From a bacterium (GTDB taxonomy: Bacteria > Vulcanimicrobiota > Vulcanimicrobiia > Vulcanimicrobiales > Vulcanimicrobiaceae), in NCBI GenBank assembly GCA_021805775.1, contig JAJZED010000013.1:1-64000 (forward strand): 64,000 bases of DNA, in the 5' to 3' direction. Within the stretch, counting starts at the first letter, position 1. Every line of letters begins with the position of its first letter. The position numbers were made by a program, and so were the translations under genes. Below are positions 1 to 64,000 of the stretch, piece by piece. Under the pieces are notes generated by a model. That model searched no databases. It saw only the letters and a program-made list of their open reading frames with translations, and had not been told where the DNA came from.

Positions 1-125
1 ATGGAAGCGGGGCGGACCGAATTTTCGACGACGTTAGAACGGATGTTCACGAATGGAGACTCAGAACGAAATATGTAGGGAGCACGACGTAGAAAACTCT
101 TGACAACACCGGCCTTCTCATGGAA
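1..125. other. Unassigned left edge
   Basis: No gene is supported here. Two plus-strand frames are open from the first base: one stops at 76-78 and another at 90-92. Either could be the 3-prime end of a gene that starts before the window. Neither short peptide is recognisable and codon use does not favour one. The repeat block follows directly. Confidence 0.3.
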
Positions 126-197
126 GCTGCCGAAGGCAGCGTATCGAGGGAGCGCTTCTCGCGCGCCTCGATACGGGCGCTAAAGCGCCCTACTCGG
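126..197. repeat. Cloverleaf-like inverted repeat, copy 1
   Basis: The element holds an arm GCTGCC-gaa-GGCAGC (126-140), then GTATCGAGG (141-149) pairing with CCTCGATAC (166-174), then an arm GGGCGC-taaa-GCGCCC (175-190), then TACTCGG (191-197). The left outer arm CCGAGTA of complete copies is missing, so this copy is 5-prime truncated. No coding function is likely; open frames across the block are by-products of the repeat. Confidence 0.85.
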
Positions 198-206
198 CGT
201 GACAGT

Positions 207-265
207 ATCTCCATCACCCCGAGTAGCGCACCGCCGTCATCCCGAGTAGGCGCACCGCCGTCATC
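207..265. repeat. 24-bp direct repeats derived from the outer arm
   Basis: A unit beginning TCATCCCGAGTAGGCGCACC, about 24 bases long, occurs roughly twice between cloverleaf copies 1 and 2; the first is slightly diverged (CCATCACCCCGAGTAG). Each unit carries the left outer-arm sequence CCGAGTA of the larger element. The same linker recurs at 345-413, so the whole block has a period of about 148 bases. Confidence 0.8.
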
Positions 266-344
266 CCGAGTAGCTGCCGAAGGCAGCGTATCGAGGGAGC
301 GCTTCTCGCGCGCCTCGATACGGGCGCTAAAGCGCCCTACTCGG
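266..344. repeat. Cloverleaf-like inverted repeat, copy 2 (complete)
   Basis: All four helices are present. CCGAGTA (266-272) pairs with TACTCGG (338-344). GCTGCC (273-278) pairs with GGCAGC (282-287). GTATCGAGG (288-296) pairs with CCTCGATAC (313-321). GGGCGC (322-327) pairs with GCGCCC (332-337). The helices abut with almost no unpaired junction bases, giving a closed four-way junction like a cloverleaf, either as extruded DNA or as RNA. Confidence 0.9.
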
Positions 345-413
345 CGTGACAGTAGCTCCATCACCCCGAGTAGGCGCACCGCCGTCATCCCGAGTAGGCG
401 CACCGCCGTCATC
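345..413. repeat. Second linker of 24-bp direct repeats
   Basis: This nearly repeats the 198-265 segment: CGTGACAGTA, then a CCATCACCCCGAGTAG unit, then TCATCCCGAGTAGGCGCACC-type units. It joins cloverleaf copy 2 to truncated copy 3. Confidence 0.8.
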
Positions 414-457
414 CCGAGTAGCTGCCGAAGGCAGCGTATCGAGGGAGCGCTCCGCGG
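414..457. repeat. Cloverleaf-like repeat, copy 3 (truncated)
   Basis: It starts with CCGAGTA (414-420), the arm GCTGCC-gaa-GGCAGC (421-435) and GTATCGAGG (436-444). It stops before the matching CCTCGATAC strand, at the 3-prime end of the minus-strand lipoprotein gene whose stop codon is at 458-460. The repeat block therefore lies directly downstream of that gene and could affect the 3-prime end of its mRNA. Confidence 0.75.
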
Positions 458-1627
458 TTATTTAATTACGTGCCAATCGTTCATCACGTATTGAGCGCCG
501 CTCTGCGTCACCGTGAGCACGCCGTCTCCGAAGGCATCGACGGCAAAGGTCGAGACCTGCGAACCGGAGCTGTTGGTGAGAACGCCGCTGATGAAGTTGC
601 TGCTGGTCGGCGGCTGCGAGGTATTCGTCGTTACATTGAGCGTATCGCCGTCGACGAGGTGTGCGTTGGTAACGCTGAGATTTTCGAGCAAGCCGGCCTT
701 ATAGGTGGCGGCGATCGGTATCGAATAGGTGCCCTTGCTCGTTCCGCCGGTGAGCGTGAAATCGGGCGTCGAGATCGGGCAAGAAGTATTTTGCGTGCCG
801 GTCGCGACATTCAGCGCGCCGATTCCGCCGACATAACTGGTGCCCGACTGCGTGCCGCTATAGGTGACCGAACCGTCGCTGTTGACGGTTCGCGTTCCAC
901 CGGGGAGATCGCCGCCGGCCCATCCGAAGGTTTCGTTCAACGATGCAATTCCGGTCGCATTAAACCCGGCGCTATCGCCGCAGTAGGTGCTCGCTCCGGC
1001 ATTGGCCGCACCGATGCTGTATTCGGCGCTCGATTCGATGCTTTTTATACCGGTGAGATTGAGCGTACTCGTTTGGATGCGGTCGAAACCATCGGCGACG
1101 ATGGGGTAGCCGTTGTTGCCGAAGGTGGCATTCGAGATCGTTACGTTGTCGCTACGCACCGAACTGGCCGTGTTGTTCCCTTGCGGGTACTGCGATACGG
1201 TGCGAGAGATACTCTCGGCATTGGTACCGATGACGGTATACTTGCGCACGGTGTCGCGCGCGATCTGCGTGCATGCTTGGTCGTAGAAAACGATTCGTTC
1301 GCTCGAATTGGCATCGCCGTTTTTATCGGGAACGAAATACTCGACGCCGTTATTACATTGCCCGCTGCCGACGGCTTGCGCCTCGCGACCGACCGTTGCG
1401 AGCGGGCTGCCGACGCCGCTCTCGACGCTGTTGAGCGTCTTCACCGGCGAGCCTACGGCGTTCGCCGATGCAATCGAATCCTCCGATTGGGTTTGTGCGC
1501 TCTGCGGTGCGGGGTTGGAACCACCCGAGGTTCCGCCGGGAAGGCTGGGAGCGCTGCCGGCGGCACCGCCGCCGCATCCGGCGAGCAACAGCGCGGCGAG
1601 AGCAGCGTATATGACCTGATTGCGCAT
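458..1627 (-). CDS. Secreted lipoprotein of unknown function
   Basis: A 389-residue protein with a lipoprotein signal peptide: a short charged start, a hydrophobic stretch and the lipobox LLAGC near residue 18, so it is probably lipid-anchored. A Gly/Ser/Pro/Gln-rich linker follows (about 20-55). The rest is rich in Thr, Ser, Asn and Gly and looks like an extracytoplasmic beta-rich domain; I recognise no family. The ATG start is supported by GAGGAGA just upstream on the minus strand. It is a single-gene unit facing the repeat block. Surface or periplasmic location is inferred from the signal only. Confidence 0.8.
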   Translation of the reverse strand: MRNQVIYAALAALLLAGCGGGAAGSAPSLPGGTSGGSNPAPQSAQTQSEDSIASANAVGSPVKTLNSVESGVGSPLATVGREAQAVGSGQCNNGVEYFVPDKNGDANSSERIVFYDQACTQIARDTVRKYTVIGTNAESISRTVSQYPQGNNTASSVRSDNVTISNATFGNNGYPIVADGFDRIQTSTLNLTGIKSIESSAEYSIGAANAGASTYCGDSAGFNATGIASLNETFGWAGGDLPGGTRTVNSDGSVTYSGTQSGTSYVGGIGALNVATGTQNTSCPISTPDFTLTGGTSKGTYSIPIAATYKAGLLENLSVTNAHLVDGDTLNVTTNTSQPPTSSNFISGVLTNSSGSQVSTFAVDAFGDGVLTVTQSGAQYVMNDWHVIK

Positions 1628-1710
1628 GATCTTCTCCTCGATTCGTTCTAGAAAGCTGTGACTACGAAGAGAAGTGTAGGCGGAACGTGAACCGCAATCT
1701 TTAGAACGGT

Positions 1711-1743
1711 ATGAGAACGCCCGCCTGAAGCGAGCGTTCTCAT
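1711..1743 (-). terminator. Strong hairpin, probable terminator
   Basis: ATGAGAACGCCCGC (1711-1724) pairs with GCGAGCGTTCTCAT (1730-1743), a 14-bp stem with one wobble pair and a 5-base loop. It lies 36 bases past the stop of the minus-strand gene at 1779-2438 and upstream of the lipoprotein gene. It has no good T-run on the minus side, so the termination role is inferred. Confidence 0.55.
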
Positions 1744-1778
1744 CGTATTTTCACCTTCGCGAGCGAGCGCCCATCGAA

Positions 1779-2438
1779 CTACATCGAGTCGGAGCGACCC
1801 ATTGCATTGAAGTGATAGACCGCCGCAAGATCGTGCATCGCCTGGGTTAACACGGCATGGTAATCCGCGTCGGCCGCGATGCCGAATTTCGCGTCGATGT
1901 CCTTCATAACTTGGAGGTGAATGGGGTGTGAGACGGCACGGTCGAGCATCACCTCGACGTTGAAGCCGCGCCCGGTCTGTCCGGCGGCCCAGAGCGCTCC
2001 GGCGAGCGCCTTTCCGTCGTTAGGGTTCGGGCTCGGCGTCTTCGGAAGTGCGATATGTTTCGCCGTGACGATTCGTAATGAATCGGCGACGACGAAGTTG
2101 AAGACCTTAAGAAACGTGCCTACTTTCTTCGCTCCGAACTTCTTATTTAGCGAAGCGACTTCCGCACCGGTCTTCGCACCGGCGAGACGCTTCACCAGAG
2201 CGAGCGAGCTGAAGTGCGCCGGGCCGCCGCCGGCGACGATCATCGAGAGCGTGACGGGAAGCGCCGGAGCACCGGTATAGACGCCGGGGCCGGAGAAGCG
2301 CGAGGGAGAGGTCGTGACGTTTGGAAGCAATTTGCCGTGCGCCATCATCATGTCGCCGCTCATGCTGCTCGCCGACGCGATGCCGGTGAGGGTGGCGACG
2401 CCGATCGCAATCGCCAGAAAAGTTCGTTGGAGTTTCAT
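1779..2438 (-). CDS. Secreted protein of unknown function
   Basis: A 219-residue protein. I place the start at the ATG giving MKLQRTFLAI because it has AAAGGATG upstream and yields a clean signal peptide (cleavage near ASA-SS, about residue 23); a longer frame reaching 2489 would put 17 unlikely residues in front. The mature part is rich in Ala, Lys, His and Asp and has no cysteine motif or recognisable domain. A hairpin at 1711-1743 follows it. Function unknown. Confidence 0.75.
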   Translation of the reverse strand: MKLQRTFLAIAIGVATLTGIASASSMSGDMMMAHGKLLPNVTTSPSRFSGPGVYTGAPALPVTLSMIVAGGGPAHFSSLALVKRLAGAKTGAEVASLNKKFGAKKVGTFLKVFNFVVADSLRIVTAKHIALPKTPSPNPNDGKALAGALWAAGQTGRGFNVEVMLDRAVSHPIHLQVMKDIDAKFGIAADADYHAVLTQAMHDLAAVYHFNAMGRSDSM

Positions 2439-2510
2439 CGGTAAAATTTCATCCTTTCGCAGGGTAGAGGCGTAGACGAATCTCGCCATCTGTATCCCTA
2501 ACGAACGGAT

Positions 2511-2957
2511 TTATCGATTGGATTGGAGATTCTCTAACTCGGCAACGGCGCTGCGATCCTCGGGATCATTGCTGGGGCTCTCCGCGAACCACGCATCGAA
2601 GATCTCTCCGAGCACGGCCGCGCTCGTCGCGCGCAAGCTCGCACAGAGAACGTTCGCATCGTTCCAGCGGCGAGCGCCCGCGGCGGTCGGCGCATCCCAA
2701 CAAAGCGCGGCGCGGATGCCGCGAACCTTGTTTGCCGCAATGCTCACCCCGGTGCCCGTCCAACAGAACAGCATGCCGCTCGTGCAGAGCCCCGATGCAA
2801 CCGCCTCGCCGACCGCTCGGCCGACATCGCTCCAACGCACCGGCACTCCTTCAGCGAGCGCTCCGAACAAACGCAGTTCGTGCCCCCGTCGCCGCAATTC
2901 TTCGCAGGCGAACAGGGCCGTTTCGTGCCGTTCATCGCTCCCAACCGCAACGATCAT
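2511..2957 (-). CDS. RpiB/LacAB-family sugar-phosphate isomerase
   Basis: A 148-residue protein, the usual length for ribose-5-phosphate isomerase B and the LacA/LacB subunits, which interconvert aldose and ketose phosphates in the cytoplasm. It shows the family core CWTGTGVSIAANK (65-77), then RAALC and NDANVL. Cys65 aligns with the catalytic cysteine of RpiB, but the next residue is Trp where RpiB has Gly. The start is chosen at the ATG preceded by AAGGAGGAGG; an upstream in-frame ATG lies before that ribosome site. It is divergent from the NUDIX gene. Substrate (ribose, allose or another phosphate) cannot be told from sequence. Confidence 0.8.
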   Translation of the reverse strand: MIVAVGSDERHETALFACEELRRRGHELRLFGALAEGVPVRWSDVGRAVGEAVASGLCTSGMLFCWTGTGVSIAANKVRGIRAALCWDAPTAAGARRWNDANVLCASLRATSAAVLGEIFDAWFAESPSNDPEDRSAVAELENLQSNR

Positions 2958-3017
2958 TGCCTCCTCCTTCGTACCCGGCATAGGACGGATGCGCTACGGC
3001 AGAAAAGGAGGCCTGCG

Positions 3018-3821
3018 ATGAGCAAAATTCCCAGAGCCGCCACCGTGATGCTTCTGCGCGATATCGAAGGCGAGCCGCAGCTCTTCCTCGTGCGCCGAAC
3101 CGCGACGAGCGCGTTCGCACCCGATGCTTACGTCTTTCCGGGTGGAACGGTCGATCTTACCGATACGCTTCCCGCCCTTCACGCACGCATCGACGGCGCC
3201 GCCGCGCGCGAGACGGGTGCGCTCTTCCGCGTGACCCGCACCGACGCGCTGCCGACCGATGTCGAACACCCGGGCCCGCTGGAGCGCGCCTCGATTCTGG
3301 CAGCGGCGCTCCGCGAGCTCTTCGAGGAATCCGGTCTTCTGATGGCGTTCCCACGCGACGACGCAGCCCCTCCGCCGAGCGCGGAGCAGCGCGCTACATG
3401 GCGAGCAGCGCTGCGTTCCGGAAGCATGAGTTTTCTCGATATTTTGGAGCAAGGCGATCTCATCGCCGCAGGAAGTGCGTTCGCGTTGTTTTCGCACTGG
3501 GTGACACCGCCGGGCGAACCGCGGCGCTACGACACCTATTTTTTTATGGCGATCGCACCACCCGGACAGGTGGCAACTGCGGACCGGAGCGAGACCCACG
3601 ACGGGCGCTGGCTCTCGGCAAAGGCGGCGCTCGCAGCATACCGTGCCGGCGAACTCAACCTCGTTTATCCCACGATCAAACACCTCGAACGCCTGGTCGA
3701 CTGCGAGGACAACTCGATCGCGATGCGCCTCGCGCTCACGAAACCGGTCGTAACGATTCAGCCGACGATGCACCCCGACCGCGGATTCGTTATGCCGTCG
3801 CATCTCGAGAACGTGTGGTAG
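3018..3821 (+). CDS. NUDIX hydrolase
   Basis: A 267-residue protein with a NUDIX fold: PGGTVD (41-46) and RELFEESGLL (99-108), which supplies the metal-binding glutamates of the REuxEExGu box. The spacing between the glycine pair and the REL motif is longer than in short NUDIX enzymes, as in the NUDT19/NUDT8-type subgroup that cleaves CoA or related diphosphates; that assignment is inference. The ATG at 3018 has AAAAGGAG upstream. Its stop overlaps the GTG of the following metallo-hydrolase by 7 bases, so the two are probably translationally coupled. Confidence 0.85.
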   Translation: MSKIPRAATVMLLRDIEGEPQLFLVRRTATSAFAPDAYVFPGGTVDLTDTLPALHARIDGAAARETGALFRVTRTDALPTDVEHPGPLERASILAAALRELFEESGLLMAFPRDDAAPPPSAEQRATWRAALRSGSMSFLDILEQGDLIAAGSAFALFSHWVTPPGEPRRYDTYFFMAIAPPGQVATADRSETHDGRWLSAKAALAAYRAGELNLVYPTIKHLERLVDCEDNSIAMRLALTKPVVTIQPTMHPDRGFVMPSHLENVW

Positions 3822-4741
3822 AGCGCGTCGCATGCTTGCGCGCGCCGAACCCCTCGGCGATGACGCTCGATGGAACCAACACGTGGCTTCTCGCTTCGCG
3901 CACCGGCGAAGCGATCTGCATCGATCCCGGCCCCGCAATTCCTGCGCACGTCGATCGCATCGTCGCATATCTACGCGAGCACGATCTGGTTTTGCGCGCG
4001 ATCGCGCTCACGCACGGGCACCCCGATCACGCGCCCGCCGCGCCGCTCCTGGCCGCGGCGACCGGCGCGCGAACGTACGCTCACCGGTATTCGGCGGCCC
4101 AGCACGATGAGGCGCTCGTCGATAACGACGAGCTTTCTTTCGGCGATTTGCACCTCGTCGTTATCGACGCCCCCGGCCACACGCTCGAACACTTAGTTTT
4201 CTTCGAGCGCGAAAGCGCGACGCTCTTTACCGGCGATACGATTTTAGGCAGCGGCACCGTCGTGATCGCGCCGCCCGGCGGTGCGATGCGCCCCTATCAA
4301 GCAACGCTGCGACGATTGCTTGCCGAGTTCGGCGATGCGCGCGCGATCTGTTGCGGGCACGGGCCCATCGTCACGCACCCACGCGCAAAAATCGAAGAGT
4401 ATATCGAGCACCGAAAACGGCGCGAGGCCGAGCTCCTCGCAGCACTCTCCGTAACTCCGCAAACGATTCCCGATCTCGTCGAGCGCATCTACCGCGACGC
4501 CGATATGCGGTTGTGGGCCGCGGCCGCGCGACAGATGCTCGCCTATCTCATCGCTCTCGAAGAAGAGCACCGCGTGCGAGCCGTACGGCTCGACCGGCCG
4601 CTCACGCAACGCGAACATGCGATCCTCAACCCCGATTGGGTCAACGTCGTCGGCGCCGAACATGCGCCGCTCGTAGAAGCCGAACTCGGCGCGCAACTGC
4701 GCCTCGACGCAATATACGAGTATTCGCTCAGTCGATCCTAA
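3815..4741 (+). CDS. Metallo-beta-lactamase-fold hydrolase (LACTB2-like)
   Basis: A 308-residue cytoplasmic protein. It begins at a GTG inside the end of the NUDIX gene; this start keeps the family's N-terminal signature APNPSAMTLDGTNTW (10-24). The dinuclear zinc motif HGHPDH is at 67-72, with further ligands in DAPGHT, FTGDT and CGHGP. A C-terminal helical extension with GPI/HR and RMW-like segments matches LACTB2-type ribonuclease/hydrolase proteins rather than true lactamases. Coupling to a NUDIX enzyme is seen in other bacteria. It ends 14 bases inside the convergent oxidoreductase gene. Confidence 0.85.
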   Translation: MVERVACLRAPNPSAMTLDGTNTWLLASRTGEAICIDPGPAIPAHVDRIVAYLREHDLVLRAIALTHGHPDHAPAAPLLAAATGARTYAHRYSAAQHDEALVDNDELSFGDLHLVVIDAPGHTLEHLVFFERESATLFTGDTILGSGTVVIAPPGGAMRPYQATLRRLLAEFGDARAICCGHGPIVTHPRAKIEEYIEHRKRREAELLAALSVTPQTIPDLVERIYRDADMRLWAAAARQMLAYLIALEEEHRVRAVRLDRPLTQREHAILNPDWVNVVGAEHAPLVEAELGAQLRLDAIYEYSLSRS

Positions 4742-5729
4742 CCACGACCTTGCCGAAATTCGCTCCCGATTCGAGACGTTCGACCGCCGCAACGATATCG
4801 GCGAGCGGAAAGACCGCGCCGACGACCGGTTCGATGCGTTTTTCCGAAACCAGCGCGAGCATATCGCGAAAGTCCTCCGGGCTTCCCATCGAGGAGCCCA
4901 AGATGTCGAGTTGTTTCCAGAAAATCGAGAACGGGCGAATCTTCGCGTCGCCACCGGTGCCGCCGTAGATCGCAACGCGCCCGCCCGGACGGACGAGATC
5001 GAGAATCCGCGCCAACGTCTCGCCGCCCGATCCGTCGATCGCCGCATCGATCGGCCCGGCGCCTTTGAGCGCTTTGAACCACTGCGGATCGGCGGCATAA
5101 TTCACGGTAACGTCGGCACCGAGCGCGCGCGCGCGTTCGAGTTTTTCATCGCTACTTGAAGTAACGATCGCGCGGGCGCCGATCGCTTTTGCGAACAGCA
5201 ATGCGAAGCTCTGCACGCCGCTGCCGATGCCGGGGATGAGCACCGTCTCGCCCGCCTGCAATCGCGCGCGCGTTATCAACGCGCGATACGCCGTAAGCCC
5301 GGCGAGCGGCAACGCTGCCGCGCGTTCGATATCGAGATGCGCGGGCCGCGCGTACACGTTCTGTGCCGGGACGCAGACAAATTGCGCGAGCGTTCCCGGG
5401 TGCGGCATACCGAGGATGCCGCTGCCCTCGGCCCAGATTCGACGGTTGGGGCCCCAGCCGAGCATCGGGTCGAGCACGACCTCATCGCCGCATCGCAGCC
5501 CCGAGACCCCCGCTCCGAGAGCATCAACCGCCCCGCAGCCGTCGGAGCCCGGAGTGCAGGGAAGCGCGATTCCGGGATAGAGCCCGCGGGTAATGAATGC
5601 GTCGCGCCGGTTCAGGGCCGCGGCGTGGAGGCGCACGCGCACCTCCCCGGCGGCGGGTTCCGGCGCGGGAGTCTCCTCCACGCGTAAGTGCGACGGGTCC
5701 CCAATGCTGTGTAATCGAGCGGCAATCAT
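4728..5729 (-). CDS. MDR-family NAD(P)H quinone oxidoreductase / alcohol dehydrogenase
   Basis: A 333-residue medium-chain dehydrogenase/reductase: N-terminal GroES-like domain (LNRRDAFITRGLYPG, then PGSDGCG) and a Rossmann domain with the nucleotide loop GIGSGVQSFAL. It lacks the structural-zinc cysteine cluster of classical alcohol dehydrogenases, which favours a zinc-free quinone or enone reductase. The start is set at the ATG giving MIAARLHS, the normal family N-terminus, rather than the 22-residue upstream extension. It is convergent with the metallo-hydrolase and divergent from the gene at 5808. Confidence 0.85.
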   Translation of the reverse strand: MIAARLHSIGDPSHLRVEETPAPEPAAGEVRVRLHAAALNRRDAFITRGLYPGIALPCTPGSDGCGAVDALGAGVSGLRCGDEVVLDPMLGWGPNRRIWAEGSGILGMPHPGTLAQFVCVPAQNVYARPAHLDIERAAALPLAGLTAYRALITRARLQAGETVLIPGIGSGVQSFALLFAKAIGARAIVTSSSDEKLERARALGADVTVNYAADPQWFKALKGAGPIDAAIDGSGGETLARILDLVRPGGRVAIYGGTGGDAKIRPFSIFWKQLDILGSSMGSPEDFRDMLALVSEKRIEPVVGAVFPLADIVAAVERLESGANFGKVVVRID

Positions 5730-5807
5730 AACGCTCGCCCTACGCGCTCGTAGTCGCGCGCACCTATCGCAGGTCGCCCCGGAACTCGGCGCCAACCTCG
5801 CAACGGT

Positions 5808-6050
5808 ATGAAAATCGGTTCCGCACTCAAAGGGCTCGCAAAGCTTCAGCGCTCCTTCGATCTCCGCGTCGGCCCAATTCGAGCAAGCGGTATCCCGGCG
5901 ATTTTGCTCGGAACCGCCGCGGTCGTGCTCGCCGCCGGGGCGGCGCGCGCACTCGTGCGTGCAGGGGAGGCCCTCCCCGAAACGCTTCGCGAAGCCAAGG
6001 GGTTAGCACAGTCGCTGCGCGATGCGCGCCCCACCCACCTCAACCCATAA
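5808..6050 (+). CDS. Small single-pass membrane protein
   Basis: An 80-residue protein with one hydrophobic segment (about 29-49, rich in Ala, Leu and Val), a basic N-terminal part and a charged C-terminal helix. No family is recognised. It sits 8 bases upstream of the BolA gene and is probably cotranscribed with BolA, glutaredoxin and the sulfurtransferase. GAG-rich intervals between these genes suggest coupled expression. Role unknown. Confidence 0.65.
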   Translation: MKIGSALKGLAKLQRSFDLRVGPIRASGIPAILLGTAAVVLAAGAARALVRAGEALPETLREAKGLAQSLRDARPTHLNP

Positions 6051-6058
6051 GAGAATCC

Positions 6059-6295
6059 ATGATCGATAACGCCTCCCTCACCGCTCTCGTGCGCGCCGCC
6101 ATGCCCGATGCACGCGTCGCGATTCACGACCGAACCGGCACGATGGATCACTTCAACGTCGAAGTTATCTCCACAGCGTTTGCCGGCCTCAATCCACTCG
6201 ACCGCCATCGGTTAGTCTATCGCGCGCTCGATGCGGCGCTCAAAGACGGCCGCATTCACGCTCTCGAAATCACCACGAAACTTCCGGAGAACTAA
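6059..6295 (+). CDS. BolA/IbaG-family protein
   Basis: A 78-residue protein of the BolA family, whose members bind an iron-sulfur cluster together with a monothiol glutaredoxin and act in Fe-S trafficking and iron sensing. The conserved core HFNVEVIS (31-38) and the end segment LNPLDRHRLVYRAL (43-56) are clear. It is 2 bases from the glutaredoxin gene, the classic BolA-Grx pair. The invariant histidine of HFNV and the RH pair of the RHRxVY helix are present and are candidate cluster ligands. Confidence 0.9.
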   Translation: MIDNASLTALVRAAMPDARVAIHDRTGTMDHFNVEVISTAFAGLNPLDRHRLVYRALDAALKDGRIHALEITTKLPEN

Positions 6296-6297
6296 CA

Positions 6298-6654
6298 ATG
6301 TCCGACGTACTGCAAGGCGAGATCGCCGAAGAGATCGCCGCCCATAAAATCCTCGTCTACGGAAAAGGGACGAAAACGATGCCGCGTTGCGGTTTCACCC
6401 TCGAGACGATCGATTTTTTCAACAACTTCGGGTATCCGTTTGAAGTGATCGACGTGCTCGAAAATATGCCGAAGCGCGAGGCGCTGGCGAAAATGACCGA
6501 TTGGCCGACGCTGCCGAAGGTTTTTATCGACGGTAAGTTTTACGGCGACACCGATATTCTCGGACCGATGGCCGAGAACGGCGAACTCGCGACGTTGCTG
6601 GAAAACGCATTCGGCTATCGCGCGGAGAGCAAGCCCGTCATCAATCTCCGCTAA
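6298..6654 (+). CDS. Monothiol glutaredoxin (Grx4/GrxD type) with a CGFT site
   Basis: A 118-residue thioredoxin-fold protein: KILVYGKGT, the monothiol site at Cys31 and WPTLPKVFIDGKFYGDTDIL. The site reads CGFT, not the nearly invariant CGFS, and the glutathione/cluster loop reads GDTDI instead of the usual GGxDI. The partner BolA gene is adjacent upstream, which supports a role in assembling or transferring a [2Fe-2S] cluster with glutathione or another thiol. The two substitutions are conservative but unusual. The C-terminus is extended by about 10 residues. Confidence 0.88.
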   Translation: MSDVLQGEIAEEIAAHKILVYGKGTKTMPRCGFTLETIDFFNNFGYPFEVIDVLENMPKREALAKMTDWPTLPKVFIDGKFYGDTDILGPMAENGELATLLENAFGYRAESKPVINLR

Positions 6655-6663
6655 CGCAAGCGC

Positions 6664-7506
6664 GTGGAGTACGAAACGCTCGTCGAAATCGAGACGCTAC
6701 GGTCGCATTTGCACGATCCCGCCTGGGTCGTCATCGACTGTCGGCATTCGCTCGCGAATTTTTCCGCCGGACGTGCCGCCTACGCGGAGGCGCACGTTCC
6801 CGGTGCGGTTTTCGCCGATGTCGAGCACGATCTCAGCGGCGAGAAAAACGGGAGCAACGGCCGCCATCCGCTTCCCGATCGTCGCAATTTCGCCGCCTTT
6901 CTCGGTGGGATCGGTGCCGACGAGCGCAGCCAAATCATCGCCTACGACGAAGGCGCCGGCATGTTTGCCGCGCGTTGTTGGATGTTGGTGCGCAATCTCG
7001 GCCACGCGCGGGTCGCGATCCTCGACGGCGGCTTTGCGGCGTGGGAGCGCTCGGGGGCGCCGACCGAACGCGGAGCAGATCGACGCGCGCGAATCGCACG
7101 CCGCTTCCCCGTCGGCGCGCCGCTCGATCCCGTCGTTACCGCGGCCGAACTCTTGCGCGAGCTCGACGGTGGTTCGTTTCTACCGGTCGATGCCCGCGCT
7201 CCGGAACGCTTTCGCGGCGAGAGCGAGCCGATCGATCCGGTCGCCGGGCACATTCCCGGAGCGAAAAATCGCCCGTACGGTGCGAACTACCGCAGCGACG
7301 GGCACCTTCGCGCAGCCCAGGAACTCCGAGCGGAGTTCGAGGCGCTCGGCGATGCGGATCGCTTGGTGCATTACTGCGGCTCCGGCATCTCGGCGGCGGC
7401 AAACCTCTTCGCAGCGACCGCAGCCGGCCTTCCGGGCGGCCGCATCTATGCAGGTTCTTGGAGCGAATGGTGTGCCGAGCCGGCGCGCCCGGTCGAGCGC
7501 GGCTAA
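6664..7506 (+). CDS. Rhodanese-like thiosulfate/3-mercaptopyruvate sulfurtransferase
   Basis: A 280-residue two-domain rhodanese. The N-terminal domain has the family motifs VVIDCRHSL and HVPGAV but lacks the active cysteine; the C-terminal domain carries CGSGISA, the six-residue loop of 3-mercaptopyruvate-type enzymes. It transfers sulfane sulfur, in the cytoplasm since no signal peptide is seen. It starts at GTG 9 bases after the glutaredoxin gene, so sulfur handling and Fe-S functions sit in one operon. It overlaps the convergent cupin gene by 4 bases. Confidence 0.9.
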   Translation: MEYETLVEIETLRSHLHDPAWVVIDCRHSLANFSAGRAAYAEAHVPGAVFADVEHDLSGEKNGSNGRHPLPDRRNFAAFLGGIGADERSQIIAYDEGAGMFAARCWMLVRNLGHARVAILDGGFAAWERSGAPTERGADRRARIARRFPVGAPLDPVVTAAELLRELDGGSFLPVDARAPERFRGESEPIDPVAGHIPGAKNRPYGANYRSDGHLRAAQELRAEFEALGDADRLVHYCGSGISAAANLFAATAAGLPGGRIYAGSWSEWCAEPARPVERG

Positions 7507-7988
7507 ACGCCGCGCCGTAGCGGTGGCGGCACCGCATCGGGCTGAATGAACGGACCGACCGGCGAGTCCAGGAGGCGTTCGATCTCCTCCCGCTCGGGTA
7601 TGCGCGCCCCGTCGCGCGCGGCGGTGACGATACAGTAGAAGCCGAAGCGCTCCTCGCCGCGATTGATGAATTGGTGGAGTTCGAGCGGGGCGACGTAGAC
7701 GACGTCGCCGGCGGCAACCTCCTCAACCCGCTCGCCGACGACCGCGTGCCCGAGCCCTTGCCCGATGATGACGTAATGCTCGTGCTCGTGGCGTTCGAGG
7801 CGCGACGCCACACCGGGCTCGAGCTCGAAAAAGCGCAGCTCGAGTTGCGGACCCGGCGCCCCCGGCTCGGGCTTCCAACCGCCGACGATGGTATGACGTG
7901 CGATACCGACGGCGGCTCCGGGGCGATAGCCCTCGGCCTCGACCCCTTCCCAACCCGATCCCCGCTTGTGAATGACCCGTCGTTGCAT
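7503..7988 (-). CDS. Cupin-domain protein
   Basis: A 161-residue single-domain cupin. Metal-ligand histidines lie in RHEHEHYVIIG and in LELHQF, with the second-motif spacing GDVVYVAPLELHQF. Cupins include dioxygenases, isomerases and simple binding proteins; nothing narrows this one. The ATG start has AGGAT upstream. It is convergent with the sulfurtransferase gene and divergent from the gene at 8058. Confidence 0.8.
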   Translation of the reverse strand: MQRRVIHKRGSGWEGVEAEGYRPGAAVGIARHTIVGGWKPEPGAPGPQLELRFFELEPGVASRLERHEHEHYVIIGQGLGHAVVGERVEEVAAGDVVYVAPLELHQFINRGEERFGFYCIVTAARDGARIPEREEIERLLDSPVGPFIQPDAVPPPLRRGV

Positions 7989-8057
7989 GGGCGCTATCCT
8001 ATCACGTCGGCGGGCGGCGCTCTAGAACATCTCGGTCGAACTGCCGATATTGATGGC

Positions 8058-8624
8058 ATGCGCCCGACTGCTTTGTTTGCTTGCTTTGCGAGCCTCGCTA
8101 TCGCTGCTATCGCTCTCTCGCCGCTCCGAAGTTCCGCTCGCGCCACGGCACGAACCGCCGCGTCCTCCTCCGCAGCGCAAGCGTCGGCGCCGCTCGACGA
8201 GTATTTCGGTCGCATGAAGCTGAGCCCGATCGGCATCGGCAACGAACTGCACCTCATCGCTACGCGCTCGCGAAATGCAAGCGACGCGCGAAACTCGCTG
8301 CCGTTACTGACGCTCCTCGAAGATTCGATGCACGACTGGGAGCACCGGTACCCTCATGACGACTGGATTCCCATGAATCTCGCGCGTCTGGAGCACGATT
8401 ATCTACTCGTTCCAACGTTGGGCGGGCGCATTCATGCGATGCACGTGATCGAATGGCTTCGCGCTGATTACCCCGGTAGCCCGGCCCTCGATCGCGCGCA
8501 ACGCGAAGCGGAGCGAGCGATGGGCATACCGACGCCGACTCCATCACCCGTGGCGTCCTCCACCCCTCAACCGGAGGCGAGCGCAGAAGCGACGCCGGAG
8601 GCGAGTGCAACGCCGACGCCGTAG
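8058..8624 (+). CDS. Secreted protein with a Pro/Thr/Ala-rich tail
   Basis: A 188-residue protein starting MRPTALFACFASLAIAAIAL, a signal peptide or N-terminal anchor. A helical central domain (about 55-150) contains MNLARLEHDYLLVPTLGG. The C-terminal 35 residues are a low-complexity tail of Pro, Thr, Ser, Ala and Glu. No family is recognised. The start is the first ATG after the divergent cupin gene; longer in-frame extension would run through that gene. The EVE gene begins 9 bases after it. Confidence 0.7.
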   Translation: MRPTALFACFASLAIAAIALSPLRSSARATARTAASSSAAQASAPLDEYFGRMKLSPIGIGNELHLIATRSRNASDARNSLPLLTLLEDSMHDWEHRYPHDDWIPMNLARLEHDYLLVPTLGGRIHAMHVIEWLRADYPGSPALDRAQREAERAMGIPTPTPSPVASSTPQPEASAEATPEASATPTP

Positions 8625-8633
8625 ACGGAGTTC

Positions 8634-9086
8634 ATGCCGAACTACTGGCTTTTCAAAAGCGAGCCGCAGAGCTATTCCATAGACGATCTGCAACGCGATG
8701 GTACGACACCGTGGAGCGGCGTTCGCAATTATCAGGCGCGCAACTTCATGCAGGCGATGTCGGTAGGCGACGAAGCTTTTTTTTATCACTCGTCGTGCGC
8801 CGTGCCGGGAATTGTCGGAGTCTGCCTCGTCGTGCGCACCGCCTATCCCGACGCAACCGCCTTCGACTCGCGCAGCGAGTACTACGATCCTAAAAGTTCG
8901 CCGGAGACCCCGCGCTGGTTCAATGTCGACGTAAAATTTCTCCGCGCGTTTTCCGATGTCGTACCGCTAACGCGTCTACGAGAGATCGCCACGCTTACAA
9001 ATATGCCGCTGCTACAGCGCGGCCAACGCCTTTCGGTGCAACCCGTTCGCGCCACCGAGTGGCGCGCCATTCTCAAGCTCGCTTGA
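8634..9086 (+). CDS. EVE-domain protein
   Basis: A 150-residue EVE (PUA-like) protein. It begins PNYWLFKSEPQSYSIDDL, the hallmark of the THYN1/EVE family, followed by WSGVRNYQARNF and MSVGDEAFFYHS. These domains bind modified bases in DNA or RNA; some are linked to modification-dependent restriction, others are housekeeping. No nuclease or methylase gene is nearby, which favours housekeeping. It is the last gene before a repeat block. Confidence 0.92.
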   Translation: MPNYWLFKSEPQSYSIDDLQRDGTTPWSGVRNYQARNFMQAMSVGDEAFFYHSSCAVPGIVGVCLVVRTAYPDATAFDSRSEYYDPKSSPETPRWFNVDVKFLRAFSDVVPLTRLREIATLTNMPLLQRGQRLSVQPVRATEWRAILKLA

Positions 9087-9100
9087 ACGTAGTTCCACGA

Positions 9101-9152
9101 TCATCCCGAGTAGCGAGAACGCGCTATCATCGCGAGTAGCAAGAACGCTCTG
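9101..9152. repeat. Two 26-bp direct repeats of the left outer arm
   Basis: TCATCCCGAGTAGCGAGAAC (9101-) and TCATCGCGAGTAGCAAGAAC (9127-) begin two imperfect 26-base units. A third CATCCCGAGTAG opens the cloverleaf element at 9153. Each is a diverged copy of the element's left outer-arm sequence with a different tail. Confidence 0.8.
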
Positions 9153-9157
9153 TCATC

Positions 9158-9231
9158 CCGAGTAGCCGCGCAGCGGCGTATCGAGGGAGCGATTCTTCCG
9201 CCTCGATACGGCGCCTTCAGCGCCTACTCGG
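9158..9231. repeat. Cloverleaf-like inverted repeat, copy 4 (complete, variant arms)
   Basis: It has the same architecture as 266-344. CCGAGTA (9158-9164) pairs with TACTCGG (9225-9231). GCCGC (9165-9169) pairs with GCGGC (9173-9177). GTATCGAGG (9178-9186) pairs with CCTCGATAC (9201-9209). GGCGC (9210-9214) pairs with GCGCC (9220-9224). Outer and central helices are identical to copy 2. Both side arms differ in sequence but still pair perfectly, which suggests selection on structure. Confidence 0.9.
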
Positions 9232-9237
9232 CGTGAC

Positions 9238-9391
9238 AACGCAATCTACTCGGCGTGACAACGCAATCTACTCGGCGTGACAACGCAATCTACTCGGCGT
9301 GACAACGCAATCTACTCGGCGTGACAACGCAATCTACTCGGCGTGACAACGCAATCTACTCGGCGTGACAACGCAATCTACTCGGCGTGAC
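9238..9391. repeat. Tandem array, seven exact 22-bp units
   Basis: The unit AACGCAATCTACTCGGCGTG + AC is repeated seven times without variation. It contains CTACTCGGCGTGAC, the right outer arm and flank of the cloverleaf element immediately upstream. There are no spacers, so it is not a CRISPR array. Perfect identity implies recent expansion. The array fills the space between convergent genes (EVE and the TonB receptor). Confidence 0.95.
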
Positions 9392-9398
9392 AAGGCAG

Positions 9399-9443
9399 TA
9401 AAAACAAAAGAGAGCCGGGGTCGCATATGCTCGCCCAGCTCTC
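9399..9443 (-). terminator. Rho-independent terminator of the TonB receptor gene
   Basis: On the minus strand GAGAGC (9443-9438) pairs with GCTCTC (9415-9410), extended by a bulged G/C-rich segment. It is followed by CTTTTGTTTTTAC. It lies 35 bases past the receptor stop codon at 9478. Confidence 0.75.
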
Positions 9444-9477
9444 CCGCCTCGACGCCGCGCGCCGATAACGCTTCAGC

Positions 9478-12360
9478 TTAGAACTTCGTCGTAAGGATAA
9501 AGCGATAGGTTGCCGGCCCGAGCACGTTGCCGACGGTCGCCGCTTGCGAACCGTTGACGAGGGAAATCGGCACACCGCCTCCGTAGACCGGAAAGAGACC
9601 GTTATAAGCGTTGAAGATGTTGTCTCCGGAGATCTGGACGTCGAAGCGTTTGTTAATCGGCACGCGCACGGTCACATAGCCGATACCGAACGGCGGACGG
9701 TTCGCCGAGTTGTTATTCCCGAGAAGCGTATCGCCGAGGGCGGCATAGAGGCCGCTCTCGGAGCGATAGTTGAGCTCGAGGTTTGCCTGCGCGTACGGTA
9801 GACGCGTATTCATCGAACCGATCGTGCTGCCGTACCCAATGCCGCCGCCGTTGAAGTTCTGATTGGCGATGACGTTGAGGTTCTGGTTCTGCGTGCAATT
9901 CGGCCCCGGGTTGGCGCAATAGAAATATTGCGGCAGATTGTATACGTAGCCACGTGAGAGATCTCCCTCGATTCTATAACCCAGTCCTACGTGAGGGAGG
10001 CTGCTGAGCCCAAGCTCGAGTCCCTGGAATCGTGCGTTGCTCAGGTTGATATTTGTTTCGTAGAACACCGGATTGCCGTTGACAACCTGCGAACCTTGAT
10101 AGTAGCACTGCACTTGGGGGCTCGCGCAAGTGTATGGGCTTGGCGAACCTTGGCTAAAGTACTTGTTGAAAAGATTCGTTTGATAGAGATCGGCCGTTAG
10201 TACCGAACTTAATTTTGGAAATCGTACGGTCGCGCCAAGGTCGTATCCGAATGACGTTTCGGGCTTTAACGAACCGTTATTTTGAGTGAGCGTCGCAAAC
10301 CCGCCGTTGCTGTTGTAATTTGCAACCGGGCCTGAGATTTGGCTTAAGAGCAGCAGATAGGGCGGCGCTATCGCGGACCCCGCTGCGAATCGGATTACGG
10401 TATTGCTATTCGTCCGATATGTTAGTGCGAATCGATCGTCGAAATGCGTATTCGTCGTCGACGCGAACGTCTCATTCGAGCCATCAATAGCACAATTGGA
10501 GTATTGGCCGGAGAACGGACAAGAAATCGGATAGGTGCTGTTGTAGATGTTTTCGTAGAGGGTCGCATAGCCGCTCAGTTTCGGATTGATGCGAAAGTGA
10601 CCGCGCAACGTAAACGTCGTAAACTTCTGCGCCGAACCGGTCGGCAGGTTGACGCTGACGAACGCGCTCTTCGAGTAAGAGGTCGTCGATGAAACGGTCT
10701 GGTCGACGCCGAAGCTCAGCGTATTGCTGCCGATCGGGTGAAGGTAGAGAAACGATATTCCCGAGAGCGCGTCTTGCTCGGTCTGCAGATAGCTGCTCGG
10801 CACTCTTAGCGTTACCGGCGTGCCGTTGTAAAAAACCGGCGTCGCCGAGCAGACGTTATTTGTGATTTTTCCGGGGCACGAAGAGCCATAGAGCGTCTGC
10901 GTTACTAAACTCGGCGTCCCGTTGGGGTTACCTTCGGTAACCTGACGCAAGATCGAGGCGTGATAGTAGCGCGCGAGTACCGTATCGCGGCCGAGCGTCG
11001 AGCGAACCTCTGCTTGCACGATCGGCTCGTTATTGATTTCCTGGTCGGTGCCGCCGTAATGAAGATAATTCACACCGAGACCGCCCGCTGCGAGGCTTCC
11101 GGTATATCCGGCGAGCGGCGCAAACGTGCCCAGGGTAAGGTTTCCGGTGTTGCCGTTCTGATCGGAGAAAGTTTGCGAGCCGAGGTAGCTCACCGTTGCG
11201 GTCGTTGCGTCGGAGAGTTTATAGCGAAACTTCACGAGCTCGGCGGTCTGGGTGTATTGTCCTTGCACGTTATAGCAGCAAGCGATGAGCGGGTACGCCG
11301 TTTGAATATACGACGAGGTTCCTGGAACCGCGCTGTAGAGGTTGGTACCGTTAAACCCTTGGAGCGATTGATTCGTGGCGTTATCGTACGTTTTCGGTAC
11401 CGATGAGGGATCGTAGTAGACTTGCTGGTTATTGAGCGCGGAAGGATCGTCGAGCGTTGCGACGTCGAAGACGAGGCCGAGCCGGCTGACGGTATCGGAG
11501 AACCCGAAATTCGAGAACGTGCCGCCGTGGTTCGTAACGCCGAGGGCGATATCCGGGGTCGGTTTATAGGTTGGGTCTTTCGTGCGGAAGTTCAACGTAC
11601 CGCCGATAGCGTAGTTGACCGGAACGGTAGCGCCTGGCCCCTTGACGACTTCGGTGTTCGAGAACATATACGCATTGAGGAACGTGGTGACGTAGTCGCC
11701 GTAGGTTCCCACCGAAAGCGGATGCCCGTCGATGAGCGTGGCGGTTTCAAACGAACCCGCACCGCGAATATTGGGAACGGTTATCGAGCCGGGGACGGCA
11801 GCATTTGCGCCGCTCGACGGAAAGGATATCTGCACGCCCGGCACTTGGCTGAGCACGCGCGTCACCTGAACCGCGCCCTGATCGGCATAGACCGCCGACG
11901 AGACGACGTTCACCGCCGCCGGCGTCGTGTTAAACGTTCCGCGCCCGACGGCACGGACCGTGGCGATCGTCCGCAGCGAGGAGAACGTCGCCGCATGCAT
12001 CGTCACGACGACGTTTTGGCTCTGCCCGGCAACGACGGTATAATCGGTGTCGGTCGCCGTCTGATAGCCCGGTTTCGTAACGATAATTTCATAGAGGCCC
12101 GGCGCGATGCCGGAGACGGTAAAATTGCCCTTCGCATCGGAGAGGGCGTAATAGCTCTTGGGGCCGCGGACGGCGATCGTCGCCCCCGCAACCGGAGCGC
12201 CGGAGATATCGTGGAGCGAGCCGCTCACGGTTCCGGTGCTTTGAGATGCAGCCTGTGCGACGAGGCGAGGCGACGCGCTTCGAACCGTTGCCGCGCTGAC
12301 GGGTCCAACGGCGAAGGCGGCGATGGCCGCGACGAGCAGGAGTCGAGTGAGTGTACTCAG
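9478..12360 (-). CDS. TonB-dependent receptor with carboxypeptidase-regulatory-like domain, CTG start
   Basis: About 960 residues. It begins with a signal peptide (to about residue 29, ending GPVSAAT), then a CarboxypepD_reg-like beta-sandwich (about 45-112; GSLHDISGAPVAGATIAV), then a plug domain with VLSQVPGV, IRGAG and VVKGPGA, then a long outer-membrane beta-barrel ending in phenylalanine (LTTKF). It should import a ligand such as a siderophore, glycan or peptide across the outer membrane using TonB energy. No ATG, GTG or TTG lies near the signal peptide. The only start with a ribosome site is CTG at 12360, 6 bases after AGGAGG. A longer frame would run into polyphosphate kinase. Confidence 0.88.
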   Translation of the reverse strand: MSTLTRLLLVAAIAAFAVGPVSAATVRSASPRLVAQAASQSTGTVSGSLHDISGAPVAGATIAVRGPKSYYALSDAKGNFTVSGIAPGLYEIIVTKPGYQTATDTDYTVVAGQSQNVVVTMHAATFSSLRTIATVRAVGRGTFNTTPAAVNVVSSAVYADQGAVQVTRVLSQVPGVQISFPSSGANAAVPGSITVPNIRGAGSFETATLIDGHPLSVGTYGDYVTTFLNAYMFSNTEVVKGPGATVPVNYAIGGTLNFRTKDPTYKPTPDIALGVTNHGGTFSNFGFSDTVSRLGLVFDVATLDDPSALNNQQVYYDPSSVPKTYDNATNQSLQGFNGTNLYSAVPGTSSYIQTAYPLIACCYNVQGQYTQTAELVKFRYKLSDATTATVSYLGSQTFSDQNGNTGNLTLGTFAPLAGYTGSLAAGGLGVNYLHYGGTDQEINNEPIVQAEVRSTLGRDTVLARYYHASILRQVTEGNPNGTPSLVTQTLYGSSCPGKITNNVCSATPVFYNGTPVTLRVPSSYLQTEQDALSGISFLYLHPIGSNTLSFGVDQTVSSTTSYSKSAFVSVNLPTGSAQKFTTFTLRGHFRINPKLSGYATLYENIYNSTYPISCPFSGQYSNCAIDGSNETFASTTNTHFDDRFALTYRTNSNTVIRFAAGSAIAPPYLLLLSQISGPVANYNSNGGFATLTQNNGSLKPETSFGYDLGATVRFPKLSSVLTADLYQTNLFNKYFSQGSPSPYTCASPQVQCYYQGSQVVNGNPVFYETNINLSNARFQGLELGLSSLPHVGLGYRIEGDLSRGYVYNLPQYFYCANPGPNCTQNQNLNVIANQNFNGGGIGYGSTIGSMNTRLPYAQANLELNYRSESGLYAALGDTLLGNNNSANRPPFGIGYVTVRVPINKRFDVQISGDNIFNAYNGLFPVYGGGVPISLVNGSQAATVGNVLGPATYRFILTTKF

Positions 12361-12366
12361 AGCAAA

Positions 12367-12372
12367 CCTCCT
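12367..12372 (-). promoter_or_regulatory. Ribosome-binding site AGGAGG supporting a CTG start
   Basis: The perfect AGGAGG (reverse of CCTCCT) ends 6 bases before the CTG codon at 12358-12360, directly followed by the signal peptide codons. No canonical start codon exists in that frame between here and the stop of the upstream ppk gene. Confidence 0.7.
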
Positions 12373-12460
12373 GTAAGAAACGATAAATCCAAGGCCGCGC
12401 CGTCGTGCGGCAGACGCCCCCGAACATCGCTGAGTGTAACCTGAAAAGATTACGAGTAGA

Positions 12461-14569
12461 TTAAGAGAGCAAGCGCTCGCGCCGCCGGAGCAGCTCGACT
12501 TGGGCGTCGATGCCGGCGCCGGGGCGAAGCGCCAGGCGCCGATAGGTGCCATCGGGGAGCAGTTCCCGCGACTGCTGCGTATCGGCAAAGAGCACCGTGG
12601 CCAGCAGCCGATCGAGATCCTCCGCCATCTCGCGCTCCTCGATCGGGACGGCGAGTTCGACCCGGCGATCGAGGTTGCGCCCCATCCAGTCCGCACTGCC
12701 GATGAAGAGTTTTCGGTCGCCGCCATCGGTGAATGAAAAGAGGCGCGAGTGTTCGAGAAAACGCCCGACGATCGAGCGCACGCGTATGCTCTCGCTCAAG
12801 CCCGGGACGCCCGGTCGCAGCGTGCACATTCCGCGCACGAGAAGATCGATCGGCACCCCCGCCTGCGAGGCGCGATAGAGCGCGCGCACCACCTCTTTGT
12901 CGGTAAGCGCATTGAGTTTAGCGCGAATTCCGCATGGCCGCCGGGCCTCGGCGTGCTCGGTCTCGCGGTCGATCGCCGCGAGAATCTCACGACGCAGCGT
13001 GACCGGGGCTACGAGTAGTTCGTCATAATCGGTGACTTTTGCAAAGCCGGTGAGCGCATTGAACATCTGCGCGAGGTCGGCCCCCAACCTCGCTCGCGCG
13101 GTAAACAAGCTGAAATCCGTATAGAGCCGCGCGCTTTTTTCGTTATAGTTGCCGGTGCCGAAATGCATGTACCTCCGTATGCCGTCTTCATCTTCGCGCA
13201 CGACCAACAATGCCTTGGCATGGACTTTCAACCCCGGAAAACCGTAAACGACGTGAACGCCGGCACGCTCGAGGCGGCGCGCCCATTCGATATTATTTTC
13301 TTCGTCGAAACGCGCTTTGAGTTCGATGACGACGGCAACCTGTTTTTCGTTCTCGGCTGCTTCCAACAAAGCACGCACGATCGGCGAGTCGCTTCCCGAG
13401 GTGCGATAGAGCGTTGCCTTTATCGCCAACACGCGATCGTCATTTGCGGCGGCTTGCACGAATTGAACGACCGGATCGAACGAATCGTAGGGATGGTGCA
13501 ATAAAATATCGCCTTCGCGGATCGCCGCGAATATATCGCTTACTCCGCGTAGCCGCACCGGGATCGCCGGCGCAAACGGCTGGTCGCGCATTTCGTCGTG
13601 CCCCGCCTGCCGGTAGAGCGACATTAAGTCGCTCAACCCCAACAAACCATCGATATCGTAGCAATCCGCTTCATGCAGATCGAGCGCATCGAGCAAAAAC
13701 GCTCGAAGGTTCTCCGGAATGCCGCGTTCCACTTCCAGGCGAACGGGTTCGCCGAATCGTCGCTTCTGCAATTCCGATTCGATCGCTTGCAGTAAGTCGT
13801 CGGCTTCGTCTTCTTGCAAGTCGAGATCGGCGTCACGCGTCACGCGAAACAAATACGAAGCACGCACCGTCATGCCGGGGAATAGTGCATCCAAGTGATG
13901 GGCGATCGCATCTTCGATCAGCACAAAGCTCCTGGTCCCCGCAGCGCTTTCGGGAATTTCGATGAACCGCGGCAACGTCGGCGGTATTTTCACCCGGGCA
14001 AAATGCACGTCGATCCCGTCGGGCGTCACTTCCTCAAGCTCGACCGCTAACGAGAGCGAAAGATTTGAAATATACGGAAACGGGTGCCCGCTATCGACGG
14101 CGAGCGGAGTAAGCACGGGAAACACGCGTTCGTCGAAAACGTGCTCGACGGTGCGCGCGCGCTCCTCGTCGAGGTCGGTCACGCTCAGAATCCGCACGCC
14201 CTTTTCCGCTATCGCTGGGAAAAGATCGTCCCGTAGCACTTTCATCTGCTGCGGAAGCGTCTCACGAATATAATCGGAGATTGCCTTCAAGTGTTCGGCC
14301 GGTTGACGCCCGTCGTCGGAGCGAGTCGTCACGCCGGCGGCGATCTGCTGCTTGATCGCGGCGACTCGGATCATAAAAAATTCGTCGAGGTTCGTTCCGA
14401 ATATCGAGACGAACTTCAATCGCTCCAACAGCGGATTTTTTGGATCGAGCGCTTCTTCTAGGACGCGGTCGTTGAAGGCCAGCCACGAAAGTTCGCGGCT
14501 AAAAAAAAGCTCGGCATCGCCCCGTTCCGCGTTTTGCGGCGGAATCGCGGCTTCGAATCTCTGGAGCAT
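12461..14569 (-). CDS. ppk1: Polyphosphate kinase 1
   Basis: A 702-residue Ppk1, which reversibly polymerises ATP gamma-phosphate into polyphosphate. The N-terminal domain has ELSWLAFNDRVLEEA, and the head domain follows. The phosphorylated-histidine region KVHAKALLV and the MHFGTGNYNEKSA segment are present, as is GSADWMGRNLDRRVE near the C-terminus. Length is normal for the family. It is divergent from the OpuB-type transporter operon across a 44-base gap and is followed at 100 bases by the TonB receptor on the same strand. Confidence 0.95.
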   Translation of the reverse strand: MLQRFEAAIPPQNAERGDAELFFSRELSWLAFNDRVLEEALDPKNPLLERLKFVSIFGTNLDEFFMIRVAAIKQQIAAGVTTRSDDGRQPAEHLKAISDYIRETLPQQMKVLRDDLFPAIAEKGVRILSVTDLDEERARTVEHVFDERVFPVLTPLAVDSGHPFPYISNLSLSLAVELEEVTPDGIDVHFARVKIPPTLPRFIEIPESAAGTRSFVLIEDAIAHHLDALFPGMTVRASYLFRVTRDADLDLQEDEADDLLQAIESELQKRRFGEPVRLEVERGIPENLRAFLLDALDLHEADCYDIDGLLGLSDLMSLYRQAGHDEMRDQPFAPAIPVRLRGVSDIFAAIREGDILLHHPYDSFDPVVQFVQAAANDDRVLAIKATLYRTSGSDSPIVRALLEAAENEKQVAVVIELKARFDEENNIEWARRLERAGVHVVYGFPGLKVHAKALLVVREDEDGIRRYMHFGTGNYNEKSARLYTDFSLFTARARLGADLAQMFNALTGFAKVTDYDELLVAPVTLRREILAAIDRETEHAEARRPCGIRAKLNALTDKEVVRALYRASQAGVPIDLLVRGMCTLRPGVPGLSESIRVRSIVGRFLEHSRLFSFTDGGDRKLFIGSADWMGRNLDRRVELAVPIEEREMAEDLDRLLATVLFADTQQSRELLPDGTYRRLALRPGAGIDAQVELLRRRERLLS

Positions 14570-14613
14570 CGTTTTCGCGGGATTCGCCGAGCGCGAGCGA
14601 AACTCTAGCCGAA
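14570..14613. promoter_or_regulatory. Divergent promoter interval between ppk1 and the OpuB-type operon
   Basis: Only 44 bases separate the two outward-facing start codons, so promoter elements for both must lie here or inside the coding ends. I see no clear -35/-10 pair or operator. Confidence 0.35.
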
Positions 14614-15213
14614 ATGCTCACCGATTTGCTCGTGGAGACGGGAACGCACCTCGAAATCGCTGGAGCGGCGCTTGCACTCGCAACCCTCGTGGGGGTGCCG
14701 GTCGCGCTGTTGACGGCGAAAACGCGCTTCGTTCGCCTGGCGACGCTCGGCGGGGTCGGTATTGCACGAAGCCTACCGACGATCGCCGTGCTTGCTCTGC
14801 TGCTCCCGTGGCTCGGCGTCGGGCGCCTCCCCGCTATCGTTGCGCTCGCGCTGCTCGCGCTACCCCCCATCGCGATCTCCGTCGATGCCGGGATGCGCTC
14901 GCTTCCGGCGGCGCAGCGCGAGCTCGCCGATGCCCTCGGTCTCGGCGCCCGCACGCGTTTTCTGCGGATCGAGATTCCGGCGACGGCACCGCTCGCACTC
15001 GCCGGGCTTCGAACGGCCGGGGTCGAGTGCATCGCCAGTGCTACGCTAGCAACGTTTATCGGCGGCGGCGGGCTCGGCGACGGTATCGTCCGCGGATTGC
15101 AGACCGGAAACGAAACGCTCCTGCTGCTAACTGCGGCAACCGTCGCCGCGCTCGCAGTCGCCGTCGATGCCGCGCTCTCGCTCGCGCTCCGCAGCGTCGA
15201 GGCATGGAGCTAA
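14614..15213 (+). CDS. OpuB/ProU-type ABC transporter permease (first)
   Basis: A 199-residue inner-membrane permease with about five or six hydrophobic helices and the coupling segment ELADALGLGARTRFLRIEIP, which contacts the ATPase. The ending IGGGGLGDGIVRGLQTG is typical of OpuBB/OpuBD permeases for glycine betaine, choline and related quaternary amines. It is first in a four-gene operon; its TAA overlaps the ATG of the binding-protein gene (TAATG). Confidence 0.9.
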   Translation: MLTDLLVETGTHLEIAGAALALATLVGVPVALLTAKTRFVRLATLGGVGIARSLPTIAVLALLLPWLGVGRLPAIVALALLALPPIAISVDAGMRSLPAAQRELADALGLGARTRFLRIEIPATAPLALAGLRTAGVECIASATLATFIGGGGLGDGIVRGLQTGNETLLLLTAATVAALAVAVDAALSLALRSVEAWS

Positions 15214-16079
15214 TGCGGCGCCGGGCCGCGCTCGCGACGATCGGCGGAGCACTCGCACTCGTGCGTTGTTCACCGACACCAACGCTTCGCGTCGGATCGA
15301 AGAATTTCGAAGAATCGATTCTCCTCGCCGAACTTTACGCACAGACGCTCGAAGGTGTCGGCATTACCGTCGAACGTCGCTTCAACCTCGGTTCGACGCA
15401 GATCGCTCTCGCGGCGCTGGAACGCGGCGATATCGATTGCTATCCCGAATATACCGGCACGGCGCTTGTCGACGTCCTCCACCACGCACCGATGCGCGAC
15501 GGTACGGCGGCGCTCGCGCTCCTTAGAACGGCGTTTCGATCACGATATCACGCTACGTGGTTAGCCCCTGCGCCGATGAACGATTCGCAAGCCCTGGCGA
15601 CGACGCGGGAGATATCGCGGCGCCGCAATCTCACCACGCTGACCGAATGTTCGCACCTTGCACCGCATCTGCGCCTCGCTACGATTCAAGAGTTTCTCGC
15701 GCGCCCCGACGGGCTGCCCGGCTTGCAACGTTTCTATGGCGGCTTCGAATTTCAATCGGTTCGAACGTACGATATCGCGCTAAAGTATGAAGCCTTGTTG
15801 GCCGGGAAGGCCGACGTCGCCACCGCATTTAGTACCGACGGGGCAATCGCGGCTCACGAGCTCGTCCTTTTGCGCGACGATCGTCATTTCTGGCCGGCCT
15901 ACCATGTCGCACCGGTGGTTCGAACGGCGACGCTCGTTCGGTTCCCGCGCATGCGTTCCGCCCTCGACGCGCTCTCCGCCCGCCTCTCGACAACGGCGGT
16001 TGCGGCGATGAACGAGCGCGTCGAATCCGCACAAATGAGCCCGGCAGCGGTAGCGCGCGCCTTTCTTCAGCCGCAGTGA
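15213..16079 (+). CDS. OpuBC-type substrate-binding protein
   Basis: A 288-residue periplasmic or lipid-anchored binding protein. It shows the OpuAC-family signature VGSKNFEESILLAELYAQ, then CYPEYTGTAL, FLARPDGLPG and YDIALKYEALLAGKADV. The signal region ends LALVRCS, a weak lipobox. Start ATG 15213 overlaps the previous stop; ATG 15204, three codons upstream, is the alternative. Family members hold a quaternary ammonium group in an aromatic cage. EgtD lies just beyond the operon, so ergothioneine or histidine betaine is a plausible ligand, but glycine betaine or choline is equally compatible. Confidence 0.88.
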   Translation: MRRRAALATIGGALALVRCSPTPTLRVGSKNFEESILLAELYAQTLEGVGITVERRFNLGSTQIALAALERGDIDCYPEYTGTALVDVLHHAPMRDGTAALALLRTAFRSRYHATWLAPAPMNDSQALATTREISRRRNLTTLTECSHLAPHLRLATIQEFLARPDGLPGLQRFYGGFEFQSVRTYDIALKYEALLAGKADVATAFSTDGAIAAHELVLLRDDRHFWPAYHVAPVVRTATLVRFPRMRSALDALSARLSTTAVAAMNERVESAQMSPAAVARAFLQPQ

Positions 16080-16876
16080 GCGTCGAACCGCCATACGCTC
16101 TTCGTTTCGATCGCGCGTCGGTACGCTTTCCCGGAGCGGCAACCTTCGCGCTCGAACGGATATCTCTACAGGTAGAACCGGGAGAGCTCCTCACGATTGT
16201 CGGAGCATCGGGATCGGGGAAGAGCACGCTCTTACGGTGCGCGAATCGTCTCGTCGCACTCTGCGACGGTCGCATCGAGATCGACGGCATCGATATTGAG
16301 AGCGTCGCCATCGATCCACTTCGCCGAACGATCGGCTACGCGATCCAAGGCGTCGGCCTTTTCGCTCATCTAACCGTCGCCGAAAATCTCGCCCTCGTGC
16401 CGGAAGCCTTGGGTTGGCCGCGCGCGCGCATCGACACGCGCATCGATGAGATGCTTGCGAGGGTACGCCTCGATCCGGCGATCTATCGCAAACGCCTTCC
16501 GCGCGCCCTATCGGGAGGGCAGGCCCAACGCGTTGGAATAGCTCGCGCCCTAATAGCCTATCCGCGGTTATTGCTGCTCGACGAACCATTCGGGGCGGTC
16601 GACCCGATTCTGCGACCGCAACTCCAGGCCGAGTTACTCGGCGTGTTACGCGAAGCGCATACGACGACGTTGTTCGTAACGCACGACGTCGATGAGGCCC
16701 TTTTTCTGGGCGACCGCGTTGCCGTCATCCACGAAGGCCGCTTGCGCGCGATCGGCACGCCGCGCGCGATGCTCGACCGACCACCCGACGCTTTCACCGC
16801 CGATCTTCTTTGCGGCGACGCCCTCCTGCACGAGTACCGTCGGGATCGCCTCGCGGAACGCGAAACGCGTTCGTGA
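16076..16876 (+). CDS. OpuBA-type ABC transporter ATP-binding protein
   Basis: A 266-residue ATPase with Walker A GASGSGKST (about 43-51), Q-loop region AIQGVGLF, signature LSGGQAQR, Walker B LLLLDEPFGAVD and H-loop VTHD. It lacks the CBS-domain tail found in many OpuBA/ProV proteins, so osmotic gating through CBS domains is not expected. It starts at a GTG overlapping the binding-protein stop by 4 bases and ends in a 4-base overlap with the second permease. Confidence 0.93.
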   Translation: MSVEPPYALRFDRASVRFPGAATFALERISLQVEPGELLTIVGASGSGKSTLLRCANRLVALCDGRIEIDGIDIESVAIDPLRRTIGYAIQGVGLFAHLTVAENLALVPEALGWPRARIDTRIDEMLARVRLDPAIYRKRLPRALSGGQAQRVGIARALIAYPRLLLLDEPFGAVDPILRPQLQAELLGVLREAHTTTLFVTHDVDEALFLGDRVAVIHEGRLRAIGTPRAMLDRPPDAFTADLLCGDALLHEYRRDRLAERETRS

Positions 16877-17466
16877 TTTCGGCAATCGCAGCCCATATCG
16901 CGCTCTGCTCAACCGCCGTCGCTATAGCTACGGCCATCGCGCTCCCCATGGCTCTCGTGCTCGCCGATCGCCCGATAATAGAACGGCCGTTCTCCGCGGT
17001 ATTAGGAGCGCTGTACACGGTCCCATCGCTTGCGCTGCTCGCGGTTCTCGTGCAATGGGTGGGCCTCGGAAACACGAGCGTCGAGATCGCGCTCGTCACC
17101 TATGCGCTCTACGCAATCTTTCGCAGCACCGTCGCCGGAATTCGTGCGATTCCATTCGAGCAGCGAGAGATTGCAACTGCGCTCGGGCTGCCGCGTTGGA
17201 AACGTCGGATGCGCGTCGAACTCCCGCTCGCATTTCCGGCTATTCTCTCCGGACTCCGTATCGCTACCCTCGGAAGCATCGCGCTTGCAACTTTAGGCGG
17301 CTACGTAGGCGGAAGCGGACTCGGCGCACTGCTCTTTACCGGGTTCGCTCTACAAAACCGCGCGATGCTCGTGCAGGGAGCGCTCGGGGTCGTAGCGATC
17401 GCGCTGTGCAGCGAGCTTGGCTTCCGTGCGATCGAACGCGTCGCGCGTCTGCGAACGAGCGCGTGA
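16873..17466 (+). CDS. OpuB/ProU-type ABC transporter permease (second)
   Basis: A 197-residue permease homologous to the first gene of the operon, with YTVPSLALLAVLVQWVGLG, the ATPase contact EIATALGLPRWKRRMRVELP and GGYVGGSGLGALLFTG. I chose GTG 16873 because it overlaps the ATPase stop codon (GTGA); a longer frame back to 16810 would overlap the ATPase by over 60 bases. It completes a permease-SBP-ATPase-permease import system like Yeh/OpuB. It is convergent with egtD. Confidence 0.9.
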   Translation: MISAIAAHIALCSTAVAIATAIALPMALVLADRPIIERPFSAVLGALYTVPSLALLAVLVQWVGLGNTSVEIALVTYALYAIFRSTVAGIRAIPFEQREIATALGLPRWKRRMRVELPLAFPAILSGLRIATLGSIALATLGGYVGGSGLGALLFTGFALQNRAMLVQGALGVVAIALCSELGFRAIERVARLRTSA

Positions 17467-17484
17467 ACGCCGAGAGGTTTACAA

Positions 17485-18477
17485 TTATCCGTCGTCGCGA
17501 CGCTCCAGAAGAGCCAACGCAAATCCAGCGTCATCATCAGGCATAAACATTCGTTCTTCAAAGCCGCTATCGGCGGCGAGACTACGGATCTCTTCACGGG
17601 TAAATTTATGCGACGATTCGATGTGAATGCGCTCGCCCTCGGCGAAACCTACCGCTCCTCGACCATTTCCCATTGCATAGCTCGCTGCGCGCTCGGCGAT
17701 AAGATACGCTTCGATGTTCCCTGTGGAATCGTCGAAAATCGCCACGTGGCGAAAATTATCGACCGCGATCTCGGTGCCGAGCTCGCGGTTCACGCGTGCG
17801 AGAACGTTCTTAGAAAACGCCGCCGTCACCCCGATAGGATCGTTATAGGCGCGTTCCATGGTTTCGCGATTTTTCCGAAGATCGACCCCAAGTAAAAGCA
17901 AATCGTGGGGAGTGAGGGCGACATAGATCGCGCGAAGAAGCTCGCATCCGCGTCGGCCGGGGTAATTACCTAAATTCGAGCCCAAGAAAAGGGCAAGCGT
18001 TCTCGGCTGCCGCGGCACGTCGGCCAGCACCTGAAAATAGTCGCCGACGAGCGCATCGACGGCGATCTGAGGATAGCGTTCGAGCAGTTGGACGGCAGCA
18101 GCGCGGATCGCACCGAGCGATATATCGACCGCCGTATAGCGCACGGTGTCATATCGTTCAATTGCCGCTTCGATCAACAGGTGCGTTTTTTCCGAACTTC
18201 CGCTACCCAATTCGAGCAGACGCGGCGGTCCCCCGACGGTTGCTACGATCGTCGCCGCATATCGTTTCAATAATGCAATCTCCCTTCGTGGAAGATCGTA
18301 CTCGGGGAGCAAAACAATTGCCTCAAAAAGCGCCGAACCCAGCGCATCGTAAAGATATTTTGATGGGATCGATTTTTGCGCCGCTCTCAAGCCGCTAAGA
18401 ACGTCGCGCTCGAAATCTTCGGCGACATGGTTTTCCCAAATACGCTCGCGATAACGATTTTCGAGATTTTCGTGCAT
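17485..18477 (-). CDS. egtD: L-histidine N-alpha-methyltransferase EgtD
   Basis: A 330-residue SAM-dependent methyltransferase (family usual about 320) that converts histidine to hercynine (trimethylhistidine), the first committed step to ergothioneine. Motifs: SIPSKYLYDALGSALFEAI near the N-terminus, the SAM loop LLELGSGSSEKT, AVDIS, LGSNLGNY and LGVDLRKN, then a C-terminal FTREEI and ERMFM segment. Its ATG overlaps the stop of the upstream permease gene (TGATG), so the two are cotranscribed. No EgtB sulfoxide synthase or EgtE gene is in the window, so whether ergothioneine or only histidine betaine is made is unknown. Confidence 0.93.
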   Translation of the reverse strand: MHENLENRYRERIWENHVAEDFERDVLSGLRAAQKSIPSKYLYDALGSALFEAIVLLPEYDLPRREIALLKRYAATIVATVGGPPRLLELGSGSSEKTHLLIEAAIERYDTVRYTAVDISLGAIRAAAVQLLERYPQIAVDALVGDYFQVLADVPRQPRTLALFLGSNLGNYPGRRGCELLRAIYVALTPHDLLLLGVDLRKNRETMERAYNDPIGVTAAFSKNVLARVNRELGTEIAVDNFRHVAIFDDSTGNIEAYLIAERAASYAMGNGRGAVGFAEGERIHIESSHKFTREEIRSLAADSGFEERMFMPDDDAGFALALLERRDDG

Positions 18478-19880
18478 CACGCTTTGGGTTCCGGTCGCAG
18501 CAACGAACGATGAAACCCGTAGAGAAAATAGACCGCGAGGCCCACGACGAACCAAGCCGCAAAACGTAGCCAGGTGGGTAGCGATAGGCCGGTAATGAGG
18601 TAGATGCAACCGAGAGCTCCTAAGACGGTAAACACCGGTGCGAGCGGAGCGCGGAACGGTCGCGGTGCGTTCGGTTCGACGATGCGCAGCACCAAGACGC
18701 CGGCACAGACGATAGCGAACGCCGAAAGCGTTCCGATATTTACAAAATCGAGGAGCGTGGAGAGCGGCAAGACCGCCGCGAGGGCGGCGACGATAACGCC
18801 GGTAATCACCGTCATTCGCGCCGGAGTTCTAAAGACGGGGTGGATGCGCGCGACACCCGGCGGCAGCATGCGATCCCGCGCCATCACGTAGAAAATACGA
18901 ATTTGTCCGAGTAGCGACGTCAGCATGACCGTCGTGTTGCCGGCGACGCCGCCGAAGGCAACGATCGCGTAGACGGCGTTATCGTGCGAGACATTGCCCA
19001 GGGCGTCGAGCATCGCCGCACCCTCGGAGAGGCGCCCGTACGGCATCGCCCCTACCGTGGCGTACGCAATTGCTACGTACAAAATCCCGCCGATGGCGAG
19101 TGCGAGAAGAATGCCGATAGGAACGTGACGTTTGGGTTCGTGGGCTTCCTCCGATGCCACCGTGACCGTATCGAAGCCGATGTACGCGTAAAACACCAAC
19201 GCCGTGCTCGCGACGATGCCGTGCCAGCCGTGCGGCGCGAACGGCGTTAAATTTGCCGCGCGAACGCCGGGAAGGACGACTGCGAGAAAAACGACCATCG
19301 AAAGCACCTGAAAGATAACTAGTGCTCCGTTGATGCGCGCGGACTCGCGGATACCGATCGCAACGAGAGCGGCGATGGCAAGGGTGATGAGCGCCGCAAT
19401 GAGATCGAACTGCGGATGTGCGGTAAAGACGTTCGCCTCGCGCGCCCACGACGGCAGAACGATTCCTATTTTTGCTAATAAATGGCCGGCGTATTGGGAC
19501 CACGACGAGGCGGTCGGCGCGACCGAAAGTCCGTATTCGAGAATGAGATCCCAACCGATTACCCACGCGACGAACTCGCCCAACGTAGCATACGCATAGG
19601 TGTAGGCGCTTCCGGCGATCGGAACCATCGACGCGAACTCGGCGTAACAAAGCGCGACGCAAAGGCTGACGAGACCGGAGAATATGTAGGCGAGAACGAC
19701 TGCCGGTCCGGCGACATGTGCGCCGGCTCCGATCGTCGGGAAAATGCCGCCGAGCATCGTGCCGAGGCCGATCGCGGTGAGTGCGGGCCACCCCAGCGCG
19801 CGGCGGAGCCTCGGCCCATCGCTCTGCACGGTATCGCGCGCGATCGGCTGTCGCGCGAGCAATTGACGGAACCGACTCAT
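18477..19880 (-). CDS. APC-superfamily amino-acid permease (CAT type)
   Basis: A 467-residue, 12-helix inner-membrane transporter. It begins with a soluble segment and helix 1 (TAIGLGTMLGGIFPTIG) and has the helix-3 region YAEFASMVPIAGSAYTYAY and the helix-6 region YAYIGFDTVTVASEEA. It resembles cationic-amino-acid transporters of the CAT group. Direct translational coupling to egtD suggests histidine or a related amino acid as substrate, but that is inference from context. Confidence 0.9.
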   Translation of the reverse strand: MSRFRQLLARQPIARDTVQSDGPRLRRALGWPALTAIGLGTMLGGIFPTIGAGAHVAGPAVVLAYIFSGLVSLCVALCYAEFASMVPIAGSAYTYAYATLGEFVAWVIGWDLILEYGLSVAPTASSWSQYAGHLLAKIGIVLPSWAREANVFTAHPQFDLIAALITLAIAALVAIGIRESARINGALVIFQVLSMVVFLAVVLPGVRAANLTPFAPHGWHGIVASTALVFYAYIGFDTVTVASEEAHEPKRHVPIGILLALAIGGILYVAIAYATVGAMPYGRLSEGAAMLDALGNVSHDNAVYAIVAFGGVAGNTTVMLTSLLGQIRIFYVMARDRMLPPGVARIHPVFRTPARMTVITGVIVAALAAVLPLSTLLDFVNIGTLSAFAIVCAGVLVLRIVEPNAPRPFRAPLAPVFTVLGALGCIYLITGLSLPTWLRFAAWFVVGLAVYFLYGFHRSLLRPEPKA

Positions 19881-19895
19881 CGTCGGCGCGCTTCT

Positions 19896-20630
19896 CTATA
19901 AGCGCAAAAGAATCCGCCCGCGCCGCTCGTACGCGCGCATCTTATCCCAGCGGTAACGAATCAATGCGATGTATTGCTTCGTCTCTGCATACGGCGGCAC
20001 GCCGCGGTATGCAAGCACCGCGCCGGGCCCGGCGTTATATGCTGCCAGGGCAAGCGCGTACGGCGAACCGACCGGCGCCGCGACTCCCGATTTTTTGTAC
20101 CGGTCAACGTAGCGACCCAAAAGATGCGCCGACGCACGGATCGATGCATAGGGATCGAACGGGTCGAGCCCTACCTCCGCAGCGGTGCCCGGCATAAATT
20201 GACCGATACCGATCGCGCCCGACGACGAGAGCGCATACGGATTGTAGGCGGATTCCTGAAGCAAAGTTGCGGCAAGAAAGAGCGGCGGTAACGCATTTGC
20301 GCGAGCGGCGCGTTCGGTAACGACCGCGAGGTAGATCGCCGCTACCGCGTCGATGCGAGGATTATCGGCGAGAATCGCCCGCGCAATCGCGAGCGCATCG
20401 TGACGAACGGTACCACCGTTGCGCACGAGATCGCCGCCGGCGAGCCCGCGTAGCAGGCGATGGCGCGGCCAACTTAAGGTTGCGTTAACCAACGGCGCGT
20501 CAAATCGATTGTTTCTATCGAACGACACAGTTCGGTGCAAGGAGAACGTACTGCACGCGCACAAAGCCGCACACGCCATCGGCGTCGCGCGAGCGAGAAG
20601 GGAACGCAACCATGGCCATCGTCGGCGCAT
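19896..20630 (-). CDS. SLT-type lytic transglycosylase
   Basis: A 244-residue exported protein whose C-terminal half is a soluble-lytic-transglycosylase domain: catalytic Glu in LQESAYNP, then SSSGAIGIGQFMPGTA and ALAAYNAGPGAV. It cleaves peptidoglycan glycan strands in the periplasm. The N-terminus has Arg-rich residues and a hydrophobic stretch MACAALCACS, a signal peptide. ATG 20630 is chosen for its basic n-region, but it lies 19 bases inside the divergent gene; ATG 20579 is the alternative. It follows 15 bases upstream of the permease on the same strand. Confidence 0.85.
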   Translation of the reverse strand: MRRRWPWLRSLLARATPMACAALCACSTFSLHRTVSFDRNNRFDAPLVNATLSWPRHRLLRGLAGGDLVRNGGTVRHDALAIARAILADNPRIDAVAAIYLAVVTERAARANALPPLFLAATLLQESAYNPYALSSSGAIGIGQFMPGTAAEVGLDPFDPYASIRASAHLLGRYVDRYKKSGVAAPVGSPYALALAAYNAGPGAVLAYRGVPPYAETKQYIALIRYRWDKMRAYERRGRILLRL

Positions 20631-21145
20631 TACTTATCGTCCTCGTTATCGGTGATCTCGGCTCGACCTTCTTCTATCACGTTCCGCAGCACCTTTGGTT
20701 CACGTTACACCTGCGCACCCATCACGACCGCCGGCGCTCCTATTGGGAGCACGCCGTCCTTTCCCGCGATCCGGCGATTCTCTTCGACGGCTTTTTAGGA
20801 GCGCTCCCATACCTCGTCGTCGCCGCATTCGCGGCTCGTCTCTCGTGGGAAGGGGCCCTCCTTGGTCTCCTCCTCGGCCAACTGCACGTCTGGTGGCGTC
20901 ATACCACCGAGCTCGGCTGGAAGAGCCCGCGTTGGGCCGAGACGCTCCTCCGGCCGCTCCAGATCGTCCTTCCCGAGGATCATGACGGCCACCACCGAAA
21001 CCCCGAGATCGAGTTCGGCGACATCTTCCGCTTCTACGATGCTCCGGCTCGAGCGCTCATCAGCCTTCTCGCCCCGACTAGCCGCCGCACCCGCAATGCG
21101 TCGATGCGACGTCGGCGAGCAAAAAGGATACCGGTGCGCGCCTAA
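20612..21145 (+). CDS. Fatty-acid-hydroxylase-superfamily membrane protein
   Basis: A 177-residue membrane protein with histidine motifs that bind a di-iron centre in this superfamily: HLRTHHD, HVWWRHTTE and HDGHHRN. Two or three hydrophobic segments surround them (MAIVGALLIVLVIGDLG; ALPYLVVAAFAARL). It is shorter than typical sterol desaturases. Its ATG has GAAGGGA upstream. The glycolipid synthase gene begins 10 bases later, so the pair may modify a membrane lipid. Substrate unknown. Confidence 0.75.
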   Translation: MAIVGALLIVLVIGDLGSTFFYHVPQHLWFTLHLRTHHDRRRSYWEHAVLSRDPAILFDGFLGALPYLVVAAFAARLSWEGALLGLLLGQLHVWWRHTTELGWKSPRWAETLLRPLQIVLPEDHDGHHRNPEIEFGDIFRFYDAPARALISLLAPTSRRTRNASMRRRRAKRIPVRA

Positions 21146-21155
21146 CGGGGAGATA

Positions 21156-22346
21156 ATGGCAAAGCGCGCACTCTTTCTTATTTCGGATACCGGCGGTGGA
21201 CACCGGAGCGCCAGCAACGCAATTTGTGCGGCGCTCGACGAGCGCACCGACCCGTCCTTCGAGCACCGCATCGACGACGTTGCGGCGCACTGCGCTTTTC
21301 CGTTGACCCAACTTGGCCTTGGATACAGTATGGCACTGCGTTACGCTCCCCCGGTCTACGGCGCGCTCTACTACGCGACGAACGGCCGCCGCCGGTACCG
21401 CGCGCTCGTCCGCTTCTGCGAGCCGCTCTACCGCGAACGGCTGCGAAATCTCTTCCTCGAATATCGCCCCGACGTTATCGTCTCGGTCCATCCGCTGCTC
21501 AATCATGCCGCGCTGCGCGCGCGAGCCGATGCCGGGCTCAACCATATCCCCATCGTGACGGTCATTACCGATCTCGGGAAAGTCCACGAATCCTGGCTCA
21601 CTCCCGATGCCGATGCGATCGTCGTGCCGGCACGCGAAGTCTACCTACGCGCGCTCTCGCGCGGCGTCTCGCCGGCGCGCCTTCGCTGGCTCGGGCACCC
21701 GATCCATCCAAAATTCGACGATGTCGTCGGCACTAAACAAGAACTGCGCCGCGAACTCGGATTGCCGCAGCAGGCCTCGATCGTCATGCTGATGGCGGGC
21801 GGCGAAGGCGGCGGAAAATTGATGACCACGGCGATCGCGTTGGCGAAAACGCGCCTCCCGATCGAACTCGTCGTCGTCTGCGGCAGGAACGAAGCGCTCC
21901 GCGAGCGCCTCACCGAGCTCGCGCCCAGCCTGCCGACGCCGATGCACCTCCTCGGTTTCACCGATCAAATACCCGAATATTTTCGTGCCGTCGATCTACT
22001 CGTTACCAAAGCCGGGCCGGGTTCGCTCGCCGAAGCAAATGCCGCGCAATTACCGGTCGTCGTTTACGATTACGTCCCGGGACAGGAGCGCGGCAACGTT
22101 GATTTCGTTCGCAAAAATGGGCTCGGTGAAGTCGCGCTTCACGGCGCGGCGCAAGTCGTCGCTGCGGTCGAGCGCATGATCGGCGACCCGGCGCGACTCG
22201 TGCAAATTCGCATTCGCCAAGAAGAAGTTGCGCCGAAGGCATCATCGCGCCGAATCGCCGCGCTCATCTCGCAGATCGCCGTCGACGGAACGATTCCCGC
22301 TGACGATTCTCCGTTCGCGCCGCAACTCCAACTCGCCGCATTCTAA
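21156..22346 (+). CDS. MGDG-synthase/UgtP-like processive glycosyltransferase
   Basis: A 396-residue GT28-type glycosyltransferase. The N-terminal acceptor domain has LFLISDTGGGHRSAS and IVSVHPLLNHAALR; the C-terminal donor domain has GGEGGGK, LGFTDQIPEYFRAVDLLVTK and AGPGSLAEA. The family adds galactose or glucose from UDP-sugar to diacylglycerol at the inner membrane. The ATG at 21156 follows GGGGAG. It ends before a repeat remnant and is convergent with an SDR gene. The sugar specificity cannot be read from sequence. Confidence 0.88.
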   Translation: MAKRALFLISDTGGGHRSASNAICAALDERTDPSFEHRIDDVAAHCAFPLTQLGLGYSMALRYAPPVYGALYYATNGRRRYRALVRFCEPLYRERLRNLFLEYRPDVIVSVHPLLNHAALRARADAGLNHIPIVTVITDLGKVHESWLTPDADAIVVPAREVYLRALSRGVSPARLRWLGHPIHPKFDDVVGTKQELRRELGLPQQASIVMLMAGGEGGGKLMTTAIALAKTRLPIELVVVCGRNEALRERLTELAPSLPTPMHLLGFTDQIPEYFRAVDLLVTKAGPGSLAEANAAQLPVVVYDYVPGQERGNVDFVRKNGLGEVALHGAAQVVAAVERMIGDPARLVQIRIRQEEVAPKASSRRIAALISQIAVDGTIPADDSPFAPQLQLAAF

Positions 22347-22364
22347 AGGCCCGAAGATTCTCGC

Positions 22365-22404
22365 GCAAGCCGCGCCTCGATACGCCGGCTTGCCATCTAC
22401 TCGG
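22365..22404. repeat. Remnant of the cloverleaf repeat family
   Basis: CCTCGATAC (22375-22383) and CTACTCGG (22397-22404), the right half of the central and outer helices, are preserved in order. The left half is lost. Instead GCAAGCCG (22365-22372) pairs with CGGCTTGC (22386-22393). GGTGAC follows, as in the intact copies. It sits between convergent genes, like the copy at 9158. Confidence 0.75.
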
Positions 22405-22421
22405 GGTGACGGAGATGGAAA

Positions 22422-23192
22422 CTATCGCTCCACTAATCGGCGCGAAATACGCAGCAACATCGAACGAGGAGTGATCTTCGGCGAGAAGGCGAGCGCCGCG
22501 TTCATAACTCCGGGAATCACGACGCGCTTCCCACGTTTCCAGCCCTCGTACCCGGCGCGCGCGACCATCGTCGCATCGGCGAGCGGCTGCATCGAGAGCA
22601 GCGGCGTGCCCTCCATTTTTGCACGCGTGAAAAACGCCGTCTTCGTTGCACCGGGGCAGAGACAGCTGACGGTGACCCCGCTGCCGCGAGCTTCCTCCCA
22701 GAGAGCTTCGGAGAGCGAGAGTACGAACGCCTTACTCGCGTAATACGTCGCCATCAGCGGCCCGGGGAGAAAGGCCGCCGTCGATGCCACGTTGATAATG
22801 CCGCCGCTGCGTGCGGCGAGCATCGCCGGAAGATAGCGACGCGATAGACGCGCCACCGCAAGCACGTCGAGTTGAATTTCGGCGACGATCTCATCCTCGG
22901 GCAACTCGGCATATCGGCCGTTATTGGCAAACCCGGCGTTGTTAACCAAGAGGTCGCAGCGCGGAATCGCTGCGGTCAGTTCGGCGATGCTTTCGTCGCG
23001 CGTGAGATCCGCCGCGATGCACGTTACCGCTACGCCGTGTTTTTCGCGGATATCGGCGGCCATGAACTCAAGCCGCTCGCGCGAGCGCGCGACAAGCACG
23101 CAATCGTAGCCGTCGGCGGCGAGAATGCGGGCGAATTCCAGGCCGATCCCGCCGGATGCACCGGTCACCAGCGCGAGCGGACGCGCGCTCAC
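22422..23192 (-). CDS. Short-chain dehydrogenase/reductase
   Basis: A 256-residue SDR: cofactor loop TGASGGIG near the N-terminus, NNAG, catalytic Ser in VAST and YxxxK in YYASKAF. It resembles DltE/YqjQ-like SDRs of the three-gene type with a GATKTAFF segment. Start GTG 23192 overlaps the stop of the dienelactone-hydrolase gene (GTGA); a longer open frame upstream is the shadow of that gene. Third gene of a ROK-hydrolase-SDR operon. Substrate unknown. Confidence 0.88.
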   Translation of the reverse strand: MSARPLALVTGASGGIGLEFARILAADGYDCVLVARSRERLEFMAADIREKHGVAVTCIAADLTRDESIAELTAAIPRCDLLVNNAGFANNGRYAELPEDEIVAEIQLDVLAVARLSRRYLPAMLAARSGGIINVASTAAFLPGPLMATYYASKAFVLSLSEALWEEARGSGVTVSCLCPGATKTAFFTRAKMEGTPLLSMQPLADATMVARAGYEGWKRGKRVVIPGVMNAALAFSPKITPRSMLLRISRRLVER

Positions 23193-23905
23193 GGCAACGT
23201 CGCGCGCAGAAACTCCAGCGATAACGCCCAGGCCTCTTCGGCGACCGCACCGCGATACGAGTCGCGATCGCGCGACGCAAACCCATGCCCCGCATCGGGG
23301 TAAAGATGCATCGAGAATTTCTTCTTCGCTTCCGAGAGCGCTTGCGCTATGCGGCCGTGCTCCACCGGCGTGATACCGGAGTCGTCGGCACCGTAATGCA
23401 GCATCACCGGAGCGCGCAACTCGCCGACGCGGCCAACCAAAATCGGACGACCCATGCTGGGCTCCTCCGGACCGATACCGCCGCCATAGAAAGCAACCGC
23501 CGCTCCGATTCGTTCGGGGAGCTCCAGCGCGCTCAAAAACGCGAGCCGACCACCCATGCAAAATCCGAGCGTGCCGAGCGGCGCTTTTACGACGTCGTGA
23601 CGCGCGTCGAGCCAACCGATGGCGTCGCGGATATACGCGAGCCATTCGGCATCGCTACGCCCTTGCAGCATCGGACGAATATTCGCGAAATCGTCGTACC
23701 CGAAGGTTCGCCCATCGAAGAAGTCCGGCGCGATAGCGAGAAAGCCGGCTCGAGCGAGGCGGTCGCATTCGGTGGCGATGTAATTGTTGACGCCGAAGGC
23801 TTCCATGTAGAGCAGCACCGCTCGATGCGGTCCGGGCGATTCGGGGAGTGCGACGTACGCGCGACGCTCTCCATAGGTAATAAACGCGCCGTGTAGGTTA
23901 TCCAT
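23189..23905 (-). CDS. Dienelactone hydrolase family protein
   Basis: A 238-residue alpha/beta hydrolase. The nucleophile is cysteine in GFCMGG, with Asp in GADDSG and His in DAGHGF, the Cys-Asp-His triad of dienelactone hydrolases, which open lactones and related esters. No signal peptide, so cytoplasmic. Its start overlaps the stop of the ROK kinase by 8 bases and its stop overlaps the SDR start. Confidence 0.9.
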   Translation of the reverse strand: MDNLHGAFITYGERRAYVALPESPGPHRAVLLYMEAFGVNNYIATECDRLARAGFLAIAPDFFDGRTFGYDDFANIRPMLQGRSDAEWLAYIRDAIGWLDARHDVVKAPLGTLGFCMGGRLAFLSALELPERIGAAVAFYGGGIGPEEPSMGRPILVGRVGELRAPVMLHYGADDSGITPVEHGRIAQALSEAKKKFSMHLYPDAGHGFASRDRDSYRGAVAEEAWALSLEFLRATLP

Positions 23906-24851
23906 GTTTATCGAGACCTCCCTGAAGAGCCATCATCGCCGCGCCGACCTGCCCGGCATCGTTTCCGAGTCGTGCGATTTCGATGCGCGTCGTTCCTTTC
24001 GGTGCCATCGTCGTCAACTCGTCAACGCGCGGCCGAACCGCGTCGAGCATATAGTCACCGGCGCTCGAAACTCCGCCTCCAAGCGCGATGAGTTCGGGAT
24101 TTGTGAACGCAATGACGTTCGCCAAGCCAAGCGCAAGGTCGCTTGTATAATTCTTCCATGCTGCCAATGCGTGAAGATCGCCGGCCTGCGCGGCCTTGCG
24201 GATCTTTTTCGAGCCGAGTTTTCCCTTATCGGGATCGAGCAGAAAACTGCGTGGAAATGAGGGCGCGACCGCCATTGCGTGCCGTATGAGCCCGGTTCCC
24301 GAGGCCTGCGCCTCCATGCACCCGATCTTCCCGCAACCACAAATAAAGCCGGTTTCGGGGCGAATTTGGTGATGTCCGATCTCCCCCGCCGCAAAGCCGT
24401 GCCCGAGGAGCAACTCCCCGTCGGCGACGATACCGCCGCCGATCCCCGTGCCCAGCGTGAGCATAACGAAATCGCTCGCGCCTCTTCCGGTTCCGAAATG
24501 ATATTCACCCAACGTCGCGCACCGTGCATCGTTTCCGACGAAAACTTGCATGCCGAGCGCTTCGCGAAGACGCTTCCCCAGCGGAACGCCGAACCAGCCG
24601 AAATTCGGGCTATACCGCACCGAGCCGTCGTGTAAGTCGATATTCCCCGGCGAACCGATACCGATCGCCTCGACCTTTGCGGGCGCCGCGTTCTTCGCCG
24701 CACTCGTAACTTCGGCGACCACCACGACGACGCGCTCGAACGTAAGATCGCTCAGATCGCGTTCGTACTGGCTATGAATCGTGCCGTCGTCGGTGATAAC
24801 GGCGGCGGTGACGTGCGATCCACCTAGATCGATCCCGATTGCAGTTCTCAT
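23898..24851 (-). CDS. ROK-family sugar kinase (glucokinase-like)
   Basis: A 317-residue ROK kinase. N-terminal phosphate-binding loop IGIDLGGSHVTAAV, GNDARCATLGE, ATP-region LTLGTGIGGGIV, and zinc site GHHQI...CGCGKIGCME with the conserved CxCGxxGCxE pattern. It has no DNA-binding domain, so it is an enzyme rather than a repressor. Glucose or another hexose is the likely acceptor. The start is the ATG giving MRTAIGIDLGG; 25 upstream in-frame residues are unlikely. First gene of a three-gene operon, divergent from the gene at 24917. Confidence 0.92.
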   Translation of the reverse strand: MRTAIGIDLGGSHVTAAVITDDGTIHSQYERDLSDLTFERVVVVVAEVTSAAKNAAPAKVEAIGIGSPGNIDLHDGSVRYSPNFGWFGVPLGKRLREALGMQVFVGNDARCATLGEYHFGTGRGASDFVMLTLGTGIGGGIVADGELLLGHGFAAGEIGHHQIRPETGFICGCGKIGCMEAQASGTGLIRHAMAVAPSFPRSFLLDPDKGKLGSKKIRKAAQAGDLHALAAWKNYTSDLALGLANVIAFTNPELIALGGGVSSAGDYMLDAVRPRVDELTTMAPKGTTRIEIARLGNDAGQVGAAMMALQGGLDKHG

Positions 24852-24916
24852 GGCTTCGGCCCAGTATTCCTCAACGGCAAAGGCCACCCCCGCCGGGCTG
24901 GTCGAATCACTACCGG

Positions 24917-25594
24917 ATGGAAACAATCGATCTCACGCGCCTGCGTGCATATGCCAAAGAGACCGGGCAGCCCACACACCCCGAGATGCTCGATACCCGC
25001 CCCATGGAGCACGTAACGAAAATCGAGATCGACGAGGAACATATTACCGTTGAGTTCGACGAACGAACGACGCGCTACTATAACGCAAACGAAATCGTCA
25101 AACGCGAATGGGTCTATAAATATAACGACGATGCTGCATTCGTGCGTGCGATCGCCGGAGTCATCGATCTCGCACGCAAACATTTGAAGGACATGCCCGA
25201 TAATATCGCCTGTCCGCCGGGTTGCGCTGAATGTTGCAGCGGTTACGAGCCGTTCGTTACGCGCGCCGATATCGAAAGGCTCGCCGCACATTTGAACATG
25301 AGCGTCGCGGACGTGATGCGCGAATATATTATCGAACGTCGTTCGGCAGACGGTTACCATCTCGGTTGGGTTCGTAAAGTCACCGAAGATGTCGCCGACC
25401 GTTGCGTTTTTCTCAAGGGAACGAAAAGCGGCCGTTACTACTGCGGTGTCTACGAAGGCCGGCCCGGCGATTGTCGCGAGTTCTCCCCCATCGGCTGCGA
25501 CGACGTCGACGATATGATATCGCGCCGTTCGAAATTCGAACCCGGAACGCCGTTCCAGCCGAAGAAACGCACCGCGCGCCGCGCGCGCCGCTAA
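24917..25594 (+). CDS. YkgJ-type cysteine-cluster protein
   Basis: A 225-residue cytoplasmic protein. The N-terminal 90 residues are charged and unrecognised. The C-terminal part has the CxCxCC-type pattern CPPGCAECCSG, then CVFLKG and CGVYEGRPGDCREF, the YkgJ (UPF0153) metal-binding fold, probably zinc or Fe-S. Start ATG 24917 is used because the reading frame upstream overlaps the divergent ROK gene. The tail is very basic (KKRTARRARR), compatible with nucleic-acid contact. Biochemical role not known for the family. Confidence 0.82.
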   Translation: METIDLTRLRAYAKETGQPTHPEMLDTRPMEHVTKIEIDEEHITVEFDERTTRYYNANEIVKREWVYKYNDDAAFVRAIAGVIDLARKHLKDMPDNIACPPGCAECCSGYEPFVTRADIERLAAHLNMSVADVMREYIIERRSADGYHLGWVRKVTEDVADRCVFLKGTKSGRYYCGVYEGRPGDCREFSPIGCDDVDDMISRRSKFEPGTPFQPKKRTARRARR

Positions 25595-25630
25595 CCGACC
25601 CGCCACACCGAATTAGAAGGAGGCCGATTA

Positions 25631-28558
25631 ATGCGTCGCTACCTTTCGCTCCTTTCGCCACTCTTTGCATTTGCCTGGATCGCGGCATCGCCGATGCCGC
25701 TTCCGGCGCTCCATTGGCGATTTATCGGCCCCTTACGCGGTGGCCGCACCGTCGCCGTGAGCGGCGTGCGCCAGCAACCCAATACGTTCTATATGGCCTC
25801 GGTTAACGGCGGCGTTTGGAAAAGCACTAATGCCGCACGCACGTGGAGCCCGATTTTCGACGCCGAATCGACCGGCTCGGTCGGTGCGCTTGCCGTCGCT
25901 CCGAGCGACCCGAATATTCTCTACGTCGGCAGCGGTGAAGGGCTGCGTCGCCCCGATCTCGCCGTCGGCAACGGCATCTATCGCTCCGAGAATGCCGGAA
26001 AGAGCTGGCAGCATCTCGGTTTACGCTCCGGACAACAAATTCAGCATATCGCCGTCGACCCACGCGACCCCGAGCGCTTGTTCGTTGCCGTTCTCGGCCA
26101 CCCATATGGCCCGAACGCGCAACGCGGACTCTATCGCAGCGTTGACGGCGGCAAGCATTTTACGCGGGTTCTCGGCGGAGGCCCCGATCTCGGCGCCGTT
26201 GACGTGCGCATCGATCCCACGAATCCGCAAATCGTCTATGCCGCGCTCTGGGCATCGCGCAACGGCCCTTGGATGCTGCAAGCGGTCTACGAACATCCGC
26301 ATCGAGATGGGCTCTTCAAATCGACCGACGGCGGAACGACGTGGACGAAACTCACCGACGGCCTTCCAAAACGCGTTGGAAGAATCGGCATCGCAATCGC
26401 GCCGTCGAACCCCGATCGCGTCTACGCCGTCGTCGCGCGCGGATATGCATGCGGCATCTATCGCTCCAATAATGCCGGCGCGAGCTGGGCGCTGACCGAC
26501 TCCGAGAATCGCGTCTGCGGACGCACGGAAGACTTCGCCGAAATGGCCGTCGATCCACGCAACGAGAATGTCGTCTATTCCGTCAACACCTCGACGTGGC
26601 GCTCCCGCGACGGCGGCAAGACCTGGACGGCGATGAAGGGTGCGCCGGGCGGAGACGATTACCACACCGTTTGGATCGACCCGCTCGACCCCACGCACAT
26701 CATTCTCGGCGCCGACCAGGGCGCAACCGTTTCAGTTGACGGCGGTTCGACCTGGAGCTCGTGGTACAACCAACCAACCGCCGAGATGTATCACGTTAAC
26801 GTCAGCGCGGGATATCCATACTGGGTCTGCGGCGGGCAGCAAGAATCCGGTTCGGCCTGCGTGCGCAGTTACGGCCCATGGGGCGAGATCACGATGCGCG
26901 ATTGGATGACGGCAGGCGCCCAAGAATATGGTTACGTCGTGCCCGATCCTCTACACCCGCATCGCTTTTTCGGCGGAAAACTCGAGCGCTTCGATTCCCG
27001 AACCGGAGAGGTACTCGAAGTCTCTCCCGACGTGTTGCCCTACGGCCCCAATCTCCACCCGCGCGACCGCTTCGACCGGACGGCGCCGATCGCGTTCAAT
27101 CATTTCAACAAACACATTCTCTACTACGGCAGCGACTTCGTCTATCGCAGCGAGAATGAAGGGCGCACGTGGGCACGCATCTCCCCCGATCTTGCCTATC
27201 GGCACCTCGTCGTGCCGGCGACGCTCGGATCGTTTCGCAGCCAAGTTAACGCGCGGAACGCTCAACTTGGAGTCGTCTACGCGATCGCTCCGTCGTACCG
27301 CAGCGTCGGCACGATCTGGGCAGGCACCGACGACGGGCGCGTATGGCTGACCCGCGACGGCGGAGCGCATTGGACGAACGTCACGCCGAAAGGCGTGACG
27401 CCCTGGAGCAAAATTTCGCAGATCGATGCCGGCCGTTTTAGCGATGCGACCGCCTACCTTGCCGTAACGCGTTTCCGTCTGAACGACATGCACCCATATG
27501 TCTACGTCACGCACGATTACGGTAGACATTGGAAACTCGCGGTCGCCGGCTTGCCCATGCAGCCCGTCAATGCGGTTCGCGAAGATAACAAACGTCCGGG
27601 GCTTCTCTATGCCGGCACCGAGAACGGCGTCGATGTTTCGTTCGACGACGGCGAACATTGGCAGAGCCTCCAGCTCGATTTGCCGCATACATCGGTGCGC
27701 GATCTCGTCGTGCATCTCAACGATCTCGTCGTCGCGACGCACGGCCGCGGATTCTGGATTCTCGACGATATCGCACCGCTGCGTACGCTCACGCCGCAGG
27801 TGCTCGCGCAACGCATGCATCTCTTCGCACCGGCGAGTGCCTATCGCTTGCGGCGCAGCGTGAACACCGACACGCCGCTTCCTCCGGAGACGCCGACCGG
27901 CACGAACCCGCCCTACGGAGCGGCGATCGACTACTCGTTGAATCGTGCGGCGAAAAACGTCGTCGTCGATATTTTCGACGCCCGCGGCAATCTCGTTCGT
28001 CGTTATGCAACCGACGAACCGCATCGCCCGGCGATGCCGGGGCTCGATAAACCCGCGTGGTGGGAACGGCCGCAGAGCCGGCCGTCGGCGAGCGCCGGAA
28101 TGCACCGCATCTATTGGGACCTCCACGGGAAGGCACCGGCAAGCATCGGCTACGATTTGCCGATCTCGGCAGTACCGCACAAAACTCCGCAAGTACCCCA
28201 AGGCCCGCTTGCACCGCCTGGTAAGTACACCGTGAAGTTGATCGTCGACGGGCACGCTCGGCAGGCATCGCTGCTGCTACGTTCCGACCCGCAGATCCAC
28301 CTGAGTGCGGCGACCTATTCCGCACAATATACGCTCGCCGAGCGCTTGGTTCGTGCGATGAACGCGAGCTATGCAGCTTATGCGGCCGCACGCGCAAAGC
28401 GCGACCGCAAGGCAACCGGGTATTGGGCGAATCTCAACGGCGAGGTCGGCGAGCTACTTCCCGTCATCGACGGGGTCGATGCCGCCCCGACTCCGGCGAT
28501 GCGTGCCTATGCATCCAAACTCATCGGCGAAGCGTTAGATCGTTCTGAAAAGGGGTAA
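25631..28558 (+). CDS. Secreted BNR/sortilin-like repeat protein
   Basis: A 975-residue protein with a signal peptide (about 1-20) and many BNR/Asp-box repeats of the form S-T-D-G-G-x-T-W (for example STDGGTTW, SRDGGKTW, TRDGGAHW, SVDGGSTW), which build beta-propellers. The family is common in soil bacteria and is often called glycosyl hydrolase, but I see no catalytic acid pair that proves activity. The last 250 residues after the propellers (with SLNRAAKN and PPGKYTVKLIVDG) look like a separate beta domain. Strong ribosome site AGAAGGAGG. It is followed 3 bases later by a small secreted protein. Confidence 0.85.
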   Translation: MRRYLSLLSPLFAFAWIAASPMPLPALHWRFIGPLRGGRTVAVSGVRQQPNTFYMASVNGGVWKSTNAARTWSPIFDAESTGSVGALAVAPSDPNILYVGSGEGLRRPDLAVGNGIYRSENAGKSWQHLGLRSGQQIQHIAVDPRDPERLFVAVLGHPYGPNAQRGLYRSVDGGKHFTRVLGGGPDLGAVDVRIDPTNPQIVYAALWASRNGPWMLQAVYEHPHRDGLFKSTDGGTTWTKLTDGLPKRVGRIGIAIAPSNPDRVYAVVARGYACGIYRSNNAGASWALTDSENRVCGRTEDFAEMAVDPRNENVVYSVNTSTWRSRDGGKTWTAMKGAPGGDDYHTVWIDPLDPTHIILGADQGATVSVDGGSTWSSWYNQPTAEMYHVNVSAGYPYWVCGGQQESGSACVRSYGPWGEITMRDWMTAGAQEYGYVVPDPLHPHRFFGGKLERFDSRTGEVLEVSPDVLPYGPNLHPRDRFDRTAPIAFNHFNKHILYYGSDFVYRSENEGRTWARISPDLAYRHLVVPATLGSFRSQVNARNAQLGVVYAIAPSYRSVGTIWAGTDDGRVWLTRDGGAHWTNVTPKGVTPWSKISQIDAGRFSDATAYLAVTRFRLNDMHPYVYVTHDYGRHWKLAVAGLPMQPVNAVREDNKRPGLLYAGTENGVDVSFDDGEHWQSLQLDLPHTSVRDLVVHLNDLVVATHGRGFWILDDIAPLRTLTPQVLAQRMHLFAPASAYRLRRSVNTDTPLPPETPTGTNPPYGAAIDYSLNRAAKNVVVDIFDARGNLVRRYATDEPHRPAMPGLDKPAWWERPQSRPSASAGMHRIYWDLHGKAPASIGYDLPISAVPHKTPQVPQGPLAPPGKYTVKLIVDGHARQASLLLRSDPQIHLSAATYSAQYTLAERLVRAMNASYAAYAAARAKRDRKATGYWANLNGEVGELLPVIDGVDAAPTPAMRAYASKLIGEALDRSEKG

Positions 28559-28561
28559 TCT

Positions 28562-28963
28562 ATGAAACGCATTTTTACTATTGCGGCGACCGCGCTGCTC
28601 GCACTCTCGCTTGCGGGGGCGGCACTCGCCGCGCCGACGCATTTGAACGTCAACATCGCTTCGCTCAATCGGAGCGGAGAGCATGGCTCGGCGACGCTCG
28701 TCCAGAGCAAGGCCGGAGTTCTTGTCACCGTGCATCTGACCGGTAATAAGGCGGCGCAACCGACGCACATTCACGCCGGAACGTGCGGGCATATCAATGC
28801 CGCGCCCGAATGGCCGCTGCACAATACCGTGAACGGCGTCAGCAAGACCTTGGTCAGCGGGGTCACTATCTCGCAGATGCTCGCCTCGCATTACGCGATT
28901 AATATCCACAAAAGTCTCACGGATCTTAAGGATTACGTCGCCTGCGGTAATATCGCAGGCTAA
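28562..28963 (+). CDS. Small secreted protein, CHRD/SOD-like fold suspected
   Basis: A 133-residue exported protein with a clear signal peptide (cleavage after ALA, about residue 23). The mature domain includes SGEHGSATL, VHLTGNKAAQPTHIHAGTC and YVACGNIAG. The H-x-H and two cysteines resemble small CHRD or Cu-Zn-SOD-like periplasmic proteins, but the full SOD ligand set is missing. Cotranscribed with the BNR protein and closed by a terminator at 28988-29024. Confidence 0.75.
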   Translation: MKRIFTIAATALLALSLAGAALAAPTHLNVNIASLNRSGEHGSATLVQSKAGVLVTVHLTGNKAAQPTHIHAGTCGHINAAPEWPLHNTVNGVSKTLVSGVTISQMLASHYAINIHKSLTDLKDYVACGNIAG

Positions 28964-28987
28964 CCAATCGCTCCGTCGGGCAGAAGG

Positions 28988-29024
28988 ACGGTCGGTGCAA
29001 AGGCGCACCGGCCGTTTCTTTTTT
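28988..29024 (+). terminator. Rho-independent terminator
   Basis: ACGGTCGGTGC (28988-28998) pairs with GCACCGGCCGT (29005-29015) with one G-U wobble; the loop is 6 bases, followed by TTCTTTTTT. It ends the BNR/small-protein operon. Confidence 0.9.
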
Positions 29025-29044
29025 ACGCTATACTCGAGGCCACC

Positions 29045-30220
29045 GTGAAAGAACGCGCTTCGACCGTGCCCCCGCCGCAGATTCCATTGGCATTCGTTGC
29101 GACGGCGTTGCTCTGGCTCGGCGTGCTGATACTCTGGAGCCTCTTTGGAGCGCCGCCACCGCTTGCAGCGCTTCACGCGCTGATCCTCGGCTTCTTTCTC
29201 ACCACGGCGATGGGGTTGATCTACCAATTCATCCCGGTCGTCGCCATGACTCCGTTACGAATGCAGCCGCTCTGCTACCTACATCTTGCGCTTGCCACCA
29301 TCGGAACGGCGACGATCGTCGCCGGCTTCGTACGCGGCGACTTTTTCGTCGTCCGCAATGGCGGCACGCTGTTTCTCATCGGCGTGCTGCTCCAAGCGTC
29401 GATCGTCGCGACGACCTTGCGCGGGCATCGCCCGCCCGCACCGGCGGCAGCAGCGGCGTTCTCGCTTCTCTGGCTGCTCGCGACGCTATCGGTCGGGCTC
29501 TGGACGGCACAGCGCATTCGCGATGGTTCTGCGATCGGCGGCGCGGCATTTTCGCACGCGCTCATCGGGCTCGCGGGATTCTTCGGAACGCTCATCGTCG
29601 GCGTCACGCTCCGTTTGCTCCGAATGTTCGAACGTTTCGATATCGAACCGCAAGCGCCATATCTCGCAGGCGCGACGGGGCTCGCTGCGGCGCTCGCGTT
29701 GCTTGCGATTTTTTTCGCACCACATTGGGTCTTTGTACCGCTCGCCGTCGCAGCAGCGGCGTTCGTTTTTACGCTCGCGCGCGTCTTGCGAGCGCGAAAC
29801 CCGGCGTACCAACGCGAAACGCTCGCATACGCGCTCGTTTCCGGGCTCGGCGCCCTCGCATCGACGCTCGCGCTTGCCTACGGCGATGGGCGTCTTGCGA
29901 TCGTGCTCGCACTCTGGTTTTTCGTCGGATGCGCGGTGCTCGGCTATTTGCAGCGTATCGTTCCGTTTCTTTGGTGGATCGCTCGTTCGAGGCGCGAGGG
30001 CACGCGCAACATTCCGACGCTCGGCGAGATGAATCACTCGGCGCTCGGCGTCGCGATACTCGCACTCTGGTTACTCGCCGGAATGCTGCTCGCAATCGGT
30101 CAGCGGCACCTTGCCGCCGCCGCAGCGCTCCTTGCCTGGGTAGGGTTGCTCGCCCAGCTCGCGCGGCCGTTTCTCATGCAGAAGAGAAGCACGCCGATCC
30201 CGGAGAACGGTGCAGTATGA
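29045..30220 (+). CDS. Heme-copper-oxidase subunit I-like / NnrS-like membrane protein (A)
   Basis: A 391-residue protein with about 12 hydrophobic helices. Intramembrane histidines occur in LHALILGFFLTTAMG, FSHALIGLAGFFG and MNHSALGVA, a pattern like cytochrome-oxidase subunit I relatives and NnrS-type proteins that may bind heme or copper. It is homologous in layout to the protein at 30771-31922 (both have an H-x3-LG-x3-T-x-hydrophobic-IP segment). The GTG start and 4-base overlap with the AhpD-like gene show coupling. The copper-site H-Y pattern of true oxidases is not evident. Confidence 0.7.
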   Translation: MKERASTVPPPQIPLAFVATALLWLGVLILWSLFGAPPPLAALHALILGFFLTTAMGLIYQFIPVVAMTPLRMQPLCYLHLALATIGTATIVAGFVRGDFFVVRNGGTLFLIGVLLQASIVATTLRGHRPPAPAAAAAFSLLWLLATLSVGLWTAQRIRDGSAIGGAAFSHALIGLAGFFGTLIVGVTLRLLRMFERFDIEPQAPYLAGATGLAAALALLAIFFAPHWVFVPLAVAAAAFVFTLARVLRARNPAYQRETLAYALVSGLGALASTLALAYGDGRLAIVLALWFFVGCAVLGYLQRIVPFLWWIARSRREGTRNIPTLGEMNHSALGVAILALWLLAGMLLAIGQRHLAAAAALLAWVGLLAQLARPFLMQKRSTPIPENGAV

Positions 30221-30789
30221 ACGATCCGATACGGCCCTCACGTTTTGGCGAACCCGACGAAGCAAAGCTCCCCGATGATATTGCCGCGATCTACGCGAAA
30301 AATCGCGAGCGGATCGGCTTCGTTCCGAACGTTTTTCGCGCCTACGCGCAGCGTCCCGAGCACTTCCGCGCATTTATGGCCTATCACGACGTGCTCATGC
30401 GCGGCGAGAGCGGCCTCTCGCGCTTCGAACGCGAGGCGATCGTCGTCGCCGTTTCCAGCGAAAATCGCTGTCAATACTGCATGACGGCGCATGGAGCGGC
30501 GCTGCGCGTTATCGGCAAGAATCCCCAACTCGCCGAACAGATCGCGAACAACTGGCGTACCGCCGACCTCGGCGATCGGTTGCGCGGAATTCTTGCTTTT
30601 GCCTCACGCGTCAACGAACCGGGGTTCTCCGCATCCGATGCGGAGATCGAGGAGATGCACGCTGCCGGATTCACCGATAGCGATATCCGGGATATCGCTG
30701 CGGTGGCGGCATTCTTCGGCTTCTCCAACCGTATGGCCGGCATGATGGATATGCGACCGAACGCCGAGTTTTATTCGATGGGGCGGTAA
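30217..30789 (+). CDS. AhpD-like peroxidase-related protein
   Basis: A 190-residue all-helical carboxymuconolactone-decarboxylase/AhpD-fold protein with redox pair CQYC (about 86-89) followed by TAHG, the proton-relay arrangement of alkylhydroperoxidases. It matches the peroxidase-related subgroup with NFxNR near the C-terminus (here FFGFSNRMAG). It starts at an ATG overlapping the stop of membrane protein A and overlaps the convergent membrane protein B by 19 bases. Confidence 0.88.
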   Translation: MNDPIRPSRFGEPDEAKLPDDIAAIYAKNRERIGFVPNVFRAYAQRPEHFRAFMAYHDVLMRGESGLSRFEREAIVVAVSSENRCQYCMTAHGAALRVIGKNPQLAEQIANNWRTADLGDRLRGILAFASRVNEPGFSASDAEIEEMHAAGFTDSDIRDIAAVAAFFGFSNRMAGMMDMRPNAEFYSMGR

Positions 30790-31922
30790 GCCGAACCCAT
30801 CGCCACGACCGAAGCGCACCAACCGAGCATACCGAACGCCGCAGCGAGCGCCACCGGTGCGGCGAAGCCCGCAAGCAACCCAACGAACCCATAGAGAACC
30901 GCACTTTGAAACGCGACGAAGGCGATCCAGGCCGGTAGCGGGCGCGCGAGGCTTGCGAGGTGTGCGTCGAGCATTTGTCCGATCCAGCCAACGAGCACGA
31001 CATATCCGAAGGCCTCGCTCCAGTCGCGGCCGAGCAAGATTCCAAACCCTAAAACGACCGCTACGAGCGACCAGATAATGCTCGCAGCGACGAACGCACG
31101 CGACGCCGCAGCGCCGCGCGCACGTGCGACAATATCGAGCGTATCGACTGCAAACGCGACTGCAGCGATCGCCATGGCAACCGCCCCAACCCAGATCGTC
31201 GTTTGCGAGCCGGCGCCGGCACCGACCGCCAACACGATTGCCCCGGCCATTCCAAGCGTACCCACCACGATGTGGGCGAATACCAGGCGCGACCGCACGT
31301 TAAAGAGCAAGCGCAGAGTTCGCGCCGAGACACCATAGATCAGCAGCGTCAACCAGCCCAGGAGCGCCAAAAGAGCGTGCGCGTGCACGAGCTTGGCGAA
31401 CCACGGAGGCATATCGGAAACCGTTATCGCCCCCGCGAGCATCGCGCCCAAGATCGCGACGGCAGCGAAGAGCAGTAATGAAAGCGAGAATGCGCGAGCT
31501 ACGGCACGTTCGACCCGTTCGCCGCGCAGAGCGCCCGTTAGCGTCCAAAGCGCGAGCGCGACGTAGAACGCGATCGCAACGAGAAGCATACCGCCGACGA
31601 CGGGGACGGCGCGAATGTCGGCAATCCATGCCGCCGGGAACGAGATGGCAGTTACGGCGAACGCCGCCAAGGCGAGATGTTGTAGGCGCGGCGCACGCCA
31701 CGCAACGCCGGTCGCCGACGGGATTAACGGTATCAGAATCGCCAACGCGGTTAACGTAATCCAACCCAAGGCAACGAGGTGAATCCACGCGATCGCCGCA
31801 TCGCTCAATCCGACGACGCCCTGCGAGGTCGCGATCCAGAAGAGCAGCGCCCACGCCGCACCGTGTGCGAGTTGACCGAGCAGAGCGGCCCATCGCGGCG
31901 CGCCGGTCAGCAGTTCGCGCAT
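30771..31922 (-). CDS. Heme-copper-oxidase subunit I-like membrane protein (B)
   Basis: A 383-residue, about 12-helix membrane protein. Histidines in WIHLVALGWITLT and in FAKLVHAHALLALLGWLT fall inside helices, as expected for heme or copper ligands. It is a likely paralogue of the gene at 29045, which faces it across the AhpD-like gene. The start ATG is 2 bases past the dehydratase stop, ending a seven-gene minus-strand operon. A gas-sensing, nitric-oxide-related or haem role is possible; sequence alone cannot decide. Confidence 0.7.
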   Translation of the reverse strand: MRELLTGAPRWAALLGQLAHGAAWALLFWIATSQGVVGLSDAAIAWIHLVALGWITLTALAILIPLIPSATGVAWRAPRLQHLALAAFAVTAISFPAAWIADIRAVPVVGGMLLVAIAFYVALALWTLTGALRGERVERAVARAFSLSLLLFAAVAILGAMLAGAITVSDMPPWFAKLVHAHALLALLGWLTLLIYGVSARTLRLLFNVRSRLVFAHIVVGTLGMAGAIVLAVGAGAGSQTTIWVGAVAMAIAAVAFAVDTLDIVARARGAAASRAFVAASIIWSLVAVVLGFGILLGRDWSEAFGYVVLVGWIGQMLDAHLASLARPLPAWIAFVAFQSAVLYGFVGLLAGFAAPVALAAAFGMLGWCASVVAMGSAYRPIE

Positions 31923-31924
31923 CG

Positions 31925-32884
31925 TTACGCGATCTCGGCAGCAAAGCGTGCCGCGTCGATATTTCCACCGGTAAGAATGATGCCTACCTTCCCTCGGGCG
32001 AGCTCTATACGGCCGGAGAGCAATGCCGCAAGCGCCGCCGCGCCGCTGGGTTCGAGAACGATCTTTAACCGTTCGCACGCAAAGTGCATCGCACCGCGCA
32101 GTTCGTCGTCGCTGACGGTTGCGATGCGCACGCCGTGCTCGCGCACGATTTCAAAGGTTAATTTCCCCGGTGAGGTTGTTTGCAAGCCGTCGGCGATCGT
32201 CTGCGGAACGGCGATGCTCAGGCGTTCTCCGGCGGCGAGCGAGCGTTGAAAATCGTTCCCGGTTTCGGGTTCTACGCCCCAGATTGCGCAATGCGGGGAC
32301 GTTGCATGCACGGCAATCGCACTGCCGGAAAGTAGCCCTCCGCCTCCGACTGGAAGCGCGAGAACGTCGAGACTCCCTATCTCCTCGCAGAGTTCGAGCG
32401 CGGCGGTCCCGGCGCCGGCCACGATGCGCGGATCGTCGTACGGAGCGATGGTCACCGCGCCGCTTCGAGCGACGATTTCAGCAGCAACCGCTTCGCGGTC
32501 TTCCTCGCCGCGTCGATACTCGACAACACGCGCGCCATATCCGCGCGTCGCATCGCGCTTGCTCGCCGGGGCGTCGTGCGGCATCACGATGGTCGCTTCG
32601 ATTCCCAACAGCGCAGCGGCGAGCGCAACCCCCTGTGCGTGATTGCCGCTGGAATAAGCGACGACGCCGCGAGCGCGCTCCTCCGTCGAAAGCGAGGCGA
32701 GCGCATTATACGCACCGCGAAACTTAAAGGCACCGACCCGCTGAAAGCTCTCGCATTTGAGATAGACCGATGCCCCGACGCGTGCGTCGAGCGTTCGCGA
32801 TTGCAAGACCGGTGTGCGGTGCGCGACCCCACGCAAACGCTCGACGGCCTCCCGAATTTCTTCTATTCCGGGGAATAGCGCCAC
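31925..32884 (-). CDS. PLP-dependent threonine/serine dehydratase-like enzyme
   Basis: A 319-residue fold-type II PLP enzyme. Lys54 in GAFKFRGAY forms the Schiff base; SSGNHAQG holds the substrate carboxylate and PVGGGGLLSG the PLP phosphate. It ends without an ACT-like regulatory domain, so it matches catabolic threonine dehydratase or serine racemase rather than biosynthetic IlvA. Start GTG 32884 is preceded by GGAAAG and overlaps the upstream lipoprotein gene by 22 bases. Reaction: threonine or serine to 2-oxoacid plus ammonia. Confidence 0.9.
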   Translation of the reverse strand: MALFPGIEEIREAVERLRGVAHRTPVLQSRTLDARVGASVYLKCESFQRVGAFKFRGAYNALASLSTEERARGVVAYSSGNHAQGVALAAALLGIEATIVMPHDAPASKRDATRGYGARVVEYRRGEEDREAVAAEIVARSGAVTIAPYDDPRIVAGAGTAALELCEEIGSLDVLALPVGGGGLLSGSAIAVHATSPHCAIWGVEPETGNDFQRSLAAGERLSIAVPQTIADGLQTTSPGKLTFEIVREHGVRIATVSDDELRGAMHFACERLKIVLEPSGAAALAALLSGRIELARGKVGIILTGGNIDAARFAAEIA

Positions 32885-33216
32885 GCAACAATCTTTCCAT
32901 TTTCGTCGAGGCGAAGTTTTTCGCGATAGGTCGCCTTCTGGAACTTCACGATAAAGCAATGCACTCCGGGCTCGCAGGGCTTTACTTCTTTCACCGATTC
33001 GATCTTCCCTAACGGAGCGAGCGCATCGGCCGCTTCCGCGACGCGTACGCGATCGATGTTGATTCCTTTAGCGAGTTCATTTTGCACCGGAGCGATCGAA
33101 TTGTTCTGCATCGCGCGCGTTATCCGGTCGGCGAGACGTTCGTAACGGTTCTCTCCTCCACAACCGGCTAAAGAAAGCGCCGCAAAAGCGGCAAGAACGA
33201 GTGCGATCCGTTTCAT
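32863..33216 (-). CDS. Small lipoprotein
   Basis: A 117-residue lipoprotein: signal with lipobox SLAGC (about 15-19), then a charged domain with NRYERLADRITRAMQ and one cysteine pair in KPCEPGVHCF. No family recognised. It lies 1 base after the RF3 stop codon and overlaps the dehydratase start. The conserved-looking tail KLRLDENGKIVAW suggests a small beta domain in the periplasm. Confidence 0.75.
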   Translation of the reverse strand: MKRIALVLAAFAALSLAGCGGENRYERLADRITRAMQNNSIAPVQNELAKGINIDRVRVAEAADALAPLGKIESVKEVKPCEPGVHCFIVKFQKATYREKLRLDENGKIVAWRYSPE

Positions 33217-33217
33217 G

Positions 33218-34828
33218 TTAAGCCGTAGCCTCCTGTTGCAAACGTGTGGTAAACGGCACGAGTCGGTGCTGGGGGTTCCATTCTTCGATCAAACGCAGGC
33301 TCCATTCGCGCTCCGCAAGCAAGACCGGACGCCCTTCCCAATCTTCTAAGAGCATCGAGCCGCTTCCCAACTGCAACGGCGCGGCGCCGATGAGCTCGCC
33401 TTCTACGCGCCGGATCGTATCGTGCGGTAGCCGAGAAAAATGCGTGCGGACGTTGTATTCTGCCTCTAATCGGTATTTCGCTACCTCAAATTGCAGTTCG
33501 CCGACCGCGCCCAAAATCGGCTCCGAGCGCATCGAACCATACGGATAGAATACTTGAACCGCTCCCTCTTCTCGCAATTGCGCGATTCCCTTCGCGAACG
33601 ACTTATAGCCCGCGCTATCGATACTCCGAACGCTCGCAAAATGTTCCGGTGCAAAAGCCGGAATCGGTGCGAACGAAAGCTCGCCGCCGACGAACACCGC
33701 ATCGCCGATAGCGAAGACTCCGGGGTTGGCGAGCCCGACGACATCTCCGGCATATGCGGTTTCGAGCGATTCGCGTTCGTCGGCGAAGAGCCGCATCGCG
33801 CGCGCGAGCCGAACGTCTTTTCCGGTCCGCCCATTGCGAACCACCATGTCGCGTGCGAATTCGCCGCTGCAGACGCGAAGGAAAGCGATGCGGTCGCGGT
33901 GGCGCGGATCCATATTCGCCTGAATCTTGAAGACAAACCCGGAAAATTGCGGCGACGCGGGCGGAACGGGAACCCCCCCTCGGAAGGCTCGCGGCCCCGG
34001 CGGCGGCGCGAGTTCGAGAAATCGATCGAGGAAGAGCTGGACGCCGAAATTCGTTGCCGCGCTTCCGAAAAAGACCGGGGTCGCGCCCCCGCGTGCAAAG
34101 GCATCGCGGTCGAAACGCGCGCCCGCTCCTTCGAGCAATTCGACACCGTCGATAAACTCACGATAGCTATCGTCGTCTACGAGTTCGCGGAGCCCCGGAT
34201 CGTCAAGGCCCGCCATCTGGACGGCGGCGCGCTTAGCACCATGGGCCGTGCGTTCGAAGACATGCACTTCGTGCGTCGTACGATCGTAGACGCCTCGGAA
34301 ACGCTCGCCGTTGCCGAGCGGCCAGTTCATGGGGAACGCAGCAATGCCGAGCACCGACTCGAGTTCGTCGAGCAGTTCGAGAGGATCGCGGCTGGGGCGA
34401 TCCATTTTATTAATAAACGTAAAGAGCGGAATGCCTCGCTCGCGACAGATTGCAAAGAGTTTCTTTGTCTGCGGCTCGACGCCGCGAGCGGCGTCGATGA
34501 GCATTACCGCGCTGTCGGCAGCCATCAGCGTACGATAGGTATCTTCACCGAAGTCTTGATGCCCCGGCGTGTCGAGCAGATTGATGGTATGGCCGCGATA
34601 GGGAAATTGCAACACCGTCGAGGTGATCGATATCCCGCGCTCGCGCTCCAACTCCATCCAATCGCTGGTCGCCGAACGGCGCGCGCGACGTGCGGCTACC
34701 TGCCCCGCCACGTGAATCGCACCTCCATAGAGCAAGAGCTTTTCCGTTAGCGTGGTTTTCCCGGCGTCGGGATGTGAAATGATCGCGAAGGTGCGCCGCT
34801 CGCCGACGTGGGTTTCAATTTCGTTCAC
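33218..34828 (-). CDS. prfC: Peptide chain release factor 3
   Basis: A 536-residue translational GTPase that recycles RF1/RF2 after termination. G1 SHPDAGKTT, G2 GISITST, G3 DTPGHQDFGEDTYRT and G4 NKMDRPSRDP are all clear, and the DAGKTTLTEKLLLYGGAIH opening is typical of RF3 rather than EF-G or LepA. Length is normal. It starts at GTG overlapping the stop of the gene upstream by 4 bases; it is embedded in an operon with carbohydrate and amino-acid enzymes. Confidence 0.96.
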   Translation of the reverse strand: MNEIETHVGERRTFAIISHPDAGKTTLTEKLLLYGGAIHVAGQVAARRARRSATSDWMELERERGISITSTVLQFPYRGHTINLLDTPGHQDFGEDTYRTLMAADSAVMLIDAARGVEPQTKKLFAICRERGIPLFTFINKMDRPSRDPLELLDELESVLGIAAFPMNWPLGNGERFRGVYDRTTHEVHVFERTAHGAKRAAVQMAGLDDPGLRELVDDDSYREFIDGVELLEGAGARFDRDAFARGGATPVFFGSAATNFGVQLFLDRFLELAPPPGPRAFRGGVPVPPASPQFSGFVFKIQANMDPRHRDRIAFLRVCSGEFARDMVVRNGRTGKDVRLARAMRLFADERESLETAYAGDVVGLANPGVFAIGDAVFVGGELSFAPIPAFAPEHFASVRSIDSAGYKSFAKGIAQLREEGAVQVFYPYGSMRSEPILGAVGELQFEVAKYRLEAEYNVRTHFSRLPHDTIRRVEGELIGAAPLQLGSGSMLLEDWEGRPVLLAEREWSLRLIEEWNPQHRLVPFTTRLQQEATA

Positions 34829-35313
34829 GGTTGAGAGATCACTTTATAAGCGCGCAACTCGGCCCCTCCTGCGGCGCCATTCGCCAACAGATAGAGTCGA
34901 GATGCGGTTCGGTAGAGTTCGGCGGGTGCCGGGACGGAGATTCGTTCGTTGCCGCGCAAGACGATAACGCTTCCGCCGTCGATAACGACACGACAACTGC
35001 CGAAGAAAAGCGTCCGCCCCGAAGGCACCCGCCGTGCCTGCTGCGGTAAATGCGCTCGCACGTAGGTCGGCGATCCGGTACTTTTTCTCACCTCTTCGAA
35101 GCAGCGCGGTTGCGCGGCAAGCGCCCACACGCCACGCGCATCGACCGCCCCATGCGCGGTATGCGAAACGCGTTTGTCGCGATAGGGTTTGGGCGGCGCG
35201 GGCACCGAGGTGGCCGCGACGTGAATTTGCAATCGATGTAAGCGCGCGATCGAAGTAACCACGACGAGCGTACCCATGACGATGACGATCGCTAAAAACA
35301 GCGATATCGTCAT
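34825..35313 (-). CDS. Membrane-anchored protein of unknown function
   Basis: A 162-residue protein with an N-terminal transmembrane helix (about 3-23, MTISLFLAIVIVMGTLVVV) and a soluble domain with GRTLFFGSCRVVIDGGSVIVL and two cysteines. No family recognised. It overlaps the GH130 stop and the prfC start by 4 bases each, so it is made from the same mRNA. Topology suggests the domain is outside the membrane. Confidence 0.7.
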   Translation of the reverse strand: MTISLFLAIVIVMGTLVVVTSIARLHRLQIHVAATSVPAPPKPYRDKRVSHTAHGAVDARGVWALAAQPRCFEEVRKSTGSPTYVRAHLPQQARRVPSGRTLFFGSCRVVIDGGSVIVLRGNERISVPAPAELYRTASRLYLLANGAAGGAELRAYKVISQP

Positions 35314-36371
35314 GCGCGCAGCGATAGACGGACGCGCGCGACTGCGATAACGTAATCGGCGGCTCCATAGTAGATATCGAAGACGCGCTCGCCGAGTTGC
35401 GGCAACGGTTCGATTCCGGTGGGAAAGACGACGTTATCGACGACGCCGTGACATTCGTAGGGTTCGGTCGCTACAAGAAACGGCGCTGGCGAACGGTAGA
35501 GCACGCGGTCGGGGCGTTCGTAATCGTGGACGACGAGCCCGGCGTTATAGGAAAAACGTGGATGAATGCCGTCGATGCGGCGCAAGTCAACGCCGTGAAA
35601 GACCGATAACCAACCTTCGGGAACCCGGATCGGCGGCGTACCGGCCCCGACCTTAATGCGCCCCCATGCCGCTTCCGGCGAAAGCACGAGCGCCGATTCG
35701 CGAACCTGTAATAATGCACGCCGGTCGCGTTTTACGTTTTCAAACGGAATAAAGGCTATGCGGATCGATTCGCGTTGATCGTATGGCATCGCACGAATGA
35801 CCGGAATTGCCGCTACGCCGTTGACCGCGGACAGGTGAAGCATCGGCCGATGATAGAGCGCCAGCGAAAGATGTCCTTCGGGCGAGAGGACGGGCTCCGG
35901 AAAAAACGCGGCATCTTTGTCATCGTGATCGGGCAAGCCCGCCGCGCTAAAATCGATAAGTCCGAGACGTTCGTATTCAATTCCGCTTTGCGAAATTGCA
36001 AGCGCGATGCGCGCGCCGCGCGGCCCATATGCGGTGTACGTCATCAGATACGCGTCGAGCGCCGGAACGAAGGTAACGCGCGGATCTTCACAGCCCCATC
36101 CATGCGCGGCGCGCAATTCGTATGGCAATGTCGGTTCGAGCGCGTAGCCTTCGTCGATGGTGGAGGTGCCGCCGGCGAGGCGAAAGCGTCCTATGCGCGA
36201 GACGTTTCCGGCCGCGACCATGCGCGGAAAGAGCATCCGCTCTCCATTGCGTGCCCGAACGAACGCCGGGTTGAGCATGCCCTCGACGGCATCGGCGCGA
36301 CCTTCGGGCGCGAGGATGAGCCCCCGGCGCTCGACGTGGACGTCGTAGGAGAAATTCGTGATCGCAACCAT
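35310..36371 (-). CDS. GH130-family glycoside phosphorylase/hydrolase
   Basis: A 353-residue five-bladed-propeller enzyme of GH130, which cleaves beta-mannosides mostly by phosphorolysis. The catalytic-acid segment GCEDPRVTF is present, with FHGVDL, YNAGLVVHDYERPDRVLYRS and CHGVVDNVVFPTG. No signal peptide, so cytoplasmic. Its ATG overlaps the upstream stop codon by one base. Whether it is a phosphorylase or hydrolase depends on phosphate-binding residues that I cannot assign without alignment. Confidence 0.87.
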   Translation of the reverse strand: MVAITNFSYDVHVERRGLILAPEGRADAVEGMLNPAFVRARNGERMLFPRMVAAGNVSRIGRFRLAGGTSTIDEGYALEPTLPYELRAAHGWGCEDPRVTFVPALDAYLMTYTAYGPRGARIALAISQSGIEYERLGLIDFSAAGLPDHDDKDAAFFPEPVLSPEGHLSLALYHRPMLHLSAVNGVAAIPVIRAMPYDQRESIRIAFIPFENVKRDRRALLQVRESALVLSPEAAWGRIKVGAGTPPIRVPEGWLSVFHGVDLRRIDGIHPRFSYNAGLVVHDYERPDRVLYRSPAPFLVATEPYECHGVVDNVVFPTGIEPLPQLGERVFDIYYGAADYVIAVARVRLSLRA

Positions 36372-36808
36372 CAGGGGAGCACCGTCTCTGCGACCTGGCG
36401 ATCCTCCGGGGTGACGACAACCACTTGGATTCCGCGCCGATAGGCTGCGTTGGGAATGACCCAGAGTGTATAGGTGCGGTACGCTCGCGTCGGCTCCCCG
36501 CCGTCACTCGGCGGCTGCTCGAAGGCGACCACGCGGACGTGCCGGAGCCCGGCGTCGATCGATTCGACGATCTGCCGAAAGCCGGTGCGATGGTGCGGCC
36601 CCATCAGGAGCGCCACGCAGAATTCCGCACGAAAGCGCACGTCGGGAGCCGATAGCCCATAGCGCCGCAGCTGCGCTCGGCTACGGATGATCGCAATGCG
36701 GTCGCCATGACCGGCGGCATAGGTAAGCCCCTCGCCATAGGTTCGAACGCGTACGTCGCGGCAGCCGACTAAGACGAGCAAGAGTAGCAGGGCCGAGAGA
36801 CGCTTCAC
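36371..36808 (-). CDS. Lipoprotein, possible PrcB-like domain
   Basis: A 145-residue lipoprotein if it starts at GTG 36808, giving MKRLSALLLLLVLVGC with lipobox LVGC; a longer frame from a TTG codon would mask the signal. The domain after it (FRAEFCVALLMGPHHRTGF and TYTLWVIPN) weakly resembles the PrcB C-terminal fold found with proteases; that is a guess. It heads a tightly packed operon running down to 30771 and is divergent from the gene at 36917. Confidence 0.65.
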   Translation of the reverse strand: MKRLSALLLLLVLVGCRDVRVRTYGEGLTYAAGHGDRIAIIRSRAQLRRYGLSAPDVRFRAEFCVALLMGPHHRTGFRQIVESIDAGLRHVRVVAFEQPPSDGGEPTRAYRTYTLWVIPNAAYRRGIQVVVVTPEDRQVAETVLP

Positions 36809-36916
36809 GGGGCGATGAGTTCGGCCGAAACGACTCCGGCCCCCTTGCAGAACGCGCTTTTGAGGCGCATGCTGTATCTCTGAATCCGCCAAATGTCGCG
36901 TTAGGATGGTGTATCG

Positions 36917-37717
36917 ATGATTGCAAAAGGAATCGTCGCCCTCGCGCTCGCCGCCTTCACCGGCGTGCCCCCCACGGCTCCCTCCCCCGTTCCGACCTCG
37001 GGACCGGCACTACCGCCGCTCAAAGTCATCGTTCGGGTAAAAGCGACGACTCCGTGTACGCGCATGGCCGTGCACGCAAACGCCGCAATTTTGCTGACGT
37101 TGCGTAATGACGCGACGCTATATCAGGCGATAGCTCGTCTGCGCACCGTCAAACTCAGCGATGGGAACAGCATCGACCGGCGCAACGGACTCAACGATCT
37201 CTTCAATCTTGCCGGCCGCCTCCTACGAAATGCGCGCGACGCCGATCGCGAAACCGGGAAAATTCTCAACTTTTCAAAGAGCGTGAAAGACCCGAAGGAA
37301 AAGGCCGCGCTCGTGGCATTTGTGAACGCGCTCGGCGGCGCGGTCGGCCGACAGCGGAAGACCGCTCGCGATCTCGATGGATTTGTTTTAACGCTTCAGA
37401 CGTACGATATGATGCGTGTCGACGGCACGCAGGCCAGCATGCAACACTACACGACGGGATATTACTCCGTCCCCACGATATCGGACCCAACTGAGATCGA
37501 TTTGATTTCTCCGCTCGACCGCGACTGGACTGCCATCTACTCGGGCCGCTATCCGGCCTACTGGAACGGTCGGAGATCGCCGTCGGAGCGAACGGGACTC
37601 ACCGATACGCAGCTCGCCAAGCTCGCCGCGCGCGATTTTCAGCGACGCCTGCCTGCTATAGCAGGCGATGAGAGCAGCGCTGCCCAGCCGATCCTCCAAG
37701 CAGCCGAGCGCTGTTAG
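36917..37717 (+). CDS. Secreted protein of unknown function
   Basis: A 266-residue protein with a short signal peptide (MIAKGIVALALAAFTG), a proline-rich linker (to about 35), then an alpha-helical domain (LRNARDADRETGKIL, LGGAVGRQRKTARDL). No family recognised. A perfect 16-bp palindrome GCCTGCTATAGCAGGC (37651-37666) lies inside its 3-prime end. It ends 69 bases before heme A synthase; no terminator is visible in that gap. Confidence 0.7.
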   Translation: MIAKGIVALALAAFTGVPPTAPSPVPTSGPALPPLKVIVRVKATTPCTRMAVHANAAILLTLRNDATLYQAIARLRTVKLSDGNSIDRRNGLNDLFNLAGRLLRNARDADRETGKILNFSKSVKDPKEKAALVAFVNALGGAVGRQRKTARDLDGFVLTLQTYDMMRVDGTQASMQHYTTGYYSVPTISDPTEIDLISPLDRDWTAIYSGRYPAYWNGRRSPSERTGLTDTQLAKLAARDFQRRLPAIAGDESSAAQPILQAAERC

Positions 37718-37786
37718 GCACGCCATTAGGCACGAGCGACGCCTGTCATAGGCCTACCTCCGAGCCCGCGGGTATCGTAGTAACCT

Positions 37787-38698
37787 GTGAGAAATCTGCG
37801 CCGTTTCGCGATCGCTGCCGCAATCGTCGGTTTTGGAGCCGTTCTGCTGGGGAGTTGGACGCGCATTAACGGCGCCGGCATGACCTGCCCGGATTGGCCG
37901 CTCTGCCACGGACAATTGATTCCCTCGATGTCCGACGGCACGATCTGGGAGTGGACGCACCGTCTCTTTGCTTTCACTACCGCCCCTCTCGTCGCCGTCG
38001 TTGCGTATCTTGCCTTTCGCTTGCGCCGCCGCGCGCCGATGCTCGACCCGTTGGTGCTCGCCGTCGCGGCGCTCTTTCTCGTCCAAGTTTTGCTCGGTGC
38101 CGCGACGGTAAAGCTCGGAAACTCTCCGATCTCCGTCGTTCTGCACTGGGGCACGGCGATGGCCTTTATCGCGTCACTCGTCGCGATCGCCGTCATCACC
38201 ACGATACCCGAGCGTGCAAACGAACTTGCGCCACCCGCAAATGCTCCCATCGTCGTCTCAGCCTTCCTTCTCGCAACGACGATTGCCGCGTTTCTAACGA
38301 TGTGTGTAGGAGCGTACGTAAGTTCCAGCGGTGCGGGGCTCGCCTGTCTCACGCTGCCGGGTTGCGCCGGGCACGTACTCGTTACGCAACCCGCACAGCA
38401 GGTGCAGATGCTTCACCGTACGTTCGCTGCGATTACCTTCTTACTCTCGGTCGTTACCACGATCGTCGTTTTTCTGCGCGAACCATCCAAGCGAATTCGC
38501 GGCGCGGCCACGCTCGGGTTTGCGCTGCTCTGCACGCAGATCCTATTGGGCTTGATGAACGTCGCCCTTCGCTTACCCACCGACCTACGCGAAGCGCATG
38601 CGGCGAACGCAGCCCTCCTATTCATCGCATACTGCAGTGCCTTTAGCTTCGCAGCGGTTCGCGGCGTCGCGTTACCGCGTGAATCGAGCGTGCGGTGA
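37787..38698 (+). CDS. ctaA: Heme A synthase (CtaA/Cox15)
   Basis: A 303-residue, eight-helix membrane enzyme that oxidises heme O to heme A. Heme-ligand histidines: WEWTHRLFAF, VVLHWGTA, QMLHRTFAAI and REAHAAN. Both loop cysteine pairs are present (CPDWPLC and CLTLPGC), the Bacillus-type arrangement. It starts at GTG and its stop overlaps the CtaB start by 4 bases, so heme A synthesis genes form one unit serving the oxidase encoded at 43267-47151. Confidence 0.95.
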   Translation: MRNLRRFAIAAAIVGFGAVLLGSWTRINGAGMTCPDWPLCHGQLIPSMSDGTIWEWTHRLFAFTTAPLVAVVAYLAFRLRRRAPMLDPLVLAVAALFLVQVLLGAATVKLGNSPISVVLHWGTAMAFIASLVAIAVITTIPERANELAPPANAPIVVSAFLLATTIAAFLTMCVGAYVSSSGAGLACLTLPGCAGHVLVTQPAQQVQMLHRTFAAITFLLSVVTTIVVFLREPSKRIRGAATLGFALLCTQILLGLMNVALRLPTDLREAHAANAALLFIAYCSAFSFAAVRGVALPRESSVR

Positions 38699-39615
38699 GT
38701 TCGACGCTCGCACGCGTCGACGGGCTCGACTCGCGCCCGGTCGGTGGACCCCTTGGACTCGCCGCTGCCTATTTCGAATTAACGAAACCGCGCATCATCG
38801 TGCTGCTGCTCGTAACGACGTTAGCGGCGATGTTGATGGCCGCGCACGGAATTCCCCCGCTGGGGTTGGTGTTTTGGACGCTTCTGGGTGGAGCGCTCTC
38901 CTCGGCATCGGCGGGAGCCCTCAACTGCGTCTACGATGCCGATATCGACGGTCTGATGCGCCGAACCCGGACCCGCCCGATTCCGACGGGACGCATCGCC
39001 ATCGTTCCGGCGACCCTCTATGCCGTCGCGCTCGGCATCCTCGCATTTGCGATTCTTTTTCTCTTCGTCAATCCGCTTGCCGCTTGGCTTTCGCTCGCCG
39101 GTAATCTCTACTACGTCGGGATATATACGATGTGGCTAAAGCGCAGAACTCCGCTGAACATCGTTATCGGCGGCGCGGCGGGATCGATTCCGCCCCTCGT
39201 CGGTTGGGCGGCGGTTACCGGAACGCTTGCACCGGCGGCGTTCGGGCTCTTCGTTCTCGTCTTCTTGTGGACGCCGCCGCATTTCTGGTCGCTCGCGCTG
39301 ATGACGGAGACCGATTACGATAAAGCCGGAATTCCGATGCTTCCCAACGTCGTCGGCGAACATCGTACGCGCATCGAAATCGCAATCTATAGCGTTATCT
39401 TGGTTCTTGGTTCGCTGGCGTTCTATCCGTTACACGTTTTCGGCCCGGCATACGCCGTAGCCGCGGCGATCCTCGGCGCGCTCTTTCTCTACTACGCCTT
39501 TCACACGTTACGCGATGCATCCAACGCCTTCGCGCGAGAACTTTTCCGCTACTCCTTAGTCTATCTCGCCTTAATGTCGTTGGCGATGGTCGTCGATCGA
39601 ATTATCTTGCGATGA
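38695..39615 (+). CDS. ctaB: Protoheme IX farnesyltransferase (heme O synthase)
   Basis: A 306-residue UbiA-family prenyltransferase. The first aspartate motif NCVYDADIDGLMRRTRTRP binds Mg-prenyl diphosphate; YTMWLKRRTPLNIVIGG is the second conserved loop. About nine helices in the inner membrane. It converts heme B to heme O, the substrate of CtaA directly upstream. It starts at GTG within GTGA and its stop overlaps the MFS gene start (ATGA). Confidence 0.96.
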   Translation: MSSTLARVDGLDSRPVGGPLGLAAAYFELTKPRIIVLLLVTTLAAMLMAAHGIPPLGLVFWTLLGGALSSASAGALNCVYDADIDGLMRRTRTRPIPTGRIAIVPATLYAVALGILAFAILFLFVNPLAAWLSLAGNLYYVGIYTMWLKRRTPLNIVIGGAAGSIPPLVGWAAVTGTLAPAAFGLFVLVFLWTPPHFWSLALMTETDYDKAGIPMLPNVVGEHRTRIEIAIYSVILVLGSLAFYPLHVFGPAYAVAAAILGALFLYYAFHTLRDASNAFARELFRYSLVYLALMSLAMVVDRIILR

Positions 39616-40979
39616 TTCCAGCACTCGACAGACGCACCCGCTCGTTACTGCTAACGCTTGCACTTGGAGTTTTCCTCGGCGCGCTTGATCTCTCCGTACT
39701 CTCGCCGGCCCTTCCGGCGATCGGCCGAGAGTTTGCGGTGCCGCTGGGAAATCTCGCCTGGATATTCACGCTCTATCTTCTCGCCAACGTCGCAAGTATC
39801 GCGCTGGCAGCGACTCTCGCCGACCGCTACGGCCGGCGCCCGATCTACCTCATCTGTATCTCGCTTTTCGCGCTCGGCTCTCTCCTCGCAATCACCGCAC
39901 CGAATTATCCGCTCTTCCTCCTGGCGCGCGCCCTGCAAGCGCTCGGCGCCGGAGGCATTTTCCCGGTTGCTACCGCAGCGATCGGCGACGTGATTCCGCT
40001 TGAAAAGCGTGGCGCGGCCCTCGGCGCAGTGGCGGCGACATGGGGTGCGGCGGCGGTTCTGGGGCCGACCATCGGCGGCATTCTCACCCACGCATTAAAC
40101 TGGCGCTGGATTTTTGCGGCAAACCTCCCACTCGCGGCGTGGGTCTTCGTGCGCGCACTGCGCGACGTTCCGACCACCGCACCTCGCGTTCGCCCTTCGC
40201 TCGACGCGGTCGGTTTGGTGACGATGACCGCCGGGCTCCTCGCCCTGGTTGCCGGGATAACGACACTCAACCCGCTGTTGGGCGTTGCCGGCGCGGTCGT
40301 CCTCGCTCTGTTTCTCCTCTTCGAACGGCGAATCGCTCACCCCGTCGTTCCACTCTCGCTCTTCGCCACTCCGCAGCTTTCGAAAACGTACGTACTCGAG
40401 CTGCTCGTCGGCATTCTCGAAGGCTCGCTCTTCTTCGTCCCCACGGTGATCGTCGCCGCACAACACCGCAACGAAATCGAAGCCGGCGCGATCGCCGCTC
40501 TCGGTGCCCTCGCCTTCGTCGCAGTCATTCCCGCCTCCGGAAAGGCGCTCGATCGCATCGGTAGCCGCAGCGTCTTATTGCTGGGCAGTGCATTCACCGC
40601 GCTCGGTTTAGCGATCTTTGCGTTTGGTTTCACCTCGCTCGTCTGGAGCATCGTGGCCATGCTCGTCGCTGGGCTCGGCTTCGGCGCGCTCCTCGGCGCG
40701 CCAACTCGTTATATTATTACCAACGCAGCCGACGCCGCCCATCGCTCGACGGCGCTGGGTTTTCTGAGCCAAGCATTGATCGTCGGGCAACTCATCGGGG
40801 GCTCGCTTGCCGGCGGTCTTTTCGATTTACGCAACAATCGTAACGCCGGTTTTCGCGAGGCCTACCTCGCATTCGTTGTCGTCGCCGCGATCGCGTTCAT
40901 CATCGCGGGCCAACTCGATTCGCAGACCCGCGAACGGATGACCGTCGCAGGCGAAACCGCAGAGGGAAACGCGGCGTAA
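39612..40979 (+). CDS. MFS drug-type exporter (DHA2-like)
   Basis: A 455-residue major-facilitator protein. N-terminal LGALDLSVLSPALPAI, motif A LADRYGRRPIYL, LGAGGIFPV and motif C-like LGPTIGGIL fit proton-driven drug antiporters of the EmrB/QacA group. Twelve helices by eye, so shorter than the classic 14-helix form. It is coupled to ctaB by a 4-base overlap, though its export substrate is unknown. Confidence 0.88.
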   Translation: MIPALDRRTRSLLLTLALGVFLGALDLSVLSPALPAIGREFAVPLGNLAWIFTLYLLANVASIALAATLADRYGRRPIYLICISLFALGSLLAITAPNYPLFLLARALQALGAGGIFPVATAAIGDVIPLEKRGAALGAVAATWGAAAVLGPTIGGILTHALNWRWIFAANLPLAAWVFVRALRDVPTTAPRVRPSLDAVGLVTMTAGLLALVAGITTLNPLLGVAGAVVLALFLLFERRIAHPVVPLSLFATPQLSKTYVLELLVGILEGSLFFVPTVIVAAQHRNEIEAGAIAALGALAFVAVIPASGKALDRIGSRSVLLLGSAFTALGLAIFAFGFTSLVWSIVAMLVAGLGFGALLGAPTRYIITNAADAAHRSTALGFLSQALIVGQLIGGSLAGGLFDLRNNRNAGFREAYLAFVVVAAIAFIIAGQLDSQTRERMTVAGETAEGNAA

Positions 40980-41028
40980 ACGGCCGTCGTTGCGAGGCCC
41001 CTATCGAAGGCCGCCGAACGGTGAACGG

Positions 41029-42666
41029 ATGGCGACCCATCAGGTTTTCAACCAAGTCCCTCCGCTGGAAGGGTACGATCTCTTCCACACCGACCGCGCG
41101 CTCACCGATCTCTTGCAGCAACTCGCACCCAACGCCGATTTTGAGGACGCGCGAGCGCTCGGACGGCTCGCCGGCGATGCCGACTGGATCGAGCGCGGCC
41201 GTTTAGCGAACGAATACCCGCCCGAGTTACACGCCTTTACCGCTCGCGGCGAACGGATCGACGAAGTTCGCTATCACCCTGCCTGGCACGATCTCATGCG
41301 CGTAGCAACCGAACGAGGGCTACATGCGGCGGCGTGGGTCGATCCTCGTCCGCACCCGCAGTTACGGCGCGCGGCCGGGTTTTATCTTTGGAGCCAGGTC
41401 GAGGCCGGGCATGTATGTCCGATTTCGATGACCGCGGCGGCGATTCCGGCGATCCGTCACCAACCCGAACTCGCCGCAGAGTGGGAGCCGCACATTACCG
41501 CGCGCATCTACGACCCGGTGCTCGCGCCGTTCGCCGAAAAATCATCCGCACTCTGCGGAATGGCGATGACCGAGAAGCAAGGCGGCTCGGACGTGCGCGC
41601 CAACACGACGACGGCGATGCCGCAGGGGCCTTCAGGCGGCGGCCGCGCCTACACATTGGTCGGACACAAATGGTTCTGCTCGGCACCGATGTGCGACCTG
41701 TTCTTCGTCCTCGCGCAGGCGCCGGGTGGGCTCACCTGTTTTTTGGTTCCTCGCATCCTTTCCGACGGGACGCGAAATAATTTTGCGATCCAACGTCTCA
41801 AATCGAAGCTCGGCAATCGCAGCAATGCCTCCGCCGAGATCGAATTCGACGGAACGCAAGCGTGGGCGGTCGGCGAGGAAGGGCGCGGCGTCGCCACGAT
41901 CGCGACAATGATTAACCAAACTCGCCTCGATTGCGCGCTCGGTTCGGCCGCATTGATGCGACAGGCACTCGCGCAGGCGATCCATCATGCGAGCCATCGC
42001 ATGAGTTTCGGGAAAGTTCTTGCCGAGCATCCGTCGATGTCGAACGTTCTCGCCGATCTCGCGCTGGAATCGGAGGCGGCAACGTTGCTCGCGCTTCGGC
42101 TTGCCGACCTCGCCGATGCACCCAGCGGCGACCGACATGCCTCGGTCCTCAAACGCATCGGCACCGGGATCGGAAAGTTTTGGATATGCAAACGCGCGGT
42201 CGCGCATGTCGGCGAAGCGATCGAAGCGCTCGGAGGCAACGGCTATGTCGAAGAGTCGATGATGCCGCGACTCTATCGCGAAGTTCCGGTGAATTCGGTC
42301 TGGGAGGGATCGGGGAACATTAACGCACTCGACATCTTGCGCGTGCTGCGCAAGGAGCCCGAGAGCATCGAAGCGCTCCGCGCGGAGTACGAGCCGCTAC
42401 GCAACGAAGCACGGGTCCGCGACGCCCTGGCCCTCGTAGAGCGCTATCTCTCGGCTGCTCCGGAAGATCTCGAAGGGAGCGTGCGCGTGCTCGTCGAGCG
42501 CCTGGCCTTGCTTTGGCAAGCGGCGCTCGTGCGCAAATACTCGCCGCAAGATATCGCCGACGCATTCATCGAGACGCGCTTTGGCGAACGTAGCAGCATC
42601 TACGGTGCGATTTCGGCAAAACTTCCGTTTGGCCGCATCGTCGAGCGAGCCGCGCCGGTTTCATAG
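41029..42666 (+). CDS. AidB-like acyl-CoA dehydrogenase-family flavoprotein
   Basis: A 545-residue flavoprotein (E. coli AidB 541). It shows the AidB N-terminus FNQVPPLEGYDLF, the extra helical region, MAMTEKQGGSDVRANTT and C-terminal ALGGNGYVEES and VWEGSGNINALD. AidB is induced by alkylation damage, binds DNA and FAD and has weak dehydrogenase activity; its in vivo role is unsettled. The start is the ATG giving MATHQVFN, since upstream codons are not family-like. Confidence 0.93.
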   Translation: MATHQVFNQVPPLEGYDLFHTDRALTDLLQQLAPNADFEDARALGRLAGDADWIERGRLANEYPPELHAFTARGERIDEVRYHPAWHDLMRVATERGLHAAAWVDPRPHPQLRRAAGFYLWSQVEAGHVCPISMTAAAIPAIRHQPELAAEWEPHITARIYDPVLAPFAEKSSALCGMAMTEKQGGSDVRANTTTAMPQGPSGGGRAYTLVGHKWFCSAPMCDLFFVLAQAPGGLTCFLVPRILSDGTRNNFAIQRLKSKLGNRSNASAEIEFDGTQAWAVGEEGRGVATIATMINQTRLDCALGSAALMRQALAQAIHHASHRMSFGKVLAEHPSMSNVLADLALESEAATLLALRLADLADAPSGDRHASVLKRIGTGIGKFWICKRAVAHVGEAIEALGGNGYVEESMMPRLYREVPVNSVWEGSGNINALDILRVLRKEPESIEALRAEYEPLRNEARVRDALALVERYLSAAPEDLEGSVRVLVERLALLWQAALVRKYSPQDIADAFIETRFGERSSIYGAISAKLPFGRIVERAAPVS

Positions 42667-42673
42667 AGTGGCT

Positions 42674-43270
42674 ATGTCACAGATGCGCACGCCGCGGTTC
42701 GTCCGCAATTCTCGTCACCTCGCTCACCGTGCGTGGACCGAACGCGAGCGGCGGATCGTCTGGCGTGGCTTAAGCGGTCGTCTCGCTATAGCGATCGAGC
42801 CGTTTTTGGGCATGCTCTTTATGGGTTTTCTTACGTGGGGAATCGTTTGGCGATCCGATCGCGTCGCCTCCGACCGCGATCTCATCAAAATCGCGTGGAT
42901 CTTCGGTATCGGGGCGATCGCCTTCGCGGCCTATTTCGTCGCCGTTCTCATCGCACCGTTTATCGCCTATCTCCAAACATTTAAGCCGATTTTCATTCTC
43001 GACGGCTACGTGCGCTATCGCGGCCCCGACGAGCGATCGAGCGAGGAATCATCCGGATACGTTGCCGCGCTCTTCGAAGACCGCAGCGTCGCCTGCGAAT
43101 GGGAGTTTCTCGGCAGTAAGGATCTCGAAGCGGCAATGATTCCGGCGCATCTCGAGTTCTCGCGATACGCCGGCATCCATCGAATTGACGGGGTTCCGAC
43201 CGGCGTGCTGCCCGACGGCGAGTTGCCGTTGCTGGCTATCGGTATCGCGTCCCGGCGCGACTGGGACTAG
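42674..43270 (+). CDS. Two-helix membrane protein of unknown function
   Basis: A 198-residue protein with a basic N-terminus (RFVRNSRHLAHRAWTERERR), two hydrophobic helices (about 40-58 and 70-93) and a soluble C-terminal domain. No family recognised. GTG 42668 is an alternative start two codons upstream. It lies 7 bases after the AidB gene and its stop overlaps the convergent small gene of the oxidase cluster by 4 bases. Confidence 0.7.
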   Translation: MSQMRTPRFVRNSRHLAHRAWTERERRIVWRGLSGRLAIAIEPFLGMLFMGFLTWGIVWRSDRVASDRDLIKIAWIFGIGAIAFAAYFVAVLIAPFIAYLQTFKPIFILDGYVRYRGPDERSSEESSGYVAALFEDRSVACEWEFLGSKDLEAAMIPAHLEFSRYAGIHRIDGVPTGVLPDGELPLLAIGIASRRDWD

Positions 43271-43464
43271 AACGCCTTCGTGAGGTCGATCCGCAGGGAT
43301 TCAAGCGACGGCCACACGTGCCCGAAGCCGGCATTAAATATGACGCTCCCGCCGATGGTAAAGACGGCGATCACGCCAAAGATTACCAATGCGATGACGG
43401 CCTTCGGTATCCCGCCCGACTGCGGGACGCTCGAGAAGTCGATTCCTTCAGGTTTGTCGTGCAT
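43267..43464 (-). CDS. Small membrane protein of the oxidase cluster
   Basis: A 65-residue protein with one membrane helix (about 22-42, AVIALVIFGVIAVFTIGGSV) after a polar start MHDKPEGIDF. It is the last gene of the ctaC-ctaD-ctaE unit, 4 bases past the preceding small gene, with AAGG at the ribosome site. It may be an accessory oxidase subunit; no family is recognised. Confidence 0.7.
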   Translation of the reverse strand: MHDKPEGIDFSSVPQSGGIPKAVIALVIFGVIAVFTIGGSVIFNAGFGHVWPSLESLRIDLTKAF

Positions 43465-43468
43465 TACC

Positions 43469-43687
43469 TTATGCCGCCTTTCCGAAGTTCCCGAGAACGT
43501 GCGCACCGGCCAGTAAAGCAATAAGAGCGCCGAATGCGAGCAACGCTAACATGATTTTGAAGAACTGATTGTCGAGGCCGGGCGTCTTCCAATCGTTCTT
43601 TAGCGCGACGGCAGAGACGAAGAACACAACGATACCGCCGGCGATGGCACCGACCCGTTCGATATTGGCGATCATTGGACCAGTCAC
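43469..43687 (-). CDS. Two-helix small protein of the oxidase cluster (subunit IV-like)
   Basis: A 72-residue protein with two hydrophobic helices (about 13-30 and 43-62). It starts at GTG 43687, chosen because AAGGAG lies 8 bases upstream; ATG 43675 is an alternative. Placement right after subunit III matches the small subunit IV (CtaF-like) gene of many bacterial caa3 operons. Sequence similarity to CtaF was not checked. Confidence 0.68.
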   Translation of the reverse strand: MTGPMIANIERVGAIAGGIVVFFVSAVALKNDWKTPGLDNQFFKIMLALLAFGALIALLAGAHVLGNFGKAA

Positions 43688-43699
43688 GTTCGCAGCTCC

Positions 43700-44326
43700 T
43701 TAAATGAGGTAGAAGATCGAGAAAAGCACGACCCAGATAATATCGACGAAATGCCAGTACAACGTGCCGGCGGTCAGGCCGAAATACTTCTCTTTGGTGT
43801 ACACGCCGTGGACCGATTGAAGAAGCAGTACGGTGAGGTAGACTACCCCGACGGCAACGTGAAAGCCGTGCATGCCGGTGAGCGTAAAGAACGATGCTCC
43901 GAAAATACCGCTACCCGCCCACGAGATTTTATCCACGAAATAAAGATGCGTGTATTCGTATGCTTGCCCGCCGAGGAAGGCAATGCCGAGTACGATCGTT
44001 GCAATGAGGAACCCCGCGTATTTATTGAAGTTCCCGTGCTTCCAATTCTCCAATGCATAATGCATCGTCGCACCGGAGCCGAAAAGAACGACGGAGTTCC
44101 ATGCCGCGAACGCGACATCGAGGCGAGCGATTCCCGGCGGCGGCCACGACTGGCCGCTATTGCGAAGATAGAGATAGGCAAAGATGAACGCCGAAAAGAG
44201 CACGACGTCGCTGAACAGGAAGAACAGGAACCCGGTCAGCCGAAGGTCGCGCGTTTCCTCGTAGAAACGATCGACACCGCCTTCGGCGTGCTCGACGTGC
44301 TGATTGGGAAGTGAGGCGACTGCCAC
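43700..44326 (-). CDS. ctaE: Cytochrome c oxidase subunit III
   Basis: A 208-residue subunit III: WPPPGIARLD, FGSGATMHYALE, FLGGQAYEY, FFTLTGMHGFHVAVG and YWHFVDIIWVVLF are family hallmarks. Seven helices begin after residue 30. It has no heme or copper and stabilises subunit I. Start GTG 44326 follows AAAGGTAG; a longer frame would overlap ctaD. Confidence 0.94.
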   Translation of the reverse strand: MAVASLPNQHVEHAEGGVDRFYEETRDLRLTGFLFFLFSDVVLFSAFIFAYLYLRNSGQSWPPPGIARLDVAFAAWNSVVLFGSGATMHYALENWKHGNFNKYAGFLIATIVLGIAFLGGQAYEYTHLYFVDKISWAGSGIFGASFFTLTGMHGFHVAVGVVYLTVLLLQSVHGVYTKEKYFGLTAGTLYWHFVDIIWVVLFSIFYLI

Positions 44327-44354
44327 CGTTACTACCTTTCCTTCGAAAACGCGA

Positions 44355-46034
44355 TCAGTGTGCGCCGGCCGGAACCGGAGCGGGGGCATCGTTTAGTTCG
44401 TCATCGAGCCCGCGGTACGGGAGCGGCTCGCTAAAATCGTAAGGCAGGCCATAGACGGTCGGCACGTGTTTGAAGTTGTAATAATGCGGCGGCGACGGAA
44501 TCTGCCATTCGAGCGTGCGCGCCTTCCATGGGTTCGGGCCCGCTTTCTTTCCGCGCCGTAAACTGACGAGAATATTTACGAAGAAGAGTAAAATCGCAAA
44601 GGTCATTACATAGGACGACACCGACTCCACGCGATTCCAGAACTGAAATTGCGGATCGTAAACGGCGACGCGGCGCGGCATCCCTTCGAAGCCAAGCCAG
44701 TGCATCGGCAAGAACGTGCCGTTAAAGCCGGCGACGAAAAGCCAGAAATGCCACTTGCCGAGCGCCTCGTTCATCATGCGCCCCGACATCTTCGGGAACC
44801 AGTAATAGAAGCCCGCGAAGATTCCCATAAGGCTTCCTCCCACGAGCACGTAGTGGAAGTGCGCGACGACGAAATAGGTGCCGTGAAGATGTAGGTCGGT
44901 CGGAACCGAGGCCAGGAAGATGCCGGTAATTCCGCCGAGCGCAAAGAGGACGACGAACCCGATTGCGAAGAGCATCGCGCTGGTAAAGTGAATTTTCCCT
45001 CCCCACAGCGTCGTTATCCACGAGAAAATCTTCACGCCCGTCGGCACCGCGATCACGAACGTCAGCAACATAAACGGAAGCTGCATGAACGGTGCGAGCC
45101 CCGATGTAAACATGTGATGCGCCCAGACCATGAAGCCTGCCAGCGCGATCGTCACCGACGAGAACGCGATCATCTTATATCCGAAGATCGGTTTACGCGC
45201 AAAGGTCGGTAAAATTTCCGATATCATGCCGAACGCGGGGAGGATCATGATGTAGACGGCCGGGTGCGAGTAGAACCAAAACATATGCTGCCACAGCAAC
45301 GGGCTGCCGCCTTTGGTCGGGTCGAAGAACGGGACGCCGAACTGGCGCTCCATAAAGAGTGCGGCGAGCGCTCCGGCGAGCGCCGTGGTAGCGACCATCG
45401 AAAGCGGCGCGGTCGCCAGCTGCGCCCATACAAAGAGCGGCATCCGCGTGAGGGTCATACCCGGCGCGCGCATTTTCAGGATCGTCACCATGAAATTCAT
45501 GCCGGTTAACGTCGAGCTGATGCCGACGAGAAAGATCGCCGCGCACCACATCGAGGTGCCGGCCTCGCCCTGTAGCGACATCGGCGGATACTCCGTCCAG
45601 CCCGCGACCGGCGCGCCCATCAGGAACGAACTAAAAAGCATCAACCCGGCGACCGGAAACATCCAAAAACTAATCATATTCAGCCACGGGAAGGCGACGT
45701 CGCGCGCACCGAGTTGCAACGGCATCACGAAGTTTCCGAAGGCGCCGGTCATCAAAGGAATGACGACCAGCCATACCATCGCACTACCGTGGATCGAGTA
45801 AACCTCGTTATAGGTGTTGTTGCTGACGAAACCGCCGTTCGCATTCATGAGCTGCGTGCGAATGACCTCGGCGAGAAGCCCGGCGAGCACGAGAAAGATA
45901 AAACCGGTGATGAGGTACTGAATGCCGATAATCTTGTGATCGATCGAAAAAACGTACCGCCGGATGAAGCCTTGCGGCTCGGGATGAACGTGGTCGGCGA
46001 TGCCGCCGCCGACATGAGTTGCTGCTACTGCCAT
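44355..46034 (-). CDS. ctaD: Cytochrome c oxidase subunit I, A2-type
   Basis: A 559-residue heme-copper oxidase subunit I. Heme a ligand in YSIHGSAMVW, CuB and Tyr crosslink in FYSHPAVYIMILP, CuB pair WAHHMFTSG and heme a3/a ligands in VAHFHYVLVGG. The D-channel glutamate of the common HPEVY motif is replaced: the motif reads YSHPAVY, the tyrosine-serine signature of A2-type oxidases such as the caa3 enzymes of Thermus and Rhodothermus. This reduces oxygen to water and pumps protons at the inner membrane. Confidence 0.97.
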   Translation of the reverse strand: MAVAATHVGGGIADHVHPEPQGFIRRYVFSIDHKIIGIQYLITGFIFLVLAGLLAEVIRTQLMNANGGFVSNNTYNEVYSIHGSAMVWLVVIPLMTGAFGNFVMPLQLGARDVAFPWLNMISFWMFPVAGLMLFSSFLMGAPVAGWTEYPPMSLQGEAGTSMWCAAIFLVGISSTLTGMNFMVTILKMRAPGMTLTRMPLFVWAQLATAPLSMVATTALAGALAALFMERQFGVPFFDPTKGGSPLLWQHMFWFYSHPAVYIMILPAFGMISEILPTFARKPIFGYKMIAFSSVTIALAGFMVWAHHMFTSGLAPFMQLPFMLLTFVIAVPTGVKIFSWITTLWGGKIHFTSAMLFAIGFVVLFALGGITGIFLASVPTDLHLHGTYFVVAHFHYVLVGGSLMGIFAGFYYWFPKMSGRMMNEALGKWHFWLFVAGFNGTFLPMHWLGFEGMPRRVAVYDPQFQFWNRVESVSSYVMTFAILLFFVNILVSLRRGKKAGPNPWKARTLEWQIPSPPHYYNFKHVPTVYGLPYDFSEPLPYRGLDDELNDAPAPVPAGAH

Positions 46035-46047
46035 AATCTTTCTCCCG

Positions 46048-47151
46048 CTACTTCAACGAATTGAGGTAGGCCACGAGGTTTGCGATATCTTTATCGGTGA
46101 GTGCGTTCTGCACCTGAGTGGGCATTTGACCGTACGATCCTTGCAGACCGTGCTGGAGAATGTCCGCGACGTTCGCCGGGGTCGCAGGCTTGCCGCTGAG
46201 CAAATTGGGATGCGCGGAATCGTGCAGAACGCCCTTCAGGCCCGGGCCGACGATGCGCTGCGAGAACGGCCCGATAGCATGGCAGGCCGAACACTTTTGC
46301 GTAAAGAGCACCTGGCCGGCGGCGGCGGAACCATCGCTGAGATCGATCGGCGCCGATGAAATCTGCGGTAACGCATTGCTCGCCGTCGCGTTCTTCACTT
46401 GCCATTTGTGATACCAGGCGTCGTAAGTCGCCTTCGGTTCGATCACGAGGTATTGCGTGTTCATCACCGCGTGGTTCAGGCCGCAAAATTCGGTGCAGAT
46501 AATGCGATAGCGCCCAACACGATCGGTGGTGAAACGCATCACGTTGACGAGCCCCGGAACCATATCTTGCTTCAAACGCATCGCCGGTACCCAGAACGAA
46601 TGAATGACGTCTTCGGAGGTAACGTTTAACGTGACCGGCTCGTTAACGGGAAGATGCATGTTGCCGGTAACTTCGCCGTTGATACCGGGGTAGCGAAAAG
46701 AATAGAACCACTGGTGCCCGATCGATTCGACGACGAGCCCGGCCGGCGTCGACGCCGACGCGATTTGAATCGGAAACCACACGCGAACGCTCGCCCACGA
46801 AATTAAAATAACGGCGATGGTGGGGAGCACCGTCCACCAGAGTTCGAGTTTGTGATTGTCATGAATCTGGACGCCGAGAGCGTCGGGCGGGTCGTCCTTA
46901 CGCGCGCGAAAAACGATAGAGAAAAAGACTGCGTAACCAAGGATAAAAATGAAGAGCGCGATGCCGACCGCGAGAAAAACGCGGAAGAGTTCGTCGATCT
47001 GCGTGGCGACGGTTACCGCCGTGGGCATCCAACGCGAGAGCGGGGTCACCGCCCAAAAATAAATATTCGCACACGCGAGCAGTGAAAGCACGGCCGTGAA
47101 TGGCCAAAAGCCCGGGCCGAGCCCCTTCACGCTGGACTGTTTCTCAATCAC
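46048..47151 (-). CDS. ctaC: Cytochrome c oxidase subunit II with fused cytochrome c (caa3 type)
   Basis: A 367-residue protein: N-terminal hydrophobic segment, two membrane helices, a CuA domain with DVIHSFWVPAM and CTEFCGLNHAVM (two Cys, Glu backbone, His and Met ligands), then a C-terminal cytochrome c domain with heme site CSACH. The fusion defines caa3-type oxidases that take electrons without separate cytochrome c. GTG start 47151 has AAAGGAT upstream. First gene of the oxidase operon. Confidence 0.96.
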   Translation of the reverse strand: MIEKQSSVKGLGPGFWPFTAVLSLLACANIYFWAVTPLSRWMPTAVTVATQIDELFRVFLAVGIALFIFILGYAVFFSIVFRARKDDPPDALGVQIHDNHKLELWWTVLPTIAVILISWASVRVWFPIQIASASTPAGLVVESIGHQWFYSFRYPGINGEVTGNMHLPVNEPVTLNVTSEDVIHSFWVPAMRLKQDMVPGLVNVMRFTTDRVGRYRIICTEFCGLNHAVMNTQYLVIEPKATYDAWYHKWQVKNATASNALPQISSAPIDLSDGSAAAGQVLFTQKCSACHAIGPFSQRIVGPGLKGVLHDSAHPNLLSGKPATPANVADILQHGLQGSYGQMPTQVQNALTDKDIANLVAYLNSLK

Positions 47152-47225
47152 CGACTATCCTTTCACGATGCACCGTTCGGAGACGTTCTTCTTCAATCGT
47201 TCCCGAATTATTCTCAACTATAGAA

Positions 47226-47238
47226 AGAGCGAGGCTCT
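47226..47238 (-). terminator. Weak hairpin after nanE
   Basis: On the minus strand AGAGC-ctc-GCTCT is followed by TTCTATAG, 13 bases past the nanE stop. A second small hairpin (CCGAC/GTCGG) spans the stop codon itself. The T-tract is poor, so termination is uncertain. Confidence 0.4.
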
Positions 47239-47250
47239 CCCGCACCGACT

Positions 47251-47949
47251 TTAGCGGTCGGAGGTTCCTCCCGGCCCGTACTTCTTCAGCCCCGCCGCGA
47301 ACTCCCCGACGCGAGCGGAGATCCCAGTCAGGGCGGTGCCGACCACAATGGCGTCGGCGCCGGCGAGGAGCGCGCTCCGCCCCGCTTCGGGCTCGGCGAT
47401 TCCGCCTTCACAGATGGTAAACGCCTCGAGCTCGGCAATGCGGGCGACGAGCGCGAGTGCGGGAAGGGTGCTCCCCCTCGTCTCCCCGGTATATCCGCAG
47501 AGCGTCGTGGCAAGGATCTCCACGCCGAGCGCGTGCGCCGCGAGCGCATCTTCAAAGGTCGCGCAATCCGCCATCGCGGTTCGCGCCGATCGGTGGATCT
47601 CCGCGACAATCCGTTCGCGCGTTGCCCCCGCGGGGCGCTCGCGTGGCGTCGCATCGAAGGCGACGATCTCGGCGCCGGCCTCGACGATCTCCGCGACCTC
47701 GCGCGGCGTCGGCGTAATGTAGGGTTCGAAACCGTCGTAAGCGCGTTTCACCAATCCTATAACCGGCAGGTTGCACCTTGCTTTCACCGCGCGAATATGC
47801 GCCGCACTCTGAATGCGCAACCCGACTGCTCCTCCTTCCTGCGCTGCAAGCGCGAGTGCGGCGATGACGTCGGGGTCGTCGAGAGCGCTTCCGGGCTTCG
47901 CTTGCACCGAAACGATGAGAGCGCCGCGAAGGGCGTCGAGTACGTTCAC
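47251..47949 (-). CDS. nanE: N-acylmannosamine-6-phosphate 2-epimerase
   Basis: A 232-residue TIM-barrel enzyme that epimerises N-acetylmannosamine-6-phosphate to N-acetylglucosamine-6-phosphate. Motifs LIVSVQAKPGSALDDP, GAVGLRIQSAAHI, VIGLVKRAY, IVAFDATPRERP, GYTGETRG, ICEGGIAEP and ADAIVVGTALT fit NanE throughout. It starts at GTG overlapping the kinase stop (GTGA), so kinase and epimerase are coupled, as in amino-sugar catabolic operons. Confidence 0.95.
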   Translation of the reverse strand: MNVLDALRGALIVSVQAKPGSALDDPDVIAALALAAQEGGAVGLRIQSAAHIRAVKARCNLPVIGLVKRAYDGFEPYITPTPREVAEIVEAGAEIVAFDATPRERPAGATRERIVAEIHRSARTAMADCATFEDALAAHALGVEILATTLCGYTGETRGSTLPALALVARIAELEAFTICEGGIAEPEAGRSALLAGADAIVVGTALTGISARVGEFAAGLKKYGPGGTSDR

Positions 47950-48869
47950 CGTTCGCTCGGATCCGGCGCCGCGATCCCAGCCTGCGCGAATGCAAGGAGC
48001 GCCGCGCCGAGCGCCGCGTCGTAGATCGCCGGGCGGAGGCGTGCCCCGGGAAGGGCCACGCGCAACGCTCCGCGCAGCGCCGCCGAGAAGCGCGGATGCT
48101 CGCCCAGGCCGCCGAACAACGCCACAAAAGGGGCACGCATTCGTGCCCGACGTGCCGCCGTGTGAATCTGCGCGGCGAGCGCGCTTGCGTGCGCGCGCAG
48201 CAGCGCGCGCACGCAACGCTCGCCCCGCAGCGCTTCTGCCAGGAGCGTCGGCGCGAACGCGGCGATCTCCGCACGCGCGATCCTACCATCGTAGAATCGC
48301 CGCGCGCACTCCGCCGCCGCACAGCCGAAATGCCGCTCGACGGCGGCGAGCAGCGCACCCGTTCGCCGAGCATCGGCATCGAGAAGGGCCGAGCGCATGG
48401 CATCGCGTGCGATCCCGAACGCCGAGCCGTCGTCGCCGAAGAGATAGCCGTGCCCGCCGACACGCAGCACGCTCCCATCGCGAGCCCGCGCGACGACGAC
48501 CGAACCCGTTCCGGCGATCGCCGCGATTCCCGGTTCGCCGGCGTGCGCCCCGAAAAGCGCGATCTCCGAATCGTGGGTGTAACGCACGTGACGGGCCGCG
48601 ATGCGCGGCGGCCGCCCTTGCACGCGCTCCTCGAAACCGCTGATGCCGACGACCGCGCTTTCGATTCGCGTCGATGCCGGGAGCCCGGCACGGCGCATCG
48701 CCGTTGCAAGCGTCGTTTCAACGGCATCGCGCAGACGCGTCGAGCCCGCTCCGAGCCCCAACTCGTCGCCCGCTCCGCCACTCGCCCGGGCGAGAATCGT
48801 TCCGCGCTCGTCAACGAGAACGGCTTTCGTCGTACTCTGTCCGAGATCGAATCCGGCGAAGAGAGGCAT
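47946..48869 (-). CDS. BadF/BadG-family N-acetylhexosamine kinase
   Basis: A 307-residue ASKHA-fold kinase: phosphate loop GFDLGQSTTKAV, VVGISGF, AIAGTGSVVVA, YLFGDDGSAFGIARDA and FGGLGEHPRF. This group contains N-acetylglucosamine and MurNAc/GlcNAc kinases of cell-wall recycling. Start at the ATG giving MPLFAGFDLG; the longer open frame upstream is shadow. Coupled to nanE, it would phosphorylate the amino sugar released by GH20 and imported from outside. Confidence 0.88.
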   Translation of the reverse strand: MPLFAGFDLGQSTTKAVLVDERGTILARASGGAGDELGLGAGSTRLRDAVETTLATAMRRAGLPASTRIESAVVGISGFEERVQGRPPRIAARHVRYTHDSEIALFGAHAGEPGIAAIAGTGSVVVARARDGSVLRVGGHGYLFGDDGSAFGIARDAMRSALLDADARRTGALLAAVERHFGCAAAECARRFYDGRIARAEIAAFAPTLLAEALRGERCVRALLRAHASALAAQIHTAARRARMRAPFVALFGGLGEHPRFSAALRGALRVALPGARLRPAIYDAALGAALLAFAQAGIAAPDPSER

Positions 48870-48880
48870 CGAGCCGTGCT

Positions 48881-49183
48881 TCAGTCGAGTGCGAGCAGCG
48901 ACCGCGCGTACTCGTTGGCAGCAAATTCGCGGGTCGCGCGATTCTCGAGGCGAGCGACCTCGTTGGTTCGTTCGCGATGGTGATAGAGTTCGTGCCCGAC
49001 TGCGAGCGAAATGAATTCCCCGAGTTCCGATGAGGGAAGGTGCTCCGCGATTCGCAGGTTCACGCGAATCGTCGGCCCCCCCGGATCGTACTCCGAACGT
49101 AATTCGTCGACGCCCCAATCTCCGAGATCGGCGAACTCCACGGCAACCCCGAGCGCTCGTGCACGACGCAGTGCTTCACTCAT
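48881..49183 (-). CDS. Small ImmA/IrrE-like metallopeptidase-domain protein
   Basis: A 100-residue protein with zinc motif HELYH (64-68) and the downstream helix TREFAANEYARSLL with Glu86 as the third ligand, the ImmA/IrrE pattern (E-x2-AN-x-FA-x-LL). Full ImmA/IrrE proteins usually have more flanking sequence; this one is minimal but looks intact. Family members cleave repressors or anti-sigma-like proteins. It overlaps the FAD-oxidoreductase stop by 4 bases and precedes the kinase by 11 bases, so it belongs to the amino-sugar unit. Target unknown. Confidence 0.75.
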   Translation of the reverse strand: MSEALRRARALGVAVEFADLGDWGVDELRSEYDPGGPTIRVNLRIAEHLPSSELGEFISLAVGHELYHHRERTNEVARLENRATREFAANEYARSLLALD

Positions 49184-50532
49184 TCTTTACGATCCCCCAA
49201 GTCAACTCCATCGTTTTGTAACGCAGCGCGAAGCGCGAAGATATCGATATCTCCGACTGGACGCGCGCCGTTCTTCGCTATCGCGGCGGCAGTTCCGGCT
49301 GCCTGTCCAAGCGTCATGACGGTGGGAGTTAAACGCGCCGACGCCAACGCTTCATGCGTCGTCGAAATGCAACGCCCGGCGACGAGCAATCCTTCCGTTC
49401 GTTCGGGAACGAGGCAGCGGAAGGGAATTTCGTACGCTCCTCCGGGAGCGAGCCGATGCGTCGTCGTCCCGGCTCCGGACGGATCGTGAATGTCGATCGG
49501 ATAGGCGCTGCGCGCGACGGCATCGGGAAAGCGGCGAGCGGCGAGCACGTCATCTCGCGTAAGCGTATAGCGCCCGACGATGCGTCGTGACTCGCGAATG
49601 CCGACCTGCGCCCCGCTGGCGAGAATGCGCGCGCGTTTGAAACCGGGAACGTAGTTGTTAAAAAAACGAATGAGCTCGAGCGCCTGACGGCGCCCTTCGA
49701 TCTCGGCGCGAGTGAGATCGAAGGCATCGAGCGGATCGACATCGAGCACGCGCGACATATTTACCGTCATTTCGTCGGGATACGGCGACGCAAAGAGCGA
49801 GACGATATCGCGCGGAATCGTCACGTCGCCGCGTTCGCGCGCGAGGTTCCAGAGCTCCCAGAGCCCGGCGATCGCCGAGAGATTTTCGGGGCGCAGATCC
49901 GCGACCGGTAGCGAACTGCGCACCTGATCGGGGCGTGCGCGCAGATAGGCGGCGAGCGCCTCGCCGTCGACCGGACCGACGCGCAGCATCAGGCTCGCGG
50001 GCTGCACGCGGCCGCGCTCGTCGCCTCGATGCGTCGCCGCTCCGGCGGAGTGTGCGACGAGCGCGTCGGCGGTAGCATCGATCGTCGTCGTTGCGAAAAA
50101 TTCGAGCTCGCCGCCGATCGTCGCCACGCGCACGCCGAGAACGCGTTCGCCCTCGCAGATCGCGGCGAGGAACCATGCATGCAAGAGCAGGGTCACGCCG
50201 GCCTCGGCCATCATTTCGACGAGTAACGTCTTGTGCAGTTCCGGATCGAACGGCGTGATCGTCGCAACGTAGTCGGAGCTGTCGTGCCGGTGCCCCGGCG
50301 AGCCGCCCATTGCCGTCAATCGCTCGACGATCTCCTGAGCGATCCCGCCGACGATTCTGCTCTCGCCGGAGTGGAAGGTCATCCACGGCCCGACCATCGC
50401 CGCCGTTGCCGTTCCTCCAAGAAAACCATAGCGTTCGATCAGCAGCGTCCGCGCACCGTGCCGGGCCGAAGCGATCGCGGCAGCGCACCCGGCATTTCCC
50501 CCGCCGACGACAATGGTATCGAAGGGCCCCAT
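49180..50532 (-). CDS. FAD-dependent oxidoreductase (FAD_oxidored family)
   Basis: A 450-residue flavoprotein with dinucleotide loop VVGGGNAGCAAAIASARHG, LLIERYGFLGGTATAAMV and C-terminal LLVAGRCISTTHEALASARLTP, the pattern of the FAD-dependent family often found beside sugar-catabolic and hydrolase genes. ATG 50532 gives the normal N-terminus; the frame extends 40 residues further but lacks similarity. It is divergent from the CAT permease. Substrate unknown; oxidation of an amino sugar or cyclitol is a guess. Confidence 0.85.
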   Translation of the reverse strand: MGPFDTIVVGGGNAGCAAAIASARHGARTLLIERYGFLGGTATAAMVGPWMTFHSGESRIVGGIAQEIVERLTAMGGSPGHRHDSSDYVATITPFDPELHKTLLVEMMAEAGVTLLLHAWFLAAICEGERVLGVRVATIGGELEFFATTTIDATADALVAHSAGAATHRGDERGRVQPASLMLRVGPVDGEALAAYLRARPDQVRSSLPVADLRPENLSAIAGLWELWNLARERGDVTIPRDIVSLFASPYPDEMTVNMSRVLDVDPLDAFDLTRAEIEGRRQALELIRFFNNYVPGFKRARILASGAQVGIRESRRIVGRYTLTRDDVLAARRFPDAVARSAYPIDIHDPSGAGTTTHRLAPGGAYEIPFRCLVPERTEGLLVAGRCISTTHEALASARLTPTVMTLGQAAGTAAAIAKNGARPVGDIDIFALRAALQNDGVDLGDRKE

Positions 50533-50632
50533 CGCCCGGGAGTTCCCAGCTCGGGGCTCGCTCCCTGGCGCGGGGCTCCGCCGAGAGAAAAAAACAAGGT
50601 CAAAGCGCCTCGAACGGGTATTGAGGGCCTTC

Positions 50633-52099
50633 ATGCTGCTACAACGAGTCAAGCCGCTCTCGCGCCTATTGGCCGAGGCCGGCGATCAAAAACACGCTCT
50701 CAAGAGAACACTCGGCCCCGGCGCACTGACGGCGATGGGAATCGGTGCTATTATCGGCACCGGTATTTTCGTATTGACCGGCGTCGCCTCGGCGAAATAT
50801 TCCGGACCGGCGCTCACCGTCTCGTTCATCATCGCCGGTATCGTCAGCGCATTTGCCGCGCTCTGTTACTCCGAGGTCGCCAGCCGCGTTCCGATCGCCG
50901 GCAGCGCCTATACCTTCGCCTATGCATCGCTCGGCGAGTTTATCGCCTGGATCATCGGCTGGGATCTCGTTTTAGAGTACGCGCTCGGTGCCGCGACCGT
51001 CAGTATCGGCTGGTCGGGATACTTTACCAATTTTCTTAGCCACTTCGGCATTAACATTCCGGCCGCATGGCAACATAACTACTGGGACACCGGACCGTCG
51101 GGCGAGCCGATTCACGGCATTATGAATTTACCGGCGTTCTTGATTATCTGCCTTATCGGCGTCCTTTTGATTCGCGGTACGCGCGAATCGGCGGTCGTGA
51201 ATTCGATCATCGTGACCATTAAAGTTGCGATCGTGCTCTTCTTTATCGGCGTCGGATTCGCGCATATCAATACCGGTAACTGGGTGCCGTACTTCCCGTT
51301 CGGCTGGGGAGGCACGCTCTTCGGTGCGTTCTTCGTCTTCTTCGCGTATATCGGGTTCGATGCGGTTTCGACCGCCGCCGAAGAGGCGAAGAATCCGCAA
51401 CGCGATATGCCGATCGCTATCGTCGGCAGCCTCGCGATCTGCACGGTGCTCTATATCATCGTTGCGGCGATTTTGACGGGCATGGTGAAATACACGCATC
51501 TCAACGTCCCGCAGCCGGTCGCATTCGCCGTCGAACAGGTCGGCCTGCCGGGCTGGATGAGCCTCGTCATCTCCATCGGCGCGATCGCCGGCCTCACCAC
51601 CGTCCTACTCGTTATGATGTACGGGCAGACGCGCGTCTTCTTCGCGATGTCGCGCGACGGTTTGCTGCCCGCGGTCTTCTCGAAGGTCCACCCCACGTTG
51701 CGAACCCCGGCGACCTCGACGGCGATGTTCACCGTGTTCATCGCGCTCATCGCAGCGTTCACGCCGATCTCGGTCGTCGGCTCGCTGACGAACATGGGAA
51801 CGCTGGCGGCCTTCGTCTTGGTCTCGATCTCGGTTCCGATTCTCCGCAAGCTCTACCCCGAAGCGAAGGGCTTTTCGGTTCCGTTCGGTCCCTATATCGT
51901 GCCGATTACCTCCGCCGTTCTTGCGACGCTGCTCTTGCTGGCACCGTTCGTCGATACGACGGTTCCGCGCATTCTCGGGCTCCCGTTGCCGTGGTTCGGC
52001 TTCGTCGTCTGGCTCATCATTGGGCTGGGAGTCTATTTCCTCTACGGGCGCTCGCACAGCCACGTCGGCATCAACGAGGCGTCGACGCCGAACGCCTAA
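50633..52099 (+). CDS. APC-superfamily amino-acid permease (CAT type)
   Basis: A 488-residue 12-helix permease: MGIGAIIGTGIFVLTGVAS (helix 1), CYSEVASRVPIAGSAYTFAYA (helix 3 loop), YIGFDAVSTAAEEA and LPAVFSKVHPTLRTP. It resembles the permease at 18477-19880. ATG 50633 follows GAGGG. It is the only plus-strand gene inside the minus-strand scavenging locus and ends at a large inverted repeat. Amino acids or dipeptide products released by the peptidase are candidate substrates. Confidence 0.9.
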   Translation: MLLQRVKPLSRLLAEAGDQKHALKRTLGPGALTAMGIGAIIGTGIFVLTGVASAKYSGPALTVSFIIAGIVSAFAALCYSEVASRVPIAGSAYTFAYASLGEFIAWIIGWDLVLEYALGAATVSIGWSGYFTNFLSHFGINIPAAWQHNYWDTGPSGEPIHGIMNLPAFLIICLIGVLLIRGTRESAVVNSIIVTIKVAIVLFFIGVGFAHINTGNWVPYFPFGWGGTLFGAFFVFFAYIGFDAVSTAAEEAKNPQRDMPIAIVGSLAICTVLYIIVAAILTGMVKYTHLNVPQPVAFAVEQVGLPGWMSLVISIGAIAGLTTVLLVMMYGQTRVFFAMSRDGLLPAVFSKVHPTLRTPATSTAMFTVFIALIAAFTPISVVGSLTNMGTLAAFVLVSISVPILRKLYPEAKGFSVPFGPYIVPITSAVLATLLLLAPFVDTTVPRILGLPLPWFGFVVWLIIGLGVYFLYGRSHSHVGINEASTPNA

Positions 52100-52111
52100 C
52101 GAACGCTTTGC

Positions 52112-52152
52112 TTTCGTGCGCGCCGGGTTACACGCTCTCGGCGCGCACGAAA
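52112..52152. other. Perfect 14-bp inverted repeat between convergent genes
   Basis: TTTCGTGCGCGCCG (52112-52125) pairs with CGGCGCGCACGAAA (52139-52152) across a 13-base loop that contains the hydantoinase stop codon. It could end transcription in both directions, though neither side has a T-tract. Confidence 0.6.
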
Positions 52153-54206
52153 ATCAGCGTCACCCGTTCGTCGCGGTCGCATCCGCGAAGTTCCTCGTCC
52201 AACATTGCGACGATGCGTTCCGAATCGGCAAAGCCGCGAAACTCCGAGATTCGTCCGCGACGTAGGAGGTAGAGATCGGGCAAACGCCGCCCGACATCGC
52301 CGAAGCGCGCCAGCATCTCAATTCCTTCGTTCGCGTACCGCTCGACCTCGACGACGCGAGCGCGCACCAGACGAGCGAACGGCGTCGCGAGCCGCACGAC
52401 GCCGCCGGCATCGATGACGCGAAGATTTTCTCCGTGTCGGAAACCGAAAAGCTCCGCCCCGAGATCGACCGTATCGAGCGCATCGGTCGAAACTCCGAGG
52501 CTCGTCGCAGCGATCCGCGCACGCTCTGTATCGCCGACGCGAGCGCGCGCTGCGACCGCGCCGCCGACCGCGCCGCCCGCCGTTGCAAGAACGCGATTGC
52601 GAATCGGGTCGATCGCAATATCGACCTCGATACTCGCCGGGTCGGCTCCACTTGCCACGGCCCGATCGCTCACCTCGCGGCGCAGGCGCGCGAGCTGTTC
52701 GACGCTGGGATCGACGATCTGTCGTTCGATGCTATCGCGCACCAACGCGAGCGCTACGCCGACCGGCGAGATCACTTCGTGATCGCGCGCGATCCGAAAG
52801 CGAAGATTCATCGAGCGCGCGAGAAACGGAACGATCGCGCGCGCCGCGCCTCCTCCGCCGACTAGTTCGAGAAGATGCGGATCGAGGCCGTACTCGGCAA
52901 CGAGCGCGCGCACCGTTGGGGCCACGCATTCGGTCGCGCGCTCGAGGATAGCGCGCGCGAGTCGCTCGGGCTGCATGCCGTGCGCGGCGGCCGCAAGGCC
53001 GAACGCCGCGTGCAAAGCGGCATCGTTCCCGCGTCCGAAGGCGCTTTCGGGAATCTCGCCGAGATAGTTCGCCGCACAGCTCGGCGTCAGTGCGATATCG
53101 TTCCCGTTCGGCGTGCGTAGCGCGAGAAACTCATCCTCGGCAACGCGTGCGTCGCGCAGATCGTCGAGGCTGCAGAATGCCGCGTATCGATAGCCGGCGA
53201 TATGCGCGCTGCGCGGGCCGACGGACTCGACGCCGGCTGCATTCATCCGCACCAAACTACCGCCGGCGATGCCGAGCGTTCGCACGTCGAGCGTTTGCAG
53301 CAAAAGGCGATGCGTACCGATGCGCCCCGGGCGCATCTGCGCGCGCCCGTTTCGAATGACCGAACAGTCGGAGCTGGTCCCGCCAACCTCGATGAATATC
53401 GCGTCGGTGACGTTTTCGTGAAGGAGCGCTCCGGCAATGCCCGCCGCCGGCCCCGATAGTAGCGTCGCGAGCGGGCGCCGTTCGATCTCTTCGATCGCCA
53501 TCACGCCGCCGTCGCTGCGCATCACCATCAACGGGGCGCGAATTCCGGCTGTCGTCACCGCCTCCGCCGTGCTGCGCGCCGCTCGCAGCATCCGCGGCAG
53601 TAACGCGGCGTTATAGGCCGCCGTGCGCGTGCGCGCGCGCAAACCGTAGAGCGAGCTGGCATCGCTTCCGGTGGTCGCGGGAAGTGCGAATTCGCGGGCG
53701 ATCTCGGCTGCGCGCCTCTCCCCGCCGCGACGATCGACGCCGAAGGCGCGCGTAACGGCAAGCGCCTCGATTCCGCATTCGCGTTGCAGAAACTCGATGC
53801 GATCCCGCTGCGCTCTCTCGTCGCGAGCGTCGGCAAAGGCCGTTGCGGGCGCAAACGCACGATCCCCCGCCGTAAGCGACGCGAGATACATCTGCATGCG
53901 GGCGAGCGCGCCGGCGCCGTCGAGCAAGCCGAGAATGCCGACCTGCGCGAGATCGCCTTCTAGTAACGCGTTCGTCGCCTGCGTCGTCGAGTGCGCGACG
54001 AATGCGATGCGCGCCGGGTCGATCCCGGTTGCAAGCAGACGTTCGATGCTTTCGCGAATGCCGCTCGCGACGCCGTCGGCGGCGTTATGGGTCGTCGGAA
54101 CCTTGACGCGCGCGACGACCGCGCGTTCGCTGGGATCGAGCGCTACGGCATCGGTAAACGTACCGCCGACGTCGATGCCGACGCGGAGCGGCGTTAGCGT
54201 ACCGAT
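52128..54206 (-). CDS. Hydantoinase/5-oxoprolinase A-type enzyme, non-canonical start
   Basis: About 692 residues if read from 54206. The first family motif RVGIDVGGTFTDAVALDPSE lies at about 7-26, then AHSTTQATNALLEG, SDGGVMAIEEI, LLSGPAAGI, IFIEVGGTSSDCSV and VGGGGAARAIVPFLARS. These are ATP-dependent N-methylhydantoinase/oxoprolinase A subunits that open cyclic amides such as 5-oxoproline. No ATG, GTG or TTG exists in frame between the previous stop and residue 94. Candidate starts are ATC at 54206 or CTC at 54188. It overlaps the M20 stop. No B subunit is seen. Confidence 0.8.
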   Translation of the reverse strand: MGTLTPLRVGIDVGGTFTDAVALDPSERAVVARVKVPTTHNAADGVASGIRESIERLLATGIDPARIAFVAHSTTQATNALLEGDLAQVGILGLLDGAGALARMQMYLASLTAGDRAFAPATAFADARDERAQRDRIEFLQRECGIEALAVTRAFGVDRRGGERRAAEIAREFALPATTGSDASSLYGLRARTRTAAYNAALLPRMLRAARSTAEAVTTAGIRAPLMVMRSDGGVMAIEEIERRPLATLLSGPAAGIAGALLHENVTDAIFIEVGGTSSDCSVIRNGRAQMRPGRIGTHRLLLQTLDVRTLGIAGGSLVRMNAAGVESVGPRSAHIAGYRYAAFCSLDDLRDARVAEDEFLALRTPNGNDIALTPSCAANYLGEIPESAFGRGNDAALHAAFGLAAAAHGMQPERLARAILERATECVAPTVRALVAEYGLDPHLLELVGGGGAARAIVPFLARSMNLRFRIARDHEVISPVGVALALVRDSIERQIVDPSVEQLARLRREVSDRAVASGADPASIEVDIAIDPIRNRVLATAGGAVGGAVAARARVGDTERARIAATSLGVSTDALDTVDLGAELFGFRHGENLRVIDAGGVVRLATPFARLVRARVVEVERYANEGIEMLARFGDVGRRLPDLYLLRRGRISEFRGFADSERIVAMLDEELRGCDRDERVTLIFVRAESV

Positions 54207-55597
54207 CGTGCTCGCATCGGCAAGCTCTCGGCGAGTTCGTCGTAGAGCATCACCATCGTTTCGATGCCGCCGAAGAATTGCTTGAGCGAGAATTTTTCGT
54301 TCGGCGCGTGAATGCGATCGTCGGGAAGTCCGACGCCGATCATTACTTGCGGTAAACCGTAGATTCGGTCGAAACTACCTACCGGCATGATCGAGCCGCC
54401 GGTGCCGATAAAGACCGGCTCTTTCCCGAAGCCGCGCTGCATCGCTTTGGAGGCAGCGGCGACCGCCGGGTGGTCGCGACCGATCAGCACCGCGCGCGCC
54501 GTTCCTTCATCTTCCACATGGACGCGCACGCCTGCCGGCGCGCGTCCGAGCAAGTGTCGCTTGACGGCATCGCGTACGGCGAGTGGATCTTGCGCGCCGA
54601 CGAGACGCGCCGAAAGTTTTGCGCAAGCAAACGATGGTATCACGGTTTTATGCCCCGGCCCTTGGTAGCCGCCCCAAATGCCGTTGCACTCCAGCGTCGG
54701 GCGATACCACATGCGTGCGAGCGGATGGACGCCGCGCTCGCCCCACAATTGCGGAACCCCGAGTTCGGCCGCCGACGCGTTCTCATCGTAAACAAGCGCG
54801 CGTATTTGAATCTCCATCGTTTCATCGATCGTCGGGGCGCCGTCGTAGAATCCCGGCACGAGCACCCGCGCATGCTCGTCTTTGAGCGATGCAATCAACA
54901 TCGACAACGCCTCGATCGGATTACGTACGAGCCCGCCGAAATACCCCGAGTGTAGATCTTCGCTCGGTCCGGTCACCCGCACGTCCCAATGAACGAGACC
55001 GCGCACCGAAGTCGTCAGGGCCGGGGTATCCGCATCGTAGACGGCGGTATCGGAGATAATCGCGAGATCTGCTTGAAAGAGCTCGTGATAACGCGCGAGT
55101 GCTCGTTCGAAGTTCGGCGAGCCCACCTCTTCCTCGCCCTCGACGAGCACGATGACGTTGAGCGGCAGGTCCCCACGCACTTGAAGGTGCGCTTCGAGCG
55201 CGGCGAGATGCATGAGCACCTGTCCTTTATCATCGACCGCACCGCGCCCGTAGATATTTCCCTCGCGAACGGTGCCCTCGAACGGAGGCGAGAGCCAGAG
55301 TTCGAACGGTTCGGCGGGCTGAACGTCGTAGTGGCCGTAAATGAGCACGGTGGGTTTCGCGGGATCGTGCCCGTAGCGCCCGTACGCGAACGGCGCTCCA
55401 TCGGTCTTCAATAATTCCGCCTGAAAGCCGATCCCGCGCATACGCTCCACAAGGAGCGTCGCGCAGCGCTCCATATCGCTGCGATACTGAGGGTTTGCTG
55501 AGACCGACGGGATCGCGATCAGCGCTTTTAACTCGTCAAGGTAACGTTCGTGCGATCTCCGTACGTATGCGAGCACGTCCTCATCTCGATCGATCAT
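54194..55597 (-). CDS. M20-family metallopeptidase (dipeptidase)
   Basis: A 467-residue zinc peptidase: GHYDVQP, GRGAVDDKGQVL and EGEEEVGSP hold the zinc ligands and catalytic Glu; VTGPSEDLHSGYFGG is in the lid domain; GGSIMPVG follows. It matches the M20 dipeptidase/CNDP-like subgroup and lacks a signal peptide. It would split peptides delivered by the adjacent transporter. It is 7 bases after the transporter-PDZ gene and its end overlaps the hydantoinase reading frame. Confidence 0.92.
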   Translation of the reverse strand: MIDRDEDVLAYVRRSHERYLDELKALIAIPSVSANPQYRSDMERCATLLVERMRGIGFQAELLKTDGAPFAYGRYGHDPAKPTVLIYGHYDVQPAEPFELWLSPPFEGTVREGNIYGRGAVDDKGQVLMHLAALEAHLQVRGDLPLNVIVLVEGEEEVGSPNFERALARYHELFQADLAIISDTAVYDADTPALTTSVRGLVHWDVRVTGPSEDLHSGYFGGLVRNPIEALSMLIASLKDEHARVLVPGFYDGAPTIDETMEIQIRALVYDENASAAELGVPQLWGERGVHPLARMWYRPTLECNGIWGGYQGPGHKTVIPSFACAKLSARLVGAQDPLAVRDAVKRHLLGRAPAGVRVHVEDEGTARAVLIGRDHPAVAAASKAMQRGFGKEPVFIGTGGSIMPVGSFDRIYGLPQVMIGVGLPDDRIHAPNEKFSLKQFFGGIETMVMLYDELAESLPMRARSVR

Positions 55598-55604
55598 CTG
55601 CGGG

Positions 55605-57626
55605 TTATTCGCGCAACCGCGCTTCTACCTCTTTTGGAAAAATAGGCCGGGTAAGCCGAATCTGCTGCGTGAGCTTCCCGACGCGGACTTGGAACGAGTG
55701 CGCCTTACCGTCGTACGAACGCGCCTCGGACTGAAAGGTGCCGTAATCCCACCACCAGCGGCCGTCGATCTTATCGACGATCTCGCCGCTACGCATTCCC
55801 GCCGCCCACGCCGGGCCACCAGCGCGCACGTAGACGCGCATATAACCATCGACGGTTTTAAAAAGTGCGAAATAATAGGTCGGCAGCAAATTTTGCGGTA
55901 ACGAGAGCCCGTGCACGAATAACACATGCGCGCGAACGGGGTGACGCGCGCGCCACGCGAGAAGGCGACGCGCGCCTTGGAGCGCCAAACGTTGCACGAG
56001 CGCTCCATCGAGACGACGGCGAACGGCGCTATCGTGCCACTCGCGCACGATCCAGCCGCCGCAATCTTCGAGGCGCAAGCCGATATCGAGATTGGTTCCC
56101 TCCAACAACGTAAATCGTCGCTGCCGAACGTACACGTATGCCGCGTACGGCTTTGCCGCGCAGTCGCGGAGATCGGGAGTTGCGTGTCGGCGCGCTACGT
56201 GAAAACCGCCCCCTGCGAGTTGCGCGGCGACGGTCGCCGCGGCGATGCGGCCGAACGGCGTTCCATCGTCGTCGACGACGATATGCTTTGCCGCCGTTCT
56301 CGGCGCGAGGAGCCCGGGCGGGAACGGCGCGTTTGAAAGCGGCGCCGCGCCGGCAACGTGCATATTCACTGCAAGCAGCGCGGCGAGCACCGCTACTGCA
56401 TATTGATAGGGCAGCGTCGCGAGCATCATCCGTTCGGTGCGATCGCCGGTCTGATTGGCGACCCATACGTTCGCCGTATTCGTAGGATCGCAGACGTTCT
56501 GCACCGCCACGAGCGCCATCACGCCGGCGACGAGCAGCACCGGCGAAATGGCATGGGCGCCGATCAGCGCTGCAAAAAACGCGATGCCGACGCCGAAGGG
56601 ATTGAGCGGGCCGCGATAGAGGACGAGCGGGCTCAGCAATCCGAAGACGAGAACGAACGCCGTGGGGTGCGCGATCCAATTACCTGCGACGGGAGCGAGC
56701 GCGGCCTGCATTGCCGGCTCTTTCACGGCGACGAGCAGCATGCCGATTCCCATGAACAGTACGATAGCCGGAGCGACATCTTCGATACCGCGAATCGCAG
56801 CGCCGACGATGGTCTGCACGATAGCGCGCGGGCGAACGATCGCCGCGCCGAGCACCGCCGCAACCGAGAACGCCGATATCGCATCGAAATGGAAGAAAAA
56901 ATAGAGCGGCATCGGTAAGAGCGGCACCAGCATCGCGACCGCCGGAATTTTTGTCGCGCCGTTCCCTTCGACGTCGAGCACCGTCGCATCGCTATCCGTG
57001 CGCGGCTCGCGCCAGGTCGCGTAGTTGCGCTCGCGGGAGAACCCGACAATCGCAAAGGCGACGAGCGCGACGGCATCGACGGCGGCGAGCGCAAGAGCAA
57101 AGGGCAACAAGCGCGCTTCGGTGACCCCGAAAAACGTCGTGTAAAACGTCCAGTTCGCAATATTAAACGTAAAGCCGAGCGCGAACGCCATGAGAAACAA
57201 CGGCCCGGTGAGGCGCCGCGGCACGCCGACGGCGAGCATCGTCGGAAGCACGATCGAGCCTACCATAACGATCGCGCCGAGCCCGGAGAGCGAGATGAAA
57301 AGCACTGCGGTGATCGCACAGAGCACGAGCGCGAAGAGCAGCGGATTCTCTCCGCCGTACTCGGCGGCGAGGTTGACGATGCTGCGCGCGATACCGGTGT
57401 CGATGGTGACGCGGCCGAGGAGAGCGCCGAATATCACGGCGGCATACGCAGGTGCGAGAACCGTTACTCCGCCGGAAAAAACGGCTCCTAGGTGTGCCGC
57501 GGGAACGCCTGCCGCAACGCAGAGCGCCAATGCCATCAATGGAATCGCCAACAGCGCAGGAAGAAGTCGCCGCACCATCAGTGCGGCGCAGATCGCGAAA
57601 ATCGCGAGCATTAGGAGCGCGCTCAC
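55605..57626 (-). CDS. Ion-transporter-superfamily permease fused to a soluble PDZ-like domain
   Basis: A 673-residue fusion. The first 430 residues form about 12 helices with FSGGVTVLAPAYAAVIFGALL, LSGLGAIVMVGSIVLPTMLA, LVLYRGPLNPFGVG and QNVCDPTNTANVW, features of GntP/C4-dicarboxylate-type permeases. After about 430 comes a 240-residue soluble part with HIVVDDDGTPFG and a PDZ-like end GGPAWAAGMRSGEIVDKIDG. The fusion is unusual. GTG start overlaps the GH20 stop by 4 bases. Substrate unknown. Confidence 0.75.
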   Translation of the reverse strand: MSALLMLAIFAICAALMVRRLLPALLAIPLMALALCVAAGVPAAHLGAVFSGGVTVLAPAYAAVIFGALLGRVTIDTGIARSIVNLAAEYGGENPLLFALVLCAITAVLFISLSGLGAIVMVGSIVLPTMLAVGVPRRLTGPLFLMAFALGFTFNIANWTFYTTFFGVTEARLLPFALALAAVDAVALVAFAIVGFSRERNYATWREPRTDSDATVLDVEGNGATKIPAVAMLVPLLPMPLYFFFHFDAISAFSVAAVLGAAIVRPRAIVQTIVGAAIRGIEDVAPAIVLFMGIGMLLVAVKEPAMQAALAPVAGNWIAHPTAFVLVFGLLSPLVLYRGPLNPFGVGIAFFAALIGAHAISPVLLVAGVMALVAVQNVCDPTNTANVWVANQTGDRTERMMLATLPYQYAVAVLAALLAVNMHVAGAAPLSNAPFPPGLLAPRTAAKHIVVDDDGTPFGRIAAATVAAQLAGGGFHVARRHATPDLRDCAAKPYAAYVYVRQRRFTLLEGTNLDIGLRLEDCGGWIVREWHDSAVRRRLDGALVQRLALQGARRLLAWRARHPVRAHVLFVHGLSLPQNLLPTYYFALFKTVDGYMRVYVRAGGPAWAAGMRSGEIVDKIDGRWWWDYGTFQSEARSYDGKAHSFQVRVGKLTQQIRLTRPIFPKEVEARLRE

Positions 57627-59599
57627 GGAATATGGAGGACTGTATCGAGCGGCGGCAAGGTTCCCTTCGCGATAAAGTCGTTATAGGTCGCCCGTTGCAT
57701 GAGGTCGGCGCGACGGATCGCCCGCTGCGCCGCCATGTGATAGCGCTCGAGATTCGATGCAAGGTGCCCGGGACGACTCTCGTTTTTCCAGGCACGTGCG
57801 TAGAGCGGGGCGAGCCCTTCGTACCAGTCGCGCAATTCCCAGAACCAGTACTTACACCACAGGAGATCCCGGAAGGACGGGCCGTTTTTTTCGCCGATGT
57901 GCGCCCGCGCGTCGCGATAGTAATACCGAACTTCGTATGCTATTTGATAGGCTCGTGCGAGGACGTCGATCCGCCGCGCCGCAACGAATTCCGCGAATGC
58001 GGCGCCGCGATGCGCCGGAGGAGTATGCGTCAGCAGGTGCTTTTCGACGCGCTCGGCTTCCAGCCGAACCGCAGAGAGATCGACGTCCTTCATGGCGGCT
58101 TGATTCTCCGGACGGAACGGGTCGCTCCAAAAGAGCCGATCGGTCCATTCGTGCGGCGATGCGTCCAAGCGATGCACCGCATCGGCCAGGTCGGCGATAT
58201 CGCGCGAATAGCGAGGATCGTCGCTTCCGAAGAACGCATGCGGAAACGCACGAGCGAAGACGCGGGGCGACAGGTCGCGGGCATCCCACGCATCGGCGGC
58301 GGCATAGAGCACCGGATACCAGGTGGTCGCGTAGAGCGTCTCGCCGTCGTCGTGCCACACGGTTTGGAATAGGCCGAGCACGTGGGCCGCTTTCCCTTCG
58401 TCGATAAAGCGCCGCTCGTTCGGGATCGCGGTGTCGAGATCCGGGAAAATTTCGCTCCAATTATTCGCTCCCGGTGCGACCATTTGCTGAAATCCGTCTT
58501 TCGCGACGAGATCGATGTACTTGGTAAACGAACGGTCGTTGCCGTAGTGCCAGTTAATCAGGACGACGTTACGCGGCAGCAGCGGCGCGATTGCAGGATC
58601 GGCTTCTACTCCATCGTCCCACAACATCGTGCGCGCACCCGACGGAGCGATCGTCGCTGCAAGTGCGTCGATATGGTCGGCATAGACGCGTGCCTTACCG
58701 AGTTTTTTAACCATCGCGGCGCTCTGCCCGTCGCCGAGCATCGCCGTTTCGTCCGAGCCGATATGGAAAAACGGCGGGTGGGGAACGACCGCGAGTTCTT
58801 GACGGACGAGGCGTTCGGCGTAAGCGAGCCCGGCCGGGTTTGCCGGCGATAACAAAAAGCCGTGCGGCAATTCGGCCATCGCCGCATAACGTTCGTATTT
58901 CAACGTGTTATGCATGTGGGCGAAGGTCTGCTGCTCCGGAATAAACGCAACGTGAAAACGTGCCGCATACCGCGCGAGTTCGCCTAGTTGCTTGGGGGTA
59001 ATCCCATCGAGCGGTGCCGGTAACGGGTCGGTTGGGCTGACGAACGTGTTTTCCATGTACGGCGAGTAGCCGTTCATCTTAAAGGCGGCAATCGTTCGGA
59101 TCCGTCGGCGAAAATACCGCATCGTGGGCAACGGTCCGCGCGATACGTCGTCGGAAAGAATCCGCCATTGCAATGCGGGAGCATCAACGACGCGCACGCA
59201 CGGCACCACCGCGCGTTTGTCCCGGACGCTCGTTAATTGAGCGAGCGTCGTCATCGCGTAGAAAGCACCGGCGGCATCCCCGGCGACGATATGCGCGCGG
59301 CCGTCGCCGACGGTGAGCCTGTAGGCCTGCGCGGGCAACGGCGCATGGCTAAACCGTATCGCGGGTCGCTTCGAGAGCTGCAGCGGCCCGAGCCCGAGGT
59401 GCGCGCGCCGACGGTTCAGGATCTCGAGCCCACCGCGGTCGGCGGATGCCGAGATACTCTCCGGGGCCCGGTCGGAGCGGCATCGTATCGCGACGATACT
59501 GCGCGGTCGAGGTAAGAGAAACGGCGACGGCGGCGTTTGGCCAAGGGCGTTGCCCGTGGCAACGAGCGCGAGCGCGAGGGTACCGATTGCGCGGAGCAT
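57623..59599 (-). CDS. Secreted GH20 beta-N-acetylhexosaminidase
   Basis: A 658-residue enzyme with signal peptide (MLRAIGTLALALVATGNALG), an N-terminal GH20b-like domain and a TIM barrel with DVSRGPLPTMRYFRRRI, the catalytic pair IGSDETAM and VLINWHYG. It removes terminal GlcNAc or GalNAc from chitin, glycoproteins or peptidoglycan fragments in the periplasm or outside. ATG 59599 gives the clean signal; the longer open frame back to 60163 overlaps the divergent FecR gene. First gene of the scavenging operon. Confidence 0.92.
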   Translation of the reverse strand: MLRAIGTLALALVATGNALGQTPPSPFLLPRPRSIVAIRCRSDRAPESISASADRGGLEILNRRRAHLGLGPLQLSKRPAIRFSHAPLPAQAYRLTVGDGRAHIVAGDAAGAFYAMTTLAQLTSVRDKRAVVPCVRVVDAPALQWRILSDDVSRGPLPTMRYFRRRIRTIAAFKMNGYSPYMENTFVSPTDPLPAPLDGITPKQLGELARYAARFHVAFIPEQQTFAHMHNTLKYERYAAMAELPHGFLLSPANPAGLAYAERLVRQELAVVPHPPFFHIGSDETAMLGDGQSAAMVKKLGKARVYADHIDALAATIAPSGARTMLWDDGVEADPAIAPLLPRNVVLINWHYGNDRSFTKYIDLVAKDGFQQMVAPGANNWSEIFPDLDTAIPNERRFIDEGKAAHVLGLFQTVWHDDGETLYATTWYPVLYAAADAWDARDLSPRVFARAFPHAFFGSDDPRYSRDIADLADAVHRLDASPHEWTDRLFWSDPFRPENQAAMKDVDLSAVRLEAERVEKHLLTHTPPAHRGAAFAEFVAARRIDVLARAYQIAYEVRYYYRDARAHIGEKNGPSFRDLLWCKYWFWELRDWYEGLAPLYARAWKNESRPGHLASNLERYHMAAQRAIRRADLMQRATYNDFIAKGTLPPLDTVLHIP

Positions 59600-59722
59600 G
59601 CCCCGGCGGTTATCGGCAACGGGGGGCTTTCCTTTCAAAAACAAGCAGGCGAGCAGGTGCCTCCCGGTGCGAAAGCGGAAGGTTCGCCTACTAATAAATC
59701 TTGCGTTCGGAGGATCTCGCCC
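59600..59722 (+). promoter_or_regulatory. Divergent intergenic region with a structured FecR leader
   Basis: This 123-base gap separates the GH20 and FecR start codons and must hold promoters for both. AGGCGA (59647-59652) pairs with TCGCCT (59684-59689), enclosing a smaller stem-loop with a GCGAAAGC tetraloop-like core. CGGAGGATC before the GTG is the ribosome site. I cannot match it to a known riboswitch class. Confidence 0.45.
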
Positions 59723-60706
59723 GTGAAACGACTCGCCCTGCTGCTGGTCGCTCTCTCGTTCATCTCCGTTCGGCCGGTCGGAGCTGCGACGATCAATCAG
59801 TTGCAAAACCTCCGTGGCAGCGTCTCCTATCAGCGCGGCGCCGGAAAGCCGCAGGCATTGCCGCAGCGAACTGCCGTAGCGCTCACCGATAACGACTACG
59901 CACTCACCGGCGCGGGAAACTCGCTCGCCGGAATCACCTTGCCGGATAGTTCGCGCATCGAGATGGCCTCCGACACGCGCGTTCGACTCTCGTATTTCCG
60001 GCAATCGCGGATCGCACACGCGAAATTTCTCGTCTATCAAGGCAAGGTCCGCTTCCGAATCGAGCACCCGCAGGGCGCGCGTGCCGATTACATATTCCAG
60101 ACGCCGAGCGCGCAGATGGCGGTCCGTGGCACCTTTGGCGACTTCCTTGTCTCGCCGACGCAACTGATCGTGAACGTTTATTCGGTCAGCAATCCGAAGT
60201 TGCCGGTGGAAGTCACTTTCAAAAATGGGAAGAAAGTTTTTCTAGGTGCCGGACAGTCGCTGATCGCTACCTTCGCCGGGGCGCAAGCTACCGTCACCGT
60301 TGGTAACATCAGCCGAGAGTCGCTTTCGAATTTCTCGGAGTTCGCGACGCCCAAAGGCGTCCCGGGGATTCTGAGCAGCAGCGGCGTCGGCAGCGCCGCC
60401 GCCACCACCACGACCGCTGCGATCGTCGGCGGAACCGCTGCAACGGCGGCGGTCGCCGGATCGAAGGGCGGCAGTACGCCACCGAGCCCGACTCCAACCG
60501 CTCCTCCGACGCCGACCGTCGTGATTCCGATCGGTAGCCTGAATTGCCCGAGCCCGCCGCCGGGTGCTCCGGGAACCCCGAACGCCGCTCCAACGCCGTG
60601 CGGCTCGCAGCCCGTCGCGCCGCCGGGGCGCCCGCCTCTAAAGGGTGCCCTCGCAGTCGGAGCGCTCCTCGCCCTCGGCCTTTCCGGCCGCCGCATGAAG
60701 AACTGA
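59723..60706 (+). CDS. FecR-domain protein with C-terminal membrane anchor
   Basis: A 327-residue exported protein. Signal peptide (to about 22, ending VGAAT), FecR-like beta domain (about 25-190: RGSVSYQRGAG, LPDSSRIEM, TPSAQMAVRGTFGDF), then a Ser/Thr/Ala/Pro-rich linker and a tail with a hydrophobic helix GALAVGALLALGL followed by SGRRMKN, a tripartite sorting-type anchor. FecR domains often sense surface signals for sigma regulation, and a sigma/anti-sigma pair lies downstream. GTG start with GGAGG upstream. Confidence 0.85.
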   Translation: MKRLALLLVALSFISVRPVGAATINQLQNLRGSVSYQRGAGKPQALPQRTAVALTDNDYALTGAGNSLAGITLPDSSRIEMASDTRVRLSYFRQSRIAHAKFLVYQGKVRFRIEHPQGARADYIFQTPSAQMAVRGTFGDFLVSPTQLIVNVYSVSNPKLPVEVTFKNGKKVFLGAGQSLIATFAGAQATVTVGNISRESLSNFSEFATPKGVPGILSSSGVGSAAATTTTAAIVGGTAATAAVAGSKGGSTPPSPTPTAPPTPTVVIPIGSLNCPSPPPGAPGTPNAAPTPCGSQPVAPPGRPPLKGALAVGALLALGLSGRRMKN

Positions 60707-60710
60707 CGGC

Positions 60711-61436
60711 ATGAAAATCCTGGCACTTGCGTTACTTGCGGCGATTCCGCTCGTCGCCGGCGCGCAAGGGGGAAAATTGCTTGAAAACAAGCACGGCCGC
60801 GTTTCCTATCAACGCGCCGGCGCGCCGGTCGTCGCGCTCGCAGAACGCGCCGCCGTCAATCTCAGCGATGGCGACGAAGCGATCACCGGTGCGCGTTCGT
60901 TAGGTGCGGTGACGCTTCCGGACAGCACCCAGATTCTCATCGGCGCCTCGACGCGCGTCCGCCTCGCTTTTTTCAACCAAGCCGAAGGAACGTCGGCAAA
61001 ATTTATCGTTAAAGATGGGCGCATTCGTTTCGCCGTGCACCACCCTCACGGTGCGAAAGCGAATTATCTTTTTTCCACGCCAACCTCGCAGATCGCCGTC
61101 CGCGGAACGCAAGGCGATATTGAAGTCGACGGCAACGGTACGCTTCACCTCAATGTTTACGAACTCGGTAACCCCAACTTGCCGGTCATCGTCACTACAT
61201 CCGCCGGGAAACGCTATCGGGTCGCGGCGGGGCAAGGGCTCGTCGCGCAGATCGTCAACGGAGTCGTCCAGGTCGAAGTCGGGAAACTTACGCAAGCGCT
61301 CGTCGATCGTTTTACCGGCGATTTCGGGCTGCCCTCAAACTGGAATCAGCTTAAAAATACGATCGTGCAAAAAGCCGCACAGCAGCTGCCGGCACCGCCG
61401 AGCCTCCCGATTCCGATTCCGCTGCCCCCGCGATAG
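60711..61436 (+). CDS. FecR-domain secreted protein
   Basis: A 241-residue protein clearly paralogous to the previous gene: shared RVSYQRAGAP, LPDSTQILIGASTRVRL, HPHGAKANYLFSTPTSQIAVRGTQGD. It has a signal peptide (ending VAGAQ) but lacks the anchor; it ends in a short proline tail. Four bases separate it from the first paralogue, so it comes from the same mRNA and a recent local duplication. Confidence 0.85.
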   Translation: MKILALALLAAIPLVAGAQGGKLLENKHGRVSYQRAGAPVVALAERAAVNLSDGDEAITGARSLGAVTLPDSTQILIGASTRVRLAFFNQAEGTSAKFIVKDGRIRFAVHHPHGAKANYLFSTPTSQIAVRGTQGDIEVDGNGTLHLNVYELGNPNLPVIVTTSAGKRYRVAAGQGLVAQIVNGVVQVEVGKLTQALVDRFTGDFGLPSNWNQLKNTIVQKAAQQLPAPPSLPIPIPLPPR

Positions 61437-61451
61437 CGTGCTACGAGCGCT

Positions 61452-62522
61452 ATGAATGGGTTGATCGCGCTGTTGACGCTTTCGCTGTTGCTCGCAGCAG
61501 CGCTGGCGTTCTATGCCGTTACCATTTTGCGGCGCTATCTTGCCGAACGCGACGAACATCGGCGGGTTCGGGCGCTCTTCACTCGCTACGTCCCTCCTCC
61601 CGTCGTCGACGAATTGCTCGCGCGAAAAGATCCACGGCTTTTTGAAGCGCGTCAATATTACGCAACGATTCTCTCGTGTCGCATCCGCAATTTCGCATTG
61701 CTTGCAGAAGAGCTGAGCGCAGAAGAAACGCTCGCGTATCTCAACGAATTTTATGCCGTCGTGGGAAAAGCAATCCAACGTCATCGCGGTATCATCGAGA
61801 GCCTTCGCGGAGAAACGGTGACCGCCGTTTTCGGCGTGTTGGTCGAAGAGCACTTTCAGGAAGAGCGCGCGCTGCGCGCCGCTCTCGATATCGCGCGGAT
61901 GATGAAGGCGATGGAAGGGCAATGGAGTTCCCAAGGGCGCAAGGTATTGCACGTCGGCATCGGCGTGAACTCGGGAACGATCGTCGCAGGCGACACCGGT
62001 TACCAGCAACGGCGAGAATTCGCCATCGTCGGCAACCCGGCGCAAGTGGCCGCGCGGCTCGAAGGAGCGTCGGAGGAACTCAATGCCGGCATTCTTGCCT
62101 CAGAGGCGACCTTCGATGTGGTGCGCGAGCTCTTCGTCGGCGTCCCTGCCAGTTCGCTCCCGCTTCGGGGCCTCAAACGTCTGCACTCCGCCTACGTCAT
62201 TCGCGGCCTCACCCGTCGCGCCGCAAGCGAAGCGGCGATCTCCTTACCGAAGCGCGAAAACGTCGCGCGAACGGTCTTACGCGAAGACGAACCGACGACG
62301 CTCTACGAAGCCGCAGAGTCCCCGAGCGCAGCGAAGGTTGACGAGCGCGTTTCCTCCAACGCTTCGGGCCGCTCGGAGCACGTCGTTGCGCCGACGCGGC
62401 TGCGAGCCGAGCCGGTCCGCTTTTCGCAGCTCGACGACGACCGAGCGGTGCTCCCCGACCCTCCGCTTGTTACCGGCACGTACGAAGACGACCAGGGGCC
62501 GCCGATTCAGCTTCCACCCTAG
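61452..62522 (+). CDS. Degenerate class III nucleotide cyclase homologue
   Basis: A 356-residue protein with an N-terminal membrane helix (about 4-26), a class III cyclase domain (about 65-235) and a 110-residue polar tail. Canonical metal-binding Asp in the first motif is Arg77 (LSCRIRNF), the second is Glu121 (RGETVTAVFG) where Asp is required, and the GD-x-VN pair reads GNPAQ (Asn195, Gln198). Only the later Arg202 remains. Catalysis is unlikely; a binding or scaffold role is inferred. It follows two FecR genes and precedes the sigma factor. Confidence 0.85.
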   Translation: MNGLIALLTLSLLLAAALAFYAVTILRRYLAERDEHRRVRALFTRYVPPPVVDELLARKDPRLFEARQYYATILSCRIRNFALLAEELSAEETLAYLNEFYAVVGKAIQRHRGIIESLRGETVTAVFGVLVEEHFQEERALRAALDIARMMKAMEGQWSSQGRKVLHVGIGVNSGTIVAGDTGYQQRREFAIVGNPAQVAARLEGASEELNAGILASEATFDVVRELFVGVPASSLPLRGLKRLHSAYVIRGLTRRAASEAAISLPKRENVARTVLREDEPTTLYEAAESPSAAKVDERVSSNASGRSEHVVAPTRLRAEPVRFSQLDDDRAVLPDPPLVTGTYEDDQGPPIQLPP

Positions 62523-62544
62523 GAGCCGGTCGGAGTGCAGCGCA

Positions 62545-62579
62545 CATCTACACGGACCTTCCGTGCGTTGATGTAGATG
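62545..62579 (+). promoter_or_regulatory. Inverted repeat covering the ECF sigma start codon
   Basis: CATCTACA (62545-62552) pairs with TGTAGATG (62572-62579), which contains the ATG of the sigma gene. A competing inner stem CACGGA-cct-TCCGTG (62551-62565) sits in the loop. In mRNA this could hide the start codon. It has no T-tract, so it is unlikely to be a terminator. Confidence 0.5.
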
Positions 62580-63152
62580 CGGGTAGAGCTCCGCAAGGCC
62601 GCGAATATCGCCGACGTGAGCGACGATGCCGAACGCCTGATGGAACGGGTGCGAGCGCGGGATGCAGTTGCCTTCGAACAGCTCTACGACGAACATCATC
62701 GTATCGTCTGGTCGATTGCGATGCGAGTCCTGGGGGAACGCGAAGCGGCGGAAGACGTGACGCAAGCAGTATTCATGAAACTTTGGAATGCACCGGATCG
62801 CTTTGTCGGCGGAAACTTTCCCGGCTGGCTCGCTCGCGTCACCCGTAACCGCGCGCTTGACGCCTTGCGCTCGCGCTCGCTACGAAGCGCCGAGGAACTT
62901 CCTGCAACGCTCCCCGAGGACGAACGGCTCGAGGAGCTCGCGTTTGCGAGACTCGATGCCGGCCTCGTGCGGCGCGCGCTTGCAACTCTGCCCGACGAAC
63001 AACGGAACGCGATCGAGTTGGGCTTCTTCGGTGGGCTCACCCACGAGGCGATCGCCGCGCGTACCGGCGACCCACTCGGCACGGTCAAGACGCGTATCCG
63101 TTCGGGGTTGCGCAAACTCCGCGCTACACTCGATGGGAAGATCGAACGATGA
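62577..63152 (+). CDS. ECF-type RNA polymerase sigma factor
   Basis: A 191-residue sigma70-family factor. Region 2 has FEQLYDEHHRIVWSIAMRVL, EAAEDVTQAVFMKLW and GWLARVTRNRALDALR; region 4 has LPDEQRNAIELGFFGGLTHEAIAAR and LGTVKTRIRSGLRKLR. ATG 62577 has no ribosome site and lies in a hairpin; GTG 62616 or ATG 62640 are alternatives. Its stop overlaps the anti-sigma start by 4 bases. Confidence 0.92.
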   Translation: MRVELRKAANIADVSDDAERLMERVRARDAVAFEQLYDEHHRIVWSIAMRVLGEREAAEDVTQAVFMKLWNAPDRFVGGNFPGWLARVTRNRALDALRSRSLRSAEELPATLPEDERLEELAFARLDAGLVRRALATLPDEQRNAIELGFFGGLTHEAIAARTGDPLGTVKTRIRSGLRKLRATLDGKIER

Positions 63153-63907
63153 TCGAGCACGAAGCCTTTCTCGACGATGCTGCGGCCCTCGCACTAGGAA
63201 CGCTCTCCCCTGCGGAGGCCGAGCGAGTTCGCACCCATATCGAAAGCTGCGAAGCGTGTCGCGCCGAGTACCGAGCGTTGGCGCCACTCGTCGCTGCGAT
63301 AGCAACCCCCGAAGCAGATCTCGCGGCACCAAGCCCGCTCTTGCGCGAACGTATCATGGCGCAGGTCGCTCCAGGAGCAAAAGTTCGCTCGCTCCCGCGC
63401 AGTACGCTCACCCCCGCCTGGCCGCTCTATCTCGTTACTGCGGCATCGTTTGTCGCCGCGCTGATTTCGACGTTTAACCTCGCGACGACGCGCGAAAACA
63501 TGAGCCAGATGAAGACGCAGGTCGTCGCACTTCAACATCGCGTCGACTCACTGACGCATTCATTGCAAAATGCGCAGATGGCAGCAATCGATCTCACCAG
63601 CGCCGACGCAACGAGACTGCCTGTCCACCACGGTGAGATCGTGATGCGACATGGACGGATGTACCTCGCGATGCACGATATGCCGATGCCTCCGCGCGGC
63701 CACGTGTATCAGGCGTGGGTAATGCCGCGAGGCGGCAAAAAAATCGAACCGTCCTCAACGTTCATGCCCGACCGCGATGGGGTTGCGGTCGTACCGATCG
63801 CCGAGCATAACGCCGGTTCGATGACCGAAGTCGCAGTCAGCGTGGAACCTGTCGGCGGGAGCAAACAGCCGACGACAAAACCGATGTTCGTCGCCTCGCT
63901 CGAGTGA
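63149..63907 (+). CDS. Anti-sigma factor (RskA-like) with zinc-binding ASD
   Basis: A 252-residue membrane protein. The N-terminal anti-sigma domain has the zinc motif His30-x3-Cys34-x2-Cys37 (HIESCEAC). One membrane helix (about 90-109) follows, then a coiled-coil stretch and an extracytoplasmic RskA-type domain (GHVYQAWVMPRGGKKIEP). It should hold the upstream sigma factor at the membrane and release it on a signal. Its start overlaps the sigma stop and its stop overlaps the next gene. Confidence 0.93.
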   Translation: MIEHEAFLDDAAALALGTLSPAEAERVRTHIESCEACRAEYRALAPLVAAIATPEADLAAPSPLLRERIMAQVAPGAKVRSLPRSTLTPAWPLYLVTAASFVAALISTFNLATTRENMSQMKTQVVALQHRVDSLTHSLQNAQMAAIDLTSADATRLPVHHGEIVMRHGRMYLAMHDMPMPPRGHVYQAWVMPRGGKKIEPSSTFMPDRDGVAVVPIAEHNAGSMTEVAVSVEPVGGSKQPTTKPMFVASLE

Positions 63908-64000
63908 TACGCGTCGCTCCGCTCTTAGCCGAGCGCACTGCCGAAGCACGCGCACTCGTAGAGCGCGATCCCTACCTTAACGTCTATTTGAGCTACATCC
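63904..64000 (+). CDS. GNAT-family acetyltransferase, 5-prime end only
   Basis: Starts at GTG overlapping the anti-sigma stop (GTGA) and runs open to the window edge, giving 32 residues ending DPYLNVYLSYI. The ERDPYLNVYL segment resembles the N-terminus of DUF4081-type GNAT acetyltransferases. The rest lies outside the window, so the call is tentative. Confidence 0.45.
   Translation, partial: MIRVAPLLAERTAEARALVERDPYLNVYLSYI

Follow-up and report, generated by a model that had tools for sequence, protein, structure and literature searches.

A cloverleaf-like bacterial repeat is, by its anatomy, a GTAG-tagged REP doublet

Is the four-armed fold at 126-457 of the window (the whole stretch of 64,000 nucleotides analysed here) a unit in its own right, or the product of something shorter? 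The nested helices noticed at 266-344 are confirmed, both by reading the letters directly and by minimum-free-energy folding. As DNA, the segment folds at -32.7 kcal/mol (z -5.6, a value that none of 200 shuffles matched); the RNA fold of minimum free energy has the same structure (z -6.4). The period of about 148 bases holds as well, with measured spacings of 147 and 148 bases. The sequence-only reading took both neighbouring copies to be truncated, at 126 and 414. This is right at 126, where the apparent truncation is due to an insertion-sequence end occupying window 1-124, whereas at 414 the right half is missing and the left half (412-446) is complete. The features are as follows.

1..124 (+): IS1111-like insertion sequence, its right end, lodged in the tag of the repeat and not part of the repeat itself
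125..199 (+): first copy of the element, with its left half cut short by the insertion sequence and its right half 164-199 (-) complete (35.5 bits, E 1.1e-7)
214..249 (+): units 214-226 and 237-249, both tag-only: CCGAGTAG is there, the hairpin's 3' half is not
260..351 (+): element copy 2, a complete head-to-head heterodimer (direct reading, fold, covariance model)
264..298 (+): left half of copy 2; basal TCCC/GGGA, internal loop GAGTA/GTATCGA, apical GCTGCC/GGCAGC (42.7 bits, E 9.4e-10)
266-272 and 338-344: outer helix of copy 2, CCGAGTA/TACTCGG (direct reading)
273-287: arm 1 of copy 2, GCTGCC-GAA-GGCAGC (direct reading)
288-296 and 313-321: central helix of copy 2, GTATCGAGG/CCTCGATAC (direct reading)
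311..346 (-): right half of copy 2; basal CGCC/GGCG, internal loop GAGTA/GTATCGA, apical GGGCGC/GCGCCC (35.5 bits)
322-337: arm 2 of copy 2 (direct reading)
361..397 (+): two tag-only units, 361-373 and 385-397
409..446 (+): copy 3, left half complete and right half absent, adjoining the 3' end of gene 458-1627 (-)
9099..9394: second complete element of the window, with halves 9156-9188 (+) and 9199-9233 (-) (55.2 and 41.0 bits)
22373..22406 (-): a lone, degenerate half, flanked by convergent ORFs (25.9 bits, E 6e-5)

The element at 9099..9394 carries tag-only arrays on its flanks and sits between convergent genes, 8634-9086 (+) and 9478-12726 (-). A match to GTATCGAGG at 52625 is due to chance within a gene and is not a copy of the repeat. 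Tandem tag-only units of about 20-32 bp (TGTCANSCCGAGTAG plus a few bases) flank full elements at many loci (L010, L015, window 9232-9394), and 96 of the 221 complete tags are tag-only. We had supposed that these units break within the loop of the hairpin every time, but this failed, the prefix shared with the nearest arm being anything from 1 to 13 nt.

The cloverleaf results from two abutting inverted copies of one shorter hairpin, and is not the conserved unit. Its outer and central helices bring together one set of conserved letters and its inverted copy, so that cloverleaf pairing is obligatory and only the variable positions are informative. All copies listed read TGTCA-N-S-CCGAGTAG, hairpin, CGTATCGAGG and spacer, then the inverse of the same. 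Each half-element starts from a basal stem of 4 bp; above it come the 5/7 internal loop GAGTA/GTATCGA, which does not vary, and an apical stem, which does. The loop holds a GTAG tag, which is outside the apical stem, yet within an internal loop closed by the basal stem; GTAG is joined to a stem of at least 4 bp in 140 of 145 cores of the host genome, its last G being the first base of the stem. In the basal stem, the two bases outside CC/GG covary within a half (CGCC with GGCG, TCCC with GGGA, GCCC with GGGC), and positions 3 and 4 are paired in 92% and 88% in the host genome, against 46% and 38% after shuffling. The internal loop is exact at 30 motif-bearing loci, has one mismatch at 3, and has two to six at none. 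The first basal pair is pyrimidine-purine around GA...GA, which we take to fit putative tandem sheared G-A pairs in the loop. A different repeat, CTTCGACTCGCTTCGCTCGCTCAGGACAGGCTC, was seen inside the apical hairpin loop, where it leaves the apical stem of the host repeat intact, at L251, L258 (G005) and L291 (G002).

Covariation was assessed on an alignment of 56 halves, mostly from other phyla. Changes on both sides occur in 116 pair cells against 34.6 in shuffles, standard pairs make up 91% of the alignment, and the covariation score of 0.575 compares with 0.164 after shuffling and at most 0.12 once the pairing is slid. Arm substitutions therefore preserve pairing far above chance, rather than breaking it as often as they keep it, the outcome that the sequence-only reading had set against selection on structure. 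A covariance model built from this alignment, in which no row comes from the window and three come from other parts of the host genome, recovers six halves in the window (E 1e-7 to 2e-13) plus the degenerate half at 22373.

The host genome (2.59 Mb, 96% complete) was sampled in stretches, and the repeat is not local to the window. The suggestion of a mobile MITE-like element survives as a dispersed, structured, MITE/REP-like repeat, with 45 cores and 289 halves genome-wide, but not with the cloverleaf as its unit; the 289 are loose matches to the half pattern GAGTAG-N(6-24)-CGTATCGA, for which the reversed-pattern control gives 0. All ten congeneric genomes hold 30-289 halves, each with its own arm repertoire, and other genera of the family hold 0-5. 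The repeat is intergenic, present in high copy number, with HH/TT doublets, and lies mostly beside gene 3' ends: when ORFs are predicted with a simple codon model, convergent genes flank 17 of 28 intergenic clusters, against 38 convergent pairs among 168 pairs of adjacent genes.

Scanning GTDB genomes with the pattern, the arm left free, yielded at least 117 stretches in many phyla. Among the matches listed, the loop motif with variable stems occurs in Eremiobacterota, Proteobacteria, Actinomycetota, Chloroflexota, Chlorobi, Latescibacterota, Peribacteria and others, and 88 of the 119 distinct arms form a palindrome of 4 bp or more, where about 5 would be expected. Whole-genome motif counts in 29 of the matched genomes run from 4 to 212 (control 0 or 1), although several 'bacterium isolate' MAGs look congeneric with the window (they have the same TGTCA-tag units), so that there are fewer independent lineages than genomes. 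The decisive evidence comes from two samples taken without imposed flanks, one from Gulosibacter and one from G143, an arbitrary genome of another group that was not chosen for the motif. The basal stem in G143 is exactly 4 bp, paired in 19 of 19 at all four positions; in Gulosibacter the four basal pairs hold in 44-49 of 49. Pairing beyond is at chance level in both, and the first basal pair is always T-A or C-G. Some single hairpins of Sphingomonas (L076, L143, L183, L190) use the GAGTA/GTATCGA internal loop twice in series. A phage origin was set aside, with only 22 stretches in 2.9 million viral contigs. Our literature searches found no description of the loop sequence or of Eremiobacterota repeats.

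By anatomy, the repeat is a GTAG-tagged REP doublet. It shares with the GTAG REPs of Di Nocera et al. 2013 (PMC3733652) a GTAG-tagged hairpin, variable compensated stems that are short, a head-to-head arrangement with 11-22 bp between cores and a preference for heterodimers, and an intergenic location adjoining gene 3' ends. It differs from them, as far as they are described there, in the place of GTAG, which here is part of an internal loop closed below by a basal stem of 4 bp, an extra invariant GTATCGA on the 3' side, a loop that recurs in many phyla and a host genus without RAYT; the comparison with their 24 families is one of text descriptions. With the REPINs of Bertels and Rainey 2011 (PMC3116915), it has in common inverted REP doublets, dispersal, hairpin or clover folds and tandem clusters, but here no RAYT is present and the halves never share an arm, so that no long continuous hairpin forms. 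TnpA_REP/REPtron elements (PMC8266576) likewise have GTAG beside an irregular-stem hairpin, whereas tnpA_REP is found in 0 of 10 genomes here and the irregularity is an invariant 5/7 loop, not a mismatch or bulge.

How might such a repeat spread? Our preferred reading, to which we give a probability of roughly 0.6, is that of a GTAG-tagged, REP-type palindromic repeat, arranged as a head-to-head heterodimer, in which the half-element is under constraint and a trans-acting protein would act on folded single-stranded DNA. Half-element hairpins would fold when the strand is single, on the lagging-strand template or in an extruded cruciform; the protein would recognise the invariant loop, and the doublet would be cut or copied and would spread mainly to 3' intergenic space. 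Halves kept different would each fold alone, without making a long hairpin-prone palindrome, and local amplification of copies may produce the tandem arrays and tag-only units. A wider version is more tentative, and we hold it somewhat less probable than its negation: a cross-phylum family of single-stranded DNA hairpins for which the invariant internal loop GAGTA/GTATCGA would be the recognition site and some enzyme that is not Y1/RAYT the agent of spread, and whose obligate heterodimers would avoid long palindromes.

A linked RAYT-type transposase, which the sequence-only reading proposed to look for, did not turn up: Y1_Tnp (PF01797) has matches in 0 of 10 congeneric genomes, even at E 10, with a search in which controls and 31 of 148 relatives do score. 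Among motif-bearing genomes, 15 of 29 have no PF01797 match at E 0.001. Nor is the motif enriched at RAYT loci elsewhere (3 model hits in 50 loci, 150 kb, about the density expectation). Because Y1/RAYT is absent from the genus and RAYT loci are not enriched, we call the repeat a GTAG REP doublet by anatomy and not a RAYT-mobilised REPIN. The search for a neighbour protein recurring across phyla returned only repeat-translated or common ORFs. As regards a MITE of a DDE transposon, the repeat has TGTCA/TGACA ends and we saw no parent transposon.

The repeat could instead be the relic of a lost RAYT, its doublets spread by an ancestral Y1 transposase and now subject only to tandem slippage, gene conversion and decay. 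REP persistence after RAYT loss is indeed described (PMC3733652), RAYTs are present elsewhere in the family and class, and tandem arrays vary at fixed orthologous sites. A RAYT is, however, kept by none of the ten congeners although each has its own arm repertoire, it is missing from other motif-rich genomes too, and the loop remains invariant, unlike the outcome of pure decay; we regard this history as possible, with perhaps one chance in four. Orthologous sites speak to turnover. At the 126-457 site, elements occur in three congeners (G001, G008 and G005), with different arms in G008 and G005, and three others (G002, G004, G006) have a short remnant only; the 9.2-kb site lacks the element in G008 and has it in most other congeners, and the units of tag-only arrays differ in sequence between species at the same orthologous site. 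Such variation in presence and arrays shows turnover, but by itself falls short of proving transposition, since 'empty' orthologous sites often retain remnants, which leaves movement rather than loss unproven.

Could the cloverleaf itself be functional, as a four-way junction of DNA or RNA? It is the minimum-energy fold, and nearest-neighbour DNA energies, which give no credit to a structured internal loop, put it at -23.3 kcal/mol against -13.8 for two hairpins; it is the cheaper of the two in 38 of 38 elements evaluated. A clover fold was already put forward for REPINs, for recognition by the RAYT (PMC3116915, Fig. S11 legend), and the block, which the sequence-only reading had set above ordinary REP hairpins, is thus no more elaborate than known REP doublets. 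Pairing between the halves nevertheless goes the other way. The host genome has 42 head-to-head pairs, with 11-22 bp separating the half-element cores. In 28 unique doublets, pairing within halves is found in 54 of 56 and 51 of 56, while the same positions pair across halves in 2 to 5 of 28. Exactly at the variable positions, cross-half pairing is depleted: basal position 3 is cross-complementary in 2 of 37 doublets versus 16.8 expected, and the basal strand is identical in both halves in 0 of 37 versus 10.5 expected, values as low being reached in 0 of 5000 random re-pairings in either case. Identical arms occur in 0 of 37 doublets, which is weak taken alone as only 2.2 are expected; in other phyla an arm is shared in 0 of 35 opposed pairs, and the two genomes sampled without imposed flanks give 0 of 7 and 0 of 14. 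The elements are obligate heterodimers, which keep pairing within halves and strongly avoid cross-half extension beyond the invariant motif. Single halves and head-tail arrays are also common, and single halves have the same structure. A functional cloverleaf is already disfavoured and, in our estimate, improbable.

A mutational origin of the palindromes is about equally improbable. Replication template switching would rewrite the hairpins and yield paired changes without selection, which agrees with the near absence of one-sided intermediates beside the paired changes of the 56-half alignment; yet the internal loop between the covarying stems never turns paired, and the basal stem ends at exactly 4 bp. 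Template-switch correction in quasipalindromes could still yield part of the covariation without selection, a point against our preferred reading. Weakest is an RNA element, with transcribed hairpins terminating or stabilising mRNA ends, which fits the position beside gene 3' ends but is very unlikely given G-U/U-G pairs in only 6 of about 460 paired cells (a near absence that suggests DNA rather than RNA), no Rfam family, and a 9.2-kb copy that lies past a separate terminator-like hairpin with a T run. The likeness to a tRNA cloverleaf also finds no support: neither a tRNA or tmRNA search nor an Rfam search, at gathering and relaxed thresholds, gave anything credible.

The repeat also receives insertion sequences. 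The sequence of window 1-124 is found again at the ends of contigs from six congeneric genomes, and its junction with the repeat falls at (GAGT)^AG in 11 of 11 copies; the opposite end abuts CCGAGTAG^ in four contigs of the host genome, with matching subterminal inverted repeats. In the G006 copy, the right-end non-coding region contains 10 nt of the target, CGCCGAGTAG (as much in 15 of 2000 shuffles). Subterminal inverted repeats, a long 3' non-coding region and a fixed insertion point are shared with the IS1111/IS110 elements that target REPs, ISPa11, an IS1111 element, being one that does so (PMC11187229), although the insertion sequence of the window is known from its ends alone, its body lying beyond contig ends. 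Such ends occur in the host genome (G000) at C3, C5, the start of C6, both ends of C14 and the ends of C19 and C25, the body being missing from the assembly. Since the end of C19 has the same doublet as the window, the C19 end, the insertion sequence and the C14 start probably once formed a single locus. A second insertion sequence, its ORF beginning MTATTICIGR, is seen in three copies in the host genome, at both ends of C1 and the start of C19 (L295, L296, L302), and all three meet the repeat at CGTATCGAG^ATTCC. A third mobile end (CCTGATATGTTGGGG...) is in or near the repeat in 2 of 3 copies there (C27 start, C9 end, C11 end; L310, L019, L020).

Several things set this repeat apart: across phyla the loop stays constant while the stems vary freely, G-T pairs are nearly absent, cross-half extension is avoided, and the transposase is missing. 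A REP family usually belongs to a single genus and goes with a RAYT; the loop motif described here, its stems free, spans phyla, often in genomes that lack a Y1 transposase. Separating the presumably recognised part, the loop, from the free part, the stems, allows a direct search for the enzyme. The heterodimer preference of REP doublets has no obvious explanation according to PMC3733652, and the cross-half avoidance quantified here offers that question a testable answer. Finally, site-specific insertion sequences dock in the repeat, and they in turn shape rearrangements and the places where assemblies break.
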